Below the pieces are notes generated by a model, which worked only from the letters and a program-made list of their open reading frames with translations, was not told where the DNA came from and did not search any database. A DNA stretch of 64,000 nucleotides, from positions 20,878-84,877 of the forward strand of contig NZ_CAGKLC010000010.1 of assembly GCF_903469665.1 (NCBI RefSeq). The letters are read 5' to 3'. Each line of letters opens with the position of its first letter. Positions within the stretch are counted from its first letter, which is position 1. Both the position numbers and the translations under genes were made by a program. Positions 1-64,000 of the stretch are shown piece by piece. This DNA is from Flavobacterium sp. UGB4466. Lineage in GTDB: Bacteria; Bacteroidota; Bacteroidia; Flavobacteriales; Flavobacteriaceae.

Positions 1-2831
1 ATCGGATTTCTTTGTGGATTTCCTAAATGGTTGTTCGAAACCGTACTTTCATAAATACCTGTAGTATGTCCGAAACGCTGGTCTAATGAATAAACGTCTC
101 CTCCCTTTTTCACATCAATCAAAAAGTTCAATGAGAAATTTTTATAGGTAATTACGTTGTTCAAACCACCAATCCAATCCGGGTTTATATCTCCAATTGT
201 TGCTCCGGCCGTTTGTAAATATCTTCCGTTTGAACGAATTACTTTTTCTCCGTTTAAATAAGTAAATCCGGAACCGATCAACTGTCCAATTGGTTTTCCA
301 ACCTCAGCAACATATCCTACTCCCTGGAAAGATCCTAACGAAATTCTGTCAGCTCCTCCTAATGAAATTACTTCATTTTTATTGGTAGACCAGTTTACTT
401 TTGCTTCCCAGCTAAAATTGGCTGTTTTTACCGGAATTACAGACAAGGTCACCTCATATCCTTTATTTTGAACATCACCTCCGTTTATCCAGGCTCTGGT
501 GTATCCGGTTTGTGTAGGTGTTTCCACTGAAAGAATCTGATTGGTTGTATTGCTTTTGTAGTAAGAGAAATCAAGACCTACACGATTATTGAACAATTTA
601 AGTTCTATACCGGCTTCAAGACCTCTTGTCAGCTCACTTTTTAAATTAGAGTTACTTTTATTGTTTTCTGTAGAGAAACGAATTCCGTCAGGTCCAAAAT
701 TATCACCTTTTGGATAAGTTGCTGCAATCACAGCAAACGGAGCATCATTACCTGTTTCTGCATAATTCAAACGAAGTTTTCCAAAAGACAACCAATTTGT
801 TTTAATGTGGTTACTAAAGATATAAGTTCCTGTAATCGAAGGGTACGTATAAGTACTATTACTTGATGGTAACGTTGAAGATTTATCTACACGATAACTT
901 CCCTCTAAGAAATAAGTTTCCATAAAATTGAAACTCGCATTAGCATAAACACTGTTGGTACCGATGGCTACTTCTGACTCACCAGGGCTGTTGATTTTAT
1001 CAATAGAATTACTCAAAGCATAAATTCCAGGCACTACCAGTCCGCCATTTGTCGCTGTAAAAATGGACTTACTCACTGAACGTCTTGAATTAGCTCCAAG
1101 CATTCCGTTGAACTTAATTCCGTCTGTAATATTAGTTTTAAAATTCATGATCAAATCGAAGTTGATCTCTCTGAACGTTTTATCAAATCTGGTATATTGT
1201 CCAAGTGCATTTGGTGTTCTTTTTGATCCCACAGCAATGCGCTCTTCCTGTAACTGATTATAGGTATCTACAGCACCTTTACCTGTAATCTCAAACCAAT
1301 CGGTGATTTGTGTATTCAAAGCAAAGTTTCCGAAAAAACGATCACGATTTAAAGTATTGTAGTTGTTGTATCTTTGAAAATAAGGATTGTCATGAAACTG
1401 CAATGTTAAATCATTTGGTCCTCCAACACTCCAGGTTGTATTTTTTCCTGTAAGATCATAAGCATCTTTTAAATCCTGAAAATCTACACTTGTAGAATAC
1501 CATTGTCTGATACTGCTCAGATAGTTGTTTCCACCATCACCGTAACCGGTTTCATTCATTCCTTTCGCATCTGCTTTTAAATAATTAGCCGATGCCGAAA
1601 TTTTAGTTTTAGGCAGAATGTTATAGCTTCCGGAGAAGTTAAAATTGTCTTTACGATTGTTACTGTTTGGCAAAATCCCCTGATTCATGTTATAGTTCGT
1701 ATAACCAAATCTGAAATCTCCTTTTTCACCTGATCCGGTAAAAGCAATATTATTAATGAACGTCAAGCTCTTTTGGTAAAAATCATTTGGATTTTTCTTT
1801 ACTGCTGTCCAAGGAGTAGCTTTTCCGTAACCCGGTAATTCAGGGTAGAAAGAACTCCAGTTGTACACTAACAAATTAGGATCAAATTTAGGTCCCCATG
1901 AGGCATCATCGGTTGCAGCATATGGATGTACCCCACTTCCTAAATCAACTGTTCCGTAGAAGTCACCATATCCTCCACCGTATTGATTTTGATACTCTGG
2001 TAAGGTTTTTTTATCGACTACACCAACAGTAACTCCGGAGCTAAAACTTACGCCTAAACCTCCTTTAGATTTACTTCCTTTTTTTAGCGTTACAAGGATC
2101 ACCCCGTTTGAAGCTCTTGAACCATACAAAGCAGAAGCTGCAGCTCCTTTCAGTACGTTCATCGTTTCGATATCGTCAGGATTGATATCCGAAGCGGCAT
2201 TTCCGTAATCGTATCCTCCTGTGTTACCTCCGCTTTTCTGATCGGCACTATTGGTATTGTCATTATTCAACGGAATACCGTCTACAATCCATAACGCCTG
2301 ATTGTTTCCGGTTAAGGAAGTAGTACCACGAATCACCACATTCGTTGAACCTCCAATATTATTGTTACGTCTGATTTGCACACCGGCAATTTTACCTGAA
2401 ATTGCATTGGCTACGTTACCATTGTTTACTTTGGTCAGGTCTTCTCCTTTAATTTCCTGAGTGGCATAACCTAAAGATTTCTTTTCTCTTTTAAGCCCCA
2501 ACGCCGTAACAACAACCTCCCCAAGCTGCTCTGAAGCAGGAGATAAAGAAACATTGGCAGTGTTCCCCGTAACGGTTACCTCTACAGCCTTCATCCCAAT
2601 ATAATTAAAGATTAAAACAGCGTTTTGACTTGTCTTTATAGAATATTTACCGTCAAAATCAGTTTGAGCTCCTGTTTTTGTTCCTTTGATCAATACACTC
2701 GCACCCGGTAAAGGTAAGCCTGCATTATCTGAAACAATTCCCGATACAACCCGCTCCTGTGCGAGCGCAAATTGTGCTAGCAGTACAAAAAAAAGTACTA
2801 CCGTTTTTCTTTGAAAAAACTTGAATTTCAT
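1..2831 (-). CDS. SusC/RagA-family TonB-dependent outer-membrane receptor (3' end outside window)
   Basis: The frame is open from the ATG at 2831 to the window edge, giving about 943 residues without the C-terminal strands. It starts with a signal peptide ending FALAQ, then a carboxypeptidase-regulatory-like domain (about residues 27-105, with GASVLIKGT and FDGKYSI), then the SusC-type segment GEVVVTALG and a plug domain containing RGTTSLTGNNQALWIVDGIP. The rest reads as beta-barrel. This family imports oligosaccharides or peptides with a SusD lipoprotein, energised by TonB. The SusD gene would lie beyond position 1. The substrate cannot be read from the sequence. The receptor follows the proline-peptide/hydroxyproline cluster on the same strand but is separated from it by a strong terminator, so peptide uptake is only an inference from position. 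Confidence 0.93.
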   Translation of the reverse strand, partial: MKFKFFQRKTVVLFFVLLAQFALAQERVVSGIVSDNAGLPLPGASVLIKGTKTGAQTDFDGKYSIKTSQNAVLIFNYIGMKAVEVTVTGNTANVSLSPASEQLGEVVVTALGLKREKKSLGYATQEIKGEDLTKVNNGNVANAISGKIAGVQIRRNNNIGGSTNVVIRGTTSLTGNNQALWIVDGIPLNNDNTNSADQKSGGNTGGYDYGNAASDINPDDIETMNVLKGAAASALYGSRASNGVILVTLKKGSKSKGGLGVSFSSGVTVGVVDKKTLPEYQNQYGGGYGDFYGTVDLGSGVHPYAATDDASWGPKFDPNLLVYNWSSFYPELPGYGKATPWTAVKKNPNDFYQKSLTFINNIAFTGSGEKGDFRFGYTNYNMNQGILPNSNNRKDNFNFSGSYNILPKTKISASANYLKADAKGMNETGYGDGGNNYLSSIRQWYSTSVDFQDLKDAYDLTGKNTTWSVGGPNDLTLQFHDNPYFQRYNNYNTLNRDRFFGNFALNTQITDWFEITGKGAVDTYNQLQEERIAVGSKRTPNALGQYTRFDKTFREINFDLIMNFKTNITDGIKFNGMLGANSRRSVSKSIFTATNGGLVVPGIYALSNSIDKINSPGESEVAIGTNSVYANASFNFMETYFLEGSYRVDKSSTLPSSNSTYTYPSITGTYIFSNHIKTNWLSFGKLRLNYAETGNDAPFAVIAATYPKGDNFGPDGIRFSTENNKSNSNLKSELTRGLEAGIELKLFNNRVGLDFSYYKSNTTNQILSVETPTQTGYTRAWINGGDVQNKGYEVTLSVIPVKTANFSWEAKVNWSTNKNEVISLGGADRISLGSFQGVGYVAEVGKPIGQLIGSGFTYLNGEKVIRSNGRYLQTAGATIGDINPDWIGGLNNVITYKNFSLNFLIDVKKGGDVYSLDQRFGHTTGIYESTVSNNHLGNPQRNP

Positions 2832-3033
2832 AAAATGGTTTTATAATTAGTATTGGCAAATGTTTTGCTTTTTTGATAATTTTTATGATAATATATTATC
2901 GCAAAAACCTATTATATTACCCTTTTATTACATATTTAATATTTTACATGTATTATCTTACCCTTTCAAATTCGAACAACATACGTGCTTATTTTCTTAC
3001 TTTTTGTCTTTTTTTACTTGATTTTAGACCACC

Positions 3034-3077
3034 AAAAAAAGGGAGAAATCCTTTTTACAGAAATTCTCCCTTTTTTT
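3034..3077. terminator. Bidirectional terminator between DPP4-type gene and SusC-like gene
   Basis: GGGAGAA (3041-3047) pairs with TTCTCCC (3064-3070). The stem is flanked by seven A on the left and seven T on the right, so it reads as a factor-independent terminator in both directions. It closes the minus-strand peptidase operon 17 bp after its stop codon. Confidence 0.85.
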
Positions 3078-3094
3078 ATGCTTTTAAAATGATT

Positions 3095-5257
3095 TTATTT
3101 CGCTCCCGGAGGACACTTTTCTTCTATAAATTTTATAAAAGTATCGACTAAATGTTTTCGGGTTCCTTCGCCTTCATGAATGCTGTGCGTACGATTTGGG
3201 TAGATCATTAAATTAAAAACTTTGTCGTATTTGATCAGTTCATCAATCAAAACTTCTGCATTTTTATAGTGCACATTATCATCGCCGGTTCCGTGAATGT
3301 AAAGCAAATTTCCTTTTAAGTTCTTTGCGTGTGTTACGGGTGAAGCCTGAATATAGGCAGCTTCATTCTCGTCCGGCAATCCCATATAACGTTCGGTGTA
3401 AATATTATCGTAAAAATGCTGATCGGTAACTGCTGCGATGGCTACGCCGGTTTTATAGATCTCAGGATACTGAAACATTAGATTCAAAGTTACGGCTCCA
3501 CCTCCGCTCCATCCGTGTATGGCCACTCTGTTCGCATCAATAAAGTTCCATTTCAGTACTTCTTTGGCCGCCATAGCCTGATCACGGGTGTTGATGATTC
3601 CAATATTTTTGTAAATTGATTTTCTCCATTTTCTTCCTTTCAAAACCGGAGTTCCTCTATTGTCCATTGCAATTCCAATGTAGCCTTTAGGAATTAAAAA
3701 GTCAATAAATCCATTAAAATAAGGCATGTCATTCGCTACCGAAGCCATTGGCTCTCCGTAAACGTAAAAGAACACCGGGTATTTTTTTGTCGGATCAAAA
3801 TCAAGAGGTTTTGCCATGATTCCATCGATTTCAACTCCGTCGACAGTGCTTACTTTGAATTTCTCTAATGAAAAGTCACGTGTTGGTTTTACCAAAACAT
3901 CAGCCTCTTTTGGCAGTATTTTTTTATGATCGGAAAGTGAAACTAAGCGTACATTAAAATCGCGATTGATATTAGAATTGGTGTGTTTGGCATACGATCC
4001 GTCTGTCGAAAACTCATATTCATTAGTTCCTTCAAATACTTCCGGAGTTATTCTTTTGGTTTTAAGCGAATTAATATTCGTCTCATACAGATAACGCTGC
4101 GTAGCATCTTTTGGACTTGCGATATAATAAATTGATTTTGTCTTGTCATTATAAGCTTTAAAATAAGCATCGAAATTTCCGGTTGTGATCAGTTCTTTCT
4201 TTTTTCCGTCACGGCTTATTTTGTACACATGCATCCAGCCATCGGCATCTGAACTCCATAAAAAAGATTTACCGTTGTCTACAAACTGACAAGGGAAACC
4301 ATCGTACACGCCAGAGGAAATATCAAAAACATCAATCCATTCTGCTGATTTTTCCTGATACACTAAAGTTGCTTTCCCAGACTGCGTATTGCAATTGTAA
4401 ATCGAAGCCTGATTTTGATTTCGATTCAATTGTATAGCCATTACCTCATCTTTTGCCACCCATTCCATACGAACCAAATAATTATTATCCGGTTCACCCG
4501 GAATATCAAGCCAGTTGGTTTTTAAAGAAGCGATATCAATAACTCCAATTTTTACAGCAGAAGGTTTTTCTCCAGCTTTTGGATATTCTACCGGAATTAC
4601 AAATGGGTATAAAGCGTCTGTATTGTTAATCATTAAGTGAAACTTTGTCTCCGAAGCATCTACACGCCAAAAAGCTATACTTTTACCATCAGGACTCCAG
4701 CGAAATCCGTCACGTGCGGCCAGTTCTTCTTCGTAAACCCAGTCAAAAGTTCCATTGATTACCTTATCAGTTCCATCTGTCGTTAAAGCGGTAATCTTTC
4801 CTGACGCCAGATTTTCAAGGTAAATATTGTGTTTTGAAACGTAAGCTACATTTTCGTTATCCGCAGAAAATTTGGCAAACATTAAAGAAGATTCTTCTAA
4901 GCCGGCTCCCAATTTTCTTCCTTTTCCGGTCGTCAAGTCAAAAAACCAATAGTCACCTCTGGTATTGGCTCTCCACACTTTTTTTGAATTGGTATAAACG
5001 AGAACTTTGGTTTTATTCTGGTTCCAGACTAATTCTTCTACTTCTCCGTTAAAACCTGCATTTGTTAATTGCTGTCTGGTTAAAACAGTGGTATTCTGAT
5101 TGAGTTTATCCACATCATATACCAAAATATCCTTTCCGGAATTTACCCAAAACGAATGTGAATTGGGCAGCCACTTTAATTCGTTAATATCAATATCCTT
5201 TTGAGCCCAAATGCCCGAGCAGACCAAAAGAAGCAGTAAGAAGTGTTTTTTAATCAT
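3095..5257 (-). CDS. Dipeptidyl peptidase IV-type secreted serine peptidase (family S9)
   Basis: The 720-residue protein has a signal peptide (MIKKHFLLLLLV...GIWAQ), an N-terminal beta-propeller and a C-terminal alpha/beta-hydrolase domain. The DPP4 hallmark DWVYEEE lies at residues 172-178; in characterised DPP4 enzymes this glutamate motif grips the substrate amino terminus. The catalytic triad is visible: Ser584 in GWSGGG, Asp659/660 in GTGDDNVH and His691 in RTHSIHEG. The enzyme should release Xaa-Pro dipeptides from peptides in the periplasm or at the surface. It starts only 3 bp after the Xaa-Pro aminopeptidase stop codon, so it is the last gene of the hydroxyproline operon. Length and motifs are normal for Bacteroidota DPP4. 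Activity on Xaa-Hyp is inferred from its neighbours only. Confidence 0.93.
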   Translation of the reverse strand: MIKKHFLLLLLVCSGIWAQKDIDINELKWLPNSHSFWVNSGKDILVYDVDKLNQNTTVLTRQQLTNAGFNGEVEELVWNQNKTKVLVYTNSKKVWRANTRGDYWFFDLTTGKGRKLGAGLEESSLMFAKFSADNENVAYVSKHNIYLENLASGKITALTTDGTDKVINGTFDWVYEEELAARDGFRWSPDGKSIAFWRVDASETKFHLMINNTDALYPFVIPVEYPKAGEKPSAVKIGVIDIASLKTNWLDIPGEPDNNYLVRMEWVAKDEVMAIQLNRNQNQASIYNCNTQSGKATLVYQEKSAEWIDVFDISSGVYDGFPCQFVDNGKSFLWSSDADGWMHVYKISRDGKKKELITTGNFDAYFKAYNDKTKSIYYIASPKDATQRYLYETNINSLKTKRITPEVFEGTNEYEFSTDGSYAKHTNSNINRDFNVRLVSLSDHKKILPKEADVLVKPTRDFSLEKFKVSTVDGVEIDGIMAKPLDFDPTKKYPVFFYVYGEPMASVANDMPYFNGFIDFLIPKGYIGIAMDNRGTPVLKGRKWRKSIYKNIGIINTRDQAMAAKEVLKWNFIDANRVAIHGWSGGGAVTLNLMFQYPEIYKTGVAIAAVTDQHFYDNIYTERYMGLPDENEAAYIQASPVTHAKNLKGNLLYIHGTGDDNVHYKNAEVLIDELIKYDKVFNLMIYPNRTHSIHEGEGTRKHLVDTFIKFIEEKCPPGAK

Positions 5258-5260
5258 GGT

Positions 5261-6556
5261 TTATTTCGTATTTAATAGCTGTTCTATTTCTTCAATTTCA
5301 ATAGGCATATCTTCGGATAAATTAATGTTTCCGTCTTCGGTTAACAAATAATCATTTTCCAGTCGGCAGCCGATTCCCTCTTCCCGAATATAAATTCCAG
5401 GCTCGCAGGTAAGCACCATTCCTTTTTCAAAAGGTTTGGAATACAACCCCACATCATGAACATCCAGTCCTAAAAAGTGAGCCGTTCCGTGCATGAAGTA
5501 TTTTTTGTATACAGGATTTTCGGGGTCTTGCACTGCAATGTCTTCCAAAGTAATCAAACCTAATTTTACCAGTTCGGCTTCCACCAGACCTGCCATCTGT
5601 GCTTCGTACTCTTTCGATAAAACACCCGGTTTTAAAAATTTTGATCCTTCTTTCAGACAATGCAAAACCGATTGGTAAACTTCTTTCTGACGGGCTGAAA
5701 ATTTTCCGTTTACCGGAAGACAGCGCGTAGTATCGGAATTGTAATTGCCATAACAAACCCCAAAATCGACCAAAAGCATATCGCCGTCCTGACAAACCGA
5801 ATCATTGGTATTGTAATGTAAGACACAGGCATTCTTGCCCGAAGCGATAATAGGTTTGAAGGCATGACGATTTCCTCCGTTTTTAATATAATGGTACGCA
5901 AGTTCAGCCTCCAGTTCGTATTCTTTTACATTCGGCTGTACCGCTTTTAACAATGCTTTGAATCCTTCGATACTTATAGCCACGGCTTTTCGGATTAAAG
6001 CGATCTCTTCATCTGATTTTACAGGACGCAACTCTCTCGTTATTTTGGCCACACGCTCGTAGTGATGTAGCGGATATTTTTGCTTGCACCACTGAATCAT
6101 TCGATCCTGGCGGGTATTCATTTCCGAAGTTATTCTTTTAATGTGCTCGTTATGTCCCAGATAAATGGCATCGGCCTCAAAGGCAAACAGCTGCAGGACT
6201 TTTTCAAATTCATGTATCCATTTTACATTTTTAATTCCGGAAAGAGCTGTAACTTTTTCTTTGGTCAAGAAATCTCCATCCCAGATTAACGTATGTTCAC
6301 TGACTTCTTTTACAAATAAAATAGCTCTGTTTTCATCTTTAAAAGCATCGGGATAGAGCACCAGAATAGTTTCGTCCTGCTCAATTCCGGACAGATAAAA
6401 CAAATCATTATTTTGTGCAAACCCCATGACATCATCTGCATTATTGGGCATCACATCGTTTGAAGTAAGAATAGCCAAACTGTTAATCTGCATTTTTTCG
6501 ACAAACCTCTTACGGTTATTTTCGAATAAAGAAGCCGGAATTGAATCGTATCTCAT
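5261..6556 (-). CDS. Xaa-Pro aminopeptidase / aminopeptidase P (M24B)
   Basis: The 431-residue protein has an N-terminal AMP_N-type domain (about 1-140) and a C-terminal pita-bread metallopeptidase domain. All five metal ligands of the family are visible: Asp264 (LLVDFG), Asp275 (NSDTTR), His360 (HGTAHFLGLDVHD), Glu385 (CEPGIY) and Glu400 (CRLEND), with the accessory His367. There is no signal peptide, so it is cytoplasmic. The enzyme removes the residue before proline; in this operon it would act on imported Xaa-Pro or Xaa-Hyp peptides and release the imino acid for the catabolic genes upstream. Spacing is 3 bp to each neighbour. A prolidase-like preference for dipeptides cannot be excluded from sequence. 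Confidence 0.93.
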   Translation of the reverse strand: MRYDSIPASLFENNRKRFVEKMQINSLAILTSNDVMPNNADDVMGFAQNNDLFYLSGIEQDETILVLYPDAFKDENRAILFVKEVSEHTLIWDGDFLTKEKVTALSGIKNVKWIHEFEKVLQLFAFEADAIYLGHNEHIKRITSEMNTRQDRMIQWCKQKYPLHHYERVAKITRELRPVKSDEEIALIRKAVAISIEGFKALLKAVQPNVKEYELEAELAYHYIKNGGNRHAFKPIIASGKNACVLHYNTNDSVCQDGDMLLVDFGVCYGNYNSDTTRCLPVNGKFSARQKEVYQSVLHCLKEGSKFLKPGVLSKEYEAQMAGLVEAELVKLGLITLEDIAVQDPENPVYKKYFMHGTAHFLGLDVHDVGLYSKPFEKGMVLTCEPGIYIREEGIGCRLENDYLLTEDGNINLSEDMPIEIEEIEQLLNTK

Positions 6557-6559
6557 AAT

Positions 6560-7795
6560 TTATAATTGAAACATTTTAGTATCAACCGAAGTTGTTTTGC
6601 CTGAAATAATCTCGGTAATTATTTTTCCGGTTGCCGGTGCAAGGCTTAAACCCATCATCGCATGTCCGGTGGCGAAAGTCAAATTTACAACTTTTTTGGC
6701 ACGCGTAATGATTGGCATTCCCGAAGGTGTACAAGGTCTGAAACCAAACCAGGTATCCTTATTTTCAGGCATTCCCACCTGCATATCGGGATAAAACTCG
6801 TTGATACTGTTTATGATTCCCTGTAATCTGTTTTTATTGATTTTGGTATCTCCGGTATGGGTAATCTCCATAGTTCCCCCAAAACGAATATCATTGTTCA
6901 TAGGGGTTACGGCTACCTTTCCTTCGCATAGAATCGAAGGAATCGAAGGTTTGTGATCTTGGTCCTTCAGTGTAAAACTGTATCCTTTTCCCGGTAAAAT
7001 AGAAACTGAAATCCCGAGTTTTTTAGCCAGTGAAGGACTCCAGGAACCTGCCGCCAGCACAACTTCATCTGTGGCAAATATACCTTTGTCTGTTACGATC
7101 TTCGTAATTTTATGATGATCGAAAGTAAAATCCTGTACTGTGGTACCGGAGTGAATTTCTACTTTTAAGCGCTTTAATTCTTCTTTGATAAACTGCATGA
7201 ATTTTTGTGGATACAAATGCGCGTCGCCTTTATAGTGTATCCCTCCTAAAATATCGGTTTTAGTACCGTTCTCCAGTTTTGCAACTGCTGCTGCAGAAAG
7301 ATAGTCTACTTTTAAACCCAGCTTTTCGGCTTCTCGTCCTTCATGAAACATTTCATGTGCTGTTTTATCGGTTTTGTACAACATCAGAAGTCCTTTTTCT
7401 TCGTAGAAAAACGAATTATTTTCTCTGGCAAAATCCTGATACAATTCCTTACTCAACAATGACAAATCACGCAGTGCCGGCATTGCATTTGCGACGTGTT
7501 TCTCATTGGCATGTTTGTAAAACTGCAGTCCCCATTTCATCAAATTGGCATCTAATCTCGGTTTTACATAAAACGGACTCTGACTGTCGAACATCCATTT
7601 GATTCCCTGAGCAATCATACCGGGCTGTGCCAACGGAATAATATGCGAGGGAACGATCATTCCGGCATTTCCATAAGAACAACCATCATCCATAGGAGAC
7701 TGATCAAAAACAGTTACCTCAAATCCTTCTTTAGCCAGATAATAAGCGGTACACAAGCCTATTATACCTCCTCCAACTATACTTACTCTTTTCAT
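6560..7795 (-). CDS. FAD-dependent D-amino-acid oxidoreductase, probable cis-4-hydroxy-D-proline dehydrogenase
   Basis: The 411-residue DadA/DAO-fold protein begins with the dinucleotide-binding signature VSIVGGGIIGL (GxGxxG near residues 8-13) followed by the ribose-binding acidic position in VTVFDQ. The C-terminal FAD region contains WFGFRPCTPSGMPII and ATGHAMMGLSLAPATGK. In known hydroxyproline pathways an enzyme of this family (LhpB type, or HypABC-type complexes) oxidises cis-4-hydroxy-D-proline to pyrroline-4-hydroxy-2-carboxylate. Here the gene lies between the epimerase and the Xaa-Pro aminopeptidase, all minus strand, which supports that role over general D-alanine dehydrogenase. No small electron-transfer partner genes are seen, so it probably works as a single subunit. 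Confidence 0.82.
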   Translation of the reverse strand: MKRVSIVGGGIIGLCTAYYLAKEGFEVTVFDQSPMDDGCSYGNAGMIVPSHIIPLAQPGMIAQGIKWMFDSQSPFYVKPRLDANLMKWGLQFYKHANEKHVANAMPALRDLSLLSKELYQDFARENNSFFYEEKGLLMLYKTDKTAHEMFHEGREAEKLGLKVDYLSAAAVAKLENGTKTDILGGIHYKGDAHLYPQKFMQFIKEELKRLKVEIHSGTTVQDFTFDHHKITKIVTDKGIFATDEVVLAAGSWSPSLAKKLGISVSILPGKGYSFTLKDQDHKPSIPSILCEGKVAVTPMNNDIRFGGTMEITHTGDTKINKNRLQGIINSINEFYPDMQVGMPENKDTWFGFRPCTPSGMPIITRAKKVVNLTFATGHAMMGLSLAPATGKIITEIISGKTTSVDTKMFQL

Positions 7796-7867
7796 TTGTA
7801 CGAAATTAAAAAATTCATTGAAGAAGAATCTTATCCTCCTTCAATGAATCTAAATTTTTAATATTTT

Positions 7868-8878
7868 TTAAATTACCTGAAAACCATGAGCATACGGATC
7901 ATTTGCTTCATCGATGATGATGGTGTTGTAACCGTATACTTTTGCCCAGCCCTGAATGCTTGGTACAATCGCAGGAATGTCTCCAATTGAAGTTTCCTCC
8001 ACCACTTTTCCAATAAACTTACTGCCAATATAACTTTCGTGAATAAAATCTTCTCCTACTTTAAGTTTCCCTTTGGCATGCAGCTGTGCAATTCTCGCTG
8101 ATGTTCCGGTACCGCAAGGAGAACGATCGATGGCTTTGTCTCCGTAGAAAACAGCATTTCGACCTGACGATGTCGGATCTAAAGGCTCTCCCGTCCAAAG
8201 CATATGGCTGACATCACGAATGGTATCATTCTCCGGATGGATAAAATAGTCCGGATATTTGGCATTAATTCTCTTACGGACTTCCTGACTCAACTGGATA
8301 ATTTTACCGGCGGAGAAATTCTGAATTCCGGAGAAATTTTCTTGTGGATCCACAATCGCATAATAGTTTCCCCCGTATGCCACATCAAAAGTAATTTCGC
8401 CCAGTTCAGGACAATCAATAGTTAATCCTTCTGCTGCCAAATACGATTTTACATTAGTCAGACGTACCCAGTCGACTTTGTTTCCGGTTTGCTGGTACTC
8501 GATATTCACGAGGCCGGCAGGAGCTTCCATTCTTATTTTTCCCGGTACTTTTGGAGTAATCAAACCTTCTTCAATGGCAATGGTAATGGTACCAATGGTT
8601 CCGTGACCGCACATTGGCAGACAACCGGAAGTTTCGATAAATAAAATCCCAAAATCATTGGCAGGATCGCTTGGCGGATATAAAATACTTCCGCTCATCA
8701 TATCATGTCCGCGAGGTTCAAACATTAGTCCTTTTCGGATCCAGTCAAATTCTTTTAAAAAATGCTGGCGTTTTTCGCTCATGTTAGCGCCCGTCAAATT
8801 CGGCCCACCGCCTGCCACCACTCTTACAGGATTCCCGCAAGTGTGTGCATCTACACAAAAAAAAGTCTTCTTTACCAT
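7868..8878 (-). CDS. 4-hydroxyproline 2-epimerase (proline racemase superfamily)
   Basis: The 336-residue protein carries the family N-terminus CVDAHTCGNPVRVV and both catalytic cysteines, Cys90 in MCGHGTIG and Cys255 in DRSPCGTGTSAR. Two cysteines indicate an epimerase or racemase; the related trans-3-hydroxyproline dehydratases have threonine at the second site. The expected reaction converts trans-4-hydroxy-L-proline to cis-4-hydroxy-D-proline in the cytoplasm. The context settles hydroxyproline rather than proline as substrate: oxidoreductase, 2,5-dioxovalerate dehydrogenase and pyrroline deaminase genes surround it. Its ATG directly abuts the stop codon of the dehydrogenase gene, so translation is likely coupled. 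Confidence 0.9.
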   Translation of the reverse strand: MVKKTFFCVDAHTCGNPVRVVAGGGPNLTGANMSEKRQHFLKEFDWIRKGLMFEPRGHDMMSGSILYPPSDPANDFGILFIETSGCLPMCGHGTIGTITIAIEEGLITPKVPGKIRMEAPAGLVNIEYQQTGNKVDWVRLTNVKSYLAAEGLTIDCPELGEITFDVAYGGNYYAIVDPQENFSGIQNFSAGKIIQLSQEVRKRINAKYPDYFIHPENDTIRDVSHMLWTGEPLDPTSSGRNAVFYGDKAIDRSPCGTGTSARIAQLHAKGKLKVGEDFIHESYIGSKFIGKVVEETSIGDIPAIVPSIQGWAKVYGYNTIIIDEANDPYAHGFQVI

Positions 8879-10465
8879 TTATGTTATCTGGGATTTTGTT
8901 TGAATATTATTTAAAGTTCTTAAAATCTGTAATGGATTCTCATTTTGCAATGCTGCAGGTAATAATTCATTGGGCCAATTCTGATAACTAAACGGTCGAA
9001 CCCAGCGATAAACCGCATGAATTCCAACGGCAGTAAATCTCGAATCGGAAGAAGCCGGATAAGGCCCTCCGTGAATCATTGAAGGACAAACTTCAACTCC
9101 CGTAGGAACACCGTTAAAAATCAATCGTCCCACTTTGCTCTGCATCGCTGCAACCAATTCGTCCTGATTTTTCAATTCCTCAGGCTCTCCAATAATGGTA
9201 CCTGTTAGCTGCCCGTCCAATTGATTGATAATCGTTAGCAATTGTTGTTCATCATCACATTGCACCAGTACCGAAACAGGTCCAAAAACCTCATGACTTA
9301 AGGTTTTATTCTCTAAAAAAGTTTTGCCGTCTACGGTTAAAACTTTCTGTACTCCGTAATTTGGTGCCGCGTCACCTTTGTATTCTGCAATTTTTGCAAC
9401 ACCTTTCTGTGCCAGCATTGTTGCTGATCCTTCTTCAAAACCATTCTTCATTGAAGGATGCAACATACAAAATGGTTCTATTTTTTCAATGGCCTGAGTT
9501 AATTCTTCTGAGAATTTATCCAACTCAGCTCCCTTAATTCCAAACAGTAATCCCGGATTGGTACAAAACTGACCTGCTCCAAGCGTGATAGATCCCGCAT
9601 AAGCCGTAGCCCATTTTTGACTGTTTACCTTTACGGCATTTGGCAAAAGCACCACAGGATTTACACTCCCCATCTCGGCAAAAACCGGAATTGGCTCTGG
9701 TCGTTGTGCTGCCAGATCAAACAAGGCTCTTCCGGCACGAATACTTCCGGTAAAACCAACTGCTTTTACTAACGGATGTTTCACCAATGCGGTTCCAAGC
9801 GTTGTACCCCCACCAATAAGATTGGAGAAAACACCCTCCGGCATATTTGTTTTTTGCGCTGCTTTTATAATAGCCGAAGCAACCATTTCGCCTGTTCCTA
9901 CATGCATCGAATGACTTTTTACAATCACAGGACAGCCTGCCGCTAATGCTGAAGCGGTATCTCCACCAGCTGTTGAAAATGCAAACGGAAAATTACTGGA
10001 CCCAAAAACCACCACCGGCCCAAGAGGTACCAACATTTTACGCAAATCTTCTTTTGGCGCAGGAACCCTGTCTGTTATTGCCGTATCAATTGCAGCCTGA
10101 ACCCAGCTCCCTTCAATGAGCATTTGGGCAAACGCGCGTAGCTGACCAACCATTCTTCCGCGCTCCCCCTCTGCTCTGCCCATTGGAAAGCCGGATTCAC
10201 TGCAATACTGAACTAACAAATCATTTCCTAAAGCTACGATTTCGTCAGCTATAGCATTTAAAAAACCAGCTCTTTCTAAACCGGAATATTTTTTATACGT
10301 TCCAAATGCCTGATGAGCCAAAGCAACTGCTTCTTCAATTTCTTCATGAGTTGCTTCTGTAAAAACCCAGGGATTTTCGACATTCTGCTGTGGGTTAAAT
10401 GTTTTAAACGTTTTATTACCCCCAGCTTTTAGTGTACTTCCCACGTAATTTTTTCCTGTAATCAT
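8879..10465 (-). CDS. 2,5-dioxovalerate (alpha-ketoglutarate semialdehyde) dehydrogenase
   Basis: The 528-residue aldehyde dehydrogenase has the general-base Glu264 (FAEMGSVNP), the nucleophile Cys301 (GAGQFCTNPG) and the coenzyme-binding stretch GSSNFPFAFSTAGGD. The N-terminus (MITGKNYVGS) and the length match the NADP-linked alpha-ketoglutarate semialdehyde dehydrogenase group, which is longer than betaine-aldehyde-type enzymes. It performs the last step of hydroxyproline breakdown, giving alpha-ketoglutarate. The same reaction serves sugar-acid pathways, but no sugar-acid dehydratases are present, while the epimerase follows with zero spacing. Upstream lies a 246-bp gap with a nested palindrome that separates it from the deaminase gene. 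Confidence 0.88.
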   Translation of the reverse strand: MITGKNYVGSTLKAGGNKTFKTFNPQQNVENPWVFTEATHEEIEEAVALAHQAFGTYKKYSGLERAGFLNAIADEIVALGNDLLVQYCSESGFPMGRAEGERGRMVGQLRAFAQMLIEGSWVQAAIDTAITDRVPAPKEDLRKMLVPLGPVVVFGSSNFPFAFSTAGGDTASALAAGCPVIVKSHSMHVGTGEMVASAIIKAAQKTNMPEGVFSNLIGGGTTLGTALVKHPLVKAVGFTGSIRAGRALFDLAAQRPEPIPVFAEMGSVNPVVLLPNAVKVNSQKWATAYAGSITLGAGQFCTNPGLLFGIKGAELDKFSEELTQAIEKIEPFCMLHPSMKNGFEEGSATMLAQKGVAKIAEYKGDAAPNYGVQKVLTVDGKTFLENKTLSHEVFGPVSVLVQCDDEQQLLTIINQLDGQLTGTIIGEPEELKNQDELVAAMQSKVGRLIFNGVPTGVEVCPSMIHGGPYPASSDSRFTAVGIHAVYRWVRPFSYQNWPNELLPAALQNENPLQILRTLNNIQTKSQIT

Positions 10466-10504
10466 ATTTCTTTTTTGTTGTTTGAATAAATACTTTACAA
10501 TTCT

Positions 10505-10668
10505 TAGCGTCTGTTTAAAATTTATTATTGAGATTTATTATCAAAGGATTTTCGAGCGAAAAGAGGCAAATTTTAATAGAATAGCAGCGTTATTGTAGTA
10601 AAATTTAACGACGTTACAGCCGAAAATCATCATAAGAAAACCAACAAATAAAATTTAAAGAGGCTCTT
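10505..10668. repeat. Imperfect palindrome with three nested arms inside the hydroxyproline operon
   Basis: Three inverted arm pairs share one centre near 10587: AAATTTTA (10568-10575) with TAAAATTT (10599-10606); GATTTTCG (10547-10554) with CGAAAATC (10621-10628); and an imperfect TTTAAAATTTATT (10514-10526) with AATAAAATTTAAA (10647-10659). There is no T-tract after the outer stem, so it does not look like a plain terminator. No open frame was found in the gap. It may be a REP-like or miniature mobile element, or an mRNA-processing structure between the deaminase and dehydrogenase genes. Confidence 0.6.
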
Positions 10669-10711
10669 AAAGAAGAAATTTGTAAAACCAATTGTATCAG
10701 CCTATATACTG

Positions 10712-11626
10712 TTACAAGTTTTTATAATCAGGCAAAGTTGGTCTTGATGCTAAGGATTTGGCAATAATGTCTAAAACTTTTTCTCTTTCAGCTCCCTGAA
10801 GCGGTAATCTTGGTGCGCGAACATATTCTGTCCCGATACCTGTTGCTACTTCTGCAAGCTTAATATTTTGTACTAAAAATGAGTTAATATCTAATTCTAA
10901 TAAAGGAAGAAACCATCTGTATATCTTCAAGGCCTCATCAATTCTACCGGCTTTGGCTAATTTGTATATTGCAACTGTTTCTCTAGGAAAAGCACATACC
11001 AGACCTGAAACCCATCCGTCAGACCCCATCAATAAACTCTCTAAAGCCAGGGTATCTACTCCTGATAAAATCTTTAATCGGTCCCCGAAACGGTTAATCA
11101 TTCTGGTTACATTCGAAATATCTCTTGTTGATTCTTTTACGGCCTGAATGTTATCAAATTTTAACAGATCTTCAAACATATCCAGTGTAACTTCAATTTT
11201 ATAATCTACCGGATTATTGTATATCATTATTGGAAGTGATGTATTTTTTGCGACTTCAGAAAAATAAGTTACCGTTTCGAAATCAGAAGCTTTGTAACGC
11301 ATTGGAGGCAACATCATTAATCCTTTTGCTCCATCTTGTTCGGCTTTATTGGCTGCTAAAATTGCGGCACGTGTAGTTTGCTCTGCAATATTCATAATTA
11401 CCGGTACCTGATTGTTTACCAGGTTTACAGTATTTTTCACCAATTCTCTTCTTTCCTCTTCCAAAAGAGTACTGGCTTCTCCTAATGTTCCGCCCAGAAT
11501 TATTCCATCAACACCTGCCTCTAATTGTGCTTGTAAGTTAACTTCAAACATTCTGAAGTCTAATTTATCATCTGCAGTAAATTTGGTTGTTACTGCCGGC
11601 ATAACGCCTTTCCATTGAATACTCAT
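10712..11626 (-). CDS. 1-pyrroline-4-hydroxy-2-carboxylate deaminase (DHDPS/NAL family)
   Basis: The protein is about 304 residues from the ATG at 11626. It has the dihydrodipicolinate-synthase fold signatures: GGTLGEASTL, Tyr136 in MIYNNPVDY and the Schiff-base Lys164 in QAVKESTRD. In hydroxyproline pathways (LhpC type) a member of this family deaminates and dehydrates pyrroline-4-hydroxy-2-carboxylate to alpha-ketoglutarate semialdehyde, the substrate of the adjacent dehydrogenase. I chose 11626 over the in-frame start at 11650 because a TAnnTTTG -7 box lies at 11648-11655, which would overlap the longer start, and because MSIQWKGVMPA matches family N-termini. It is the first gene of the minus-strand cluster, divergent from the AraC regulator. 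Confidence 0.88.
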   Translation of the reverse strand: MSIQWKGVMPAVTTKFTADDKLDFRMFEVNLQAQLEAGVDGIILGGTLGEASTLLEEERRELVKNTVNLVNNQVPVIMNIAEQTTRAAILAANKAEQDGAKGLMMLPPMRYKASDFETVTYFSEVAKNTSLPIMIYNNPVDYKIEVTLDMFEDLLKFDNIQAVKESTRDISNVTRMINRFGDRLKILSGVDTLALESLLMGSDGWVSGLVCAFPRETVAIYKLAKAGRIDEALKIYRWFLPLLELDINSFLVQNIKLAEVATGIGTEYVRAPRLPLQGAEREKVLDIIAKSLASRPTLPDYKNL

Positions 11627-11647
11627 AATATCGATTTTAATTAAAAC

Positions 11648-11674
11648 CAAAATTATTTATATTGAACAAAGCAA
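11648..11674 (-). promoter_or_regulatory. Candidate promoter of the hydroxyproline operon
   Basis: On the minus strand the -7 box TAATTTTG (11655-11648) matches the Bacteroidota consensus TAnnTTTG and is preceded by TTG (11674-11672) at 16 bp. The predicted start of transcription is about 15 nt before the ATG at 11626. The AT-rich stretch 11680-11760 shared with the divergent regulator is where an AraC operator would be expected. Confidence 0.45.
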
Positions 11675-11749
11675 GAGGCTGAAAAATTACCTCAAAACAA
11701 TACTATATTACCCTATATAAACTGATTACACAAAAAACCAATTAATATA

Positions 11750-11782
11750 TTGCTATTTTTTTGACAAAATAAAATATATTTG
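11750..11782 (+). promoter_or_regulatory. Candidate promoter of the AraC-type regulator
   Basis: TTG (11750-11752), a 22-bp spacer and TATATTTG (11775-11782) fit the Bacteroidota TTG / TAnnTTTG promoter pattern. The ATG is 22 bp downstream. Confidence 0.5.
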
Positions 11783-11804
11783 AATGAACTAACCTTGACC
11801 AACC

Positions 11805-12650
11805 ATGAAAGTTTTTCCATTTAAAATCCCTAAATCGGGAGAAGATCCTCTTATATATCAAGAGGATAGAGAGATCGTTTTTTACGACAAACTCCATCAA
11901 CACGAAGAAATACAAATTAGTTTTATCGAAAAAGGACAGGGCGCCATTTTTGCAGGAGATACCATCTCGCATTACCGCGAAGGCGATATCTTAATGATTG
12001 GAAGCAATTTACCTCATGTTTTCAGAAGTGAAGTATATGACAATGAATCTTCCATTATGCGTACCTTATTCTTTACTACAGGCTCGTTTGGAAAAGATTT
12101 CTTCTCCCTAACCACTTTCAAAAACATCCAGCCTTTTTTAGAAAACAGCAAAAATGGATTTATCACCCACAATCCCCCTAAAAAAATCGTCAAATCTTTC
12201 AAAAAACTAAAAAAATCAGACAACTACGAACGCTTCATTTTGTTTCTGGAAATCATAAAGTGGCTTTCCAACAGTGAGAGAGAACAGCTCTCCAACCATT
12301 TGTACGATAAAAAAATTACGGATAATGAAGGCAAACGAATGCAGACGGTATTCGAACACGTAATGACCAACTACCAAAAAAACATTAACCTGGATGAGAT
12401 TGCTTCGATTGCTAATATGACTAAAAATGCGTTCTGCCGCTATTTTAAAGTCCGGACCAACAAGTCCTTTTTCCAATTTTTAATAGAAGTGAGAATCGAA
12501 CATGCTTCCAAACTGTTGGCCAACAACAGTGAGCTTTCGGTCCTCGAAATTGCCGAATTATGCGGCTTTAACAACATCTCCAATTTCAACAGAAAGTTTA
12601 AAGAACTGAAGCAGACTTCTCCGTTGCAATACCGAAAACTGAATCTATAA
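11805..12650 (+). CDS. AraC-family transcriptional regulator, probable hydroxyproline regulator
   Basis: The 281-residue protein has an N-terminal cupin-like ligand domain (HQHEEIQISFIEKGQGAIFAGD) and a C-terminal double helix-turn-helix AraC domain (about 185-280) including IASIANMTKNAFCRYFK and ELSVLEIAELCGFNNISNFNRKFKE. It is transcribed divergently from the hydroxyproline operon with a 178-bp shared intergenic region, the usual layout for a local activator. The inducer is likely hydroxyproline or a pathway intermediate, but the sequence does not show which. No other target is evident nearby. Confidence 0.9.
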   Translation: MKVFPFKIPKSGEDPLIYQEDREIVFYDKLHQHEEIQISFIEKGQGAIFAGDTISHYREGDILMIGSNLPHVFRSEVYDNESSIMRTLFFTTGSFGKDFFSLTTFKNIQPFLENSKNGFITHNPPKKIVKSFKKLKKSDNYERFILFLEIIKWLSNSEREQLSNHLYDKKITDNEGKRMQTVFEHVMTNYQKNINLDEIASIANMTKNAFCRYFKVRTNKSFFQFLIEVRIEHASKLLANNSELSVLEIAELCGFNNISNFNRKFKELKQTSPLQYRKLNL

Positions 12651-12667
12651 GTAGTTTAGTACTGCTT

Positions 12668-13058
12668 AACCGCAAAGGGCGCAAAGTTTTTTTGTCTAAG
12701 TTTACACATATAACAAGGTTCGCAAAGCTTTACCCTGTAGCTTTGCGAACCTTGCGTTTTACTCTTAAACTTGAATAAAAAAATTTGCGTGCCTTGCGTA
12801 AACCTTAGAGTGCCTTGCGGTTAAAAAAACTATTCAATTGAAAGCCGTGTCATAATAGGATAATGATTTGAGTTCTCATTGTCTGTAAAATATAAACCGC
12901 AAGGGACGCAAGGATTCTTTTCTTATTAAATTTTATATAAACGCAAAGTTCGCAAAGCTTTACCCTGTAGCTTTGCGAACTTTGCGTTTTACTTTTAAAC
13001 TTGAATAAAAAAATTTGCGTGCCTTGCGTAAACCTTAGCGTGCCTTGCGGTTAAAAAA
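12668..13058. repeat. Tandemly duplicated CGCAAAG-type hairpin repeat
   Basis: Two diverged copies of a unit of about 227-231 bp lie here (12668-12894 and from 12895 into the 3' end of the EEP gene). Each has a long hairpin with loop TTACCCTGT: 16-bp arms at 12714-12729/12739-12754 and 21-bp arms at 12939-12959/12969-12989. A G-C pair in one copy is an A-T pair in the other, so pairing is preserved. Short words such as CGCAAAG and CTTGCGT recur on both sides. The second hairpin may also end the minus-strand EEP transcript. Confidence 0.8.
12830..12898 (-). pseudogene. Duplicated 3'-end fragment of the EEP-family gene
   Basis: Read on the minus strand this fragment encodes ENSNHYPIMTRLSIE followed by a stop. 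It matches the C-terminus of the intact neighbour (ENSDHYPIMTRLSIE) with scattered substitutions. Homology covers about 60 bp and then stops. It is a by-product of the tandem duplication that also copied the downstream hairpin. It has no start or promoter and is not expected to be translated. Confidence 0.8.
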
Positions 13059-13060
13059 AA

Positions 13061-14107
13061 CTATTCAATTGAAAGCCTCGTCATAATCGGATAATGATCT
13101 GAATTTTCAAAGTCAGAAAAACTCTCAAATTGTTTGACTTTCATTTTACTGTCCGTAAAAATATAATCAATACGTGCCGGATAATAACGAAACTTATAGG
13201 TGGCTCCAAATCCTTCTCCAGCTTCTTCAAAGGTGTCTTTGAGTTTTCCTTTGATATTTCGGTACACATACGAAAACGGACTATTATTCATATCTCCACA
13301 AATAATAATCGGGTTTTTGCATTGTTTGATATTTTCTTTAAAGATCTCGGCCTGTTCCTGCTGTTGTCTAAATCCTTTACTGATTCGGGTATAAATTAAC
13401 TGCGATTTTTCCTGATTGACATGATCGATATTATTTGAAATATCACTTACATCCGGTGAAATTTTTATAGACTGCAGGTGCATGTTGTACACACGAATAA
13501 CCTCTTTACCTCTTTTAATATCGGCATAAATTACGTTATTATCTGAGTTTGGAAAGATGATATTTCCCTGATCAATAATAGGAAATTTTGAAAAGATCGC
13601 CTGACCTGTTTTAATTTTATTTCCCTCGATGAAAATGTAACGATGCGGATACACCTTCAAATCCAGATGAGCCGAATTGGAATACTCCTGAATACATAAA
13701 ATATCCGGATCTTTTTCGTCGATAAAAGCTTTTATATTGGAAGGAATATCGTCGCGGTCGAGCCATTTAAAAACATTAAAAAGACGCACGTTATAACTCA
13801 TTACAGAGAAATCTCTTTCGTCCTTAACATAATCTTTTGCCGAGAATTTATAAAATTTACTGATAAAAGTAATTCCGGTTAACAGCACCAAACCGGAAAG
13901 AATAAGACGTTTTTTAAACTGAATTCCCCAATAGACAAAAAACAAACCATTGAGAACGAAGAAAGCCGGCATAAAGAGCGTTAAAACCGATAGAAGCGGG
14001 AAACTCTTTGGTGCCAGAAATGGTAAAATATAAATACTAAACGTCAGTACAGTTAGCACTATATTCAAAAAGAACATTATTTTATTAAACCATGAAAGGT
14101 TCTTCAT
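13061..14107 (-). CDS. Membrane-anchored endonuclease/exonuclease/phosphatase (EEP) family protein
   Basis: The 348-residue protein has three hydrophobic segments in the first 90 residues, then an EEP (DNase I-like) domain. Family motifs are visible in order: VMSYNVRLF, DILCIQEYS (catalytic Glu), ICGDMNNSP, DYIFTDS and NSDHYPIMTRL (Asp-His pair). The catalytic domain should face the periplasm or cytoplasm depending on topology, which I cannot fix. Substrates in this superfamily range from nucleic acids to phospholipids and inositol phosphates, so none is assigned. It is the last gene of a minus-strand run mutL-rhomboid-rhomboid-EEP, 18 bp after the rhomboid gene. Its 3' end has been copied downstream (12830-12898). 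Confidence 0.88.
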   Translation of the reverse strand: MKNLSWFNKIMFFLNIVLTVLTFSIYILPFLAPKSFPLLSVLTLFMPAFFVLNGLFFVYWGIQFKKRLILSGLVLLTGITFISKFYKFSAKDYVKDERDFSVMSYNVRLFNVFKWLDRDDIPSNIKAFIDEKDPDILCIQEYSNSAHLDLKVYPHRYIFIEGNKIKTGQAIFSKFPIIDQGNIIFPNSDNNVIYADIKRGKEVIRVYNMHLQSIKISPDVSDISNNIDHVNQEKSQLIYTRISKGFRQQQEQAEIFKENIKQCKNPIIICGDMNNSPFSYVYRNIKGKLKDTFEEAGEGFGATYKFRYYPARIDYIFTDSKMKVKQFESFSDFENSDHYPIMTRLSIE

Positions 14108-14125
14108 ATTGCGGGCCTAAAACGA

Positions 14126-14989
14126 TTATTTTCCAGCTTTAAATAAAAACTCTTTTTCTTCTTTTGTCAGACAATCGTAACCGGATTGGCTGATTTTATC
14201 TAAAATTTCATCAATCTGTTGTTGTGTTTTGTCTTTCGTAACAATTCTTGACGTCACTTTTTCAGTAGGTTTTTTGTAATTTTTATGAACTTTTGTGAAT
14301 GGGGTCGATGGGGATTTTTTAAATAGACTGGCAAAGAAGTCTAATGTTTTGGAAACAATTTTACTAAGATCTGTACCGTTCTGAAGCAGCTTGATAAAAA
14401 GGAATCCAAAGAAAGCTCCTGCCAAGTGCGAGATATGTCCTCCAGTATTGTCCAAACGAAACTGCATTAAATCAAGAACCAGTATCACAGCTGTAATGTG
14501 CCAAAGCTTTACATTACCTATAAGCAGCAAACGCACATTCATCAAAGGCTGATAAGTGGTAACCCCCATCAGGATTGCCATGATTGCAGCCGAAGCTCCT
14601 ACGATAGGCGCCGAAATATTTAAAAAATAAAAACTCAGTGCAAAAACAATCCCTGAAAAAATGGCACCTAAAATATACAGCCCGAGATATTGTTTCTGGG
14701 TAAAGAAAGTCAGAAATAAATTACTTGCAAAATTCAACACCATCATATTAAACAACAAATGCAGAAAGCCATAATGAAAGAAAGCATACGTCAAAAATGT
14801 CCAGGGCTTGAACATAAAAACGGCAGGATCTGATGACAACGCCAGCCAATTCGGAAAGGCAAACTGAGCTGTAGAAAAGTTATAGAATAGCACTAATGAA
14901 ATCAGGAAACAACCAATGTTCCAAAAAATAACACGCATGGCTATTCCGCCTAATCGATATTGTAATTTTAAATCATCCAGAATGTTCAT
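14126..14989 (-). CDS. Rhomboid-family intramembrane serine protease with C-terminal extension
   Basis: The 287-residue protein has about six membrane segments. The nucleophile Ser133 lies in GASAAIMA and the partner His188 in GGHISHLAGAFFG. The conserved HxxxN element is seen as FLHLLFNMM. After the membrane core comes a roughly 85-residue cytoplasmic tail with basic stretches, ending in a short conserved-looking piece (EILDKISQSGYDCLTKEEKEF). The enzyme cleaves transmembrane substrates; none is known here. It follows a second rhomboid gene by 43 bp, so the pair may be co-expressed. Catalytic residues are complete. Confidence 0.9.
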   Translation of the reverse strand: MNILDDLKLQYRLGGIAMRVIFWNIGCFLISLVLFYNFSTAQFAFPNWLALSSDPAVFMFKPWTFLTYAFFHYGFLHLLFNMMVLNFASNLFLTFFTQKQYLGLYILGAIFSGIVFALSFYFLNISAPIVGASAAIMAILMGVTTYQPLMNVRLLLIGNVKLWHITAVILVLDLMQFRLDNTGGHISHLAGAFFGFLFIKLLQNGTDLSKIVSKTLDFFASLFKKSPSTPFTKVHKNYKKPTEKVTSRIVTKDKTQQQIDEILDKISQSGYDCLTKEEKEFLFKAGK

Positions 14990-15032
14990 AAAAGCTTTCT
15001 TTAGTTTTTATTTGCAATATTAAAGTTAAAAA

Positions 15033-15848
15033 TTAATTCCAACGATTGTTATTAAACTGATTTTTTTTCCAGTACCACATCATGAAGTACCCAATGACCG
15101 CTCCTCCAATATGAGCGAAGTGAGCGACCCCTGTACCTCCTCCTCCAAATATAGAATCTCCTTTGAAACCTAAAAACAAATCAATGGCTAAAATTCCGGG
15201 AACAAAATATTTCGCCTTAATCGGAACTGGTATAAACATCAAAGCAAGCTCAGCATTTGGAAACATAAAAGCAAAAGCTACTAAAAGTCCGTAAATAGCT
15301 CCGGAAGCTCCTACCATTGGTACCTGAGTAATTACAGACGCATTAAATAATCCTTTAAAACCTTCTTCAGTAAGATTGGTCTTTCCAACCCCTTCCAATA
15401 TTGGCTTAATCTGATCAAAAAACAAATCGGATCTAAAACCCGTTCCGTCACTAAAATTTACATTTAAGATCTGGTGTAATGTCGCATCGGATAGCCCTAA
15501 GCTTCTTACCGGCTCTAAAGCTGCCTGGAATTGCAAATAATTTACTCCAATTTGCAATAAAGCGGCACCTAATCCACAGGAGATGTAAAAGAAAATAAAC
15601 TTCTTTCCTCCCCAAAAATGTTCCAAGGCCGATCCAAAAGAAACCATCGCAAACATATTAAAGACAATATGCAAAATACCACCGTGCATAAACATGTGTG
15701 TTATAGGCTGCCAAAGCTTAAAAAAATCGCTTTCTGGAAAAAATAATGCAAAAAACTGCTCGGAAACAGGCACTAACTGAGCACCAATAAAAAATATGAT
15801 ATTAATTATAAGCAGTTGTTTTACGACAGGAGTCATGTTGTTCATCAT
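15033..15848 (-). CDS. Rhomboid-family intramembrane serine protease
   Basis: The 271-residue polytopic membrane protein has Ser182 in GASGAIYG and His246 in HFAHIGGAVIG, the rhomboid catalytic dyad, plus MHGGILHIVFNM for the HxxxN loop. A periplasmic insertion of about 60 residues between membrane segments (about 105-170) is larger than in minimal rhomboids. The start overlaps the mutL stop codon in an ATGA arrangement (15845-15848), so translation is probably coupled to mutL; a second ATG one codon pair downstream is possible. Substrates are unknown. Confidence 0.9.
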   Translation of the reverse strand: MMNNMTPVVKQLLIINIIFFIGAQLVPVSEQFFALFFPESDFFKLWQPITHMFMHGGILHIVFNMFAMVSFGSALEHFWGGKKFIFFYISCGLGAALLQIGVNYLQFQAALEPVRSLGLSDATLHQILNVNFSDGTGFRSDLFFDQIKPILEGVGKTNLTEEGFKGLFNASVITQVPMVGASGAIYGLLVAFAFMFPNAELALMFIPVPIKAKYFVPGILAIDLFLGFKGDSIFGGGGTGVAHFAHIGGAVIGYFMMWYWKKNQFNNNRWN

Positions 15849-17803
15849 AAGGCAAACTTTTTATCTATATCTTCTACACGCATCGTGATGAAGGTAGGTT
15901 TTTGAAAAGGTGAAATGTTTGGATCTTTACAGGCAAATAATCCGTTAACCAGATTGTCCTGTTCTTTTTCGGTTAAATACGATCCGGTTTTAACCGCTAA
16001 ACTTTTAGCCATTGATTTCGCAATGGTATCATTCTGGCTGTAACTGTTGGCCGGAATTCCGTCTTGCAAATCACTTAATAATTGTTCAATAACCAGAGAA
16101 ACTTCGCTTTCGGTAATGTTTACCGGAATTCCCGAAATCACAATATGATCGGTTTGAGCTTCATCAAAAACGAAACCGGTTGTTTCTAAAGAAGGTTTCA
16201 GTTCTTCGATCAGTTTCATTTCGGCCGAAGAATAAAATAAATTCAACGGAAACAATAATTGCTGACTAGAAGCCTGGTTAACGGTCATATTCAACAAAAA
16301 CTGCTCGTACAAAATACGCTGATGCGCTCTTTGCTGATCGACAATCACCATTCCGGATTTAATTGGCGAGACTATATATTTTTTATGAATCTGATAGGTT
16401 CCCTGACTGGCTTGTTCAATTTCATTATCGTTAAATAATGAGGAGGTTACTTCTTCGTTTTCGAAGGTAAACGGTGAACTTTCGATACTTTCTGTATCTA
16501 AACCGGTATACAAACTTTCCCAGCTTGCCGTTGGCTCGACTCTTTTAGAATAACCGGAATACGAATTTGCTCCTGAGCTATAACTTGAACCTGAACCTGA
16601 ACTGGAACCCGAGCCGGCTCCTGAGCTAAAACCAGAACCCGAACTAAAACCGGAACCTGAGCCCGATTTTGTATAATGCTGATTGGTTTTATCATCTGTA
16701 AATGGGTTAAAAGTCCCGTCAACCTGAATCGTTGGCGTTTCGGCTTCTAAATCTTTATAATGATATGGAGTATCTAAATTGGCGTCGCGTTCAAAATCTA
16801 AAACCGGTGCGACATTAAACTGTCCCAAACTGTGTTTTATAGAGGCTCTTAAAATGGCGTACAAAGCCTGCTCATCATCAAACTTAATTTCTGTTTTCGT
16901 AGGATGAATATTGATATCAATTGTATTGGGCGGGACTTTCAAATATAGAAAGTAACTTGGCTGCGAACCGTCTTTCAGAAGCCCGTCATAAGCCGCCATT
17001 ACCGCATGATGCAAATAACCGCTTTTAATGAAACGATCGTTTACAAAAAAGAACTGCTCTCCTCTGCTTTTCTTCGCAAACTCAGGCTTACAAACAAATC
17101 CCTGAACGTTAATGATCTCTGTATCTTCGCTAACCGGAACTAATTTTTCATTGGTTTTACCGGACATGATCCCCACAATTCGCTGACGATAACCTGCTGC
17201 AGGCAAATTATACAATTCGCTTCCATTGTGGTAAAAAGTAAAATGAATATTAGGATGCGCCATCGCCACACGCTGAAACTCGTCCATAACATGACGAAAC
17301 TCCACCGTATCCGATTTTAAGAAATTACGACGTGCAGGAATATTAAAAAATAAATTTTTAACCGCAAAAGAAGTTCCTTTAGGCAAAACAGCTTCTTCCT
17401 GCGATACAAATTTACTTCCTTCGATTACAATATGTGTCCCCAGTTCTTCCTGATCCTGTTTCGTCTTCATTTCCATGTGCGCAATCGCCGCAATAGAAGC
17501 CAATGCTTCTCCACGAAACCCTTTAGTATGAAGCGAAAAAAGATCTTCGGCCTGGCGTATTTTTGAAGTAGCGTGACGTGCGAAACACAAACGTGCATCG
17601 GTTACACTCATCCCCATTCCATTATCGATAACCTGAACTAATGATTTTCCGGCATCTTTAATAATCAATTTAATGTCAGTTGCTTTCGCATCAACAGCAT
17701 TTTCTAACAGCTCTTTTACAACCGAAGCAGGTCTTTGAACCACCTCTCCGGCAGCAATTTGATTCGCAACGTGATCAGGAAGTAATTGAATGATACTCGA
17801 CAT
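15845..17803 (-). CDS. mutL: DNA mismatch repair protein MutL
   Basis: The 652-residue protein has the N-terminal GHKL ATPase domain with NQIAAGEVVQRPASVVKELLEN-type motif I, DNGMGM and HATSKI, and the GFRGEALASI motif. A Ser/Gly-rich linker (about residues 376-412) contains repeated SGSG and GFSS words. The C-terminal dimerisation domain follows. At residues 489-500 the sequence is DQQRAHQRILYE, where endonuclease-active MutL proteins have DQHA(X)2E(X)4E, and residues 629-638 read NISPFQKPTF where the CPHGRP motif is expected. The nicking activity may therefore be absent. It heads the mutL-rhomboid-rhomboid-EEP run. Confidence 0.95.
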   Translation of the reverse strand: MSSIIQLLPDHVANQIAAGEVVQRPASVVKELLENAVDAKATDIKLIIKDAGKSLVQVIDNGMGMSVTDARLCFARHATSKIRQAEDLFSLHTKGFRGEALASIAAIAHMEMKTKQDQEELGTHIVIEGSKFVSQEEAVLPKGTSFAVKNLFFNIPARRNFLKSDTVEFRHVMDEFQRVAMAHPNIHFTFYHNGSELYNLPAAGYRQRIVGIMSGKTNEKLVPVSEDTEIINVQGFVCKPEFAKKSRGEQFFFVNDRFIKSGYLHHAVMAAYDGLLKDGSQPSYFLYLKVPPNTIDINIHPTKTEIKFDDEQALYAILRASIKHSLGQFNVAPVLDFERDANLDTPYHYKDLEAETPTIQVDGTFNPFTDDKTNQHYTKSGSGSGFSSGSGFSSGAGSGSSSGSGSSYSSGANSYSGYSKRVEPTASWESLYTGLDTESIESSPFTFENEEVTSSLFNDNEIEQASQGTYQIHKKYIVSPIKSGMVIVDQQRAHQRILYEQFLLNMTVNQASSQQLLFPLNLFYSSAEMKLIEELKPSLETTGFVFDEAQTDHIVISGIPVNITESEVSLVIEQLLSDLQDGIPANSYSQNDTIAKSMAKSLAVKTGSYLTEKEQDNLVNGLFACKDPNISPFQKPTFITMRVEDIDKKFAL

Positions 17804-17965
17804 TAAAAAATTTGGGTTAAAGGTTGTCCATCGATTTTTATCGAAAATAATTCGTAAAATCTCAGGGTAATATTATTATTTCAATTCTGGTTTTTAAAAC
17901 CAAGGTGTACAAATTTAATGAATTTCTGTTGTCTTTTTGAACAACAGCTATCATAAAAAAAACAA

Positions 17966-17998
17966 AAAACCTATACTATTTTACACAGCATAGGTTTT
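17966..17998 (-). terminator. Terminator of ribH
   Basis: AAAACCTAT (17966-17974) pairs with ATAGGTTTT (17990-17998). On the minus strand the hairpin is followed by a long T-rich tract, 23 bp after the ribH stop. Confidence 0.8.
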
Positions 17999-18021
17999 AG
18001 TATTATTAAAACAATTGTGTT

Positions 18022-18594
18022 TTATTCGTTCTCGATTTCTCTTGGCTTATCTTCTATCTGAAGTGCTCCTGAAGACAACAATGGCTGATTGAACGGGTGT
18101 GACATAGAAGCCTGTTGGCGAATATAAGCCATTTTGATTGCCGCGATTGCCGCCTCAGTTCCTTTGTTTCCGTGAATTCCTCCACTTCTGTCAATGGACT
18201 GTTGCATGTTATTGTCTGTTAAAACACAAAAAATAACCGGAATATCAGTCTGAACATTCAAATCTTTTATACCCTGAGTAACACCTTCACATACAAAATC
18301 AAAGTGTTTTGTTTCTCCCTGAATCACACATCCAATTACAATTACCGCATCAACGTTTTGTGTTTGCAGCATTTTCTTGGCACCGTAAACAAGCTCAAAA
18401 CTCCCCGGAACATTCCAGCGGATAATTTGATGAGCCGGAACTTCACAATCTGTCAGAGCGTCAAAAGCGCCATTATAAAGTCCTTCTGTAACCGTTTCAT
18501 TCCATTCAGAAACAACAATCCCAAATCGAAAATCTTTCGCATTTGGGATTGTGTTTTTATCGTATTCTGATAAATTTTTATTTTGAGTAGCCAT
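18022..18594 (-). CDS. ribH: 6,7-dimethyl-8-ribityllumazine synthase
   Basis: The 190-residue protein catalyses the penultimate step of riboflavin synthesis. Family motifs are complete: FGIVVSEWNETVTEGLYNGA, VPGSFELVYGAK, and VIGCVIQGETKHFDFV with catalytic His97, then DRSGGIHGNKGTEAA. A roughly 30-residue C-terminal tail is longer than the core enzyme. The gene follows the TPR-protein gene on the same strand, with an 81-bp palindromic gap between them. No other rib genes are in the window, so riboflavin genes are dispersed here. Confidence 0.95.
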   Translation of the reverse strand: MATQNKNLSEYDKNTIPNAKDFRFGIVVSEWNETVTEGLYNGAFDALTDCEVPAHQIIRWNVPGSFELVYGAKKMLQTQNVDAVIVIGCVIQGETKHFDFVCEGVTQGIKDLNVQTDIPVIFCVLTDNNMQQSIDRSGGIHGNKGTEAAIAAIKMAYIRQQASMSHPFNQPLLSSGALQIEDKPREIENE

Positions 18595-18600
18595 CTTTTA

Positions 18601-18675
18601 TATTTAAGATTTTAGATATTAGATTTCAGATTGTGAAATACAAATCTACAATCTTAAATCTAAAGTCTAAAATTT
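18601..18675. repeat. Imperfect palindrome of AGATTnn/AATCTnn words between two genes
   Basis: The left part repeats AGATTTT, AGATATT, AGATTTC, AGATTGT and the right part repeats the complementary AATCTnn words. The arms of about 30 bp pair with only a few mismatches around a short loop near 18638. There is no strong T-tract. It belongs to the same style of word-repeat palindrome seen elsewhere in the window. Confidence 0.6.
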
Positions 18676-19455
18676 TTATTGTGCTAATCCGATCAATACA
18701 TCAACAGCAGCAGCTTCCGGAGTTGCGTCGTAGTTGTCTTTGATATCTGTTAAGTACTTCAAAGCGTCTTCTTTTTGACCTAAAGCCAAAGCTGTTTTAC
18801 CTGCTTTTAACAAGAAACGAGGAGTAGTGAAATCATTTTTATTAGATTCAGCCGCTTTCACGTAATAGTCTAAAGCTTCTTTTTGTTGGTTCTTTTGAGA
18901 ATAAGCGTCTCCAATAGCACCAATTGCCAAAGCTCCTACAATAACTTCTTTTGATTTAAATTCTCCTAAATATTTAATTGCATCATCGTATTTACCAATG
19001 TTCAAAGAAGCAATACCTGCGTAATAGTTCGCTAAATTTCCAGCATCAGTTCCTGAATATTCGTCAGCGATTTTAACGAAACCGAATTTACCTTCAGAAC
19101 CATTTAAAGCCAATTTGTACAGAGAATCACTTGCTACACCATTAGTCGCTTTTTCGAAGTTTTGCTGAGCAACAAACATTTCGCTTGCAGCCTCATCCTG
19201 CTTAGGATTTTCAACAAATTTCTGATATGCTAAATATCCTATAGTAGCAATTGCAATACCAGCAACTAAACCAATAATGATTTTTTGATTTTTAGCTACC
19301 CAATCCTCAGTTTTTGAAGCAGTTTCATCTAACTTTGAAAAAACACCTGCTGTCGTACTGTCTTTCTCGTCAATAACTACCTGTGTTTCCTCATTTACTT
19401 CTTTAACTTCTTTCTCTTTCGGTGCTTTATATCCTCTTTTATTGTAAGTTGCCAT
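18676..19455 (-). CDS. Membrane-anchored tetratricopeptide repeat protein (YfgM-like architecture)
   Basis: The 259-residue protein has a charged, lysine/glutamate-rich N-terminal region (about 1-58), one transmembrane helix (IIIGLVAGIAIATIGYLAYQ, about 59-78) and a C-terminal domain of TPR-like helical pairs such as NLANYYAGIASLNIGKYDDAIKYLGEF and GDAYSQKNQQKEALDYYVKAA. The topology would place the TPR domain in the periplasm. YfgM-type proteins assist envelope protein folding at the Sec translocon; this role is inferred from architecture only. A TAnnTTTG -7 box (TATTTTTG, 19485-19478 minus) lies 22 bp before the ATG. Confidence 0.8.
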   Translation of the reverse strand: MATYNKRGYKAPKEKEVKEVNEETQVVIDEKDSTTAGVFSKLDETASKTEDWVAKNQKIIIGLVAGIAIATIGYLAYQKFVENPKQDEAASEMFVAQQNFEKATNGVASDSLYKLALNGSEGKFGFVKIADEYSGTDAGNLANYYAGIASLNIGKYDDAIKYLGEFKSKEVIVGALAIGAIGDAYSQKNQQKEALDYYVKAAESNKNDFTTPRFLLKAGKTALALGQKEDALKYLTDIKDNYDATPEAAAVDVLIGLAQ

Positions 19456-19842
19456 TTAAAATTAATTTAGTGAACGGCAAAAATAAAATTTTTATTGAAA
19501 CCGACGTAAAAAAAATCAATTTTATCACTATTTTAAAAAAAATAATTTCATCAACAGCAAGTCCTTCCTCCTCAAGCGGAAAATAATTCCGCTTCAAACC
19601 GATCAAAAGCCTTTTATATCGATAATTTTCGATAATTTGCACCCTCAAATTTTTGATGTTCAAAACAGGATTTTTCTTGGCTATTAGTTCGTTTTTTTGC
19701 CACAGATTTCACAGATTCTCACAGATTACAAAATTATCATGCTGGATTTAACAAAAAAATCATTTAATCTGCAGCAAAAGAAACCAGTAACGCGAGATCT
19801 AATTAACAAACATCCGATTTTACCCTTAGAGTTTCCAAAAAA
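19456..19842. other. Intergenic region between TPR-protein gene and recF
   Basis: This divergent gap has no convincing gene. It contains the candidate -7 box for the TPR gene (19478-19485), a small hairpin AAGCGGAA/TTCCGCTT (19574-19594) and a CACAGATTn three-fold word repeat with a GCCACAGATT start (about 19695-19728), a motif that also recurs in reverse at about 22782-22793. Confidence 0.5.
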
Positions 19843-20937
19843 ATGTATTTAAACAAAATTTCTTTATTCAATTATAAAAACTTCTCCGAAATCAATTTTG
19901 ATTTCGACCGCAAAATCAATTGTTTTGTCGGCAAAAACGGAATTGGAAAGACCAATGTGCTTGATGCCATTTATCATCTGGCCTACGGAAAAAGTTACTT
20001 CAATCCGCTGGCTGTTCAAAATATCAAACATGGAGAAGAGTTTTTTGTAATCGATGCCGAATTAGAAAAAAACGACAGAACCGAACAGATTGTCTGCAGT
20101 TTAAAAAAAGGACAGAAAAAGGTTTTAAAAAGAAACGGTAAAGCTTACGATAAATTCTCCGATCATATCGGATTCATCCCGCTGGTTATTATTTCCCCTG
20201 CCGACCGTGATTTAATCGTGGAAGGAAGCGAAACACGTCGTAAGTTTATGGACAGTGTGATTTCACAATTGGATTCTACTTACTTGCACCAGCTTATTCA
20301 ATATCAAAAAGTAATTGTACAACGCAATGCACTACTGAAATATTTTGCACTGAACCATACTTTTGACAATGATACTTTATCCATATACAACGAACAGCTG
20401 AATACTTTTGGCCAATCGATATTTGAGAAACGAAAAGATTTCCTGGAACAATTTATACCTATATTTAATGTACACCATCAGGCCATAACCGGATCGGAAG
20501 AAACCGTACAGTTGGTTTACGAAAGTAATTTGTTCGAAAAAGACTTATTGACCCTGCTTAAGGAGAACATCAACAAAGACCGGGCATTACAATACACCAG
20601 CGTAGGCATTCACAAAGATGACCTCTCCTTTGAAATTGATTCACATCCCATTAAAAAATTCGGATCTCAAGGGCAGCAAAAATCTTTCCTGATTGCTTTG
20701 AAACTGGCTCAATTTGAGTTTTTAAAAAAACAAAGCGGTGTAAAACCTCTGCTGTTGTTTGATGATATTTTTGATAAATTAGATGAAACCCGTGTGGCTA
20801 AAATTATCGAAATGGTCAACAGCGAAACTTTCGGACAGCTTTTTATCTCAGACACGCATCCTGAACGTACCGAAGCTATTGTAAAATCAACGCATCAGAG
20901 TTACAAAATATTCAAATTAGACAATTATGCCAATTAG
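19843..20937 (+). CDS. recF: DNA replication/repair protein RecF
   Basis: The 364-residue SMC-like ATPase has Walker A GKNGIGKT at residues 30-37, the ABC-type signature region [17 protein letters not shown] and Walker [14 protein letters not shown]. RecF loads RecA at single-strand gaps with RecO and RecR. Length is normal. The stop codon lies inside the left arm of a 29-bp perfect inverted repeat (20931-21011). It is not adjacent to dnaN, as is common in Bacteroidota. Confidence 0.95.
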
Positions 20938-21045
20938 ATAATGTGCCAATGAGATAATTTAGATGATTAGATAATGATTTTGAATTATCTCATTGGCACA
21001 TTATCTAATTGACTAATTATCTAATTGACTAATTATCAATCATTA
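20931..21045. repeat. 29-bp perfect inverted repeat over the recF stop codon plus octamer tail
   Basis: The arm at 20931-20959 is the exact reverse complement of 20983-21011, with a 23-bp loop. The left arm includes the last codons and the TAG of recF. Immediately after it the words TTATCTAA and TTGACTAA alternate with an 8-nt period to about 21045. It may end recF transcription, although there is no clean T-tract. Confidence 0.85.
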
Positions 21046-21079
21046 TTTTAGCAATTCTATTTTTTAAAAACACAATCTT

Positions 21080-21778
21080 ATGAAGTTCTCTAAAATTCTA
21101 TTCCTGGTACTTTCGGTCGTATTCATTTCCTGCAATGAAAAAAAATCCGGTACCATTGAAGAAATTACTCCGAAGGATTTTGCCGAAAAAATTAAAACCA
21201 CCGAAAATGCTCAAATACTAGATGTTCGAACTCCGGAAGAATTTGAATCCAATCATATTGACAATGCGGTAAATATTAACTGGAATGGTGATGATTTTGA
21301 AGCCAAAGTGGCGGCTTACGATAAATCGAAACCTGTTTTTGTTTATTGTTTAAGCGGCGGAAGAAGTAAAAAAGCAGCTTCAAAACTGAACGAATTGGGC
21401 TTTACCACTATTTATGAATTAGAAGGCGGCATCATGAAATGGAACGCAGAAGGTTTTTCTAAAGCTTCAACAGCTCACGCAGGAATGACAATGGATGAGT
21501 TTAACAATTTGCTAAAGACAGACAAAAAAGTTCTGGTAGATTTTTACGCAGAATGGTGTGGTCCCTGCAAACAAATGGAACCGTACCTTTTGAAGATGCA
21601 AAAAGAAATGGCAGACAAAGTGGTTATCATTCGTATTGATGTGGACAAAAACGAAACTTTAGCAACTCAGATGAAAATCGAACAGCTTCCTACTATGATT
21701 TTGTACGAAAACAAAGCCGAAAAATGGAAAAACATCGGTTTCATCAAAGAAGAAGACTTAAAAAAACAACTGCAATAA
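21080..21778 (+). CDS. Lipoprotein with rhodanese and thioredoxin domains
   Basis: The 232-residue protein has a lipoprotein signal peptide with the lipobox cysteine at residue 18 (FISCNEK). A rhodanese domain follows (about 28-127) with ILDVRTPEEF and active-site Cys90 in VYCLSGGRS. A thioredoxin domain (about 135-232) has the redox motif WCGPC at residues 159-163. The protein should be anchored at the periplasmic side of a membrane and join sulfur transfer to disulfide chemistry. Both active sites are intact. It is followed 10 bp later by the DUF2461 gene, so they may be one operon. Confidence 0.88.
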   Translation: MKFSKILFLVLSVVFISCNEKKSGTIEEITPKDFAEKIKTTENAQILDVRTPEEFESNHIDNAVNINWNGDDFEAKVAAYDKSKPVFVYCLSGGRSKKAASKLNELGFTTIYELEGGIMKWNAEGFSKASTAHAGMTMDEFNNLLKTDKKVLVDFYAEWCGPCKQMEPYLLKMQKEMADKVVIIRIDVDKNETLATQMKIEQLPTMILYENKAEKWKNIGFIKEEDLKKQLQ

Positions 21779-21788
21779 CAGAGAAGAT

Positions 21789-22466
21789 ATGTTAACGAAA
21801 GAATCATTGCAATTTTTAGACGATTTAAAGAAGAACAACAATCGGGATTGGTTTCTGGACCACAAGAAACGATATGAAGTTTTCAAAAAAGATTATCACC
21901 AATTAGTTAGTGATTTACTGGATGCAATGAAACCTCTGGATCCTGCACTGGAACTATTAGAAGTCAAAAACTGTACTTTCAGGATCAATCGTGATATTCG
22001 GTTTTCTAAAGACAAATCCCCATACAAAGCACATTTAGGAATCTGGATGTCTTCAGCCGTCAAAGGCCTCAACCGAGCCGGATATTATGTACATATTGAA
22101 AAAGGAGCCAGTTTTATCGCCGGAGGGTTTTATTCGCCTGAAGCCGAAGATCTGAAAAAAATACGCAAAGAAATTGCTTTTTTTCACGAGGATCTCGAAG
22201 CCATACTGACCGATAAAAACTTCAAAAAGGAATTTGGCAGTCTGGATGTCAACGAAAACAACGCTCTCAAAAACCCGCCAAGAGGGTATGAAAAAGACCA
22301 TCCTGCCATTGCGTTTTTAAGACTAAAAAGCTTTACCGCTACCCAAAAATACAACATCGACGAGGTGACTCAAAAAGACTTCGTTTCGAAAATGAGTCAA
22401 AAACTCATCGCTTTAAAACCTTTAAACGAATTCTTTAATCGCGCCTTAGACACTGAAGAATTTTAG
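21789..22466 (+). CDS. DUF2461 family protein (TIGR02453)
   Basis: The 225-residue cytoplasmic protein matches the DUF2461 family through FLDDLKKNNNRDWFLDHKKRY near the N-terminus, FRINRDIRFSKDKSPYKAHLG, and GGFYSPEAEDLKKIRKEI. The function of the family is unknown. Length is normal. The final roughly 90 bp of the gene, with the hairpin after it, are duplicated once immediately downstream (22524-22675). Confidence 0.88.
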   Translation: MLTKESLQFLDDLKKNNNRDWFLDHKKRYEVFKKDYHQLVSDLLDAMKPLDPALELLEVKNCTFRINRDIRFSKDKSPYKAHLGIWMSSAVKGLNRAGYYVHIEKGASFIAGGFYSPEAEDLKKIRKEIAFFHEDLEAILTDKNFKKEFGSLDVNENNALKNPPRGYEKDHPAIAFLRLKSFTATQKYNIDEVTQKDFVSKMSQKLIALKPLNEFFNRALDTEEF

Positions 22467-22675
22467 AAAAGATACTTCGCCACGAATTCACAAATTATTC
22501 AAACTAATTCGTGAATTCGTGGCAAAAAGACTTTGTTTCGAAAATAAGCCAAAAACTCATCGCTTTAAAACCTTTAAACGAATTCTTTAATCGCGCCTTA
22601 GACACTGAAGAATTTTAGAAAAGATACTTCGCCACGAATTCACAAATTTTTTAAATTAATTCGTGAATTCGTGGC
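22372..22675. repeat. 152-bp tandem duplication: gene 3' end plus GCCACGAATTCAC hairpin
   Basis: Copy 1 (22372-22523) holds the last part of the DUF2461 gene and a hairpin; copy 2 (22524-22675) repeats both at an offset of exactly 152 bp with few substitutions. The hairpin arms GCCACGAATTCAC / GTGAATTCGTGGC are perfect over 13 bp in both copies and extend further with one mismatch. Copy 2 contains a second stop codon and the same EcoRI-like GAATTC words. The duplication looks recent. Confidence 0.92.
22524..22619 (+). pseudogene. Duplicated 3'-end fragment of the DUF2461 gene
   Basis: This stretch repeats the last coding part of the DUF2461 gene, ending in the same ALDTEEF-stop. It has an in-frame TAA early (a TGA-to-TAA type change is visible where the intact gene has ATGAGT) and no start or ribosome site, so it is a fragment and not a gene. 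Confidence 0.75.
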
Positions 22676-22798
22676 GAGAAAACTTCAAAAAGGATATGCT
22701 GCGCCCCAGAAATGCGAGATAAAGTTTGACGACAAATTTCACCGATTGCTATACATCAAAAAATCCTTTAAAAATCTTTTAATCTGTGGCAAAAAAAT

Positions 22799-22806
22799 TA
22801 AGTTTG
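22799..22806 (+). promoter_or_regulatory. Candidate -7 box 4 bp before a start codon
   Basis: TAAGTTTG matches TAnnTTTG and ends four bases before the ATG at 22811. If used, transcription would begin at about the A of the ATG and the mRNA would be leaderless. No clear TTG -33 element was found at the normal spacing. Confidence 0.35.
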
Positions 22807-22810
22807 CCGA

Positions 22811-23872
22811 ATGAAAAAAAGAAAAATACTTTTTCTTGGAGAATCTTATCGTGCTGACGCCATTACGTGGATGAAAGGCCTTGAAGAATTTGGCGATTTT
22901 GAAATTTGCAGCTGGGAACTTCAAACACCCAACCATTCCAAACTCAGCCGATTCAAACGTATTTTAGAATATCTTTTCTCCCCTCTTTCGATTCGAAAAA
23001 AAATCAAACAGGAAAAACCGGACATGATTATTGCCGAAAGAACCACCAGTTATGGTTTTTTGGCAGCAATTTCAGGAATGCATCCTATTGCAATTGCACA
23101 ACAAGGCCGAACCGATCTGTGGCCGGAAGGTTCACTCCTGCTCCCCTTTAAAAAATTCATTCAGAAACACGCCTTCAAAAAAGCAGATTTAATACACGCC
23201 TGGGGACCTGTTATGACCATTTCGATGAAAGCAATTGGTGTAGACATGAGCAAAGTTTTAGTGCTCCCAAAAGGAATTGATTTATCACTTTTCACACCAT
23301 CAATCAATAATTCGATAAAAATCGAAGCGATTGTTACCCGTTCGCTACAGCCGGAATACCGTCATGATTCCATTTTAAAAGCCTTTGGTATTTTACACCA
23401 AAAAGGAATTGACTTTTCATTAACCATTGTAGGTAACGGAACCCGACTGCAATCTTTGAAAGACTTAACCGCAGCATTACAAATTGAAAACAAGGTATTT
23501 TTCACCGGAAGAATTCCAAACACTGAACTTCCTAAACTATTACAGCAATCCAATACCTACATCAGCATGCCTATTACCGAAGGGGTATCGGCATCCTTAT
23601 TTGAAGCCATGGCCTGCAACTGTTATCCAATAGTTTCAGACATTCCCGGAAACCAAAGCTGGATCAGACACCGCAAAAACGGGCAATTGATTGAAATTGA
23701 CAATATCGAAATGCTTGCTGAAGAACTAATCTGGTCTTTTGAAAATTCGGAATTACGAAATCAGGCTATTCTTCAAAACCAAAAATTTGTCGAGGAAAAT
23801 GCAAATTACAGCACCAACATGAAAATTATTTCTGACCGCTATCATGAGTTGCTGAATCTTCATAAAAATTAA
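22811..23872 (+). CDS. Glycosyltransferase family 4 protein
   Basis: The 353-residue GT-B protein has the family 4 C-terminal nucleotide-sugar region: VLPKGIDLSLF, ATRSLQPEY-like strand (VTRSLQPEYRHDSILKAF), FFTGRIPNTELP and the EX7E motif in ITEGVSASLFEAMACNCYP. It is cytoplasmic or peripheral to the membrane and transfers a sugar to a lipid or polysaccharide acceptor that cannot be named. It is a single-gene unit; the stop codon overlaps the left arm of a hairpin. Confidence 0.9.
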   Translation: MKKRKILFLGESYRADAITWMKGLEEFGDFEICSWELQTPNHSKLSRFKRILEYLFSPLSIRKKIKQEKPDMIIAERTTSYGFLAAISGMHPIAIAQQGRTDLWPEGSLLLPFKKFIQKHAFKKADLIHAWGPVMTISMKAIGVDMSKVLVLPKGIDLSLFTPSINNSIKIEAIVTRSLQPEYRHDSILKAFGILHQKGIDFSLTIVGNGTRLQSLKDLTAALQIENKVFFTGRIPNTELPKLLQQSNTYISMPITEGVSASLFEAMACNCYPIVSDIPGNQSWIRHRKNGQLIEIDNIEMLAEELIWSFENSELRNQAILQNQKFVEENANYSTNMKIISDRYHELLNLHKN

Positions 23873-23925
23873 CCGAAAAGTTCGCAAAGTCAAGATCAAC
23901 ATAAAGCTTTACGAACTTTGCGGTT
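23871..23925 (+). terminator. Imperfect hairpin overlapping the glycosyltransferase stop codon
   Basis: The 19-bp arm 23871-23889 pairs with 23907-23925 with two mismatches. It contains the words TTCGCAAAG and CGAACTTTGCGG, the same word family as 12668-13058. The T-tract is weak, so it is either a terminator or a REP-like element. Confidence 0.55.
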
Positions 23926-23975
23926 TATAAAATCACATCCATAAAAAATCTCATGAACTTTATGACCAAAAAAAT

Positions 23976-24686
23976 CTACTTCGGATAAGCCAAAGAAACC
24001 TTCTTTTTAAAATCATCATAAATCACAAAGTGGAAATTGCTGTTTTCCTGCATCAGAATAACATCACCATAATTTTCTTTTTTTGAAAAGACAACTTTGC
24101 AATGAGAAAAATCAATCCGCTTTTCTAAATCAATACAATCTTTTACGATTTCTTCCGGATTATTTCCTTTTGTATTATTCCAAACAAAATCATACAATCG
24201 CCAATTAAAAGAATCCATCAGTTTAGTATACAAAATTTTATTTTTATCATCTTCCAAAACTCCATTACTTGCAATTAATCGAACTGATCCTGAATCTTTA
24301 TAAATATAAAAAATCCCTAAATCCCTACTCAAATCTGATTCTAAATTATGAACTTTATTATAACTCCTTGAGGAAGTTTTTCGTAGAATAAAGCGAATAT
24401 GAGTATCGTCAATTACTATAAAATTACCAAAAGCACTCAAGAAGGTATCATTCCCGCATTGAGGCAAATTTCTACTTACGAATGTTCCATCCAAATTCAA
24501 TGTCAATAAATGCCCTGAACGATTATTCTCCTCTTGTTTAACCATAGAATATTCTTTAATATCAGAAATTCCGATAATATTATCAATTCTCCAATCTCCA
24601 AACATATTACTTTGAGCATTAGAAACGATTGAGAAAAATACAACTAAAAAAACTGCAGTTTTATTCTTAGAAATGGACTGGAACAT
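23976..24686 (-). CDS. Secreted protein of unknown function
   Basis: About 236 residues from the ATG at 24686 (an upstream in-frame TTG at 24689 is less likely). A signal peptide ends near SIVSNAQ. The mature part starts MFGDWRIDNIIG and contains an LTLNLDGTFVSRNLPQCGND segment, a pattern like lipocalin-type or copper-resistance-like 'heading to model' domains in Bacteroidota, but I do not recognise the family with confidence. It is a single gene, convergent with the glycosyltransferase and divergent from the aminotransferase. Confidence 0.65.
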   Translation of the reverse strand: MFQSISKNKTAVFLVVFFSIVSNAQSNMFGDWRIDNIIGISDIKEYSMVKQEENNRSGHLLTLNLDGTFVSRNLPQCGNDTFLSAFGNFIVIDDTHIRFILRKTSSRSYNKVHNLESDLSRDLGIFYIYKDSGSVRLIASNGVLEDDKNKILYTKLMDSFNWRLYDFVWNNTKGNNPEEIVKDCIDLEKRIDFSHCKVVFSKKENYGDVILMQENSNFHFVIYDDFKKKVSLAYPK

Positions 24687-24808
24687 CAAGATACCTTTTT
24701 AATTCATTCAAACTTACAAAAGAAAATCTAGAAAATAACTCGTAACTTTTCTCCCCTCTAAACGACCTACTCATTTCATTGAATTGTTTAATTTAATCTG
24801 ATAAAAAA

Positions 24809-25909
24809 ATGAACAACAGAAGAATTTGGTTAAAACAAATTGGCCTGGGAACTATTGGACTGGGGCTTTACCCTTTTGAAACCTTTGCCAACGGCACTAC
24901 AGAGTCTATACTACCCTATACAGATAATTCACCCATATTACTCCGTTCCAACGAAAACCCATATGGCCCGTCACCAAAGGCACGGGAAGCAATGGCCAAA
25001 AGTATCAACATCAGCAATCGATACGGCTGGAATCTTTCACCGGAACTCATTACGCTGCTGGCAAAAAAAAATACGGTTTCAGAAAACAACATTCTTCTGG
25101 GTGCCGGTTCCACTGAAATTTTAGATTTAATACTTCAATATACCGCATTACAAAAAGGCAATTTTATAATCGCCGAAACGACCTTTGACTACTGGACAGC
25201 TCCTGCTGAAAAATTAGGCATAAAAAAAATCACCGTTCCCTTAACCAAAGACAAAAAACACGATTTAGCTGCCATGCTAAAAGCCATTGATGCCGACACC
25301 AAAATGGTTTACATCTGCAACCCAAACAATCCCACGGGAACGCTATGCCAAAGAGAAGATCTGATTTCTTTCATCAAAGAAGCAACTCAAAAAACACTTG
25401 TTTTTGTTGATGAAGCGTACATCGATTTTACAGACGAACAATCGTTAAGCGATTTAGTGGTCACCCATAAAAATCTGATTATTACCAAAACTTTCTCTAA
25501 AATGTATGGTCTGGCAGGCGCCCGTATTGGCTATGCTCTCGCACATTCTGCCATGATTGAAGAATTGAGTATTTTAAAATCGTCTCCCAACTTATCCCTC
25601 AGTGTTGTCTCTATTGCCGCAGCGATTGCCTCCTTAAACGATGAAAGCTTTATTCGTCAGGTTCGCACCTCCAATGAAGAAGTAAAAAAATACACCACAA
25701 CACAACTGAATCTTCTTCATTTAACCTGCATCCCTTCGCATTCGAATTTTATTTACTTCTCCTTAGAAAATTACAAAAAAGACTATTTCCAACAACTAAA
25801 AGACCACAACATATCAGGAACAAGAATTTACGAAGAAAACGGCAAATGGACCCGAATTACTATCGGTACCATGAAAGAAATGCAACGATTTATTCAAGCC
25901 CTAAAATAA
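24809..25909 (+). CDS. Tat-exported class I/II aminotransferase, histidinol-phosphate aminotransferase-like
   Basis: The 366-residue PLP enzyme has a twin-arginine signal NNRRIWLKQIGLGTIGLGL (residues 2-20) before a HisC-like domain. Family motifs are LRSNENPYGPSPKA, CNPNNPTGT, VDEAYIDF and the PLP lysine Lys231 in TKTFSKMYGLAGAR. The C-terminal arginine for the carboxylate is in GTRIYEENGKWTRITIG. Cytoplasmic HisC would not carry an export signal, so this is probably a periplasmic enzyme exported folded with its cofactor. The substrate is unknown, and there are no his genes next to it. Confidence 0.85.
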   Translation: MNNRRIWLKQIGLGTIGLGLYPFETFANGTTESILPYTDNSPILLRSNENPYGPSPKAREAMAKSINISNRYGWNLSPELITLLAKKNTVSENNILLGAGSTEILDLILQYTALQKGNFIIAETTFDYWTAPAEKLGIKKITVPLTKDKKHDLAAMLKAIDADTKMVYICNPNNPTGTLCQREDLISFIKEATQKTLVFVDEAYIDFTDEQSLSDLVVTHKNLIITKTFSKMYGLAGARIGYALAHSAMIEELSILKSSPNLSLSVVSIAAAIASLNDESFIRQVRTSNEEVKKYTTTQLNLLHLTCIPSHSNFIYFSLENYKKDYFQQLKDHNISGTRIYEENGKWTRITIGTMKEMQRFIQALK

Positions 25910-26038
25910 GATCAGAGAAAAGATCCCAGCTGTTTTGTATCCTAATTAATAATGGTTATTTTTTAGAAATCCAATTCAAATAAATTATAATCCTTACTTT
26001 TGGAGTCAGAATTAATTCTTCAAAAAAGCCTTTTATTT

Positions 26039-27052
26039 ATGGAAATCCAATCCAATTTTTCTTTAAAAAACTACAATACTTTTGGCATCGAAGCCAAAGC
26101 CAGACAATTTGTTGCCGTACATACGGTTGCTGAACTGAAAACTATTTTAGAAGAAAACAAAGACGAACAAAAATTTATTTTAGGCGGAGGAAGCAATATG
26201 CTTTTAACCAAAGACATCGACGCTTTGGTCGTTCATATTGATTTAAAAGGAAAAGCGATCCTCAAAGAAGACGATGATTTTGTCTGGGTTGAAAGTCAGG
26301 CCGGAGAAACCTGGCACGACTTTGTTCTTTGGACGATCGACAATAATTTCGGAGGTTTAGAAAACATGTCACTTATTCCCGGAAATGTGGGAACCACACC
26401 GGTTCAGAATATCGGTGCTTACGGAACAGAGATCAAGGACACTTTTGCTTCGTGCGAAGCGATCAATATTGCCACTCAGGAAATGAAAACATTCACTAAT
26501 GCCGACTGTAAATTTGGCTACAGAGAAAGTGTCTTCAAAAACGAGGTAAAAGACCAATACATCATTACCTCAGTCATTTATAAACTAACGAAACGAAATC
26601 ATAAAATCAACATCTCATACGGAGATATTACCGCTGAACTGGCTAAAAATAACATCACTGTTCCAACCTTAAAAGACGTGAGCAATGCTGTAATTGCCAT
26701 TAGACAAAGTAAATTACCCGATCCGAAAGAATTAGGAAACAGCGGAAGCTTCTTTAAAAATCCGATTTTACTAAAATCCGATTTTGAAAAAATACACCAG
26801 AAGTTTCCTGAAATGAAATATTACGAAGTTTCAGAAACCGAAGTAAAAGTTCCGGCCGGCTGGCTGATTGAACAAGTCGGTTTTAAAGGAAAACGTTTCG
26901 GTGATGCCGGAATTCACAAAAATCAGGCCTTGGTTTTAGTCAATTATGGCAATGCCACAGGACAGGAAATCCTGGCCGTTTCCAAAGATGTTCAAAAAAC
27001 TGTTTTTGATACTTTTGGAATTCAGATTGAAGCAGAAGTAAATGTAATTTAG
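26039..27052 (+). CDS. murB: UDP-N-acetylmuramate dehydrogenase MurB
   Basis: The 337-residue flavoprotein reduces UDP-GlcNAc-enolpyruvate in peptidoglycan synthesis. It begins FSLKNYNTFGIEAKA, has FAD-binding FILGGGSNMLLTKD and SLIPGNVGTTPVQNIGAYG, a catalytic Ser in LGNSGSFFKNP and Glu near the C-terminus (IEAEVNVI). Length fits type I MurB. I chose the ATG at 26039; an in-frame TTG at 26000 lies inside a TACTTTTG -7 box (25995-26002) and would not be transcribed as a leader. Confidence 0.95.
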   Translation: MEIQSNFSLKNYNTFGIEAKARQFVAVHTVAELKTILEENKDEQKFILGGGSNMLLTKDIDALVVHIDLKGKAILKEDDDFVWVESQAGETWHDFVLWTIDNNFGGLENMSLIPGNVGTTPVQNIGAYGTEIKDTFASCEAINIATQEMKTFTNADCKFGYRESVFKNEVKDQYIITSVIYKLTKRNHKINISYGDITAELAKNNITVPTLKDVSNAVIAIRQSKLPDPKELGNSGSFFKNPILLKSDFEKIHQKFPEMKYYEVSETEVKVPAGWLIEQVGFKGKRFGDAGIHKNQALVLVNYGNATGQEILAVSKDVQKTVFDTFGIQIEAEVNVI

Positions 27053-27059
27053 ATCTTTA

Positions 27060-27400
27060 GACAACTTAGATTGTTAGATTATTGGATCATTAGATTATCG
27101 GATCGTTGGATTTTTAACCAATTGAAAAATTAATAAACTGCAACCCTCTCAACCTTTGTTTCTTTGAATCTTTGAACCTTTGTTCCTTTGAGTCTTAGAA
27201 CCTTAGTATCTTAGCACCTTTACTTAGATTGCTGGATTAATTGGATTATTGAACTTTTAACGGATTGAAAAATTAGATCTTTAGATGGTTGGATGGTTAG
27301 ACTTCTTAGAATCTCAGTATCTTTGGCGAACCTCTGAACCTTTGCTTCTTTGTCCCTTTGTCCCTTTGTCCCTTTGAACCTTTGTCCCTTTGAACCTAAA
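27060..27400. repeat. Degenerate octamer arrays upstream of the PaiB-like gene
   Basis: Two successive blocks (about 27060-27225 and 27225-27400) each run from TTAGATTn/TTGGATnn words, through a shared ATTGAAAAATTA, to an 8-nt periodic stretch. The clearest are CTTTGAAT-CTTTGAAC and CTTTGTCC repeated contiguously, and CTTAGAAC-CTTAGTAT. The arrays run almost to the start codon at 27411. No gene is present in this gap. Confidence 0.8.
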
Positions 27401-27410
27401 AAAAGAAAAA

Positions 27411-28025
27411 ATGTACACACCTGACTTATACAAAAACGAAGATCCGGAATCGATCCGAGCTTTTCTAAGAGAAAACAGTTTTGGCATCCTGATCAATCAG
27501 ACACACGGAAAATTATGCGCGACACATATTCCGATAGAACTTGAAGTAAATTCAGACGGAAAAGAAATTTTACAAGGCCATCTTTCCAAACTCAATCCGC
27601 AAGCAGAAGGTTTTGCCGAAAATGATCAGGTATTGGCTGTTTTTACAGGTCCGCACAGTTACATTTCATCGTCCTGGTACGATCATGAAAATGTTCCCAC
27701 ATGGAATTATATAGCGGTACATGTTTATGGCCGAATCAAAATTGTCGACGAAGCCACTTCCATAGAACAGCTAAAAAAATTAGTCGACAAATACGAAGCG
27801 AATTCAGTGAATCCGGTTCGTGTTGAAAATTTATCTGCCAAAACCATGCGGGAAGCCAGAGGTATTTTTGGCTTCGAAATTGAAATTGACGAAATTCAGG
27901 CTACTAAAAAACTCTCCCAAAACAGGGACGATCACAATTATAAAAACATAATTTCGGAGTTAGAAAAAACCGAAAACCCTCAGGCTATTGCTGTTGCAAA
28001 AGAAATGGCAAAATGCCGAAAGTAA
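27411..28025 (+). CDS. FMN-binding PaiB-family protein
   Basis: The 204-residue protein matches PaiB/negative transcriptional regulator family split-barrel proteins: MYTPDLYKNEDPESIRAFL at the N-terminus, GILINQTHGKLCATHIPIEL, and the FMN-binding SYISSSWYDHENVPTWNY. I placed the start at the ATG at 27411; the upstream in-frame TTG lies in the octamer array. The family is often linked to flavin or stress functions, and direct regulation of transcription is not certain. Confidence 0.88.
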   Translation: MYTPDLYKNEDPESIRAFLRENSFGILINQTHGKLCATHIPIELEVNSDGKEILQGHLSKLNPQAEGFAENDQVLAVFTGPHSYISSSWYDHENVPTWNYIAVHVYGRIKIVDEATSIEQLKKLVDKYEANSVNPVRVENLSAKTMREARGIFGFEIEIDEIQATKKLSQNRDDHNYKNIISELEKTENPQAIAVAKEMAKCRK

Positions 28026-28039
28026 ATCCGTTTTCGGCA

Positions 28040-28069
28040 TTGAAAATTAGGATTTCATGAGTACATTTG
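28040..28069 (+). promoter_or_regulatory. Promoter of the GT2-sigma factor operon
   Basis: TTG (28040-28042), a 19-bp spacer and TACATTTG (28062-28069) match the Bacteroidota vegetative promoter closely. The ATG of the first gene is 39 bp downstream. Confidence 0.6.
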
Positions 28070-28108
28070 CACTCGCAAGATTCAGAAATTAAAAGACATT
28101 AAAATCAG

Positions 28109-29215
28109 ATGCTTATAACTTTATTTTACTTCTTTATTGCTATTGTTTTCATTCAGATTTTCTATTACTTAGGGATTTTTGGAAAGTTCGCTTTCGGCAA
28201 ACCTCAGGAAATAACTCCAAAGAAAATTCCGGTATCTGTTATCGTCTGTGCAAAAAATGAAGAAGAAAATGTAAAAAAGTTCATCCCTCTTCTTGTGGAG
28301 CAAAACTACCCTGATTTTGAAATTGTTTTAATTGATGATGCCTCAAGTGATGAAACTCTGGAGGTTTTTGAAGAATTCGAACAACAATACAGCAATATCC
28401 GTTTGGTAAAAGTGCAAAACAATGAGGCTTTCTGGGGAAACAAAAAGTATGCATTAACTTTAGGAATCAAAGCTTCAAAAAAAGACTACTTACTTTTTAC
28501 CGACGCTGATTGTTATCCAACCTCGACAGAATGGATCACTGCAATGACTTCAAGATTCACCATGAACAAAACAATTGTTTTAGGCTATGGCGGTTATGAA
28601 AAAGTGGAACGTTCTTTATTGAACAAAATCATACGTTATGAAACCGTTTTAACGGCTGTTCAATATTTTTCATGGGCTAAACTGGGAATTCCTTACATGG
28701 GTGTCGGTCGAAACTTAGCCTATAAAAAGGAGGAATTTTTTAATGTAAACGGCTTTATCGAGCACATCCAGATTCGTTCAGGTGATGATGATTTGTTTAT
28801 CAATCAGGCTGCAACTAAAAGCAACACGACCATTGCTTACACTCCTGAAAGTTTCACTTACTCTAAACCAAAGGAAACTTACAGAGAATGGTTTACTCAA
28901 AAAAGAAGACATGTTTCTACCGCAGAACATTACAAGTTTTTCGATAAAATGCAATTGGGGCTGTTTTTTACCTCACAATTATTTTTCTTTTTATCAGCAA
29001 TTGTATTGCTAGCATTTCAGTTTCAATGGATCGCTGTATTGGCTATTTTAGCAACACGTTACACTGTAGCATGGATCGTTATAGGATTTTCTGCCGGCAA
29101 ATTAAAAGAAAATGACCTGAAAGTTTGGTTTCCTGTTGTTGAAATCATTCTTATATTCACGCAAATTAATATCTTTATAACTAATATCTTTTCAAAACCG
29201 GTATATTGGAAATAA
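28109..29215 (+). CDS. Membrane glycosyltransferase family 2 protein
   Basis: The 368-residue protein has an N-terminal membrane helix, a GT2 domain (about 40-270) with VSVIVCAKNEEENV, VLIDDASSDETLEVF, the metal-binding LLFTDADCYP and a QxxRW-like QKRRHVSTA segment, then about three C-terminal membrane helices. It probably builds an envelope polysaccharide or glycolipid. The next gene, a sigma factor, overlaps its last 10 bp and starts with TTG, so the two are translationally coupled. Confidence 0.88.
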   Translation: MLITLFYFFIAIVFIQIFYYLGIFGKFAFGKPQEITPKKIPVSVIVCAKNEEENVKKFIPLLVEQNYPDFEIVLIDDASSDETLEVFEEFEQQYSNIRLVKVQNNEAFWGNKKYALTLGIKASKKDYLLFTDADCYPTSTEWITAMTSRFTMNKTIVLGYGGYEKVERSLLNKIIRYETVLTAVQYFSWAKLGIPYMGVGRNLAYKKEEFFNVNGFIEHIQIRSGDDDLFINQAATKSNTTIAYTPESFTYSKPKETYREWFTQKRRHVSTAEHYKFFDKMQLGLFFTSQLFFFLSAIVLLAFQFQWIAVLAILATRYTVAWIVIGFSAGKLKENDLKVWFPVVEIILIFTQINIFITNIFSKPVYWK

Positions 29216-29757
29216 ATTCTAAAATAGAAAAAGCTAAAAAAGGCGATCAGATCGCCTTTACTTTTTTATTAGATTATTTCTGGAATGAAGTGTACAGCTT
29301 TATGCTGAAGCGTACCGAAAATGAAACCATCGCCGAAGATATTACCATCGAAACCTTCTCTAAAGCTTTCGACAAAATAGCCAGTTACAATTCTGAATTT
29401 CAATTCAACACCTGGCTAATTGCTATTGCAAAAAACGTTTATATTGATTTGTTACGTAAAAAGAAAACCAGTCTTTTTATAGAAATCACAGACAACGAAG
29501 ACCAACAGGCCTACAATATTGCCGACCCTACTCCTTCTGCCGAAGATGCTTTAATTAAAGAACAAAATCTTTCGCGCCTGCTTCAATGCATCAAAGAATT
29601 AAAACCTCACTACCAGGAAGTCATTCAGCTTCGTTATTTCCAGGAAATGACTTATCAGGAAATAGCGCTGAAAATCAACGAACCTTTGAGCAATGTCAAA
29701 GTAAAACTACTCCGTGCTAAAAAATTATTAGCAGAAATCATCGAACGCAATAGATAA
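29206..29757 (+). CDS. RNA polymerase sigma-70 factor, ECF type
   Basis: The 183-residue protein has region 2 (FNTWLIAIAKNVYIDLLRKKK; TIETFSKAFDKIASY) and region 4 (LQCIKELKPHYQEVIQLRYFQEMTYQEIALKINEPLSNVKVKLLRAKK). The only plausible start is the TTG at 29206, inside the end of the glycosyltransferase gene. No anti-sigma gene is adjacent, unlike many Bacteroidota FecI-type factors. Targets are unknown; one candidate ECF-like promoter in this window is at 62216-62246. Confidence 0.88.
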   Translation: MEINSKIEKAKKGDQIAFTFLLDYFWNEVYSFMLKRTENETIAEDITIETFSKAFDKIASYNSEFQFNTWLIAIAKNVYIDLLRKKKTSLFIEITDNEDQQAYNIADPTPSAEDALIKEQNLSRLLQCIKELKPHYQEVIQLRYFQEMTYQEIALKINEPLSNVKVKLLRAKKLLAEIIERNR

Positions 29758-29912
29758 TTCATTATCTTTAGGTAAAGAATAAAATATCCACGTATTTTTT
29801 CTTAAAACACCTATTTATTCACATACTAAAACAACAACATCTCCGTTGTTAGCTAAAACCAAAACCGTACTGCCTATGATTTAACGTTACCTAACCTTAA
29901 AATCCAAAAATC

Positions 29913-30734
29913 ATGACTAAATCAAACATCTACGAAACCAATTGGACCGATCTTGTTTTCGAAAACAAGAACAAAGAGTACGGCGCTTATCAATTACGCC
30001 AGGAGAGTTCAAAAAACACAGTTACAGCGCTATTTGCGGGATTGCTATTATTGGCCGGTTTGGGAAGCGCGTCGGTGTTGATTAATAAGTTTGGGGCACA
30101 TGGTCCTGTAGAAACAGAACCGACTGTTTTTTCGGTTCCAATAAGACCTACAGACATACCAATTCCGGTACAACCACAATCACCTGCTCCACCTGTAGCG
30201 CCTCAGCAAACGGCAGCTGCGTCACCCGTTACCAGTACACAATTGGTAAATCCGGTTGTAACAGCCGCAACTCAGGCAACACCCGATGTTATTGCAACAA
30301 ATGCAGACAATCATCCTGTTGTTGACCATGCAAATACCGGAACAGGAAATGCCGTAAATGCATTACCCGCAAGTGGCGGTGGCGTAGAAACTACAGCTTT
30401 AACCGGAGAAAGTAAAGATCCTGTTAATGTAGCCATCTTAGACAAACTACCAGAATTTCCGGGAGGAATGGCTAAGTTTTATACTTATGTTGGAAACAAT
30501 TTCAACAGACCGGAACTGGATGCGGAAAGAACCTTAAGAGTGTATGTATCGTTTGTAATTGAGAAAGACGGTTCCATTACAGACATTATGGTAAAAAACG
30601 ATCCGGGATACGGAATCGGAAAAGAGGCTATCAGGGTATTGAAATCCTTAAAAACAAAATGGAGCCCGGGTATTTTAAACGGAAATCCCGTTCGAACTGC
30701 CTATAACCTTCCCATCACAATAAAAACAGAATAA
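29913..30734 (+). CDS. Energy transducer TonB
   Basis: The 273-residue protein has a short cytoplasmic N-terminus (NWTDLVFENKNKEYGAYQLRQ), typical of Bacteroidota TonB, one membrane helix (about 37-60), a Pro/Ala-rich periplasmic linker (about 78-110) and a C-terminal TonB domain (about 180-273) with VSFVIEKDGSITDIMV and LKTKWSPGILNGNPVRTAYNLPI. It would couple proton-motive force to outer-membrane receptors such as the three in this window. ExbB and ExbD are not adjacent. A terminator follows directly. Confidence 0.93.
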   Translation: MTKSNIYETNWTDLVFENKNKEYGAYQLRQESSKNTVTALFAGLLLLAGLGSASVLINKFGAHGPVETEPTVFSVPIRPTDIPIPVQPQSPAPPVAPQQTAAASPVTSTQLVNPVVTAATQATPDVIATNADNHPVVDHANTGTGNAVNALPASGGGVETTALTGESKDPVNVAILDKLPEFPGGMAKFYTYVGNNFNRPELDAERTLRVYVSFVIEKDGSITDIMVKNDPGYGIGKEAIRVLKSLKTKWSPGILNGNPVRTAYNLPITIKTE

Positions 30735-30746
30735 CAATAAAAAACG

Positions 30747-30776
30747 AAAAAGCAGAATTTAGGTTCTGCTTTTTTT
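30747..30776 (+). terminator. Terminator of the tonB gene
   Basis: AGCAGAA (30751-30757) pairs with TTCTGCT (30764-30770), flanked by A4 and followed by seven T. Confidence 0.85.
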
Positions 30777-30899
30777 ATTTCATTAAGTATTATGCCCATC
30801 TTAATTAAATCCCGAAGCAGTAAAAAAAATTAACAAAATAAATTACTTTTACAGCTCCATAAGAGGAAAATCAAATCTATTAAAATTAAAAACTAAAAA

Positions 30900-31280
30900 A
30901 TGGGAATATTTTCAGCTATTCTAGGCAACGCCGGCTCTGTTAGTCAGGAAGAGTTATTAAAAAAATACGGACAGCTTTTGACGGACAGAGAAGAAATCGA
31001 AATGGGTTTTAAACTACTTCGCGATACTTTTATCTTCACGAACAAAAGATTAATCCTGGTTGATGTACAAGGATTAACAGGAAGCAAAACAGAATACAAA
31101 TCTATTGCTTACAAAAGTATTACACGTTTCAGTGTAGAAACAGCAGGAACTTTTGATTTGGATGCCGAACTAAAAATCTGGGTGGCAAGCGAATTACAAC
31201 CAAGCATTGTAAAACAATTTAACAAATCGGTAAATGTATACGATGTACAAAAAGTACTGGCATTTCACGTTTTAGGTTAA
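30900..31280 (+). CDS. Bacterial PH-domain protein (DUF1696 type)
   Basis: The 126-residue soluble protein consists of one bacterial pleckstrin-homology-like domain, recognised from GFKLLRDTFIFTNKRLILVDVQGLTGSKTEYKSIAYKSI and the following FSVETAGTFDLDAELKIWV. No catalytic residues, signal or membrane segment are visible. The biochemical role of this family is not established. The gene stands alone and is convergent with the M48 protease gene, with a palindrome between. Confidence 0.88.
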   Translation: MGIFSAILGNAGSVSQEELLKKYGQLLTDREEIEMGFKLLRDTFIFTNKRLILVDVQGLTGSKTEYKSIAYKSITRFSVETAGTFDLDAELKIWVASELQPSIVKQFNKSVNVYDVQKVLAFHVLG

Positions 31281-31297
31281 GCATTATACAACCAAAC

Positions 31298-31322
31298 CCG
31301 ACAGGTTTTAAAAACCTGTCGG
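31298..31322. terminator. Symmetric palindrome between convergent genes
   Basis: A 12-bp perfect stem CCGACAGGTTTT/AAAACCTGTCGG with a one-base centre. It has only weak T-tracts but is placed as a shared terminator for the PH-domain gene and the M48 gene. Confidence 0.6.
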
Positions 31323-31345
31323 ATTTGATAATAGATAAAATAAAA

Positions 31346-32209
31346 TTATTTTTTCTTTTTAGCAGGAGCTTTTTTGGCAGGAGTTCCTTTTTTAGCCGGA
31401 GCAGTATTTACAATTTTCTGCTGTACATACGGTTTATACAAACCATCTTTCTCTGCTCTTTTCTTAGCATCTTCAGCTCTTTGTTTGGAATCCGGATGTG
31501 AACTCATCATCTGATCGATAAAGGAAGCTTCATTACCTTCACTCATCTTCGCCAAAATTCTAAATGCCGATTCTTCAGCATTTACATTGTAACCGTTTTT
31601 CTTTAAAAATTCATACGAAAACAAATCAGCTTCTGCTTCTTGCTTACGGCTAAACTTACTATCAATAATGGCACTACCTATTTTACCCAACTGACTATCG
31701 GTAACACTTGCAATCGTAGCTGATTGAGAAGCAGCCCCTTCCAACAAAGCTTCTTTTCTATAAGCTGCTTTTATCGCGTCTCTGGAATCCTGATTGGCTA
31801 CGTGACCAATTTCGTGACCAATTACTGCCAGTAATTCATTGTCATCCATAATATCCATCAATCCTGAATATACACGCACGCTTCCATCAGCAGTTGCGAA
31901 AGCATTAACTTCTTTTACTTTATAAACTTTATAATTCAAAGTGTAACCGTCACCCGCAGTATACTTTCCAAAAACTCTGTTCAGTCTTAAAGTATACGGA
32001 TCTGTCGCAGCAGCAACCTGATGTTCAGCATCCATTTTATCAACAGCAGCTTTTGATAAAGCAGCAGCATCAGCATTACTAAAAGTAAAACCGCTAACTC
32101 CTTTTTGAACAGCACCCAATGCTTTTTCACCAAAATTAATCTGCGCATTTATTTTTGTAAAACCAAAAGCGGCAAACAAAACTCCCAATACTATAAATTT
32201 CTTTTTCAT
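31346..32209 (-). CDS. Secreted M48-family metalloprotease
   Basis: The 287-residue protein has a signal peptide (MKKKFIVLGVLFAAFGF...NAQ) and an M48 domain with the zinc motif HEIGH at residues 132-136 and the third ligand in EAEAD (Glu191). It resembles periplasmic YggG/LoiP and BepA-type proteases that act in envelope quality control. The C-terminus is an unusual lysine/alanine-rich tail (KKGTPAKKAPAKKKK) with no obvious fold. It is a single gene. Confidence 0.92.
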   Translation of the reverse strand: MKKKFIVLGVLFAAFGFTKINAQINFGEKALGAVQKGVSGFTFSNADAAALSKAAVDKMDAEHQVAAATDPYTLRLNRVFGKYTAGDGYTLNYKVYKVKEVNAFATADGSVRVYSGLMDIMDDNELLAVIGHEIGHVANQDSRDAIKAAYRKEALLEGAASQSATIASVTDSQLGKIGSAIIDSKFSRKQEAEADLFSYEFLKKNGYNVNAEESAFRILAKMSEGNEASFIDQMMSSHPDSKQRAEDAKKRAEKDGLYKPYVQQKIVNTAPAKKGTPAKKAPAKKKK

Positions 32210-32540
32210 GTTCTATGTGATTACAATTTAACAACAAATGTAGTACAAACCCAATTCCGTTTGAATTGCATTTCGACTAATTTTTTAACAAATAAAGATA
32301 TAAATTTTAAATGAGTAAAAATGAGCAGTCAAACAAAATCATCACTCCAACTCGAATTGGCCAATAAAAAAGAGGCATTTTACCCCGCATCAATGCTTTA
32401 AGAATAAAATTTTAACACACTTACACCATTATTACCAAAAGTGCATTATAAAAACTCCAAGTCTTTCAATACCAAATTAAATCTTAAACGAATCTCCAAA
32501 TAAACTACATTGCTTATCTTTGTACTTTGAATTTTGATAT
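32210..32540. other. Divergent intergenic region between M48 gene and lipA
   Basis: No gene longer than an 18-codon open frame is visible. The only assignable element is the -7-like box TATCTTTG at 32515-32522, 18 bp before the lipA ATG. A canonical -33 TTG at the right distance is not seen. Confidence 0.45.
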
Positions 32541-33407
32541 ATGGAAACAGTCATTGAAAATATACCAACAGGAAAACCTAAATGGTTAAAGGTTAAACTT
32601 CCTATTGGACAAAAATACACTGAACTTCGTGGTTTGGTTGATAAGTATAGTCTAAACACTATTTGTACTTCGGGAAGCTGCCCAAATATGGGAGAATGCT
32701 GGGGTGAAGGTACCGCTACTTTTATGATATTGGGGAATGTATGTACCCGTTCCTGCGGTTTCTGCGGTGTAAAAACCGGACGTCCTGAAACGGTAGATTG
32801 GGATGAACCGGAAAAAGTAGCCCGTTCTATAAAAATTATGAACATTAAACATGCCGTAATTACAAGCGTAGACAGGGATGATTTAAAAGACGGCGGCTCA
32901 ATTATCTGGATTGAAACGGTAAAAGCAATCCGAAGAATGAATCCGAATACGACTCTTGAAACCCTGATTCCTGATTTTCAGGGAATCGAAAGAAATATAG
33001 ATCGTATTGTCGAGGCCAATCCTGAAGTGGTTTCACACAATGTCGAGACTGTTCGTCGTTTGACTCGTGAAGTGCGCATTCAGGCAAAATACGATCGTAG
33101 TCTGGAAGTTTTACGTTATCTGAAAGAAAAAGGAATCAACAGAACCAAATCCGGAATTATGCTGGGGCTTGGAGAAACTGAAGAAGAGGTTTTTCAAACG
33201 ATGACTGATTTACGAAATGCAAATGTTGATGTAGTTACTATTGGGCAATACCTTCAACCAAGTAAAAAACATTTGCCTGTAAAAGAATTTATAACGCCTG
33301 ATCAATTTGCCCGATATGAAAAATTTGGTCTTGAATTAGGTTTCCGTCACGTAGAAAGCGGACCACTGGTTCGTTCTTCTTACAAAGCACAAAAACACAT
33401 TTTATAA
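32541..33407 (+). CDS. lipA: Lipoyl synthase
   Basis: The 288-residue radical SAM enzyme inserts sulfur into octanoyl-lipoyl domains. Both iron-sulfur sites are complete: the auxiliary cluster cysteines 42, 47 and 53 ([12 protein letters not shown]) and the radical SAM CX3CX2C cysteines 68, 72 and 75 (CTRSCGFC). The C-terminal RSSY motif that ligates the auxiliary cluster is present (LVRSSYKAQ). Length is normal. lipB is not adjacent. Confidence 0.97.
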
Positions 33408-33418
33408 AAAGATTTAAC

Positions 33419-33532
33419 TGTTTAACCGTTTTATTTGTTTAATCGGGTAAGTCGTTTAACCACTAAATGTTTATTGGTAGATGCGATTAAACAACTAAAC
33501 GAATAAACGATTTAACGATTTAACAAACAATC
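33419..33532. repeat. Inverted octamer arrays between lipA and gap
   Basis: The left half repeats TTTAACnG words and the right half repeats CGATTAAA, CGAATAAA, CGATTTAA with an 8-nt period. The two halves are imperfectly complementary and could form a long hairpin. It may terminate lipA transcription. Confidence 0.65.
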
Positions 33533-33539
33533 GAAAAGC

Positions 33540-34538
33540 TTGAAAACAAGAATCGCTATAAACGGTTTTGGAAGAATAGGCCGAAATTTATTTCGCTTAC
33601 TTTTAAACCATCCTGAAATTGAAGTAATTGCCATTAACGACATTGCTGACAACAAAACCATGTCGCATTTGATAAAATACGACAGCATTCACGGAGTCTT
33701 ACCTTTTAAAGTCAGTCATGACGAAGAAGGAATTATTGTTGATGGAAAACATTTTTTCTTTTTTCATGAAAAAAGTATCTCTAATCTGGATTGGAAAAGC
33801 CACAATATAGATTTGGTAATTGAATCAACAGGAAAGTTTAAAACACACGAAGAACTAAACGCCCATATTGAAGCCGGAGCAAAAAAGGTAATCCTTTCGG
33901 CTCCATCAGAAGTTGACACCATCAAAACAGTAGTATTAGGAGTTAACGAAGCCATTCTTGACGGAAGCGAAAACATTGTTTCGAATGCAAGCTGTACGAC
34001 AAACAATGCGGCTCCAATGATAAAAATCATCGATGAACTGTGTGGAATTGAGCAGGCTTATATCACAACTATACACTCTTACACCACAGACCAAAGCCTT
34101 CATGACCAACCACATAAGGACTTACGTCGTGCAAGAGGGGCAAGCCAGTCGATTGTTCCAACAACTACAGGTGCAGCTAAGGCATTAACAAAAATTTTCC
34201 CTAACTTGCATCATAAAATCGGAGGATGTGGAATTCGCGTTCCTGTTCCCGATGGTTCCTTAACAGACATCACGTTTAACGTAAAACGTGCTGTTACGAT
34301 TGAAGAAATAAATAAAGCATTTGAAGAAGCCTCAAAAACAAATTTAAAAGGAATACTGGATTACACGGAAGATCCAATTGTTTCTGTTGATGTAATTGGC
34401 AACACACATTCGTGTTTGTTTGATGCTCAATTAACTTCGGTTATTGACAAAATGGTAAAGGTTGTGGGTTGGTACGATAACGAAATTGGATACTCATCAA
34501 GATTGATCGATTTAATTTTACTAATAAGAAAAACCTAA
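33540..34538 (+). CDS. gap: Glyceraldehyde-3-phosphate dehydrogenase, type I
   Basis: The 332-residue enzyme has the NAD-binding start KTRIAINGFGRIGRN, active-site Cys152 in SNASCTTN and His179 in TTIHSYTTDQ, and the C-terminal VGWYDNEIGYSSR. The first codon is TTG at 33540; no ATG is available at the correct position, and the N-terminus matches the family. A second gap paralogue probably exists elsewhere, as in most Flavobacteriaceae, so this copy may be the glycolytic or the gluconeogenic form. The histidine-kinase gene starts 26 bp later. Confidence 0.93.
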   Translation: MKTRIAINGFGRIGRNLFRLLLNHPEIEVIAINDIADNKTMSHLIKYDSIHGVLPFKVSHDEEGIIVDGKHFFFFHEKSISNLDWKSHNIDLVIESTGKFKTHEELNAHIEAGAKKVILSAPSEVDTIKTVVLGVNEAILDGSENIVSNASCTTNNAAPMIKIIDELCGIEQAYITTIHSYTTDQSLHDQPHKDLRRARGASQSIVPTTTGAAKALTKIFPNLHHKIGGCGIRVPVPDGSLTDITFNVKRAVTIEEINKAFEEASKTNLKGILDYTEDPIVSVDVIGNTHSCLFDAQLTSVIDKMVKVVGWYDNEIGYSSRLIDLILLIRKT

Positions 34539-34564
34539 GATTCATTGTAAAAGCATTGCCATAC

Positions 34565-36733
34565 ATGAAACATTATCTTTTTATTGTTGTTTGTCTATTA
34601 AATTCGTTTTTGTACTCTCAATCTAAAAAGAGTACGGATAGCATTTCCTATTACAACAAACTAACGGACACCAATCTCAGCAATAAAAAATACGAAAAGG
34701 CAATTTATTACACCGAAAAATCAATTGATTTTTGCGAGGCGAACAATAAATTAGAGAACCTGGCCAATCAGACTTTTAAGCTTGGGAAAATTTATTACCA
34801 TCAAAAAAATTACGCAGAAGCTCTAAAAAACTTTCATAAAAGCGTTGCTTTGTTTGAAAACACAAAGCCAACCTGCACAAAAGTTTTGGCATTGCACTAT
34901 ATTGGTCTAACCAATACCACAAAAAGCAATTACGAAACTGCGGCAATCTACTACCGAAAAGCCGAAGAGCTTTTAAACCAGTTAAAGATTAAGGATCATG
35001 CTGAAATACTAAGCTATCAAAAAGCAATAGCTCTAAAAACCGCTAAAAACCTGCCTTTAGCAGCTGAAACTTTTCACAAAATAACACAACGGCCGGACAA
35101 TACTGAAATCCTAAAAACCAAAGCCGATTCGTATTATCAACTAGGCTTACTCGAAACACAACTGAAACGAAATGATTCGGCTATAGTCTATTTTGAAAAT
35201 GCTTTAAATTATAATGCCAAAACAAATAATCTGGCCCAAAAATCAAAAATCGTTCTGGCAATCAGTCAATATTACAGGCAAAACAAAAAATTCGATCTTG
35301 CTTACTCGTACCTGGAAGAACATTATCAGTTAGAGAATTACGTCTTAAAGCTAAAAAACACTCAAACGGATCACGATGAATTCGAAAAATTCAAGAAGAA
35401 CGAGTCCTTAAAAGCCAGTATTAAAAAGGAAAGCGAAGAAAAAATTCAGCTAAAAACCTACCGGTATTCCAAACTGGTAAGTATTCTGGCCATTGCCCTT
35501 ATCTCGATCTTATCTCTTTTGAGTTTAGCATTGTACAAAAACAACATTATTAGAAATCAGAATAATTTACTGTTAAGAGAGAAAAACAAAGAACTCATTC
35601 TGGCCAAAAATAAAGCTGAAAAGGCCTCTAAAGCCCGATCTGAGTTTTTATCGACTGTAAGTCATGAGCTGCGAACTCCTTTAAATGCCATTAACGGAAT
35701 CACTCATTTATTACTGGAAGATAACCCTAAGAAAAAACAACTCAAATATTTAGAATCTTTGAAGTTCTCGGGAAATTACCTGACTACTTTTATCAATGAG
35801 ATTCTGGAAATCAATAAAATTGATTCGACAAAGGTCGAAATAGAAAACATAAGCTTTAACCTGAAAGAGCTTCTTTTTAACATTCAGAGCTCTTTAAAGG
35901 AACTGGCTACCGCCAACAAAAACTACTTTAACCTTGAAATAGACGAGGCTATTCCGGATAATATAATTGGAGACCCTACAAAACTGTCCCAAATCATCCT
36001 GAATTTAATCAACAATGCTTTAAAATTTACTCAAAACGGACATGTCAATGTAATTGCAAAATTATATGAATTGGAAGAAGACAACACAACCATTTACTTT
36101 GAGATTGTAGACACTGGAATTGGCATCCCGGAAGATAAGCTTCAGACTGTTTTTGAAAGTTTTTCACAAGGATCAATAGAAGTAAACAGAAAATATGGCG
36201 GAACCGGCCTTGGACTTACGATTGTCAAAAAACTAATTGAGCTTTTGGGTGGAGAGATCAAACTAAAAAGTGAAGTTGGCAAGGGTTCAACTTTTACATT
36301 CAAACTAAATTTTAAGATCAATAAAGAACAATTGAAAACGATTGAAGAAATAAAACCATACAACGACGTACAATTAAACAACAAATCAATTCTGTTGATC
36401 GAGGACAACAAAATCAATCAAATGATTACTCGAAAAATGCTTGAAAATAAAAACATCAGCTGCGAAATCATCGACAACGGTGAAGATGCGGTTGAGCTTT
36501 TAAAAGTAAAACGTTTTGACATGATTCTCATGGATGTTCATTTACCGGGAATCAACGGAACAACGGCTACAAAACTTATCAGAGAGTTTGACAAAACCAC
36601 TCCGATTATTGCCCTTACAGCTATTTCACTAGACGAAAACAGAGACATGCTGCTGTCTTACGGAATGAACGATGTGATTACAAAACCATTTGTTCCGGAC
36701 GAATTCTACAGTATTATAGCCCGTTTTTTTTAG
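34565..36733 (+). CDS. Hybrid sensor histidine kinase with periplasmic TPR domain
   Basis: The 722-residue protein (ATG at 34565; an in-frame TTG at 34556 is less likely) has a signal peptide, TPR repeats (about 25-270; YYQLGLLETQLKRNDSAIVYFENAL), a membrane helix (about 300-320), a coiled linker, a HisKA domain with phospho-acceptor His367 (SHELRTPLN), an HATPase domain (NLINNALKFTQ; GTGLGLTIVKKLIELLGG) and a C-terminal receiver domain with Asp657 (LMDVHLPG). No DNA-binding output is present, so the phosphate is probably passed on to another protein. The signal sensed is unknown. Confidence 0.93.
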   Translation: MKHYLFIVVCLLNSFLYSQSKKSTDSISYYNKLTDTNLSNKKYEKAIYYTEKSIDFCEANNKLENLANQTFKLGKIYYHQKNYAEALKNFHKSVALFENTKPTCTKVLALHYIGLTNTTKSNYETAAIYYRKAEELLNQLKIKDHAEILSYQKAIALKTAKNLPLAAETFHKITQRPDNTEILKTKADSYYQLGLLETQLKRNDSAIVYFENALNYNAKTNNLAQKSKIVLAISQYYRQNKKFDLAYSYLEEHYQLENYVLKLKNTQTDHDEFEKFKKNESLKASIKKESEEKIQLKTYRYSKLVSILAIALISILSLLSLALYKNNIIRNQNNLLLREKNKELILAKNKAEKASKARSEFLSTVSHELRTPLNAINGITHLLLEDNPKKKQLKYLESLKFSGNYLTTFINEILEINKIDSTKVEIENISFNLKELLFNIQSSLKELATANKNYFNLEIDEAIPDNIIGDPTKLSQIILNLINNALKFTQNGHVNVIAKLYELEEDNTTIYFEIVDTGIGIPEDKLQTVFESFSQGSIEVNRKYGGTGLGLTIVKKLIELLGGEIKLKSEVGKGSTFTFKLNFKINKEQLKTIEEIKPYNDVQLNNKSILLIEDNKINQMITRKMLENKNISCEIIDNGEDAVELLKVKRFDMILMDVHLPGINGTTATKLIREFDKTTPIIALTAISLDENRDMLLSYGMNDVITKPFVPDEFYSIIARFF

Positions 36734-36748
36734 AAAGATACTAAGGAG

Positions 36749-37780
36749 CTAAGGCTCTAAGTCACTACGTTTTTTTTGTACATACTCCAGAATCGCAGTG
36801 TCAAAATTTTGACTGTTATTGATAAACGTACTTTTTATTGGCAAATAATACAATTGTGAAATCAATTTGGAATCTTTCAGCCGAACATAGTCTTTTTCTG
36901 TTGTAATGATTTTTCTATGATTGGCTTTTTCCAGAATATTGGTCACATCTGCATCAGAAAAATGATGATGATCGGAAAAAGTCAAACAGTCATCTTTTTC
37001 ATTTTTCAAGTAATCAAAAAACGGTGCAGGTTTTGCGATTCCGGCTAAAAGCAATTTTGATTCTGATTGAATATCTTTTACAGCAAGTTGCTCTTCTTCA
37101 CTATAAATAAAATCATCATAGTTAATAAACGTAAAATACAGCCGCTGGGAGCTCCTTAACTTTAATTTCGACCTAATTTCTTCCTGCTTTCCTTCAGACA
37201 GTTCTTTTGGACATTTTGTTATAATTACAATATTGGCACGATCAGCCCCACTTCGACTCTCGCGCAGATTTCCGGTTGGCAGCATAAAATCATCTGTATA
37301 CAAATCATCATAGGAGCTTAACAGAATATAAAACCCGGCTTTCACTTTTCGGTGCTGATAGGCATCGTCCAACAAAATCACTTCGGGTTTTTCTTTTTGC
37401 GAAAGCAATTGTGTAATTCCGTTTCTTCTGTTCGCATCAACAGCCACCTGAATATTGGGAAACTTTTGATAAAACTGAAACGGTTCATCGCCTAAGATTT
37501 CGGCATTAGAATTATCACTAGCTAATACATAACCTTCTGATTTTCTTTTGTAGCCCCTGCTTAAAGTGGCAACTTTATATTTCTGAGATAACAATCGGAT
37601 AAGATATTCTATTTGTGGTGTTTTACCTGTCCCGCCAACACTAAGATTTCCAACCGCAATAACCGGAATATCAAATGAAGTCGATTTTAAAATTCCTTTG
37701 TCGAAAAGAAAATTTCTCACTGCAGTGACACATCCGTATAAAATCGCAAACGGGAAAAGTATTTTTCTAAGTACATTCAT
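36749..37780 (-). CDS. lpxK: Tetraacyldisaccharide 4'-kinase
   Basis: The 343-residue protein phosphorylates the lipid A precursor at the inner membrane. It has an N-terminal hydrophobic segment (ILFPFAILYGCVTAVRNFLF), Walker A VGGTGKT at residues 48-54, VILLDDAYQHRKV and the C-terminal KIITTEKDYVRL. It is convergent with the histidine kinase with only 15 bp between stops and no visible terminator. Confidence 0.93.
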   Translation of the reverse strand: MNVLRKILFPFAILYGCVTAVRNFLFDKGILKSTSFDIPVIAVGNLSVGGTGKTPQIEYLIRLLSQKYKVATLSRGYKRKSEGYVLASDNSNAEILGDEPFQFYQKFPNIQVAVDANRRNGITQLLSQKEKPEVILLDDAYQHRKVKAGFYILLSSYDDLYTDDFMLPTGNLRESRSGADRANIVIITKCPKELSEGKQEEIRSKLKLRSSQRLYFTFINYDDFIYSEEEQLAVKDIQSESKLLLAGIAKPAPFFDYLKNEKDDCLTFSDHHHFSDADVTNILEKANHRKIITTEKDYVRLKDSKLISQLYYLPIKSTFINNSQNFDTAILEYVQKKRSDLEP

Positions 37781-37816
37781 TTTACGAAAGTATAATATTT
37801 TTCGTTAATTTGTTTT

Positions 37817-37900
37817 ATGAATTTGATTCAGGTTCCACGTTTCAGATTTTCCAGCAACAGGAAACTTGAAACCAATAAAACCTGAAACTTCAAACAAAAA
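37817..37900. repeat. Word-repeat palindrome upstream of the Nif3 gene
   Basis: GGTTCC, GTTTCAG and their complements GGAAAC, CTGAAAC recur in an imperfect inverted arrangement with GAAACnn words at 7-8 nt spacing. The same GAAACTT/AAGTTTC words build the folD-ffh terminator at 47656-47711. Confidence 0.5.
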
Positions 37901-37906
37901 GTAGAA

Positions 37907-39001
37907 ATGAAAATCAAAGAAATATTAGCTGTTCTGGAAGAAATGGCTCCTTTGGCTTATGCCGAAGATTTTGACAATGTCGGACTCTTAGTGGGTGATA
38001 CCGAAACGAAAAGTACCGGAGTTTTGGTTTGCCATGATGCTTTAGAAACTGTAATCGAAGAAGCAATAGCCAAAAACTGTAATCTGGTAGTTTGCTTTCA
38101 TCCTATTTTATTTTCGGGAATTAAAAAAATAACCGGTAAAAACTATGTGGAGCGTGCCATTTTAAAGGCAATCAAAAACGACATCGCTATTTATGCCGTT
38201 CATACTGCATTAGACAACCATTCTCAGGGAGTTAATAAAATATTTTGTGATGCTTTAGGCCTGATCAACACTAAAGTCTTAATCCCTAAACAAAGTTTCA
38301 TTCAAAAGTTGATTACCTATACCACCCCTGATAATTCAGAAAAAGTTCGCAATGCTATGTTTCAGGCCGGCGCTGGTACGATTGGAAATTATGACAACTG
38401 TAGTTTTAATACCGAAGGCTTTTTTACTTTTCAGGGAAATGAAAACAGCAATCCTGTAATTGGTGAAAGAGGAAAACTACATACAGGAACTGAAATAAAA
38501 ATCGAAGTTGTATTTGAAAAACACTTACAGTCTAAAATTTTAAAAGCTTTATTTTCCAGCCATATTTACGAGGAAGTAGCTTATGAAATTTATGATCTGA
38601 AAAATGCCCATCAAAATATTGGATTGGGAATGATTGGTGAATTTGAAACTGAAATGGATGAAAAAGACTTTTTATATTCCGTAAAAGACAAAATGATTGC
38701 AGACGGAATTCGTCATTCTGCTTTTTTAGGAAAAAAAATAAAGAAAGTCGCTGTTTTAGGCGGCTCAGGAAGTTTTGCTATAAAAAATGCTATTCAGGCA
38801 GGGGCAGATGCTTTTTTAACTGCCGATTTAAAATACCATCAATTTTACGAAGCAGAAAACCGACTTCTTTTAGCCGATATTGGTCATTTTGAGAGCGAAC
38901 GGTATACAAAAAACTATATTGTTGATTATCTTCGAAAAAAAATCCTTAATTTTGCCATCATTTTATCAGAAGAAAATACAAATCCAGTTAAGTACTTATA
39001 A
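37907..39001 (+). CDS. Nif3-like dinuclear metal-centre hexameric protein
   Basis: The 364-residue protein belongs to the Nif3/YbgI family. Conserved metal-binding stretches are visible: CHDALETVIEEA, CFHPILFSGIKK, HTALDNHSQGVNKIF near the N-terminus and ADLKYHQFYEAE with GHFESE near the C-terminus. The central insertion (about 125-230) is the extra domain seen in long family members. The family has been annotated as GTP cyclohydrolase 1 type 2 but the physiological role is unclear. The coiled-coil protein gene begins 4 bp later. Confidence 0.92.
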   Translation: MKIKEILAVLEEMAPLAYAEDFDNVGLLVGDTETKSTGVLVCHDALETVIEEAIAKNCNLVVCFHPILFSGIKKITGKNYVERAILKAIKNDIAIYAVHTALDNHSQGVNKIFCDALGLINTKVLIPKQSFIQKLITYTTPDNSEKVRNAMFQAGAGTIGNYDNCSFNTEGFFTFQGNENSNPVIGERGKLHTGTEIKIEVVFEKHLQSKILKALFSSHIYEEVAYEIYDLKNAHQNIGLGMIGEFETEMDEKDFLYSVKDKMIADGIRHSAFLGKKIKKVAVLGGSGSFAIKNAIQAGADAFLTADLKYHQFYEAENRLLLADIGHFESERYTKNYIVDYLRKKILNFAIILSEENTNPVKYL

Positions 39002-39005
39002 GAAT

Positions 39006-39785
39006 ATGGCGAATACGAAAGAATTAAGTGTTGAGGACAAGTTAAGAGCAATATACGATTTACAGCTTATTGACTCCCGAATTGACGAAATCAGAAACGT
39101 AAGAGGAGAACTTCCTTTAGAAGTAGAAGATTTAGAAGATGAAGTTGCTGGTTTAAGCACACGTTCAGAGAAACTGAAAGGAGAACTTGAAGTGATTGAA
39201 GAGCAAATCAAAGGGAAGAAAATTGCCATTGATGAGCACAAAGAGGTGATCAAAAAATACACGAAACAACAAGAATCAGTTCGTAATAACAGAGAATTTA
39301 ATTCTTTGACTAAAGAGGTTGAATTTCAGGAATTAGAAATTCAATTGGCTGAAAAGCAAATCAAAGAAATGAAAGCTTCTATCGAACATAAAAAAGAAGT
39401 TATTTCTAATTTAAAAGAAAAACTTGACGCAAAAAGTTCGCATTTAAAACATAAAAAATCTGAACTGGATGCGATTATGGCTGAAACTCAAAAAGAAGAA
39501 ATCTTCTTAACGGAGAAATCAGCAGAGTTTGCTTCACAAATCGAAGAGCGTTTATTAGCGGCTTACAACAGAATCAGAAGCAGTGTTCGTAATGGTTTAG
39601 CGGTAGTATCTATCGAAAGAGGAGCTTCAGCGGGATCGTTCTTTACAATTCCTCCACAAACTCAGGTGGAAATTGCTTCAAGAAAAAAAATCATCACTGA
39701 TGAGCACTCTGGAAGAATTCTGGTTGACAGCGCATTAGCTGAAGAAGAAAAAGAAAAAATGGAACAATTGTTCTCTAAAATCTAA
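39006..39785 (+). CDS. Coiled-coil protein of the C4-type zinc-ribbon family, cysteines lost
   Basis: The 259-residue protein starts at the ATG at 39006, giving MANTKELSVEDKLRAIYDLQLID; longer in-frame openings overlap the Nif3 gene and are not credible. Residues about 15-180 form a long coiled coil. The C-terminal part has the family frame (FFTIPPQTQVEI, then HSGRILV) but the usual CGGC and CxxCGRIL cysteines are replaced (GASAGSFF and DEHSGRIL), so it cannot bind zinc in the usual way. It is co-transcribed with the Nif3 gene, a conserved pairing. Function is unknown. Confidence 0.88.
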   Translation: MANTKELSVEDKLRAIYDLQLIDSRIDEIRNVRGELPLEVEDLEDEVAGLSTRSEKLKGELEVIEEQIKGKKIAIDEHKEVIKKYTKQQESVRNNREFNSLTKEVEFQELEIQLAEKQIKEMKASIEHKKEVISNLKEKLDAKSSHLKHKKSELDAIMAETQKEEIFLTEKSAEFASQIEERLLAAYNRIRSSVRNGLAVVSIERGASAGSFFTIPPQTQVEIASRKKIITDEHSGRILVDSALAEEEKEKMEQLFSKI

Positions 39786-39791
39786 ATAACT

Positions 39792-39819
39792 GTCCCGATC
39801 TGATCGGGACTTTTTTTTT
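39792..39819 (+). terminator. Terminator of the Nif3/coiled-coil operon
   Basis: GTCCCGAT (39792-39799) pairs with ATCGGGAC (39803-39810), a 3-nt loop, followed by nine T. Confidence 0.9.
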
Positions 39820-39840
39820 GCGTCTAAGCACTATTTCTTT

Positions 39841-39924
39841 GCCACGAACTACACTAATTTTGCCAATTTCTATTTTGATACAGTAAAGAATAAAAATTCG
39901 CGCTAAATTTGTGTAATTCGTGGC
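39841..39924. repeat. GCCACGAATT-type inverted repeat
   Basis: Arms 39841-39860 and 39905-39924 pair imperfectly and begin and end with GCCACGAA / TTCGTGGC. This is the same word family as the duplicated hairpin at 22474-22523, in a longer-loop version. Confidence 0.6.
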
Positions 39925-39978
39925 GAAACTTTTTTAGGTCGATTCCCGAATATTATTTTTATCACTAAATTATTTGTT

Positions 39979-40833
39979 TTGGGAATTAAAAAAGGAATCC
40001 GTTTTATCACTTTAAAATCGGTTGGGTCTTATATTAACTTTTTGAGCTATGTTCGTCCGCAAAAAGCGATGGAGCTTTCTTATGCCCTTTTTAGCCAACC
40101 CAGAATTGGAAGACTAAAGAAAGAAGCACTGCCCAAAGTATTAAGAAATACAGAAACAGAGACGTTTCACCATAACGAACATCATTTTCAAACGTATGTC
40201 TGGAAAGGTAACGAAACCAAAATATTGCTTGTTCACGGTTGGGAAAGTAATGCTTCGCGTTGGAAAAAAACCTTACCGCACCTTCAAAAATCAGGCAGTA
40301 CCATTATTGCAATTGATGCTCCGGCACACGGACAAAGCAGCGGTAAAGAATTTAACGTTCCTCTGTATGCTGAATTTATCAATAAAGCGGTCGAAAAATA
40401 CCAGCCTGCCATTATTATTGGTCATTCCATCGGTGGCGCAGCATGTGTCTATCATCAGTATTTGTTTCCCCACACCAGCATCAACAAAATGGTCATTCTG
40501 GGAGCTCCCTCTGATCTAAAAACACTGATTGACAATTATATCTCAATGTTAAGCCTGAACACCAAAATGTTTTCACTTTTGGAAAGTAAATTCATGAATC
40601 GTTTCAATTTTAAACTGGAAGATTTTTCAGGACAGCGTTTTGCCTCAGAATTTAATGTTTCGGGGTTAATTGCCCACGACACTTCAGACAAGATTGTTGC
40701 TTTTGAGGAGGGCAAAAAAATCGCCAGTCATTGGAAAAACAGTCAGTTTATTGAAACTAAAGGCTTGGGTCACGGAATGCATGACGATGAATTGTATCAA
40801 AAGGTTATTGAGTTTTTGTTTGCTTCTAAATAA
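39979..40833 (+). CDS. Alpha/beta hydrolase
   Basis: The 284-residue protein has the hydrolase elements VHGWES (oxyanion region), nucleophile Ser150 in IIIGHSIGGAA, an Asp in HDTSDKIVAFEEG and a His in GLGHGMHDD. The start is TTG at 39979; the first ATG downstream would remove about 30 residues that look family-like (IRFITLKSVGSYINFLSY). There is no signal peptide. Substrate unknown; esterase or lipase-like activity is possible. Confidence 0.85.
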   Translation: MGIKKGIRFITLKSVGSYINFLSYVRPQKAMELSYALFSQPRIGRLKKEALPKVLRNTETETFHHNEHHFQTYVWKGNETKILLVHGWESNASRWKKTLPHLQKSGSTIIAIDAPAHGQSSGKEFNVPLYAEFINKAVEKYQPAIIIGHSIGGAACVYHQYLFPHTSINKMVILGAPSDLKTLIDNYISMLSLNTKMFSLLESKFMNRFNFKLEDFSGQRFASEFNVSGLIAHDTSDKIVAFEEGKKIASHWKNSQFIETKGLGHGMHDDELYQKVIEFLFASK

Positions 40834-40834
40834 A

Positions 40835-40947
40835 GGTGCTAAGGTTCTAAGATGCTAAGATCCTAAGGTTAAAAAATCCAACAATCTAACAATCCAATCA
40901 TCCAAGAATCTAAAGATCTAAGAAGTCTAACCATCTAATAATCTAAA
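40835..40947. repeat. Degenerate octamer array before the monooxygenase-fold gene
   Basis: CTAAGnnn octamers (GTT, ATG, ATC variants) are followed by nATCTAAn octamers. The array ends AAGTCTAACCATC, exactly as the larger array at 41300-41560 ends, so the gene at 40952-41299 is flanked by two related arrays. Confidence 0.8.
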
Positions 40948-40951
40948 AAAA

Positions 40952-41299
40952 ATGATCGCTGTAATTTTTGAAGTAATTCCAAACGAAGGAAAAAAAGAAG
41001 AGTATCTGTCTATTGCCGCAAGTTTACGACCGGAATTAGACAAGATAGAAGGTTTTATATCAATCGAACGCTTTCAGAGTTTCAGTGACCCTGAGAAAGT
41101 TTTGTCATTGTCCTTTTGGAAAGACGAAGAAAGCGTTCAACAATGGAGAAATTTAGAAATGCATCGCCATGCACAAGCCAGGGGACGTAAAGAAATTTTT
41201 AAAGATTATCACTTACGAATTGCCGCCGTAGTTCGAGATTACGGAATGTTTGACCGCGAAGAAACCCCTACAGACAGTTCCGATTTTCATAAGAAGTAA
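40952..41299 (+). CDS. Antibiotic biosynthesis monooxygenase (ABM)-domain protein
   Basis: The 115-residue protein has a single dimeric alpha-beta barrel ABM domain: VIFEVIPNEGKKEEYLSIAASLRPELDKIEGFISIERFQSF and LSLSFWKDEESVQQWRNLEMHRHAQARGR. The His and Trp of the second half are conserved in the family. Reported members degrade or oxidise quinones or haem, but many are uncharacterised, and nothing nearby names a substrate. It is flanked by related octamer arrays. Confidence 0.87.
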   Translation: MIAVIFEVIPNEGKKEEYLSIAASLRPELDKIEGFISIERFQSFSDPEKVLSLSFWKDEESVQQWRNLEMHRHAQARGRKEIFKDYHLRIAAVVRDYGMFDREETPTDSSDFHKK

Positions 41300-41560
41300 A
41301 GGTTCTGAGGTACTGAGGTACTGAGGTTCTAAGGTTCTAAGGTTCTGAGATGCTAAGTTTCTAAGGTTAAAATCTAACAATCTAACAATCTAAAAATCTA
41401 ATAATCTAAATATCTAATTATCTAAATATCTAATAATCTAACAATCTAAAGATCTAATAATCTAATAATCTAAATATCTAACAATCTAAATATCTAATAA
41501 TCTAAGAAGTCTAACCATCCAACCATCTAATAATCTAAGAAGTCTAACGACCCAAGAAGT
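41300..41560. repeat. Long degenerate octamer array upstream of rluF
   Basis: About seven units of the CTnAGnnn/CTGAGnnn type are followed by more than twenty contiguous units of the form nATCTAAn (variants AATCTAAC, TATCTAAT, GATCTAAT). The period is 8 nt nearly throughout. Units touch each other, with no spacers. There is no gene in this gap. Confidence 0.88.
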
Positions 41561-41572
41561 CCAAATTTTGAC

Positions 41573-41580
41573 TACTTTTG
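41573..41580 (+). promoter_or_regulatory. Candidate -7 box 4 bp before the rluF start
   Basis: TACTTTTG fits TAnnTTTG and ends four bases before the ATG at 41585, the same spacing as at 22799-22806. It predicts a leaderless transcript if active. A -33 TTG is not evident. Confidence 0.35.
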
Positions 41581-41584
41581 CACT

Positions 41585-42397
41585 ATGGAAGAGAATTTAA
41601 AACGTCTGAATAAATTTATAGGAGAAACAGGATACTGTTCTCGTCGTGAAGCCGATAAACTTATTGAAGAAGGACGCGTAACAATAAATGGTGCTGTACC
41701 GGAAATGGGAACAAAGGTTTCGCAGGATGATGAAGTACGTATCGATGGAAAGCTGATTGTCGAGAAAAACGAAAAAATGGTTTATTTAGCGTTCAACAAA
41801 CCTGTTGGAATTGAATGTACAACCAATCTTGAGGTTCGAAATAATATTGTAGATTATATCAATTATCCTAAACGTATTTTCCCGATTGGACGTTTGGACA
41901 AAGCGAGTGAAGGATTGATTTTTATGACTAATGATGGTGATATTGTCAACAAAATTCTACGCGCACGAAACAATCACGAAAAAGAATATACCGTTACGGT
42001 TAACAAACCTATTACCGATCGTTTTATACAGCGAATGGGAAATGGTGTTCCAATTTTGGACACGGTTACCCGAAAATGCAAAGTAGAACAAATTAGTAAA
42101 TACACCTTCAAAATTATTCTGACCCAAGGTCTGAACCGTCAGATTCGTAGAATGTGTGAATATTTAGGATACGATGTAACTGCTTTAAAACGTATCCGCA
42201 TCATCAACATCTCATTGGATGTTCCGGTGGGTCGTTATCGTGATTTAACCGATGCTGAAATTAAAGAACTGAATCATTTGATCGCACCGTCCAGTAAAAC
42301 AGAGGAAGCCAGTCTCCCAAAAGAGGAAGCTCCAAAACGTAGAACCGAATTTATTTCGAAACACGATCCCCGATTTAAAAAAAGAGGAGACTATTAA
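41585..42397 (+). CDS. rluF: 23S rRNA pseudouridine synthase, RluF type
   Basis: The 270-residue protein has an N-terminal S4 RNA-binding domain (RLNKFIGETGYCSRREADKLIEEGRVTING) and a pseudouridine synthase domain with catalytic Asp105 in PIGRLDKASEGLIF and the LTQGLNRQIRRMCEYLGYDV motif. Sequence details (NKPVGIECTTN, THxQ-like GLNRQIRRM) match RluF better than RsuA. It modifies large-subunit rRNA. The last 30 residues are a charged tail. Confidence 0.9.
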   Translation: MEENLKRLNKFIGETGYCSRREADKLIEEGRVTINGAVPEMGTKVSQDDEVRIDGKLIVEKNEKMVYLAFNKPVGIECTTNLEVRNNIVDYINYPKRIFPIGRLDKASEGLIFMTNDGDIVNKILRARNNHEKEYTVTVNKPITDRFIQRMGNGVPILDTVTRKCKVEQISKYTFKIILTQGLNRQIRRMCEYLGYDVTALKRIRIINISLDVPVGRYRDLTDAEIKELNHLIAPSSKTEEASLPKEEAPKRRTEFISKHDPRFKKRGDY

Positions 42398-42411
42398 AAT
42401 ATTCGCATAAA

Positions 42412-42443
42412 AAAATCCCTTTCGATAAAACGAAAGGGATTTT
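42412..42443. terminator. Bidirectional terminator between rluF and corA
   Basis: AAAATCCCTTTCG (42412-42424) pairs exactly with CGAAAGGGATTTT (42431-42443) between the convergent genes. Confidence 0.9.
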
Positions 42444-42470
42444 CTTTAATATGAGAAATTGTATTTTTTA

Positions 42471-43397
42471 TCAGAACCATCTTCTTCTTTTGAATAAAAA
42501 CACTCCAACTGATGATAAGACAACAGACACTAAGAGAAGAATCCAAATACCATATTTACTTTCTTCCAGACCATTCGGCACATTCATTCCATACAAACTC
42601 GCTATTAAAGTAGGAATCATCAGAATAATAGAAATCGAAGTCATTTGCTTCATAATGTTATTCATGTTATTAGAAATTACCGAAGCATAAGCATCCATCA
42701 TCCCCGTCAAGATATTGCTGTAAATATTTGCCGTGTCCTGTGCCTGACTTAATTCGATATCAACATCTTCCAGTAAATCCGGGTCAAAATGCTCTCTTTG
42801 GGCTTTTAGATTTTTGATTCTGTGAAATAAAACATCATTCCCTTTTAAGGAAGTAATAAAAAACACCAGACATTTTTCGATCTGTAAAAGCGCCTGTAAT
42901 TCTGCGTTCTTGATCGATTTCTCCAGGTTGTCTTCAGCCAGTTTTATCTTTTGATTGATCTGCTTTAAGTATTTTAGATACCAGACACTTGACGATAGAA
43001 GTAACCTCATCACTAAATCGAAATTGTCTTTGATCACTATATTTTTCCGTCTTGTATATTGAAGAAAATCAGAAACTATCTCGGTTTCATAAAAACTAAT
43101 CGTAACGCAAACATCATCTTTAAAAATCAAACCCAAAGGTATGGTTTGAAAAGGAAGCTTAACATCGTTACTCTTTATAGGAACCCTCATGATAAACAAA
43201 GTCCAGCCGTCTTCAGACTCCATACGGGGTCTTTCGTCGATATCCTCAATATCGTTATAAAAGGCTTCAGGAATCTGAAGTTCTTCCAGTAAGTATTTTT
43301 TTTCTGTTTCTGAAGGAGATTCAATGCTGATCCAGCAGTTTGGAGTCCATTCTTGTATCTCGATTAGTCCGTTGTTGTTTTTGTAAAAGGCTTTCAT
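42471..43397 (-). CDS. corA: CorA-family magnesium/divalent cation transporter
   Basis: The 308-residue protein has a large soluble N-terminal domain, a long stalk helix and two C-terminal membrane helices. The CorA selectivity motif GMN is at residues 270-272 (ASLYGMNVPNG), and the protein ends in a basic FKRRRWF. It forms a pentameric channel in the inner membrane. A stem-loop lies 23 bp upstream of the ATG (43420-43448), and a -7 box TACTTTTG lies at 43513-43506, predicting a leader of about 100 nt. Confidence 0.93.
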   Translation of the reverse strand: MKAFYKNNNGLIEIQEWTPNCWISIESPSETEKKYLLEELQIPEAFYNDIEDIDERPRMESEDGWTLFIMRVPIKSNDVKLPFQTIPLGLIFKDDVCVTISFYETEIVSDFLQYTRRKNIVIKDNFDLVMRLLLSSSVWYLKYLKQINQKIKLAEDNLEKSIKNAELQALLQIEKCLVFFITSLKGNDVLFHRIKNLKAQREHFDPDLLEDVDIELSQAQDTANIYSNILTGMMDAYASVISNNMNNIMKQMTSISIILMIPTLIASLYGMNVPNGLEESKYGIWILLLVSVVLSSVGVFLFKRRRWF

Positions 43398-43419
43398 TTC
43401 AAAATTGCAGGTGTTTAGC

Positions 43420-43448
43420 GTAGCATTTTGAAAAAATTCAAAAGCTAC
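43420..43448 (-). promoter_or_regulatory. Stem-loop in the corA leader
   Basis: GTAGC-A-TTTTGAA pairs with TTCAAAAGCTAC with one bulged base and a 4-nt A loop. It lies between the candidate -7 box (43506-43513) and the corA start. It could be a leader regulatory element, but no known riboswitch is recognised. Confidence 0.4.
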
Positions 43449-43560
43449 TTTAATTAAATACTAACGAATAATAATCGTCCATTGGAGAAGTTTTTTTTAG
43501 TGTTGCAAAAGTATTCTTTATTTTTAAAACGAAAAACTTTAAACTACTAATTAATTATTA

Positions 43561-43597
43561 AAAAACCGCCCTATATAAATTCTACAGGGCGGTTTTT
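43561..43597 (-). terminator. Terminator of the DUF4173/4153-type gene
   Basis: AAAAACCGCCCT (43561-43572) pairs with AGGGCGGTTTTT (43586-43597), 11 bp after the minus-strand stop codon. Confidence 0.9.
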
Positions 43598-43608
43598 ACA
43601 AGTATTTA

Positions 43609-44994
43609 CTACTTTTTTTCTACAAATTCGTAATAAAGTGCTTTTGAAAGAAAAGGATCATCCTTGTGATCTTCTATACGATTCTCTTCCAGATAACCTT
43701 GTCCTTCGCCAACAATATTTATTGTTGAAAAGTAAGCATCGCGGCTCTCATCGTTAAAGTGCAAGTTTCTTAAAAACCAGGGATCAACTCCTTTATTTAC
43801 TGAGACATTATAGTTTGTGATTAGATTTCCCCAATTTACAAAACTGCATAAAAGTATCGTTCCGTAAAAACACCAGACCATTTGGTTAAAAAGGTAAGCG
43901 TTTGTTTTTTGTCTGGTGATTTTTAAAAAGGTAAAAATCAAACCAATTACCGCTAAAATCAGAAAAGCATAAACTCCCAGTCTTTTATAAGTTAAGCCAA
44001 AGAATGACACATATTCTGAATTTTTAATAATGGTACTCACTATTAATACGCCATTTAAAACAATCCATACTTTAGCCAGTTTTTTAAGATGAGCTGCTTT
44101 TTTATCAAAATTAAATCCTCCTTTAAAATAAAACAGTATCACTCCAACCGCCATAATTATTGAAAAGATTACGGCATTCACTCTTTCGTGAGTAGCTGAG
44201 CTAAGTTTAGAGGTCTCGACAGCCTCAAAAAATTGCTCATAATTGTAGGTGATGATAAAAACCAAGAGCATAAAATTTAATAAGACTAATGTAATCTCGC
44301 CGCTTTTTCTTTCAAAGTCCAAATCTAAAAACGAAAATGTATTCTGATTTTTGATTTCGACAACATTACTAAACTCATTGTCTAAAAGTTTATTTTTCTC
44401 GTAACACAGTTCGGGAACCCAATAATTCCAGAAACTAAATGAAATATAAAACCCTAAAACCCCTATTAGAACTACTTCGAAAATATCAAGATCTAAAGTA
44501 TAATCCGTTAATAGAGAGGAGAAATGCTCACTTCCGAACGAATAGGCCGTAAAAAACACGATTAAAAAGACCAACGGAATCACCACATAAGCAATAAGCT
44601 TTTTCGCAAAATTATTATCGATTTTTCTTTCCGGAAGCCATTGACTGAACACAAAAACACGTCCTGCTGAAGCAAATGCATTTAAGAATACAAGAGGAAA
44701 AACCTGAAGTATCTTTAGCTCCGGATCCTGTATTCTAAAATGCAAGAACAAAACAGACATGGAAAGTGCTAAAAATGAAGCAAAATCCCCGTACCAGGCA
44801 AAGGCCAGACACGACAGTACGGATGTAACCACCAAAACCAAATGAGATCGGTCAGTAAACTTATCCTGAAAAAAACAACAAATCAGGCCGATTAACAATA
44901 GTCCAAAAATGGCGAGGTTCACTCCCATTGATTCATGGTAAAAAAGCAGGATAAAGATCAAACTGCAGGCTGGGATAACTAGGTGTTTTTTCAT
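43609..44994 (-). CDS. Polytopic membrane protein, DUF4173/DUF4153-like
   Basis: The 461-residue protein has about eleven hydrophobic helices and a soluble C-terminal tail of about 60 residues. The segment SSATHERVNAVIFSIIMAVGVILFYFKG and LTYKRLGVYAFLILAVIGLIFTF resemble DUF4153/DUF4173 proteins of Bacteroidota. No function is established for the family. An operator-like element at 45095-45116 lies about 100 bp upstream and is shared with the winged-helix/membrane-protein operon, so I infer joint control. Confidence 0.78.
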   Translation of the reverse strand: MKKHLVIPACSLIFILLFYHESMGVNLAIFGLLLIGLICCFFQDKFTDRSHLVLVVTSVLSCLAFAWYGDFASFLALSMSVLFLHFRIQDPELKILQVFPLVFLNAFASAGRVFVFSQWLPERKIDNNFAKKLIAYVVIPLVFLIVFFTAYSFGSEHFSSLLTDYTLDLDIFEVVLIGVLGFYISFSFWNYWVPELCYEKNKLLDNEFSNVVEIKNQNTFSFLDLDFERKSGEITLVLLNFMLLVFIITYNYEQFFEAVETSKLSSATHERVNAVIFSIIMAVGVILFYFKGGFNFDKKAAHLKKLAKVWIVLNGVLIVSTIIKNSEYVSFFGLTYKRLGVYAFLILAVIGLIFTFLKITRQKTNAYLFNQMVWCFYGTILLCSFVNWGNLITNYNVSVNKGVDPWFLRNLHFNDESRDAYFSTINIVGEGQGYLEENRIEDHKDDPFLSKALYYEFVEKK

Positions 44995-45094
44995 TGTTGT
45001 TGAATTTATGTATTAGAAGTCATGTAGATTATCGCCCCTTTTATTGGTTTTCTTTGCAATATTTTTGTGACGATTTTGTTATTTTAAATTTAAA

Positions 45095-45116
45095 AGTACT
45101 TTGTATTTCAAAGTTA
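45095..45116 (-). promoter_or_regulatory. Operator/promoter palindrome upstream of the DUF4173/4153-type gene
   Basis: AGTACTTTG-N5-CAAAGTTA. On the minus strand it contains TAACTTTG, a TAnnTTTG -7 box, embedded in the inverted repeat ACTTTG-N5-CAAAGT. A second copy with the same spacing is at 46061-46082. Confidence 0.65.
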
Positions 45117-45137
45117 TTAGGTAAAAAAATAGAGCTA

Positions 45138-45428
45138 TTACGATTTCATTAATTTTTCGAGAAAAGAAAGGTGTTCTTTGAAAGCCGCACGCCCTCTGGG
45201 AGTTACCTGGTAAGATGTTTTAGGTTTCTTGCCTACAAACTCTTTTTTTACTTCGATATATTCCGCTTTTTCAAGAGCTGACGAATGACTTGCCAGATTT
45301 CCGTCCGTAATATTCAGCAGATTTTTCATTTCAGTAAAATCTACCCATTCGTTGACCATCAAAATGGACATAATACCCAATCTGACACGGCTTTCAAAAT
45401 CTTTATTTAGTTTATCAATAATTCCCAT
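45138..45428 (-). CDS. Small winged-helix transcriptional regulator
   Basis: The 96-residue protein is one winged-helix domain (HTH_34/PadR- or MarR-like): FESRVRLGIMSILMVNEWVDFTEMKNLLNITDGNLASHSSALEKAEYIEVKKEFVGKKPKTSYQVTPRGRAAF. There is no ligand domain. It follows the small membrane protein gene by 8 bp, and the operon's promoter carries an ACTTTG-N5-CAAAGT palindrome, so autoregulation is likely. The same palindrome precedes the DUF4173/4153-type gene. Confidence 0.88.
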   Translation of the reverse strand: MGIIDKLNKDFESRVRLGIMSILMVNEWVDFTEMKNLLNITDGNLASHSSALEKAEYIEVKKEFVGKKPKTSYQVTPRGRAAFKEHLSFLEKLMKS

Positions 45429-45436
45429 CGAATGGA

Positions 45437-46054
45437 TTATTTATATTTTTTGAACATTATTAATCCGTACAAGATATGCAAAATACCAAATCCAATGATC
45501 CAAAAAATCAAACCGTACCCAATAAAAAAAAGAGAAATAAATCCTAAAACCAACTCGCAAAATCCCAAGTACTTAATATCAGAAAAAGTATACTTTTCAG
45601 CATTTATTAAAGCCAGTCCGTAAAAAATTAAAGTAGCCGGTGCAATTAAACCATAAACCTCATGAAAGATCAGCGCCAGACAAAATATACCTCCGGCCAA
45701 TAATGGAACTGTCAGGTTCAAAAGCATATTTTTGGTAGCCGAAGTCCAAATAGGTAAATTATGTTTTCTGCTTTTTCTAACGGTAAAAAACAAACCGAAG
45801 CTAAAAGCAAAAGCTAAAATAATCAAACCTGTAAAGACCAGTTCTGAAACCAGGTTAGCAGAATATTGCTTCTCATAATCTCCACCAAAATATTCGGTCC
45901 CGTTTGCTTTAAACAATTGGTAAACATACAATCCACCAATTAAAGCCGAAAGTCCCGCAAATACTCCTGAAAGGCCGCTTAATGATATAAATCTTGAAGA
46001 ACGCTCCATCATGGAACGAATATGGGCTAAATCTTCTTGGTGCTTCTGATTCAT
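45437..46054 (-). CDS. Small polytopic membrane protein, partner of the winged-helix regulator
   Basis: About 205 residues from the ATG at 46054 (MNQKHQEDLAHIRSMMERSS). The longer in-frame opening to 46147 lies upstream of the promoter and is rejected. A short soluble N-terminus precedes five or six hydrophobic helices. The family is not recognised. Membrane protein plus adjacent small regulator suggests a signalling or self-regulated transport unit; this is an inference from context. Confidence 0.78.
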   Translation of the reverse strand: MNQKHQEDLAHIRSMMERSSRFISLSGLSGVFAGLSALIGGLYVYQLFKANGTEYFGGDYEKQYSANLVSELVFTGLIILAFAFSFGLFFTVRKSRKHNLPIWTSATKNMLLNLTVPLLAGGIFCLALIFHEVYGLIAPATLIFYGLALINAEKYTFSDIKYLGFCELVLGFISLFFIGYGLIFWIIGFGILHILYGLIMFKKYK

Positions 46055-46060
46055 AAATAA

Positions 46061-46103
46061 AGTACTTTGAGATACAAAGTTAAATATTAATTTGAATTGA
46101 CAA
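46061..46103 (-). promoter_or_regulatory. Operator/promoter of the membrane protein-regulator operon
   Basis: AGTACTTTG-N5-CAAAGTTA at 46061-46082. Minus-strand reading gives -33 TTG (46103-46101), an 18-bp spacer and -7 TAACTTTG (46082-46075). The -7 box is half of the inverted repeat, so a bound regulator would block RNA polymerase. The ATG is 7-8 bp beyond the palindrome. Confidence 0.7.
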
Positions 46104-46121
46104 GCTAATTTTTGGAAAAAT

Positions 46122-46214
46122 TTCGCAGAGATGCGCAGAGTTGACACAGAGATACGCGAAGATTTCTATATTGCTCTGTGTAGCTTTGTGTAAACTCTGT
46201 GTGTCTCTGCGGAA
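46122..46214 (+). repeat. CGCAGAG-type hairpin
   Basis: A 22-nt arm ending at 46142 pairs with 46193-46214. All four non-Watson-Crick positions would be G-U pairs in plus-strand RNA. An inner stem ACACAGAG/CTCTGTGT adds to it. Related words (CACAGAGATGCAC) continue to about 46265. It is an intergenic element of the same word-repeat style as the CGCAAAG hairpins. Confidence 0.7.
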
Positions 46215-46319
46215 CAAAAAAAATCCCACGAAGACTCACAAAGCTGGCACAGAGATGCACGGAGTCTTTTATGCATTCTTTTCTAAAAAAAAATCCAAAT
46301 CCCAACTTTATAAAACATG

Positions 46320-46610
46320 GATAGTCCCTATAGGACATTTTTTCTTATTTTTTCTACCGAAATGTGACTTCTAACGGAGTTTATATTGTAGCGAATAAAT
46401 AAACGCTAACAACAACAGATAACTTACCTTTTTTCTGCAGATATGTGACTCCTAGCGGAGTCTATATCGTAGACAATAGGCAATTACAACATAATAGCCA
46501 TTACAGCATTTTTCTACACTAACATTAAACTCTTGAAAGAGCTTATCCATAGGGATCAAATAAAGGTAACACAACAACTAACCTGATTCGTCTTGTCCCG
46601 TAGGGACTAC
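46320..46610. repeat. Cluster of small hairpin elements
   Basis: Two related units of about 40 bp (46356-46400 and 46436-46479), each with TGTGACTnCTAnCGGAGTnTATATnGTAG-type order, occur about 80 bp apart. The second has a perfect GACTCC-TAGC-GGAGTC hairpin (46447-46462). Further small stems are GTCCC-GTA-GGGAC (46595-46607), a GTCCCTATAGGAC copy (46324-46336) and CTCTTGAAAGAG (about 46530). No gene is present. Confidence 0.65.
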
Positions 46611-46649
46611 ACCTTCAGATTCCAACATTAACTTCACCCCATCCAAAAA

Positions 46650-46675
46650 AAAGCCCGTTCTCTCGAACAGGCTTT
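46650..46675 (-). terminator. Terminator of folD
   Basis: AAAGCCCGTTC (46650-46660) pairs with GAACAGGCTTT (46665-46675) with one mismatch; on the minus strand eight T follow. Confidence 0.85.
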
Positions 46676-46699
46676 AATCTAAAATTTATTTCTACACTA

Positions 46700-47584
46700 T
46701 TAATTTTTAGCGCTTCGCATCTTTCTTGCTAAAAGTGTATTTTTCAACAACATTGCAATGGTCATTGGTCCTACTCCACCAGGAACCGGTGTAATAAATG
46801 ATGATTTTTTACTTACTCCGTCGAAATCAACGTCACCTGTAATTACATAACCTTTTGGATGTGAAGCATCTTCTACTCTTGTAATTCCAACATCAATTAC
46901 TACTACCCCATCTTTCACCATGTCGGCTTTTAAGTAATTTGGCACTCCTAATGCCGTGATAATAATATCAGCACTTCTGGTATACTCCTCAATGTTTTGG
47001 GTTCTGCTGTGCGTTAGCGTAACTGTAGAATCTCCCGGATTTCCTTTACGGCTCATTAAAAGACTCATTGGTCGGCCCACGATATGACTTCTGCCAATAA
47101 CAACAGTATGTTTTCCTGCAGTTTCAATATTGTAACGCTCTAACAACTGCATGATTCCAAATGGTGTTGCAGGAATAAAGCTGTCCATCTCTAAAGCCAT
47201 TTTTCCAAAATTCGCAGGATGAAAGCCGTCAACATCTTTGTCCGGATCGATAGCCATCAGAATTTTTTGTTCGCTAATGTGTTTTGGTAAAGGCAATTGT
47301 ACAATAAATCCGTCCAGATTATCGTCTTCATTCAGTTCTTTAATTTTTGCCAGTAGTTCTGTTTCTGTAATTGTTTCGGGTAAACTCACCAAAGTCGAAT
47401 CAAAGCCTATTTGCTGGCAAGATCTCACTTTACTTCCTACGTAAGTTAAACTTGCTCCATCCGTTCCCACGATTACTGCTGCCAAATGAGGTACTTTCCC
47501 TCCGGCATCTTTTATCGATTGAACTTCGGCTGCAATTTCGTTTTTAATGTCTTCAGCTGTTTTTTTACCGTCTAGTAGTTGCAT
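46700..47584 (-). CDS. folD: Bifunctional methylenetetrahydrofolate dehydrogenase/cyclohydrolase
   Basis: The 294-residue enzyme interconverts methylene-, methenyl- and formyl-tetrahydrofolate. Catalytic Lys52 is in YVGSKVRSC, the [10 protein letters not shown] and [10 protein letters not shown] motifs are intact, and the NADP-binding [10 protein letters not shown] and [12 protein letters not shown] follow. Length is normal. It is separated from ffh by a hairpin terminator. Confidence 0.96.
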
Positions 47585-47655
47585 TGTTTTATTTTAGTTT
47601 CTGATTTAAAATTTCCGGTTTCACGTTAAAAGCGAAACACCTATTTATATTAATC

Positions 47656-47711
47656 AAAAAAGTTTCAAGTTGTAGTTTCATAACCTGAAACCTTAAACTT
47701 GAAACTTTTTT
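47656..47711 (-). terminator. Nested hairpin terminator of ffh
   Basis: A perfect 16-bp outer stem (47656-47671 with 47696-47711) ends in T6 on either strand and encloses a second stem GTTTCA/TGAAAC. It lies 4 bp after the minus-strand ffh stop. Confidence 0.85.
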
Positions 47712-47714
47712 ATT

Positions 47715-49067
47715 TTATCTCGGCATTCCGCCTGGCATTCCTTTCATTCCGCCCATCATCTTCATCAGATTTTTTCCGCCCGGACCCTGCATCATCTTCA
47801 TCATCTTGCTCATTTGGTCAAACTGCTTCATTAACTGATTTACCTGCTCGACTTTGGTTCCGGAACCTTTAGCGATTCTGGCTTTTCTTTTCACGTCGAT
47901 TATCGAAGGTTTACTTCTTTCTATCGGGGTCATCGAGTGGATGATCGCCTCAATATGTTTAAAAGCATCATCTTCTATCTCTACGTCTTTCATGGCTTTT
48001 GAAGCTCCCGGTATCATTCCGACCAAGTCTTTCATGTTACCCATTTTCTTTACTTGCTGAATTTGCGTAAGGAAATCATCAAAACCAAATTCGTTTTTAG
48101 CGATTTTCTTTTGAAGTTTTCTGGCTTCTTCCTCATCAAATTGCTCCTGTGCTCTCTCTACAAGCGACACAACGTCACCCATACCTAAGATACGCTCAGC
48201 CATACGATCCGGATAGAAAACATCAATTGCTTCCATCTTCTCCCCCGTACCTACAAATTTGATTGGCTTGTTTACAACCGATTTGATCGAAATTGCAGCT
48301 CCACCACGTGTATCACCATCTAATTTTGTTAAAATAACTCCATCAAAATTCAGGATATCATTGAAGGCTTTTGCCGTATTTACAGCATCTTGTCCTGTCA
48401 TAGAATCCACAACAAACAAGGTTTCCTGAGGCTGAATTGCTTTATGAACACGAGCAATTTCGTCCATCATTTCCTGATCTACTGCTAAACGACCAGCTGT
48501 ATCGACAATCACTACGTTAAAACCGTTAGCTTTTGCATGTTTGATTGCGTTTTGAGCAATTTCAACAGGGTTTTTATTTTCCGGCTCTGAATAAACCTCA
48601 ACGCCTATTTGATCTCCCACAACATGTAACTGATTAATCGCCGCAGGACGGTAGATATCACACGCTACTAAAAGTGGTTTTTTATTTTTCTTTGTCTTTA
48701 AGAAATTGGCCAGTTTCCCTGAGAAGGTCGTTTTTCCCGATCCCTGAAGTCCTGACATTAAAATAACAGAAGGATTTCCGGAAAGATTAACACCGGCAAC
48801 ATCACCACCCATCAATTCGGTTAGTTCGTCTTTCACTAACTTCACCAGTAATTGTCCCGGCTGAAGCGTTGTTAAAACGTCCTGACCAATTGCTTTTTCT
48901 TTTACTTTAGTGGTAAAATCTTTAGCAATTTTAAAGTTAACATCGGCATCAAGTAAGGCACGACGAACTTCTTTTAAAGTATCGGCAACGTTTACTTCTG
49001 TAATTTTACCGTGTCCTTTTAATATATGGAAGGCTTTATCTAACTTATCACTTAAATTATCAAACAT
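47715..49067 (-). CDS. ffh: Signal recognition particle protein Ffh
   Basis: The 450-residue GTPase targets nascent membrane proteins. The N domain precedes the G domain with GLQGSGKTTF (106-115), DTAGRLAVD, and TKLDGDTRGGAA. The M domain carries GMIPGASK and the methionine-rich C-terminus (SKMMKMMQGPGG, MGGMPR). A promoter with -33 TTG (49120-49118), a 20-bp spacer and -7 TATCTTTG (49097-49090) fits upstream. Confidence 0.97.
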   Translation of the reverse strand: MFDNLSDKLDKAFHILKGHGKITEVNVADTLKEVRRALLDADVNFKIAKDFTTKVKEKAIGQDVLTTLQPGQLLVKLVKDELTELMGGDVAGVNLSGNPSVILMSGLQGSGKTTFSGKLANFLKTKKNKKPLLVACDIYRPAAINQLHVVGDQIGVEVYSEPENKNPVEIAQNAIKHAKANGFNVVIVDTAGRLAVDQEMMDEIARVHKAIQPQETLFVVDSMTGQDAVNTAKAFNDILNFDGVILTKLDGDTRGGAAISIKSVVNKPIKFVGTGEKMEAIDVFYPDRMAERILGMGDVVSLVERAQEQFDEEEARKLQKKIAKNEFGFDDFLTQIQQVKKMGNMKDLVGMIPGASKAMKDVEIEDDAFKHIEAIIHSMTPIERSKPSIIDVKRKARIAKGSGTKVEQVNQLMKQFDQMSKMMKMMQGPGGKNLMKMMGGMKGMPGGMPR

Positions 49068-49089
49068 ACTTTTTTCTTTATTTGAAGTG

Positions 49090-49120
49090 CAAAGATAATC
49101 TAATTAGGCATTTCAGGCAA
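49090..49120 (-). promoter_or_regulatory. Promoter of ffh
   Basis: Minus-strand TTG (49120-49118), 20-bp spacer, TATCTTTG (49097-49090), then 22 bp to the ATG. This is a good Bacteroidota promoter match. Confidence 0.6.
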
Positions 49121-49141
49121 TTTTTATTTAAAGTTGAAGTA

Positions 49142-49456
49142 CGTTTTGATTTTACCGCAAAGAACGCAAAGTTTTACGCAAAGTTCGCTATGTTTTTTTT
49201 GCACGCAAAGACGCGAAGTCGCAATTTCTTTTCTCGCAGATCTAGCAGATATAGCTGATTTTTTTACATACTTTATCTCAAAAAAATCTACCTAATCTGT
49301 GAGAACAAAAAAGACGCAAAGTTTTTTTGCCACGAATCACACGAATTTTACGAATTTTCCAAACTAACTTTTTTAACTCTCGCAGATTTGGCAGATATCG
49401 CTGATTTTTTTCATACTTAATCTAAGAACAAAGCAGCTGTCTAATCTGCGAAAACA
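49142..49456. repeat. Intergenic word repeats of the CGCAAAG, GCAGAT and GCCACGAA types
   Basis: The gap upstream of ffh holds CGCAAAG words at 9-10 nt spacing (49158-49215), CGCAGATnTnGCAGATAT units at about 49235 and 49380 that are near copies of each other about 145 bp apart, and a half-site of the GCCACGAATCACACGAATT hairpin family (49330-49349). There is no gene. Confidence 0.7.
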
Positions 49457-49458
49457 AA

Positions 49459-49490
49459 AAAGACGCAAAGAATAAAACCTTTGCGTCTTT
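49459..49490 (-). terminator. Terminator of the MBOAT/SGNH operon
   Basis: AAAGACGCAAAG (49459-49470) pairs with CTTTGCGTCTTT (49479-49490), and T6 follows on the minus strand. Its stem is itself made of the CGCAAAG repeat word. Confidence 0.8.
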
Positions 49491-49517
49491 GTAACTTTGT
49501 CCCTTTGCACCTATTTT

Positions 49518-51203
49518 CTAAAACTGGAAGTAAATAAACGGTTGCGAACCGGCAACTGCTGTTGCATAAACGATCCAATATGTAAATCCCAGAATAATTG
49601 CTTTTCCGATCAGAGGCGTTTTATCAAAAACTAATTTCATTTTAGAGGTAACAGCTTCCGGCAAGACATGCCAAACGTATCCGAATAGCATCAATAAAAA
49701 GACATTTTTGTAACCTATTATGATTGCCTGCCAATGTTCCGGCTCAAAAGTCAACTGACCAATATTATTGATAACCTGAAGTGCTGTTTCAAAATCTCTG
49801 GCACGGAAAAATATCCAACAAAAAACAACAAAATGAAAGGTAATGACGATTGAAAAGAATTTCCATAAAAATCCAGAACCTTTGCCCTCTTTTTTTGGAG
49901 GGAAGAATTCCATGAAAATTTTATGAACGGCTAATGCCAATCCGTGTAAGGCTCCCCAAACAATAAACTGTGCTCCGGCTCCATGCCACAACCCTCCTAA
50001 CAACATCGTGGTAAACAAATTGAAATTGGTCACCAAGGTTTGGTTTTTCTTTTTTGAAAGTAAAAAGGTCAGGCAGAAAAGCACTAATGCTCCAATTGCA
50101 ATCCCTAGTGGAATGAAACTCTCGTTTATGTTTGAAATTCCCCAAAGCAATAATCCGAAGAAGAATAAACTTGGGAATAAAAACCCTGCGAATGTTCCTT
50201 CACGATTTCCACCGATCGAGATATACAAAAAGTCTTTCAGCCAGGTGGATAACGAAATATGCCATCTTCTCCAGAAATCAGTGATAGAAGTTGACTTATA
50301 AGGCGTTCTAAAGTTGGCCGGAAGTTTGAATCCTAACAGCAAAGCGATTCCGATTGCCATATCTGAATATCCAGAAAAGTCACAGTAAATTTGAATCGCA
50401 TACCCATAAGATGCCATTAAATTTTCGAACGAGGTATAATTCATCGGGGTGTCAAAAACACGATCAACGAAATTTATAGAGATGTAATTTGAAATTACTG
50501 TTTTCTTAATCAATCCACCAATAATCAAAAACAAAGCATTGTTTACATCTTCTCTGGTCAGGTTTAATTTCTGATAAATCTGAGGTAAAAAATCTTTTGC
50601 TCTAACGATTGGTCCTGCCACCAACTGTGGGAAGAACGAAACGAAGAACAGATATTCGATATAATTTTTGGTTGGTTTAATTTCTTCACGGTAGATTTCA
50701 ATAATATAACTCATCGACTGAAAGGTATAGAATGAAATTCCAACCGGCAGAAAAATATCGTGCAGTTCATAATTTCCATGAAACATATCATTGAAGGTAA
50801 CAATCATGAAGTTCATGTATTTGAAATACCCCAACAATCCCAGATTCAGAATTACACTGATCACCAGATAAATTTTCTTGGTACTGTCTTTTGCTTCTCT
50901 GTAAATGATCTGACTCAGTCCGTAATCAACAACAGACGAAAGTAACAAGAGTAAAAAGTAAATCCCACTTGACTTGTAATAAAAGAAAAGCGAAAAGAGG
51001 ATAACGTATGTTAATCTCAAATAAAATGTTTTGCGTAAAAAGGCATACACAAAATAAAAAACCAGAAATAATCCCAGGAACAAACCGGTATTAAACAGTA
51101 ATTTTTCTTCAGGATTGTATATAAACCAACTTTGAACCTGCTCCGGAGTAATCGCTCCAAAATTCTGAATGAACCAATTATTTATGCTATCTATTGTAAT
51201 CAA
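49518..51203 (-). CDS. MBOAT-family membrane O-acyltransferase
   Basis: The 561-residue polytopic protein resembles AlgI/DltB-type acyltransferases: FLPVGISFYTFQSMSYIIEIYR, PQLVAGPIVRAKDFLPQ, YCDFSGYSDMAIGIALLLGF, DFWRRWHISLSTWLKDFLYI and the catalytic histidine His407 in LGGLWHGAGAQFIVWG. It passes acetyl groups across the membrane for modification of an exported glycan. The start is TTG at 51203, one base after the SGNH gene; no ATG is near. With the two SGNH proteins it forms an O-acetylation cassette. Confidence 0.93.
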   Translation of the reverse strand: MITIDSINNWFIQNFGAITPEQVQSWFIYNPEEKLLFNTGLFLGLFLVFYFVYAFLRKTFYLRLTYVILFSLFFYYKSSGIYFLLLLLSSVVDYGLSQIIYREAKDSTKKIYLVISVILNLGLLGYFKYMNFMIVTFNDMFHGNYELHDIFLPVGISFYTFQSMSYIIEIYREEIKPTKNYIEYLFFVSFFPQLVAGPIVRAKDFLPQIYQKLNLTREDVNNALFLIIGGLIKKTVISNYISINFVDRVFDTPMNYTSFENLMASYGYAIQIYCDFSGYSDMAIGIALLLGFKLPANFRTPYKSTSITDFWRRWHISLSTWLKDFLYISIGGNREGTFAGFLFPSLFFFGLLLWGISNINESFIPLGIAIGALVLFCLTFLLSKKKNQTLVTNFNLFTTMLLGGLWHGAGAQFIVWGALHGLALAVHKIFMEFFPPKKEGKGSGFLWKFFSIVITFHFVVFCWIFFRARDFETALQVINNIGQLTFEPEHWQAIIIGYKNVFLLMLFGYVWHVLPEAVTSKMKLVFDKTPLIGKAIILGFTYWIVYATAVAGSQPFIYFQF

Positions 51204-51204
51204 C

Positions 51205-52626
51205 TTAATTCTTTAATTTAAAATTATCGTATGCTTTTAAAAATGCTTCTGCAAACAAGTCCCCTTGTTTTTCATATCCTTTTTTAGAATAATGAACCCA
51301 ATCCGGGCCAATTAATCCCGAAGACTTTAAACCTCGGATTCCTTCCATCGCTCCCAATTCATCGTATAAATCCCAAACTGCAAAACCATCTGTCTTTGCT
51401 ATTTCAATAATACTTTTTGCGTAATCGCGAATATAAACATTGGGTCTTCTTGCTTTGAGTAATGAAGGAGGCGGAGTCATCACAAGGATAGAAACCTTAC
51501 GATTGTGTTCTTTTACATTTTTTATAAAATCACGCAATTCCTTTATATAAGCCGAAGCTTCCATATGATCGTAGCTTTCATTTGTTCCTAACGAAAGAAC
51601 TATAAGATCGCCATGCAATGCTTTTAGCTGTTCAAAAAATAACGGGTACTTATTATAATCCGAAAACTTGGCTCCATTTACCCCAATACTGCTGTAAATT
51701 AAACCCGGTGTATCTCGTTCTAAAACGATCCCGCTCAATTCGTACTTTGAAGCTTCTTTATTTGGAAGCAGGAAAATACGACTCAACGTTTTTTCAGAGT
51801 TGTAATAATGAGTAAACGAATCCGATTCCAAATTTAAAGGAACAAATTCTGAACTCGTAATATTTCTGGGTTTAGTCTCGTTTGTTCGGATTTTAAGCGT
51901 TCTTCCCGCGCGAATGTTATTCGATTTCAGACGATTGTCTTTTCTAATATCGGCTACCGAAACATTGTATTTATCAGCAATTGTCGAGATCGCTTCTCCT
52001 TTTTTGATCTTGTGCGTAATTACTTTTCGCTCTGTAGACTGAATTGTTTTGGTTTGAGAGGATATCGCTAAATCAAACATGTTCTGATTTTGAGGCGTAA
52101 TAATTTTGATGGTATTGAAATTATACGCAGCATCTTTAACATTCAATTCAACAGCAAAACCGCCATTGTCTCTCCAAAGTGCAATTCCGCTTAAACCAAC
52201 AGGAACATTTTTGACAGGATGAATGTTTCGGTAACTTTCCCAGCCTCTGTTGGAATGAAACCGCTCGTTATAAGAACCGTTTGTTTTCGCCAGCTGATAC
52301 GGAAAAACTAACCCGCGGCCGCCATTACCAAACTTTTGCTGCAGTTTTTTTCTAATCTCATTGGTCATCAAATCACTCTGAATGTGCGAATCTCCCACAT
52401 GGACCATATTGATTTTCTGACTATTTTGACTTTCGTTTGCCTTCAATTTCAAAAAAAACGGCACTAAGACTTCTGCATTATAAATCCTGTCTCCCGAAAA
52501 AGAATCAACAGCGGCTGTATCGGCTTTATGCATCATATTTTTTGTAATTGGATTTAAATCTGTCTTTGGTGTTTTATCGTTTGTTGAGAAAAAAAGACAA
52601 CAAAAGAAGATAATTAATCTATTCAT
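51205..52626 (-). CDS. SGNH-hydrolase-fold protein with inserted LysM domain
   Basis: The 473-residue protein has a short N-terminal hydrophobic signal-like segment, an SGNH block I with Ser80 (HVGDSHIQ), a beta-rich region, a LysM domain at about residues 203-247 (HKIKKGEAISTIADKYNVSVADI) and then the remaining SGNH elements (LSLGTNESYD and Asp442-His445 in DWVHYS). Such proteins act with MBOAT as the periplasmic O-acetyltransferase. LysM would bind peptidoglycan or related glycan. The placement inside the catalytic fold is unusual. It overlaps the next SGNH gene by 8 bp. Confidence 0.88.
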   Translation of the reverse strand: MNRLIIFFCCLFFSTNDKTPKTDLNPITKNMMHKADTAAVDSFSGDRIYNAEVLVPFFLKLKANESQNSQKINMVHVGDSHIQSDLMTNEIRKKLQQKFGNGGRGLVFPYQLAKTNGSYNERFHSNRGWESYRNIHPVKNVPVGLSGIALWRDNGGFAVELNVKDAAYNFNTIKIITPQNQNMFDLAISSQTKTIQSTERKVITHKIKKGEAISTIADKYNVSVADIRKDNRLKSNNIRAGRTLKIRTNETKPRNITSSEFVPLNLESDSFTHYYNSEKTLSRIFLLPNKEASKYELSGIVLERDTPGLIYSSIGVNGAKFSDYNKYPLFFEQLKALHGDLIVLSLGTNESYDHMEASAYIKELRDFIKNVKEHNRKVSILVMTPPPSLLKARRPNVYIRDYAKSIIEIAKTDGFAVWDLYDELGAMEGIRGLKSSGLIGPDWVHYSKKGYEKQGDLFAEAFLKAYDNFKLKN

Positions 52627-54103
52627 TTACGCTATCTGTTTTTACCGCTACGGAATCTGTATTGGTCTTCCTGGCTGTTTTCCGTTTGTTGGTATCTGCC
52701 TCTCTGTTTACCCGTAATACTTTATATTGCTCGTAGCCTTTGTTCAATTGATCGTATACTAATTTACCAATAGCTTTTGCCCCACGCTGGTTAAAGTGTG
52801 TATAATCTTTATTGGCTCTGGCCGGAGATTCGTCTACCCATTTCACCATTGATCCGTCACCTCCCATTAAGGTGTACAAATTCACAAATCCGGATTCGGT
52901 TTCAAGTGCGTATCTTTTTTGAGCTCTCATTAAAGGAACAACGGCTGAATCGGTTTTCATTTCTAAATCATACTTGGTAGATTTATCGGCTGTCGAAATG
53001 ATCAGGATCGAAACTCCCGGAAAAGATTCTTTAATTTTATTCACCGCTTTGGTCATACCTCTTTGATACCAATTGTAATTTTTAGTGCCATAATTTAAAA
53101 CGTTGGTTCCGTAATGCAGAATAACCAAATCGTACTTTAAACTGTTATTGAACCCCTGCATCACATTCGCATTAAAAGTAGAAATCGGCAAACCTGAATT
53201 CCCTCTTTGTGAGAAGTTGTCTACATGAACCCCGTTTCCGTTATCAAAATTAAACCCATAGATTGGAATGGAATCGGCATGAATAAAATTGGCTTTGAAT
53301 CCTTTTATGCTTCCCGAAGTTACTTTTAGAGTGTTGATCAGATTGTTTGGCACAAGGCTTTTTCGCAAGGTATCTTTTCCGATAATGAAATTCACATTTC
53401 CTTTTTTAGTTCCTCTTCCGTAATACAAAGTCGGACTATCTAAAGTTGTTGCGTGTTTGTTTAAACCTGCTTCGTACTGAACCCAGGTCGTATTTGATTT
53501 ATCATTGGCAAAAAACACGTGTCCGTTTACACCAAAAGGGCTCGTTGGATGTTTTACGTTTAAGTACGATTGCATTTTCCAGTTTTTGGAAGCCGAAGAT
53601 TTTACAGAACCACGTGATGCTGCAGATTCTGAATTGATCGACACAAAACCAACACCGCTTCCGCCAAAACGTTCCTGATAATTGGCGCGAACATCCTGCA
53701 CAATTAAATCACCATCGGTCATGGAATCTCCATAATAGGCAATTCTGACTTTGGATTGCGGATTATTCTCCAGCTGGTATAATTTTTCGTAAAAAGAAAT
53801 CAGGTATTGGTATCCTTTGTAGTTATCGAAAGTTTCAGACGGAAATTCGATTCCTTCCGAAGCATCGAAAACAATCTTTTCCCTCATTTCATTTTTCTCA
53901 TCTTCGGTCAGACTGTCTCCACCCTGTTCCAGAGAATCATTTGCGACTGACTCTAAAAGCAGACTATCGATTAGTACGTTTTTAGAATCTACTTTACTAT
54001 CCGAAAAGATCTTGTCCGGCAAGATTTGCTTAAACCCGATGAAAGCTATAAATGCCAGTGCCACAATGGCAAAAGACTGAAAGAAATAAGATTTTGTATT
54101 CAC
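52619..54103 (-). CDS. Membrane-anchored SGNH-hydrolase-fold protein
   Basis: The 494-residue protein has a membrane anchor (about 6-29), a linker, and an SGNH domain with Ser127 (YYGDSMTDG), a LHYGTNVLNYG block and the Asp433-His436 pair (DYTHFNQRGA). The C-terminus is basic and low-complexity (KRKTARKTNTDS). The start codon is GTG at 54103. It is the first gene of the operon with the second SGNH protein and MBOAT, and would be a periplasmic acetyl-transfer partner. Confidence 0.88.
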   Translation of the reverse strand: MNTKSYFFQSFAIVALAFIAFIGFKQILPDKIFSDSKVDSKNVLIDSLLLESVANDSLEQGGDSLTEDEKNEMREKIVFDASEGIEFPSETFDNYKGYQYLISFYEKLYQLENNPQSKVRIAYYGDSMTDGDLIVQDVRANYQERFGGSGVGFVSINSESAASRGSVKSSASKNWKMQSYLNVKHPTSPFGVNGHVFFANDKSNTTWVQYEAGLNKHATTLDSPTLYYGRGTKKGNVNFIIGKDTLRKSLVPNNLINTLKVTSGSIKGFKANFIHADSIPIYGFNFDNGNGVHVDNFSQRGNSGLPISTFNANVMQGFNNSLKYDLVILHYGTNVLNYGTKNYNWYQRGMTKAVNKIKESFPGVSILIISTADKSTKYDLEMKTDSAVVPLMRAQKRYALETESGFVNLYTLMGGDGSMVKWVDESPARANKDYTHFNQRGAKAIGKLVYDQLNKGYEQYKVLRVNREADTNKRKTARKTNTDSVAVKTDSVNE

Positions 54104-54245
54104 TCGTAATAATAAATTTGAAGAAAGGATTCACTAAAAATTTCATTTCAAAATTCCTACTAATTCCTTATAAAAAAGTACGGGCAAAGATAGAATTAAA
54201 CAATTAATTTCTAGGTTCTTTTTAACATTAAAATAATACAAAAAA

Positions 54246-54271
54246 AAGAGGCCGAACGAATCCAGCCTCTT
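54246..54271 (-). terminator. Second terminator-like hairpin downstream of hmuY
   Basis: AAGAGGC (54246-54252) pairs with GCCTCTT (54265-54271), and eight T follow on the minus strand. It lies 80 bp beyond the first hmuY terminator and 140 bp upstream of the SGNH start. Confidence 0.65.
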
Positions 54272-54352
54272 GATCAAAAAAAAATAAAAAAAATAAAGTC
54301 AATGATTAACTAAATTTTGAAATGAATTGAATATAATAGACTAGGAATGTAA

Positions 54353-54383
54353 AAACCCCGAACAAATTAATTATTCGGGGTTT
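54353..54383 (-). terminator. Terminator of hmuY
   Basis: AAACCCCGAA pairs with TTCGGGGTTT (54374-54383), with T5 on the minus strand, 12 bp after the hmuY stop. Confidence 0.85.
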
Positions 54384-54395
54384 CTTATCTTCTTC

Positions 54396-55478
54396 TTATT
54401 TAAGAATTGCGTACTCTAAAGCAACATAACCTCTTATTCCTGCTTCATTTGTCATAGCCAGGAATTTAACTTTATAATAATTTCCGGCTGCATCTTTAAC
54501 CACATAAAAACGATCTGTTCTTATGCTTGGCAAAGTAGTTGGTCCTCCACCATTTCTCCAGTTAGCTCCAATAACTCTTTGATCTGTTTTAGAAACTGCA
54601 AAATTTGCTTCAACTACTTTTTCTTTAGTAAATCCTGCATAGGTCACATCAGCTGTAACTAACACCTGATAAACCAGAGTTCCCGCTTTTGAATTAGTTG
54701 TAATAAAGTCAGAATATCCATAAGTAACATCGCCTTTACCCATATTTAAATAGTTCGTAAATACTGTAAAGTTTAAGTCCCATTTTGCTTTTTGAGGTTC
54801 AACAACAACTGTGTTTCCAGTTGTTAAACTGAAAAATGTAAAGTTAAAATCAACATCTTTTGAAATTACTTTTTCTGTGAATGTAGCAGAAGTCAAATCA
54901 GCGTATTGGATTTTGTATCCATTACCACTTCTTAATATTCTAACTTTCTTCCATCCTCTTGAATCGCCATCAACACTAACGGAACCTTTTTCAGGTACAG
55001 CTGTTGACACTTTAGCTCCAAGATTAACTAAGTATACTTTATTGTCTGCATCTGTAGCAGAAACTTCAGCAATAGCCGTTCCTATTCCTGCTCCAGCACC
55101 AGCTAAAACACCGGTTGGATTATCAACATATCCGTTTGATGCAGGCGTCTCACCATTTCCAACTGAAACATTGGTATCAATTGTCTGAGATACTGTAATA
55201 TCTGATGTAGCTAATTTTTTAACAGCCATTTTAACCGATCCGTTCAAAACAACTCTAAAATCATCACCAGATGAGAATCCGAAATCCCATGATTCTCTGT
55301 TTACTGCTTTAAATTCTGCAGCACTTAAATCAAGATAAACCTGACTTGGCTGATTAGGACCTCCAACACTTGGTTGTAAAGTTGCTCCAACGGTCGGGAT
55401 CTCGACCTTAGTATCGTCGTCACTTGAGCAAGATGCAAGTGATAAGAAAGCGAATGATAATAATAAAAGTTTTTTCAT
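54396..55478 (-). CDS. hmuY: HmuY-family haem-binding lipoprotein
   Basis: The 360-residue protein has a lipoprotein signal (LSLASCSSDDD, lipid cysteine near residue 17). The mature part has the HmuY features VYLDLSAAEFKAVNRESWDFGFSSGDDFRVVLN and later WDLNFTVFTNY. It would be anchored at the cell surface and pass haem to the receptor encoded 20 bp upstream. In Porphyromonas HmuY binds haem through two histidines; I see no confident equivalent pair here, so ligand residues may differ. Confidence 0.85.
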   Translation of the reverse strand: MKKLLLLSFAFLSLASCSSDDDTKVEIPTVGATLQPSVGGPNQPSQVYLDLSAAEFKAVNRESWDFGFSSGDDFRVVLNGSVKMAVKKLATSDITVSQTIDTNVSVGNGETPASNGYVDNPTGVLAGAGAGIGTAIAEVSATDADNKVYLVNLGAKVSTAVPEKGSVSVDGDSRGWKKVRILRSGNGYKIQYADLTSATFTEKVISKDVDFNFTFFSLTTGNTVVVEPQKAKWDLNFTVFTNYLNMGKGDVTYGYSDFITTNSKAGTLVYQVLVTADVTYAGFTKEKVVEANFAVSKTDQRVIGANWRNGGGPTTLPSIRTDRFYVVKDAAGNYYKVKFLAMTNEAGIRGYVALEYAILK

Positions 55479-55498
55479 TGTATTTATGTATTAAGTAT

Positions 55499-57610
55499 TT
55501 AAAGATTAAGATTATATGCTAATTTAAAAAAGTAAGAACGTCCGTATGCGAGCATTAAATTCGAAGATGTTGCATGTGCCGATCCTCCACTTGTTTTACT
55601 TCGGTTTACATCGGTTACATTAAAAATGTTTCTTGCTCCGACCGTTACTTCAAATCTGTCTTTGAAGAAATTCTTTCTGATTGATGCATCAAACCAATTA
55701 CTAGGAGCGATAGTAGTCAACACATATTCTGATGCACCTTCCTCAAACTGTTGTGTTTTTCCATTGTATTTGTAATAACCCGAAACAATTGTTTTCCACT
55801 TTGGAATATTATAAGACACACTTGCATTTAAATTAAACGAATAGAGAAAATCATCGTTTGAAACAATTTTTTGATTGTCTAATCGCTGCGAAACTCCTAC
55901 CAATGCAGCTCCAACATTAATCGTCAAGCTATTTAATCTGAACTGATTCGTTGTAGAAAAATTCCACATTCTGTATTTACTAATATTGATGTATTGATTT
56001 TCAGGCGTACCGGTATTTGGATTGTTCCCTATAAATACCATGTCAATTCTATCATTAACATCCAGGTAACTTCCCCCAATTGTATTTGATATTTGTAGTC
56101 CTGAAGGAAAAGAAGTAAACTTTTTAACACTTGTTTCATAAGAAGTACTTGTTTCCGGAATCAAGTTTTCATTTCCTGCAAAAAAGTGCCCATCGAAAAT
56201 TTGATTCACATACAATTCCTCAAAATTTGGAGTTCTAAAACCGTTACCATACGATCCCCTCAACTCAACTCCTTTATCAAACAAATATCTTAATGCAACT
56301 GAAGAAGCATATTGATTTTTAAATTTAGACTGTGCCGAAAATCTCAATCCCGGTTTTATAGAAAACCGATCGGTAGCCATAATTTCTGAAGAAACAAAAA
56401 AATCATAGTTCTCTATCGTTTTATAAACCGATTCAATCACATTATTCTTTTTTTGAACAAGTGCGAATCCTTTATTGTTTACAAATTCATATCCCACCTG
56501 CAAATCAATACTTTTGTCTGAGAAAAAATTATTTAATGTCCCTGTAGAGGAAAGAACTTCCATCGACTGATCTTTCTTCTTCTCGTTCGCCCCTTCAGTT
56601 TTAGTAAACAAATAATACGTGAAATTCTCTATTTCTCGCTGTTGCTTCTGATGTGTAACAGAAACATTATACGTTAATTGTGAGAACAGCGATCCGGTTG
56701 CATTTAAATTATGAAAGTACCTGTTGGTAAAATATCTTTTATCATCAGCAGCACGATAGGATCCCAAAGTAGGATTAAAAAGAGACTGTACAGTACTATT
56801 ATAAAAATCTACATCTTCATCTAAGTACTCAAATTTATAGAAGAATCGAAAATCGTCTTTTCGATACGATAACATTGCGTTTCCGTTTAACTGATCTTTT
56901 GGTAACCAACTGTAACCTCGCATAAAATCAGTTTGAAAGTAATCCTTACCCTTTTTACCATTTAAAAAACCTTGGAAATCATTTCTATTTGCTCCTACAC
57001 TTACAAACCAGTTCTCATTAAAAGTATGCGCTACACGTAAAGATTGAATATGACGTCCTTTATCAAAAAGAGCGTATTCTTTTCCAACGGTCTCCTCTTG
57101 CACTGCGGCATTAATATCCCACTTATATTTAGATGATTTTTTAGTTATAATATTAAGAACTCCGCTTACAGCATTGGCTCCGTAGCTAACTCCCATAGAA
57201 CCTTCTACAATTTCAATATGATCCACATCATTTAGGTTAATCTGAGACAAATCTGTATTGTTCCCCAGACCGGCTTCATTAACTAATGGTATATTGTCCA
57301 CTAAAATTTTAAAGTATTGTGCATCTAATCCAAACAAGGAAACGGTTGAGCGCCCGGTTGTTCCACTAGGTCTAACGGTGATATTTAAATATTGATTTAA
57401 AACGTCTGCTAAGTTATTTGCTGCTAAATTTTGTATGTCCTGATTAGAAATCACACGAACATTAAACACTGATTTTTTTATAGACTGTGGTTCAAACTGC
57501 CCGGTAACTACCACTTCAGAAAGTTTATTTACAGCCGTGGTATCTTTCTTTTGTGCAAAAGATATTTGACAAAAAAGAAAAGCTGCAAAAAAGATAAATT
57601 TGATTTTCAT
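55499..57610 (-). CDS. TonB-dependent haem receptor (HmuR-like)
   Basis: The 703-residue outer-membrane receptor has a signal peptide ending SFAQ, a plug with VVVTGQFEPQSIKKSVFNVRVI, a TonB-box-like start, and DHIEIVEGSMGVSYGANAVSGVLNI. The barrel contains GNGFRTPNFEELYVN followed by ENLIPETS, which correspond to the FRAP and NPNL motifs of haem receptors. It pairs with hmuY and is divergent from the DUF6607 gene. A -7 box TATATTTG lies at 57645-57638 on the minus strand, 28 bp before the ATG. Confidence 0.9.
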   Translation of the reverse strand: MKIKFIFFAAFLFCQISFAQKKDTTAVNKLSEVVVTGQFEPQSIKKSVFNVRVISNQDIQNLAANNLADVLNQYLNITVRPSGTTGRSTVSLFGLDAQYFKILVDNIPLVNEAGLGNNTDLSQINLNDVDHIEIVEGSMGVSYGANAVSGVLNIITKKSSKYKWDINAAVQEETVGKEYALFDKGRHIQSLRVAHTFNENWFVSVGANRNDFQGFLNGKKGKDYFQTDFMRGYSWLPKDQLNGNAMLSYRKDDFRFFYKFEYLDEDVDFYNSTVQSLFNPTLGSYRAADDKRYFTNRYFHNLNATGSLFSQLTYNVSVTHQKQQREIENFTYYLFTKTEGANEKKKDQSMEVLSSTGTLNNFFSDKSIDLQVGYEFVNNKGFALVQKKNNVIESVYKTIENYDFFVSSEIMATDRFSIKPGLRFSAQSKFKNQYASSVALRYLFDKGVELRGSYGNGFRTPNFEELYVNQIFDGHFFAGNENLIPETSTSYETSVKKFTSFPSGLQISNTIGGSYLDVNDRIDMVFIGNNPNTGTPENQYINISKYRMWNFSTTNQFRLNSLTINVGAALVGVSQRLDNQKIVSNDDFLYSFNLNASVSYNIPKWKTIVSGYYKYNGKTQQFEEGASEYVLTTIAPSNWFDASIRKNFFKDRFEVTVGARNIFNVTDVNRSKTSGGSAHATSSNLMLAYGRSYFFKLAYNLNL

Positions 57611-57637
57611 TATTTTTATTCATTCTTAATAATGGCG

Positions 57638-57686
57638 CAAATATATAAACTATTTTTATTTGTTCTAAATTAAATACATATATTTG
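57638..57686. promoter_or_regulatory. Divergent promoters of the haem locus
   Basis: The minus-strand -7 box TATATTTG (57645-57638) faces the plus-strand box TATATTTG (57679-57686), the latter preceded by TTTG (57659-57662) at 16 bp. The AT-rich stretch between holds TTCTAAAT and could be a Fur-type site, which I could not confirm. Confidence 0.5.
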
Positions 57687-57714
57687 CGAAAATTTAAAAA
57701 CAAAATATTACGTT

Positions 57715-58617
57715 ATGATTTCAAAAAGCCTCTATTTTTCAGCTGTTATGGCTTTGACTTGTAGCCTTGGTTTCAGTCAGGATAAAAAGCAACAAGACAT
57801 CAAATCCATCAAATCTATGTGTGGTTGCTACGAAGTGAAGTTTAATTTCGCAGAAACTTTTCAATACGCTAAAGATTCTGCAACTTATAAACCATCTGAA
57901 ACAAAACACGAATCTGCATTAGAATGGGTGGAATTATTAGAAGACACTCCTAACAAAATTGTAATGCAACACTTACTAATAGTGAGTGACGATATGATCA
58001 TCAAACACTGGAGACAAGACTGGTTGTATGAAAACACCGACTTATATACCTTCAATAAAGGAACATCCTGGAAATACAAAAAACTGGACAAAAAAGCAGT
58101 AAAAGGTCAATGGACACAAAAAGTATTTCAGGTAGATGATAGTCCACGTTACGAAGGATCTTCGACATGGGTACATGTAGACGGACAAAACTACTGGGCA
58201 AACATTGCTGATGCACCACTTCCAAGAAGAGAGCAAACCAAACGTAATGACTATAATGTTTTAAAAAGAAGAAACATTCACGAAATTACAGCTACAGGAT
58301 GGAATCATGAGCAGGACAATGACAAATTGGTGCGTGACGACAGCGGAAAAGATGTTTTATTAGCGCAGGAAAAAGGGCTGGACGTTTACACTAAAGTTCC
58401 GGATATTAAATGTATCGCTGCTCAAAAATGGTGGAAGGAAAACAATGCGCTTTGGAAGAATGTTCGTGACAAATGGCAAACTCTTTTTGACAGACATCAG
58501 GACTTAAACTTAGAAGCTAAAGTAGACAGAAAAGCACTTTACTCTCTTCTGTTTGATTTAAAACCAACTGCTACAAAAGCAGAAAGTGATGCAATCATCA
58601 ACAAGTTCGTAAAATAA
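57715..58617 (+). CDS. DUF6607-family secreted protein of the haem locus
   Basis: The 300-residue protein has a signal peptide (about 1-21, GFSQ) and a mature part with MCGCYEVKFNFAETFQYAKD, many aromatic/His-containing strands (WRQDWLYENTDLYTFNKGTSWKY, TGWNHEQDN) and a helical C-terminus. I match it to the DUF6607 family by this pattern. Its position, divergent from an hmuY/receptor pair with facing promoters, suggests a role in haem or iron use, but the function is not established. Confidence 0.75.
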   Translation: MISKSLYFSAVMALTCSLGFSQDKKQQDIKSIKSMCGCYEVKFNFAETFQYAKDSATYKPSETKHESALEWVELLEDTPNKIVMQHLLIVSDDMIIKHWRQDWLYENTDLYTFNKGTSWKYKKLDKKAVKGQWTQKVFQVDDSPRYEGSSTWVHVDGQNYWANIADAPLPRREQTKRNDYNVLKRRNIHEITATGWNHEQDNDKLVRDDSGKDVLLAQEKGLDVYTKVPDIKCIAAQKWWKENNALWKNVRDKWQTLFDRHQDLNLEAKVDRKALYSLLFDLKPTATKAESDAIINKFVK

Positions 58618-58642
58618 GAAATTCCTTTTCTACTTATATTCT

Positions 58643-58673
58643 AAAAGCCGATAGTAACAAACTATCGGCTTTT
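58643..58673 (+). terminator. Terminator of the DUF6607 gene
   Basis: AAAAGCCGATAGT pairs exactly with ACTATCGGCTTTT with a 5-nt loop and a T6 tract. Confidence 0.9.
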
Positions 58674-59049
58674 TTATGCATAAAAAAACCGTCTGAAAAT
58701 AATTTCAAACGGTCTGCTACCTTCTATGTTTAATTAGGCTATTAGCTTACTAATTCAAAACAGCATAAAATTAATAAGAGGTCGGTATCTTTAATCTTTT
58801 ACGATCGATATTCTGGAATAATCATCTCGGATATGCTTAAAAAAACTCTTGAGGTGATATTAGAGTCTGTAGATAAGGATGTTAGAATCCTGTAATATTT
58901 CATTAATTAAAGTAGGAAAATTAATATATTATTTAATCCCGTACAAATAAATAAGGCACTATTTTTTTACTTTTTTCTATAAGACTAAAATCCAGTATTT
59001 TGACGACATTGCACAAGGCAGTATAATTAAGGAATCTACAAAAAAACAA

Positions 59050-59083
59050 AAAGGGCCGATAGTTTTACAACTATCAGCCCTTT
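59050..59083 (-). terminator. Terminator of the secreted unknown protein gene
   Basis: A 15-bp stem (59050-59064 with 59069-59083) has one mismatch, followed by a T-rich tract on the minus strand. Its core GCCGATAGT is shared with the terminator at 58643-58673. Confidence 0.85.
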
Positions 59084-59123
59084 GATTCATACTATCTATA
59101 AAAAATATGTCTTATATGAACTA

Positions 59124-59834
59124 TTATTTAGCTTCTGCGCACTCAGAATAGGAAACAATATGTTTCGTTAAATCAGTCCATTTCGGCTCAGGATTTGCAG
59201 CAATTACTTTTTCACAGCTTCCCCATAATGGCACAAATTCTTTTTTATAATCTTTCTTCTTCAATAAAAATGCAGGAGAATCTTTTTTGGCAACATAATA
59301 CGATTTTGCATCACCTCCAATAAATTTAACCCCGCCAACTCCTAATGAAGTCGTTTCTTTTGCATGAGGATCACAGTATACTTTAAACTCTTTACTGAAT
59401 GAAGGGTTAAGTAACTGCATTAACAATTTGCTGTTTCTCTTTTTGATTTTTACATCAGTAGTTTCAAAATAAGCGTACCCATCGTTTAAGAAATCCTGGT
59501 TTAACTTATCGTCATTCCATTTTTTAAAGTCTTGCAGAAAATTTAATTTTTTTCCTAAGTTATCCAATCCGCTTGGTGGTAAGTACATGAATTTAATATC
59601 TTCTGGTTTTAGTTTGTGTTTTTTACCAGTTCCATCTTGTAATTTGATGAACTCAATTAAACCTTTGTCTCTGTCGATATCTTTAATAGTACCATTTATT
59701 TCGGTACCATCAGCCAAAGTAATGTAAGCCGTTTTACTGTGAGAAAATCCATAAGAAGGAGAAATCAAATCTTGCGCATTTGCAGAACAACACACTACTA
59801 GAAACACTAGTAGCAAAAAGGAATTTTTAATCAT
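59124..59834 (-). CDS. Secreted protein of unknown function
   Basis: The 236-residue protein has a signal peptide (LLLVFLVVCCSANAQ). The mature N-terminus AYITLADGTEINGTIKDIDRDKGLIEFIKLQDG looks like a small beta-barrel/SH3-like repeat, then a mixed region with KEFKVYCDPHAKETTSLGVGGVKFIGGDAKSYYV and four cysteines in the mature part. I do not recognise the family. It is a single gene with its own terminator. Confidence 0.7.
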   Translation of the reverse strand: MIKNSFLLLVFLVVCCSANAQDLISPSYGFSHSKTAYITLADGTEINGTIKDIDRDKGLIEFIKLQDGTGKKHKLKPEDIKFMYLPPSGLDNLGKKLNFLQDFKKWNDDKLNQDFLNDGYAYFETTDVKIKKRNSKLLMQLLNPSFSKEFKVYCDPHAKETTSLGVGGVKFIGGDAKSYYVAKKDSPAFLLKKKDYKKEFVPLWGSCEKVIAANPEPKWTDLTKHIVSYSECAEAK

Positions 59835-60237
59835 TTGTTTTTTGGTTAATTTTTTTGCCTACTCTTGCGATTTTCGGCTTCCTCGATTATTATTTTAACA
59901 GGATTTTTTTAGCTAACACCCTGTATTTATTGGCTTCACAAACTTTTTTTATAAATTATTTTCTTACCGTAAACATAGCTATAAAAACAAGATTTACAAA
60001 TGTTAAACTGTATTTTTTACACGAAAATTCGCCCCAAAAACCTTTGCCTATTTTTCATCTTAATTACCTTACTTTTTCTAATAAAATACAAATTATTTTG
60101 GATGGCAACATTTTAGCTAACCTTCCCTTTCTACTCTCGAAAACCAATAGATTTTTTGATTTTGAGCCGACAAAAAAAAGAGTCGATAATTACATTTATA
60201 ATTATCGACTCTTTGTATTTTATCTTTTGTACAGCAA
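59835..60237. other. Intergenic region between unknown secreted protein and argS
   Basis: Nothing gene-like is supported. A long plus-strand frame crosses this gap but runs through the argS terminator and then antisense to argS. The gap holds the upstream region of the 59834 gene, for which I see no clear TAnnTTTG box, and the argS terminator (60177-60214). Confidence 0.5.
60177..60214 (-). terminator. Terminator of argS
   Basis: A 16-bp stem (60177-60192 with 60199-60214) has its core GAGTCGATAATTA perfectly paired, and T8 follows on the minus strand. Confidence 0.9.
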
Positions 60238-62016
60238 TTACATGCGCTCCGGAACTTCGATTCCCAGCAAACTAAAAGCGGCTTTGATAACCTCAGCTAC
60301 TTTTTGCGAAAGCTGTACTCTGAATACTTTTTTAGTTAAATCTACTTCTCCTAATATGTGTACCGACTGATAAAAAGAATTATATTCTTTTACCAAATCG
60401 TAAGTATAATTAGCAATCAGAGCCGGGCTATGATTGTGTGCCGCATTTTGAATTACTTCCGGGAAAAGTTCGATTTGTTTTACCAGCTCTTTTTCTTTTT
60501 CGTGTAATTCTTCGGTATTCGTCTGAGCTGAAAAATCAAAATCAGCTTTACGGATTATCGATTGGATTCTCGCGTAAGTGTACTGAATAAACGGCCCAGT
60601 ATTTCCGGCAAAATCAACAGATTCTTCAGGATTAAACAAAATACGTTTTTTTGGATCTACTTTTAAGATATAATATTTCAATGCCCCAAGACCAATAGTT
60701 TGGTACAATTTGGCTTTTTCTTCGGTTGAATAACTGTCCAGTTTTCCTAAATCTTCAGAAATTTGTTTCGCTGTATCGGTCATATCCTGCATCAAATCAT
60801 CAGCATCTACAACGGTTCCTTCACGGCTTTTCATTTTCCCTGAAGGCAAATCAACCATTCCATATGATAAATGATACAAGCTTGAAGCCCAGTCAAAACC
60901 TAGTTTTTTCAGAATAAGAAACAGCACTTTAAAGTGGTAATCCTGTTCGTTACCAACTGTATATACCATTCCGCCCACATCCGGCATGTCTTTTACACGC
61001 TGAATTGCGGTTCCAATGTCCTGTGTCATATATACAGCAGTTCCATCTGAACGCAAAACAATTTTACGATCTAAACCTTCATCGGTAAGATCAATCCAAA
61101 CTGAACCGTCAGGATCTTTTTCAAAAACGCCTTTGTCCAGACCTACCTGAACCACATCTTTTCCTAATAAATAAGTATTGCTTTCGTAATAGTATTTATC
61201 AAAATTAACGCCCAGATTGGTATAAGTAGTAGCAAAACCATCGTAAACCCATTGGTTCATCATTTTCCAAAGCGAAATTACCGCTTCATCTCCTGACTCC
61301 CATTTTTTAAGCATCTCTTGTGCTTCAATAATGATTGGAGACTGTTTTTTGGCTTCTTCCTCTGTTTTTCCGGTTTCCATAAGTTGAGAAATCTCCCCTT
61401 TGTAAGCTTTATCAAACTCAACATAATACTTCCCTACTAATTTATCTCCTTTTAGATTTGAACTTTCGGGAGTTTCACCATTTCCAAACTTCTGCCAGGC
61501 CAGCATCGATTTGCAAATATGGATTCCACGGTCGTTGATAATCTGTGTTTTGTATACTTTTTTTCCTGATGCTTTGATAATTTCAGCTACAGAATACCCT
61601 AACAAATTGTTACGTACGTGACCTAAGTGTAAAGGTTTATTGGTGTTTGGCGAAGAATATTCAACCATGATTGCTTTCTCTTCCGGATTTGGTGTTACAT
61701 ATCCGAACTTGGTATTGTCTTTTATTTCATTAAAGAAATTCAAATAGTAACTATCCGCAATGACAATATTCAAAAATCCCGAAACCACATTAAAGCGTGC
61801 TACTTCAGAAACGTTCTCTACCAGATAATTTCCAATTTTATTTCCCAGTTCGACAGGATTGCTTTTAATCACTTTCAATAAAGGAAAAATCACCATTGTG
61901 ATGTCGCCTTCAAATTCCTTTCGGGTGGTTTGAAATTCGATTTTCTCAACAGTAACATCAAATAATGCTTGTATTGCTTTTTGTATAGAAGGTGTAAGAA
62001 TTTGTGATAATGACAT
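60238..62016 (-). CDS. argS: Arginyl-tRNA synthetase
   Basis: The 592-residue class I enzyme has the HIGH-type motif HLGH at residues 130-133 (NTNKPLHLGHVRNN), a KMSKS-like SGKMKSREGTVV, and the C-terminal DALR anticodon-binding helices ending LLGIEVPERM. It charges tRNA-Arg. Length fits the family. The -7 box TATATTTG (62045-62038 minus) lies about 20 bp before the ATG. Confidence 0.97.
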   Translation of the reverse strand: MSLSQILTPSIQKAIQALFDVTVEKIEFQTTRKEFEGDITMVIFPLLKVIKSNPVELGNKIGNYLVENVSEVARFNVVSGFLNIVIADSYYLNFFNEIKDNTKFGYVTPNPEEKAIMVEYSSPNTNKPLHLGHVRNNLLGYSVAEIIKASGKKVYKTQIINDRGIHICKSMLAWQKFGNGETPESSNLKGDKLVGKYYVEFDKAYKGEISQLMETGKTEEEAKKQSPIIIEAQEMLKKWESGDEAVISLWKMMNQWVYDGFATTYTNLGVNFDKYYYESNTYLLGKDVVQVGLDKGVFEKDPDGSVWIDLTDEGLDRKIVLRSDGTAVYMTQDIGTAIQRVKDMPDVGGMVYTVGNEQDYHFKVLFLILKKLGFDWASSLYHLSYGMVDLPSGKMKSREGTVVDADDLMQDMTDTAKQISEDLGKLDSYSTEEKAKLYQTIGLGALKYYILKVDPKKRILFNPEESVDFAGNTGPFIQYTYARIQSIIRKADFDFSAQTNTEELHEKEKELVKQIELFPEVIQNAAHNHSPALIANYTYDLVKEYNSFYQSVHILGEVDLTKKVFRVQLSQKVAEVIKAAFSLLGIEVPERM

Positions 62017-62329
62017 GTAAACTTATTTTAAAGTGTGCAAATATACTGCTTATTCACCAATTACAGAAAATCAAAAACATATTAAATCGAATAAAGCGGT
62101 TCTAATTTCTTAAAAAACCTCCCCTTTTAAGTGTTAAAATTATGCAAAAACCAAAACGCTAACCCATTATAAAACAGACGATCTTACGGAAGAAATATTT
62201 TTTTTCACTTTTTTCTGTAACATATCCTTAGCAAACGAGTCTTAATAGAGACTTCAAATTAGTTTTGAGGACAAAAAACAAAAACAAAAAACAATCATCA
62301 TCAATTCATCAAAAAATCATTATTGCATT
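62017..62329. other. Divergent intergenic region argS / outer-membrane receptor
   Basis: No gene. It holds the argS -7 box (62038-62045), an ECF-like promoter candidate (62216-62246) and a long A/C-rich leader (62270-62329) before the receptor start. Confidence 0.5.
62216..62246 (+). promoter_or_regulatory. Candidate ECF-sigma promoter of the receptor gene
   Basis: TGTAACAT (62216-62223) and GTCTTAAT (62239-62246) are spaced so that TAACA and GTCTTA are 16 bp apart, the pattern of ECF-type promoters (AAC at -35, GTC at -10). It lacks a TAnnTTTG box. The leader would be about 80 nt. Confidence 0.4.
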
Positions 62330-64000
62330 ATGAAACTAAAATTCTTTCTGTTCGTATTACTGGGTGTAATGACAACAGCAAATGCACAGAATTCAGGAAG
62401 TGTTTCCGGAAAAATTACTGAAAAATCAAACAGCGCTCCTATTTCTTATGCCACCATCTCGGTTAAAGAGAACGGAAAAGTAGTCGCAGGAGTTAATTCT
62501 GATGATCACGGAGATTTCTCTATCAAAAATCTGGCTTTAAAAAGTTATACTATCGAAATTCAATATATTGGATTTAGAAAATATGTAGGCTCTTTACTTT
62601 TAAGCGATAACAAAAAAACGGCTACCATTAATGTATCACTTGAAGAAGAAGCTACTCAGCTTAAAGGAGTGAACATTGTAAGTGAGCGTTCGACAATCGA
62701 GCAAAAAATTGACCGAAAAGTAATTACTGTCGGAAAAGATTTAACTACTGCCGGAGCTTCTGCCTCTGACATCATGAACAACATTCCCTCTGTAAACGTA
62801 GATCAGGACGGAAAACTTTCGCTTCGCGGAAATGATAACGTTCGTGTATTGATCGACGGAAGACCTTCAAACATTGATCCTGCTCAGTTGTTGAAACAAA
62901 TTCCATCAACGTCAATCAAAAAAATTGAGTTGATTACCAACCCAAGTGCCAAGTACAATCCGGAAGGAATGTCTGGTATCATCAACATCATCTTACACAA
63001 AAATACCAATACCGGTTTCAACGGAAGTTACAGTGGGGGAATTACTTTTGGAGAAGTAGCAAAATACAATCAGTCATTAGATTTGAACTACAAGACAGGA
63101 AAAGTAAATTTCTTTGGAAACGTAGGACAAAATTTTGGAACTTATTACAATGATGGTTTCATCAACAGATACGATCAGGACATTCGTCAAAAAATTGATG
63201 TTGTGAACGAAAATGATTCTTACCTGTATAAAATTGGGATGGATTATTTTATCAATGATCACAATACGATCTCTTTTTATACCAATCAAAACAAATCAAA
63301 CGGTAAGTTTTTTGTAGACACCAATATTGATTACAGCAATGTAAGCAGTTCTGATATTGCTAACATGTTACAAAAATCAAAATATACTGGTCCGGATAAC
63401 GTAGGAACTTATAATTTAGCTTACAAACACATCTTTAAAAAAGAAGGTCATACCTTAGATATTGAAGGAAACTATAGCGACAATAAAGAAACCCAAAATG
63501 CAGGTTTTGACACGCAAATAAGAAAAAAAGACAATACTTTAGACAATCAGTCTTATAACGATTATATTGCCGGCACTCGTAAACTAAGTACTTTAAACAT
63601 TGATTACGTAAATCCATTAAACGACAAAACGACTCTTGAAGCAGGTGCCGAAGCCAGAATTACAAAAACAGATAACGATTATATCACCGGAAATCCGTTA
63701 GCAACACTTCCAGTTTCTAATTATACTTATGATACTGATATTTATTCTGCTTATGTAACATTCGGACAGAAATTCAAAAAATTCAGTTATCAATTAGGAG
63801 CTCGTTTCGAAAGTTATAAAGTGGTTGCGAATTTAAATCATGGTCTTGACAAATTCAATGACGATTACATTACGTTATACCCGTCAGCATATTTGACTTA
63901 CAATCTGAATGAGAAAAATACGTTACAATTGAGCTACAGCCGTCGTGTAGACCGTCCGAGTTTAGAACAGACAAAACCTATTCGTGAGTTTTCTACTCCT
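62330..64000 (+). CDS. TonB-dependent receptor / outer-membrane beta-barrel protein (3' end outside window)
   Basis: The frame runs 557 codons from the ATG at 62330 to the window end. It has a signal peptide (VLLGVMTTANAQ), a carboxypeptidase-regulatory-like domain (about 24-110, SGKITEKSNSAPISYATISV), a plug domain with IMNNIPSVNVDQDGKLSLRGNDNVRVLIDGRPS and a barrel with aromatic-rich strands. It matches the OMP_b-brl_3 outer-membrane family, related to TonB receptors but often without a SusD partner. Substrate unknown. The upstream region has an ECF-type promoter candidate. Confidence 0.92.
   Translation, partial: MKLKFFLFVLLGVMTTANAQNSGSVSGKITEKSNSAPISYATISVKENGKVVAGVNSDDHGDFSIKNLALKSYTIEIQYIGFRKYVGSLLLSDNKKTATINVSLEEEATQLKGVNIVSERSTIEQKIDRKVITVGKDLTTAGASASDIMNNIPSVNVDQDGKLSLRGNDNVRVLIDGRPSNIDPAQLLKQIPSTSIKKIELITNPSAKYNPEGMSGIINIILHKNTNTGFNGSYSGGITFGEVAKYNQSLDLNYKTGKVNFFGNVGQNFGTYYNDGFINRYDQDIRQKIDVVNENDSYLYKIGMDYFINDHNTISFYTNQNKSNGKFFVDTNIDYSNVSSSDIANMLQKSKYTGPDNVGTYNLAYKHIFKKEGHTLDIEGNYSDNKETQNAGFDTQIRKKDNTLDNQSYNDYIAGTRKLSTLNIDYVNPLNDKTTLEAGAEARITKTDNDYITGNPLATLPVSNYTYDTDIYSAYVTFGQKFKKFSYQLGARFESYKVVANLNHGLDKFNDDYITLYPSAYLTYNLNEKNTLQLSYSRRVDRPSLEQTKPIREFSTP

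Follow-up and report, generated by a model that had tools for sequence, protein, structure and literature searches.

The DNA analysed here, called the window below, is a stretch of 64,000 nucleotides from Flavobacterium sp. UGB4466 (GTDB lineage Bacteria; Bacteroidota; Bacteroidia; Flavobacteriales; Flavobacteriaceae), corresponding to positions 20,878–84,877 of the forward strand of contig NZ_CAGKLC010000010.1 in assembly GCF_903469665.1. It carries a run of minus-strand genes and a divergent regulator gene, with the following features:

1..2831, continuing past the left window edge, minus strand: SusC/RagA-family TonB-dependent receptor, 1068 aa (TIGR04056)
2896..2921, minus strand: predicted operator with one mismatch, 64 bp before SusC
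3095..5257, minus strand: dipeptidyl peptidase IV-type S9 peptidase (DPP4; PF00930, PF00326 and sequence motifs)
5261..6556, minus strand: Xaa-Pro aminopeptidase (M24, AMP_N), operon-type paralogue (PF00557, PF05195)
6560..7795, minus strand: DadA-like FAD oxidoreductase, predicted D-hydroxyproline dehydrogenase/oxidase (PF01266, 224.4 bits)
7868..8878, minus strand: 4-hydroxyproline 2-epimerase, by family model (PRK13971; Cys90/Cys255)
8879..10465, minus strand: aldehyde dehydrogenase (ALDH), predicted 2,5-dioxovalerate (alpha-ketoglutaric semialdehyde) dehydrogenase (PF00171; kinship with 3v4c and 1eyy)
10712..11626, minus strand: deaminase of the DHDPS family, ATG start (PF00701, 194.8 bits; conserved order in 78/82 loci)
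11648..11655, minus strand: TAATTTTG, fitting the −7 box TAnnTTTG by its sequence, with a TA-TTTTG-like stretch kept in 6 aligned loci
11687..11712, minus strand: predicted operator, a 21-bp direct repeat with an exact match, 60 bp before the deaminase ATG
11805..12650, plus strand: AraC-family regulator, divergent (PF12833, PF02311)

The genes lie where an earlier note on this DNA had placed them, and profile matches agree with the domains. The deaminase start listed among the open reading frames is a TTG located 24 bases upstream of the ATG, and TAnnTTTG is the consensus of the Bacteroidetes −7 box. The deaminase and ALDH genes are separated by 246 bp; the oxidoreductase, aminopeptidase and DPP4 genes follow one another at the 3-bp spacings that the note had reported, and the same two gaps measure 1–6 bp in Flavobacterium sp. 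JAS, F. branchiicola and F. muglaense, where the order through the aminopeptidase, DPP4, SusC and SusD is the same. The SusC-like receptor that it had placed next door (TIGR04056, 587.9 versus 368.25 bits) is indeed adjoining and turns out to be one half of a SusC/SusD pair: a SusD-like_2 protein (PF12771, 419.6 bits) follows after a 12-bp gap, outside the window, and further peptidase genes, an S37 gene among them, lie beyond.

All four enzyme types required to convert trans-4-hydroxy-L-proline into alpha-ketoglutarate are present together, as the note had proposed and as domains and gene order corroborate. The epimerase scores 589.5 bits against PRK13971, the NCBIfam model for 4-hydroxyproline epimerase (curated cut-off, 376 bits), and falls below the cut-offs of the five other racemase-family NCBIfam models listed. 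Alignment supports both catalytic cysteines: Cys90 is invariant in the 12 sequences of alignment A1, and Cys255 is kept in all of them but the C55 paralogue, which has Thr. Among the NCBIfam matches listed (the best 25 for the oxidoreductase and the ALDH), the oxidoreductase, the deaminase and the ALDH pass no reaction-specific equivalog cut-off; the oxidoreductase reaches 271.6 bits against the D-amino acid dehydrogenase model, under its cut-off of 383, and the deaminase has no NCBIfam equivalog above its cut-off. Their names therefore rest on context and, for the ALDH, also on kinship with 3v4c (E = 1e-131) and 1eyy (6e-121), the next solved relative being far behind (8e-23). Altogether, the run likely encodes a pathway from 4-hydroxyproline to alpha-ketoglutarate, with predicted activities. 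Note that a trans-3-hydroxyproline-dehydratase-like gene and a reductase gene lie elsewhere in the same genome.

The aminopeptidase, which by eye has no signal peptide, shares 47% identity with a second copy elsewhere in the genome. The operon-type subfamily (at least 66% identity, one member over a partial match) occurs in 13 of 149 genomes, a count that excludes a short fragment under threshold in L099. Ten of these 13 genomes have an epimerase, within 5 kb of the aminopeptidase gene in nine; in the tenth, a fragment of an aminopeptidase runs up to the end of the contig that carries the epimerase. Among the matches listed, none of the copies with 44–51% identity lies within 5 kb of an epimerase, the nearest being at 12.5 kb. 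Co-occurrence with the epimerase by itself is not significant (Fisher p = 0.15, kinship ignored). In a named set consisting of the best 80 of 591 loci, the operon-type aminopeptidase accompanies trans-3-hydroxyproline-type genes in 5/6 loci (p = 6e-5) and shares a locus with a GH127-family gene in 0/11, a sample too small for proof. These comparisons set the operon aminopeptidase apart as a paralogue of its own, tied to the hydroxyproline locus.

The DPP4 has the propeller and S9 domains, the serine within GWSxGG and the Glu-Glu anchor of the S9B family, with a DWVYEEE motif and GWSGGG around the predicted catalytic Ser584; its N-terminus looks like a signal peptide by eye, and a second copy elsewhere in the genome is 34% identical. 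The Glu-Glu pair of DPP4 enzymes serves as an anchor, and is also described for PmDAP IV. In the alignment, the catalytic serine is followed by Gly585, versus Tyr in the solved structures 5olj and btDPP4 and Asn in 2ecf, which we take to be DAP IV of Stenotrophomonas maltophilia. Gly occupies this position in all 23 members of a clade, two of them with GHSGGG; in eight other DPP4s it is Tyr (six) or Phe (two). An epimerase is found in 22 of the 23 genomes with this clade versus 61 of the 126 without (149 genomes; Fisher p = 1.4e-5, kinship ignored); the other type of DPP4, taken with an identical E threshold, gives 23/49 (p = 0.16, kinship likewise ignored). Only 3 of the 23 Gly-clade genes lie near an epimerase, so that the idea of a strictly operon-bound clade was dropped and the DPP4–epimerase link rests mostly on co-occurrence. 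The S. maltophilia enzyme, an S9 DPP4 that also has a residue other than Tyr after the catalytic serine, reportedly acts on a 4-hydroxyproline substrate, to judge from the title of a paper; the locus DPP4 differs from it in having Gly there, and its own activity on hydroxyproline is a prediction. We suggest that Gly585 may widen the S1 pocket, letting the enzyme take Xaa-Hyp.

SusC and SusD are predicted to form a peptide-import pair. RagAB and BT_2263 are SusCD peptide importers. Of the structural matches of the SusD, 5j5u is the best (3e-43) and BT_2263 one of the weaker (1e-19); the names of the closest solved relatives do not identify them as peptide binders, and the structure matches are silent on cargo. 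Among the genes of the locus that were read, none was recognised as a permease.

A 21-bp direct repeat, GRTAA-N16-GRTAA, is present in 60 of 109 regulator/deaminase gaps, versus a mean of 0.38 and a maximum of 3 in 300 rounds of a simple shuffle. In the UGB4466 genome, it precedes three genes, those for the deaminase, SusC and the S37 peptidase, by 60–64 bp. The deaminase site is the only exact one in this genome; those of SusC and S37 each carry one mismatch. With at most one mismatch the genome holds six matches, three of them within 19.3 kb at the hydroxyproline locus and one of the other three inside a coding region; with at most two there are 26 matches versus 27 for the control, and this threshold was therefore dropped. 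The SusC site recurs in relatives, 64 bp before the gene with one mismatch in L126 and L130, and at 63–65 bp with three mismatches in L127 and L195. An extended pattern allowing one mismatch gave 113 matches in 3.19 Mb (163 loci): 82 before a deaminase-family gene, a number that is partly built in, as sites of this kind served to derive the pattern, 24 before other locus genes (SusC 11, S9 10, GH127 1, DUF885 1, ALDH 1), one before another gene and six before none. As controls, the reversed pattern matched once and four permuted ones 0–2 times. Across 12 further genomes, two (G077 and G082) have no match at the hydroxyproline locus, and 26 of 40 matches lie away from that locus, versus 21 control matches. 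A direct repeat thus precedes several locus genes, as would be expected of an AraC-regulated regulon; it is a putative AraC operator, and marks these genes as likely switched on together.

We surveyed the gene order in a family set of 83 Flavobacteriaceae loci, 82 of which, the window's own included, were read for order and modules; the remaining one, L077, was kept in the repeat scans and left out of these counts because an overlapping frame masked its epimerase in the choice of ORFs. The named set shares some genomes with the family set, so that the counts are not independent. The core recurs in most of the 82 loci (deaminase family 78, oxidoreductase 78, ALDH 77, AraC 56), with variable neighbours; this recurrence points to more than chance. 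A recurrent gene of about 577 aa between ALDH and epimerase in relatives, considered as a transporter, belongs to DUF885 and is not a permease. Its HEAVPGHHLQ motif is conserved and a plain HExxH is absent; at E ≤ 0.001, its structural model (mean pLDDT 75.9) matched only DUF885-type structures rather than a metallopeptidase fold, which leaves the motif and the context as the basis for regarding DUF885 as a peptidase.

Gene content and order, their conservation, the distribution of the repeat, and the Ser+1 change with its genome co-occurrence are direct observations. We consider it probable that they reflect a hydroxyproline-peptide locus in which the AraC regulator, acting through the repeat before three genes, controls SusC/D, proline-specific peptidases and the hydroxyproline enzymes. 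In this scheme, (i) secreted proteases would make peptides, which SusC/D would carry into the periplasm; (ii) the presumably exported DPP4 would remove N-terminal Xaa-Pro and, by its wider S1 pocket, Xaa-Hyp dipeptides, the S37 enzyme trimming longer proline-containing pieces; (iii) cytosolic aminopeptidase P would finish the peptides; and (iv) free trans-4-hydroxy-L-proline would pass through epimerase, oxidoreductase, deaminase and semialdehyde dehydrogenase to alpha-ketoglutarate. The route steps, the enzyme activities, the inducer, the passage across the inner membrane and the pairing of AraC with the repeat are proposed from knowledge of the families. The dedicated system for Pro/Hyp peptides put forward in the note gains from the locus-tied aminopeptidase, the co-occurrence of the DPP4 clade and the shared repeat, which extends to SusC/D and the predicted S37 gene.

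The source of the peptides could be plant hydroxyproline-rich glycoproteins (extensins, arabinogalactan proteins) instead of animal collagen. In a sister locus type, seen in Flavobacterium cutihirudinis, F. bizetiae, Root420, Flagellimonas/Allomuricauda and Sinomicrobium, this core is combined with a PF07944 protein (GH127 family, taken together with GH146); 9 of 11 such loci have a SusC- or SusD-like match, and in several the 21-bp repeat recurs in front of S9, SusC or GH127 genes. Characterized PF07944-family members free beta-arabinose from Hyp-linked chains or derived oligosaccharides, according to the part of PMC10850190 available to us. However, a profile search found no PF07944 gene in the UGB4466 genome, and the distribution of the operon-type aminopeptidase given above (0/11 with GH127, 5/6 with trans-3-hydroxyproline-type genes) also argues against this source, which we regard as unlikely here. 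Native collagen attacked by an M9 collagenase was set aside too, as PF01752 has no match in this genome and passes its cut-off in 1/149 genomes. Lacking both families, the strain would most likely feed on gelatin- or collagen-type peptides freed by other proteases; the "collagen or plant glycoprotein" suggested earlier can thus be narrowed, for this genome, towards collagen-type peptides.

Slightly less probable still is that the core serves free hydroxyproline, with the peptidases and SusC/D devoted to general protein scavenging and neighbours by chance. Consistent with this, 31 of the 82 loci lack, on the strand of the epimerase, any gene scored as peptidase-type when DUF885, whose function is unproven, is counted as one (57 when it is excluded), the Gly-clade DPP4 genes mostly lie elsewhere in their genomes, and an amino-acid permease is near or in the run in 11/80 named loci (best 80 of 591). 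Against it stand the separate, locus-bound aminopeptidase, the short spacing kept in relatives, the repeat shared by SusC, S9 and S37 genes, and three genomes with no epimerase match that still keep other locus genes together; chance co-location was accordingly not retained as the main reading. Finally, action of the epimerase-led pathway on another substrate, such as proline or another D-amino acid, is very improbable: the oxidoreductase and the deaminase stay below every equivalog cut-off, and among solved structures a proline racemase is nearest to the epimerase, but the epimerase exceeds the 4-hydroxyproline epimerase cut-off only (313 bits versus a cut-off of 556 for the proline-racemase model), and a semialdehyde dehydrogenase and a deaminase would be pointless in proline racemization.

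The hydroxyproline-peptide reading has precedents. As far as the available part of PMC7883544 goes, the Colwellia collagen cluster likewise joins peptidases, a TonB receptor and hydroxyproline enzymes including an epimerase, so that the contrast with Proteobacteria drawn in the earlier note was too sharp; it differs in having an M9 collagenase, an MFS transporter and a PutR regulator, where the present genome has SusC/D, DPP4, AraC with a conserved repeat, and no M9 match. In Bacilli, peptidase families and TRAP/ABC transport neighbour trans-3-hydroxyproline dehydratase-type genes, which belong to the same proline racemase superfamily as our epimerase; the term "Bacteroidetes" is absent from the main text of that paper (PMC4113996) as available to us. 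Closer in taxonomy, a collagenase–SusCD–Dcp2 group of F. psychrophilum, from the same bacterial family and linked by co-expression, includes a SusCD proposed to import collagen-derived oligopeptides (PMC9723704, whose available main text does not contain the term "hydroxyproline"). In its SusC/D pair, degradative enzymes and likely substrate-specific regulator, the locus also resembles two kinds of Bacteroidota system, polysaccharide utilization loci and SusCD importers of peptides; it differs in that its enzymes are peptidases and an amino-acid pathway.

Hydroxyproline ranks among the major amino acids of collagen and plant wall glycoproteins, and its recovery by environmental Bacteroidota is little described in the literature searched. 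A bolder reading, somewhat less likely than not, is that flavobacteria and relatives possess a hydroxyproline-responsive AraC regulon combining one hydroxyproline-to-alpha-ketoglutarate core with interchangeable supply modules (peptide SusC/D with aminopeptidase P, DPP4 and S37; glycoprotein SusC/D with GH127-family proteins; DUF885/S9 sets), in which the Ser+1 Gly would open the DPP4 pocket for Xaa-Hyp and DUF885, whose function as a family is not established, would be a Hyp-linked metallopeptidase. The DPP4 pocket residue should then decide the acceptance of hydroxyproline, and DUF885 gains a candidate role. Whether a SusC/D system carries peptide or glycoprotein is usually hard to settle by sequence, and one repeat tying importer, proline-type peptidases and hydroxyproline pathway together offers a means of predicting the cargo of such systems. 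Since these genes lie side by side and several of them share the repeat, reuse of the hydroxyproline in collagen and similar proteins is probably a single, coordinated diet for these bacteria.

The run of minus-strand genes that the earlier note had read as an operon of hydroxyproline (Hyp) enzymes with an Xaa-Pro aminopeptidase (AMPP), DPP4 and a divergent AraC regulator is real: domain search found a DHDPS-family gene (the deaminase), an aldehyde dehydrogenase (ALDH), a 4-hydroxyproline epimerase, a DadA-like oxidoreductase, AMPP and DPP4, and the AraC gene lies divergent from them. The window corresponds to G000:C10:20878-84877. Among the racemase-family models listed, the epimerase exceeds the curated cut-off of the 4-hydroxyproline epimerase model alone, and its proposed catalytic cysteines, Cys90 and Cys255, are both conserved. 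The nearest solved relatives of the ALDH are 3v4c and 1eyy, the next one trailing them by nearly 100 orders of magnitude in E-value. The oxidoreductase and the deaminase reach the cut-off of no specific model among those listed and are therefore named by domain and context; signal peptides were called by eye. The deaminase–ALDH gap (window:10466-10711) measures 246 bp amid an otherwise tight run, compared with 16 bp in Flavobacterium sp. JAS and 271 bp in F. branchiicola. The oxidoreductase (window:6560-7795) shares 75–88% identity with its counterparts in 8 of 9 named Flavobacterium loci, 45% with the one in locus L135 and about 40–50% with those of most other loci, while epimerase identities are 56–93%; by sequence, this divergence may reflect faster change or replacement.

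On the same contig, the SusC gene runs out of the window and is followed by a SusD gene (SusD-like_2) and, further along, by genes for an M43 metalloprotease that bears a Por secretion tail, an M24 dipeptidase-like protein (opposite strand) and an S37 peptidase, whose relatives have prolyl specificity. Two features of this genome (G000) outside the window are:

L003:14684-18532, M43 protease behind SusD, with GEVED and Por_Secre_tail domains
L005:1990-4024 (G000:C55), trans-3-hydroxy-L-proline dehydratase-like gene and its pyrroline-2-carboxylate reductase neighbour

The racemase-family gene on contig C55, the second in the genome, has Thr at the second catalytic site; its best model is trans-3-hydroxyproline dehydratase, yet it scores 368.2 against a cut-off of 540 bits. 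Its neighbour exceeds the pyrroline-2-carboxylate reductase cut-off (371.1 versus 322 bits), and in the related locus L129 such a reductase gene adjoins the Hyp operon and an S37 gene. The genome contains one other close aminopeptidase P (47%) and one other close DPP4 (34%), so that the operon copies are extra.

Alignment of the AraC/deaminase gaps of close relatives revealed a direct repeat whose halves vary jointly, from GGTAAT to GATAAT. This predicted operator, GRTAA-N16-GRTAA, occurs in 60 of 109 divergent gaps pooled from the two locus sets, which have some genomes in common; 300 rounds of simple base shuffling gave a mean of 0.38 and a maximum of 3, and none of the other spacings from 8 to 29 occurred in more than 5 gaps. 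With at most one mismatch, an extended pattern drawn from deaminase-side sites matched 113 times across 163 loci (3.19 Mb). Of these matches, 82 precede the deaminase family, 11 SusC and 10 S9 peptidases; GH127, DUF885, ALDH and another gene have one each, and 6 precede no gene. The reversed pattern gave 1 match over the same loci and four permuted patterns 0–2. Three of the six matches in G000 (at most one mismatch) lie at the Hyp region, 60 bp (deaminase, exact), 64 bp (SusC, one mismatch) and 61 bp (S37, one mismatch) from the start codon; of the others, one lies within a coding region, one some 160 bp upstream of a gene of unknown function whose start resembles that of a lipoprotein, and one close to a contig end, no gene being seen beyond it. 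In 12 further genomes, hand-chosen among those with an epimerase, the Hyp locus carried a match in 10, and all 9 exact matches lay in it or within 21 kb; with at most one mismatch, 14 of 40 matches were in this same range and 26 elsewhere, versus 21 for the reversed control. A repeat copy with 3 mismatches stands 66 bp before an M43 gene in the related locus L130.

Across 149 Flavobacteriaceae genomes (about one per genus), 83 have an epimerase (E <= 1e-60). Stretches of 20 kb (some shorter) were taken around all 83; gene order, readable in 82, bears out the core (deaminase family 78/82, oxidoreductase 78/82, ALDH 77/82, AraC 56/82). By a loose test that accepts any position in the stretch, the epimerase strand carries peptidase-type genes in 51/82 loci (25/82 without DUF885), and the picture is similar in the named loci, the best 80 of 591 (37/80; 25/80 without DUF885). 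Among these best 80 of 591, the AMPP-DPP4-SusC-SusD type of the window recurs in Flavobacterium sp. JAS, F. branchiicola and F. muglaense, 11 loci are of a GH127-family type and 5 combine AMPP with trans-3-Hyp genes. Flavobacterium sp. ALJ2 has a window-type locus minus DPP4. Operon-type AMPP and trans-3-Hyp genes were found together in 5/6 named loci (p 6e-5; best 80 of 591) and 3/4 family loci (p 0.007), and operon-type AMPP with GH127 in 0/11 named (best 80 of 591) and 0/2 family loci. PF07944 was counted as one family, GH127 and possible GH146 members not being separated; it covers GH127 and may include GH146, judging by domain make-up in an excerpt of PMC10850190. The GH127-family sister type includes L128, L131, L132, L136, L137, L141, L146, L201 and L089 (here with an attached LamG domain), many with an S9 peptidase, DUF885-like proteins, and SusC/D or an amino-acid permease. 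In L073, L078 and L082, the Hyp core is followed by SusC/D and preceded by varying combinations of Gly-clade DPP4, GH2-like or GH97 genes. In L093, L095, L103, L148, L156, L157, L162 and L171, the deaminase is swapped for a DHDPS-family protein about 30% identical (MPAVFTWLK near its start); L157 has both types.

The operon-type AMPP subfamily (at least 66% identity) occurs in 13/149 genomes. Ten of these have an epimerase: in 9 the AMPP gene is no more than 5 kb away from it (one AMPP copy contains an internal stop), and in the tenth the locus is divided between contigs. The other three lack an epimerase match: L235 (G014) retains AMPP-M24b adjoining genes which, in relatives, border the Hyp locus, L237 (G146) retains trans-3-Hyp genes, AMPP and ALDH, and no Hyp genes were found near the third. 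A DUF885 gene occurs in 40/82 family loci, directly before the epimerase in 37 of the 40:

L054:10499-12229, L041:7745-9508 and 38 other loci, DUF885 protein in Hyp loci

Locus-type DUF885 (at least 55% identity) is present in 53 genomes, 44 with an epimerase (Fisher p 4e-7) and 40 beside it. The protein has a conserved motif, HEAVPGHHLQ, that resembles a metal site; fold search matched only other DUF885-type structures, all of unknown function. L252 (G040), without an epimerase match, retains oxidoreductase-DUF885-ALDH.

In all 23 DPP4 homologues of at least 45% identity, the catalytic Ser is followed by Gly (21 GWSGGG, 2 GHSGGG); the eight read of the 34–38% type have Tyr (6) or Phe (2). An epimerase accompanies this Gly clade in 22/23 genomes versus 61/126 remaining genomes (p 1.4e-5, kinship ignored), and, with the E threshold unchanged, the other type in 23/49 (p 0.16, kinship ignored). 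In solved enzymes the residue is Tyr (5olj and btDPP4) or Asn (2ecf). 2ecf is S. maltophilia DAP IV; the S. maltophilia enzyme is reportedly active on a Hyp substrate, according to a paper's title. The equivalent Asn of PmDAP IV lines the S1 pocket, as described in an excerpt of PMC5807507. Together with the Gly, these points lead us to predict that the operon DPP4 has a wider S1 pocket, accepting Hyp.

A SusC/D-linked Hyp locus was not found among the matches listed from titles and abstract openings of open-licence literature, including papers that mention both hydroxyproline and SusD, which is weak evidence of absence because only open-licence papers were searched; the closest published case among these matches is the Colwellia collagen cluster. 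The biochemistry is an assembly of known parts. What is new, as far as searched, is the gene combination, the repeat-defined predicted regulon and the pocket change. The main idea of the earlier note, a dedicated system for Pro/Hyp peptides, is strengthened by co-regulation evidence that lay beyond its reach.
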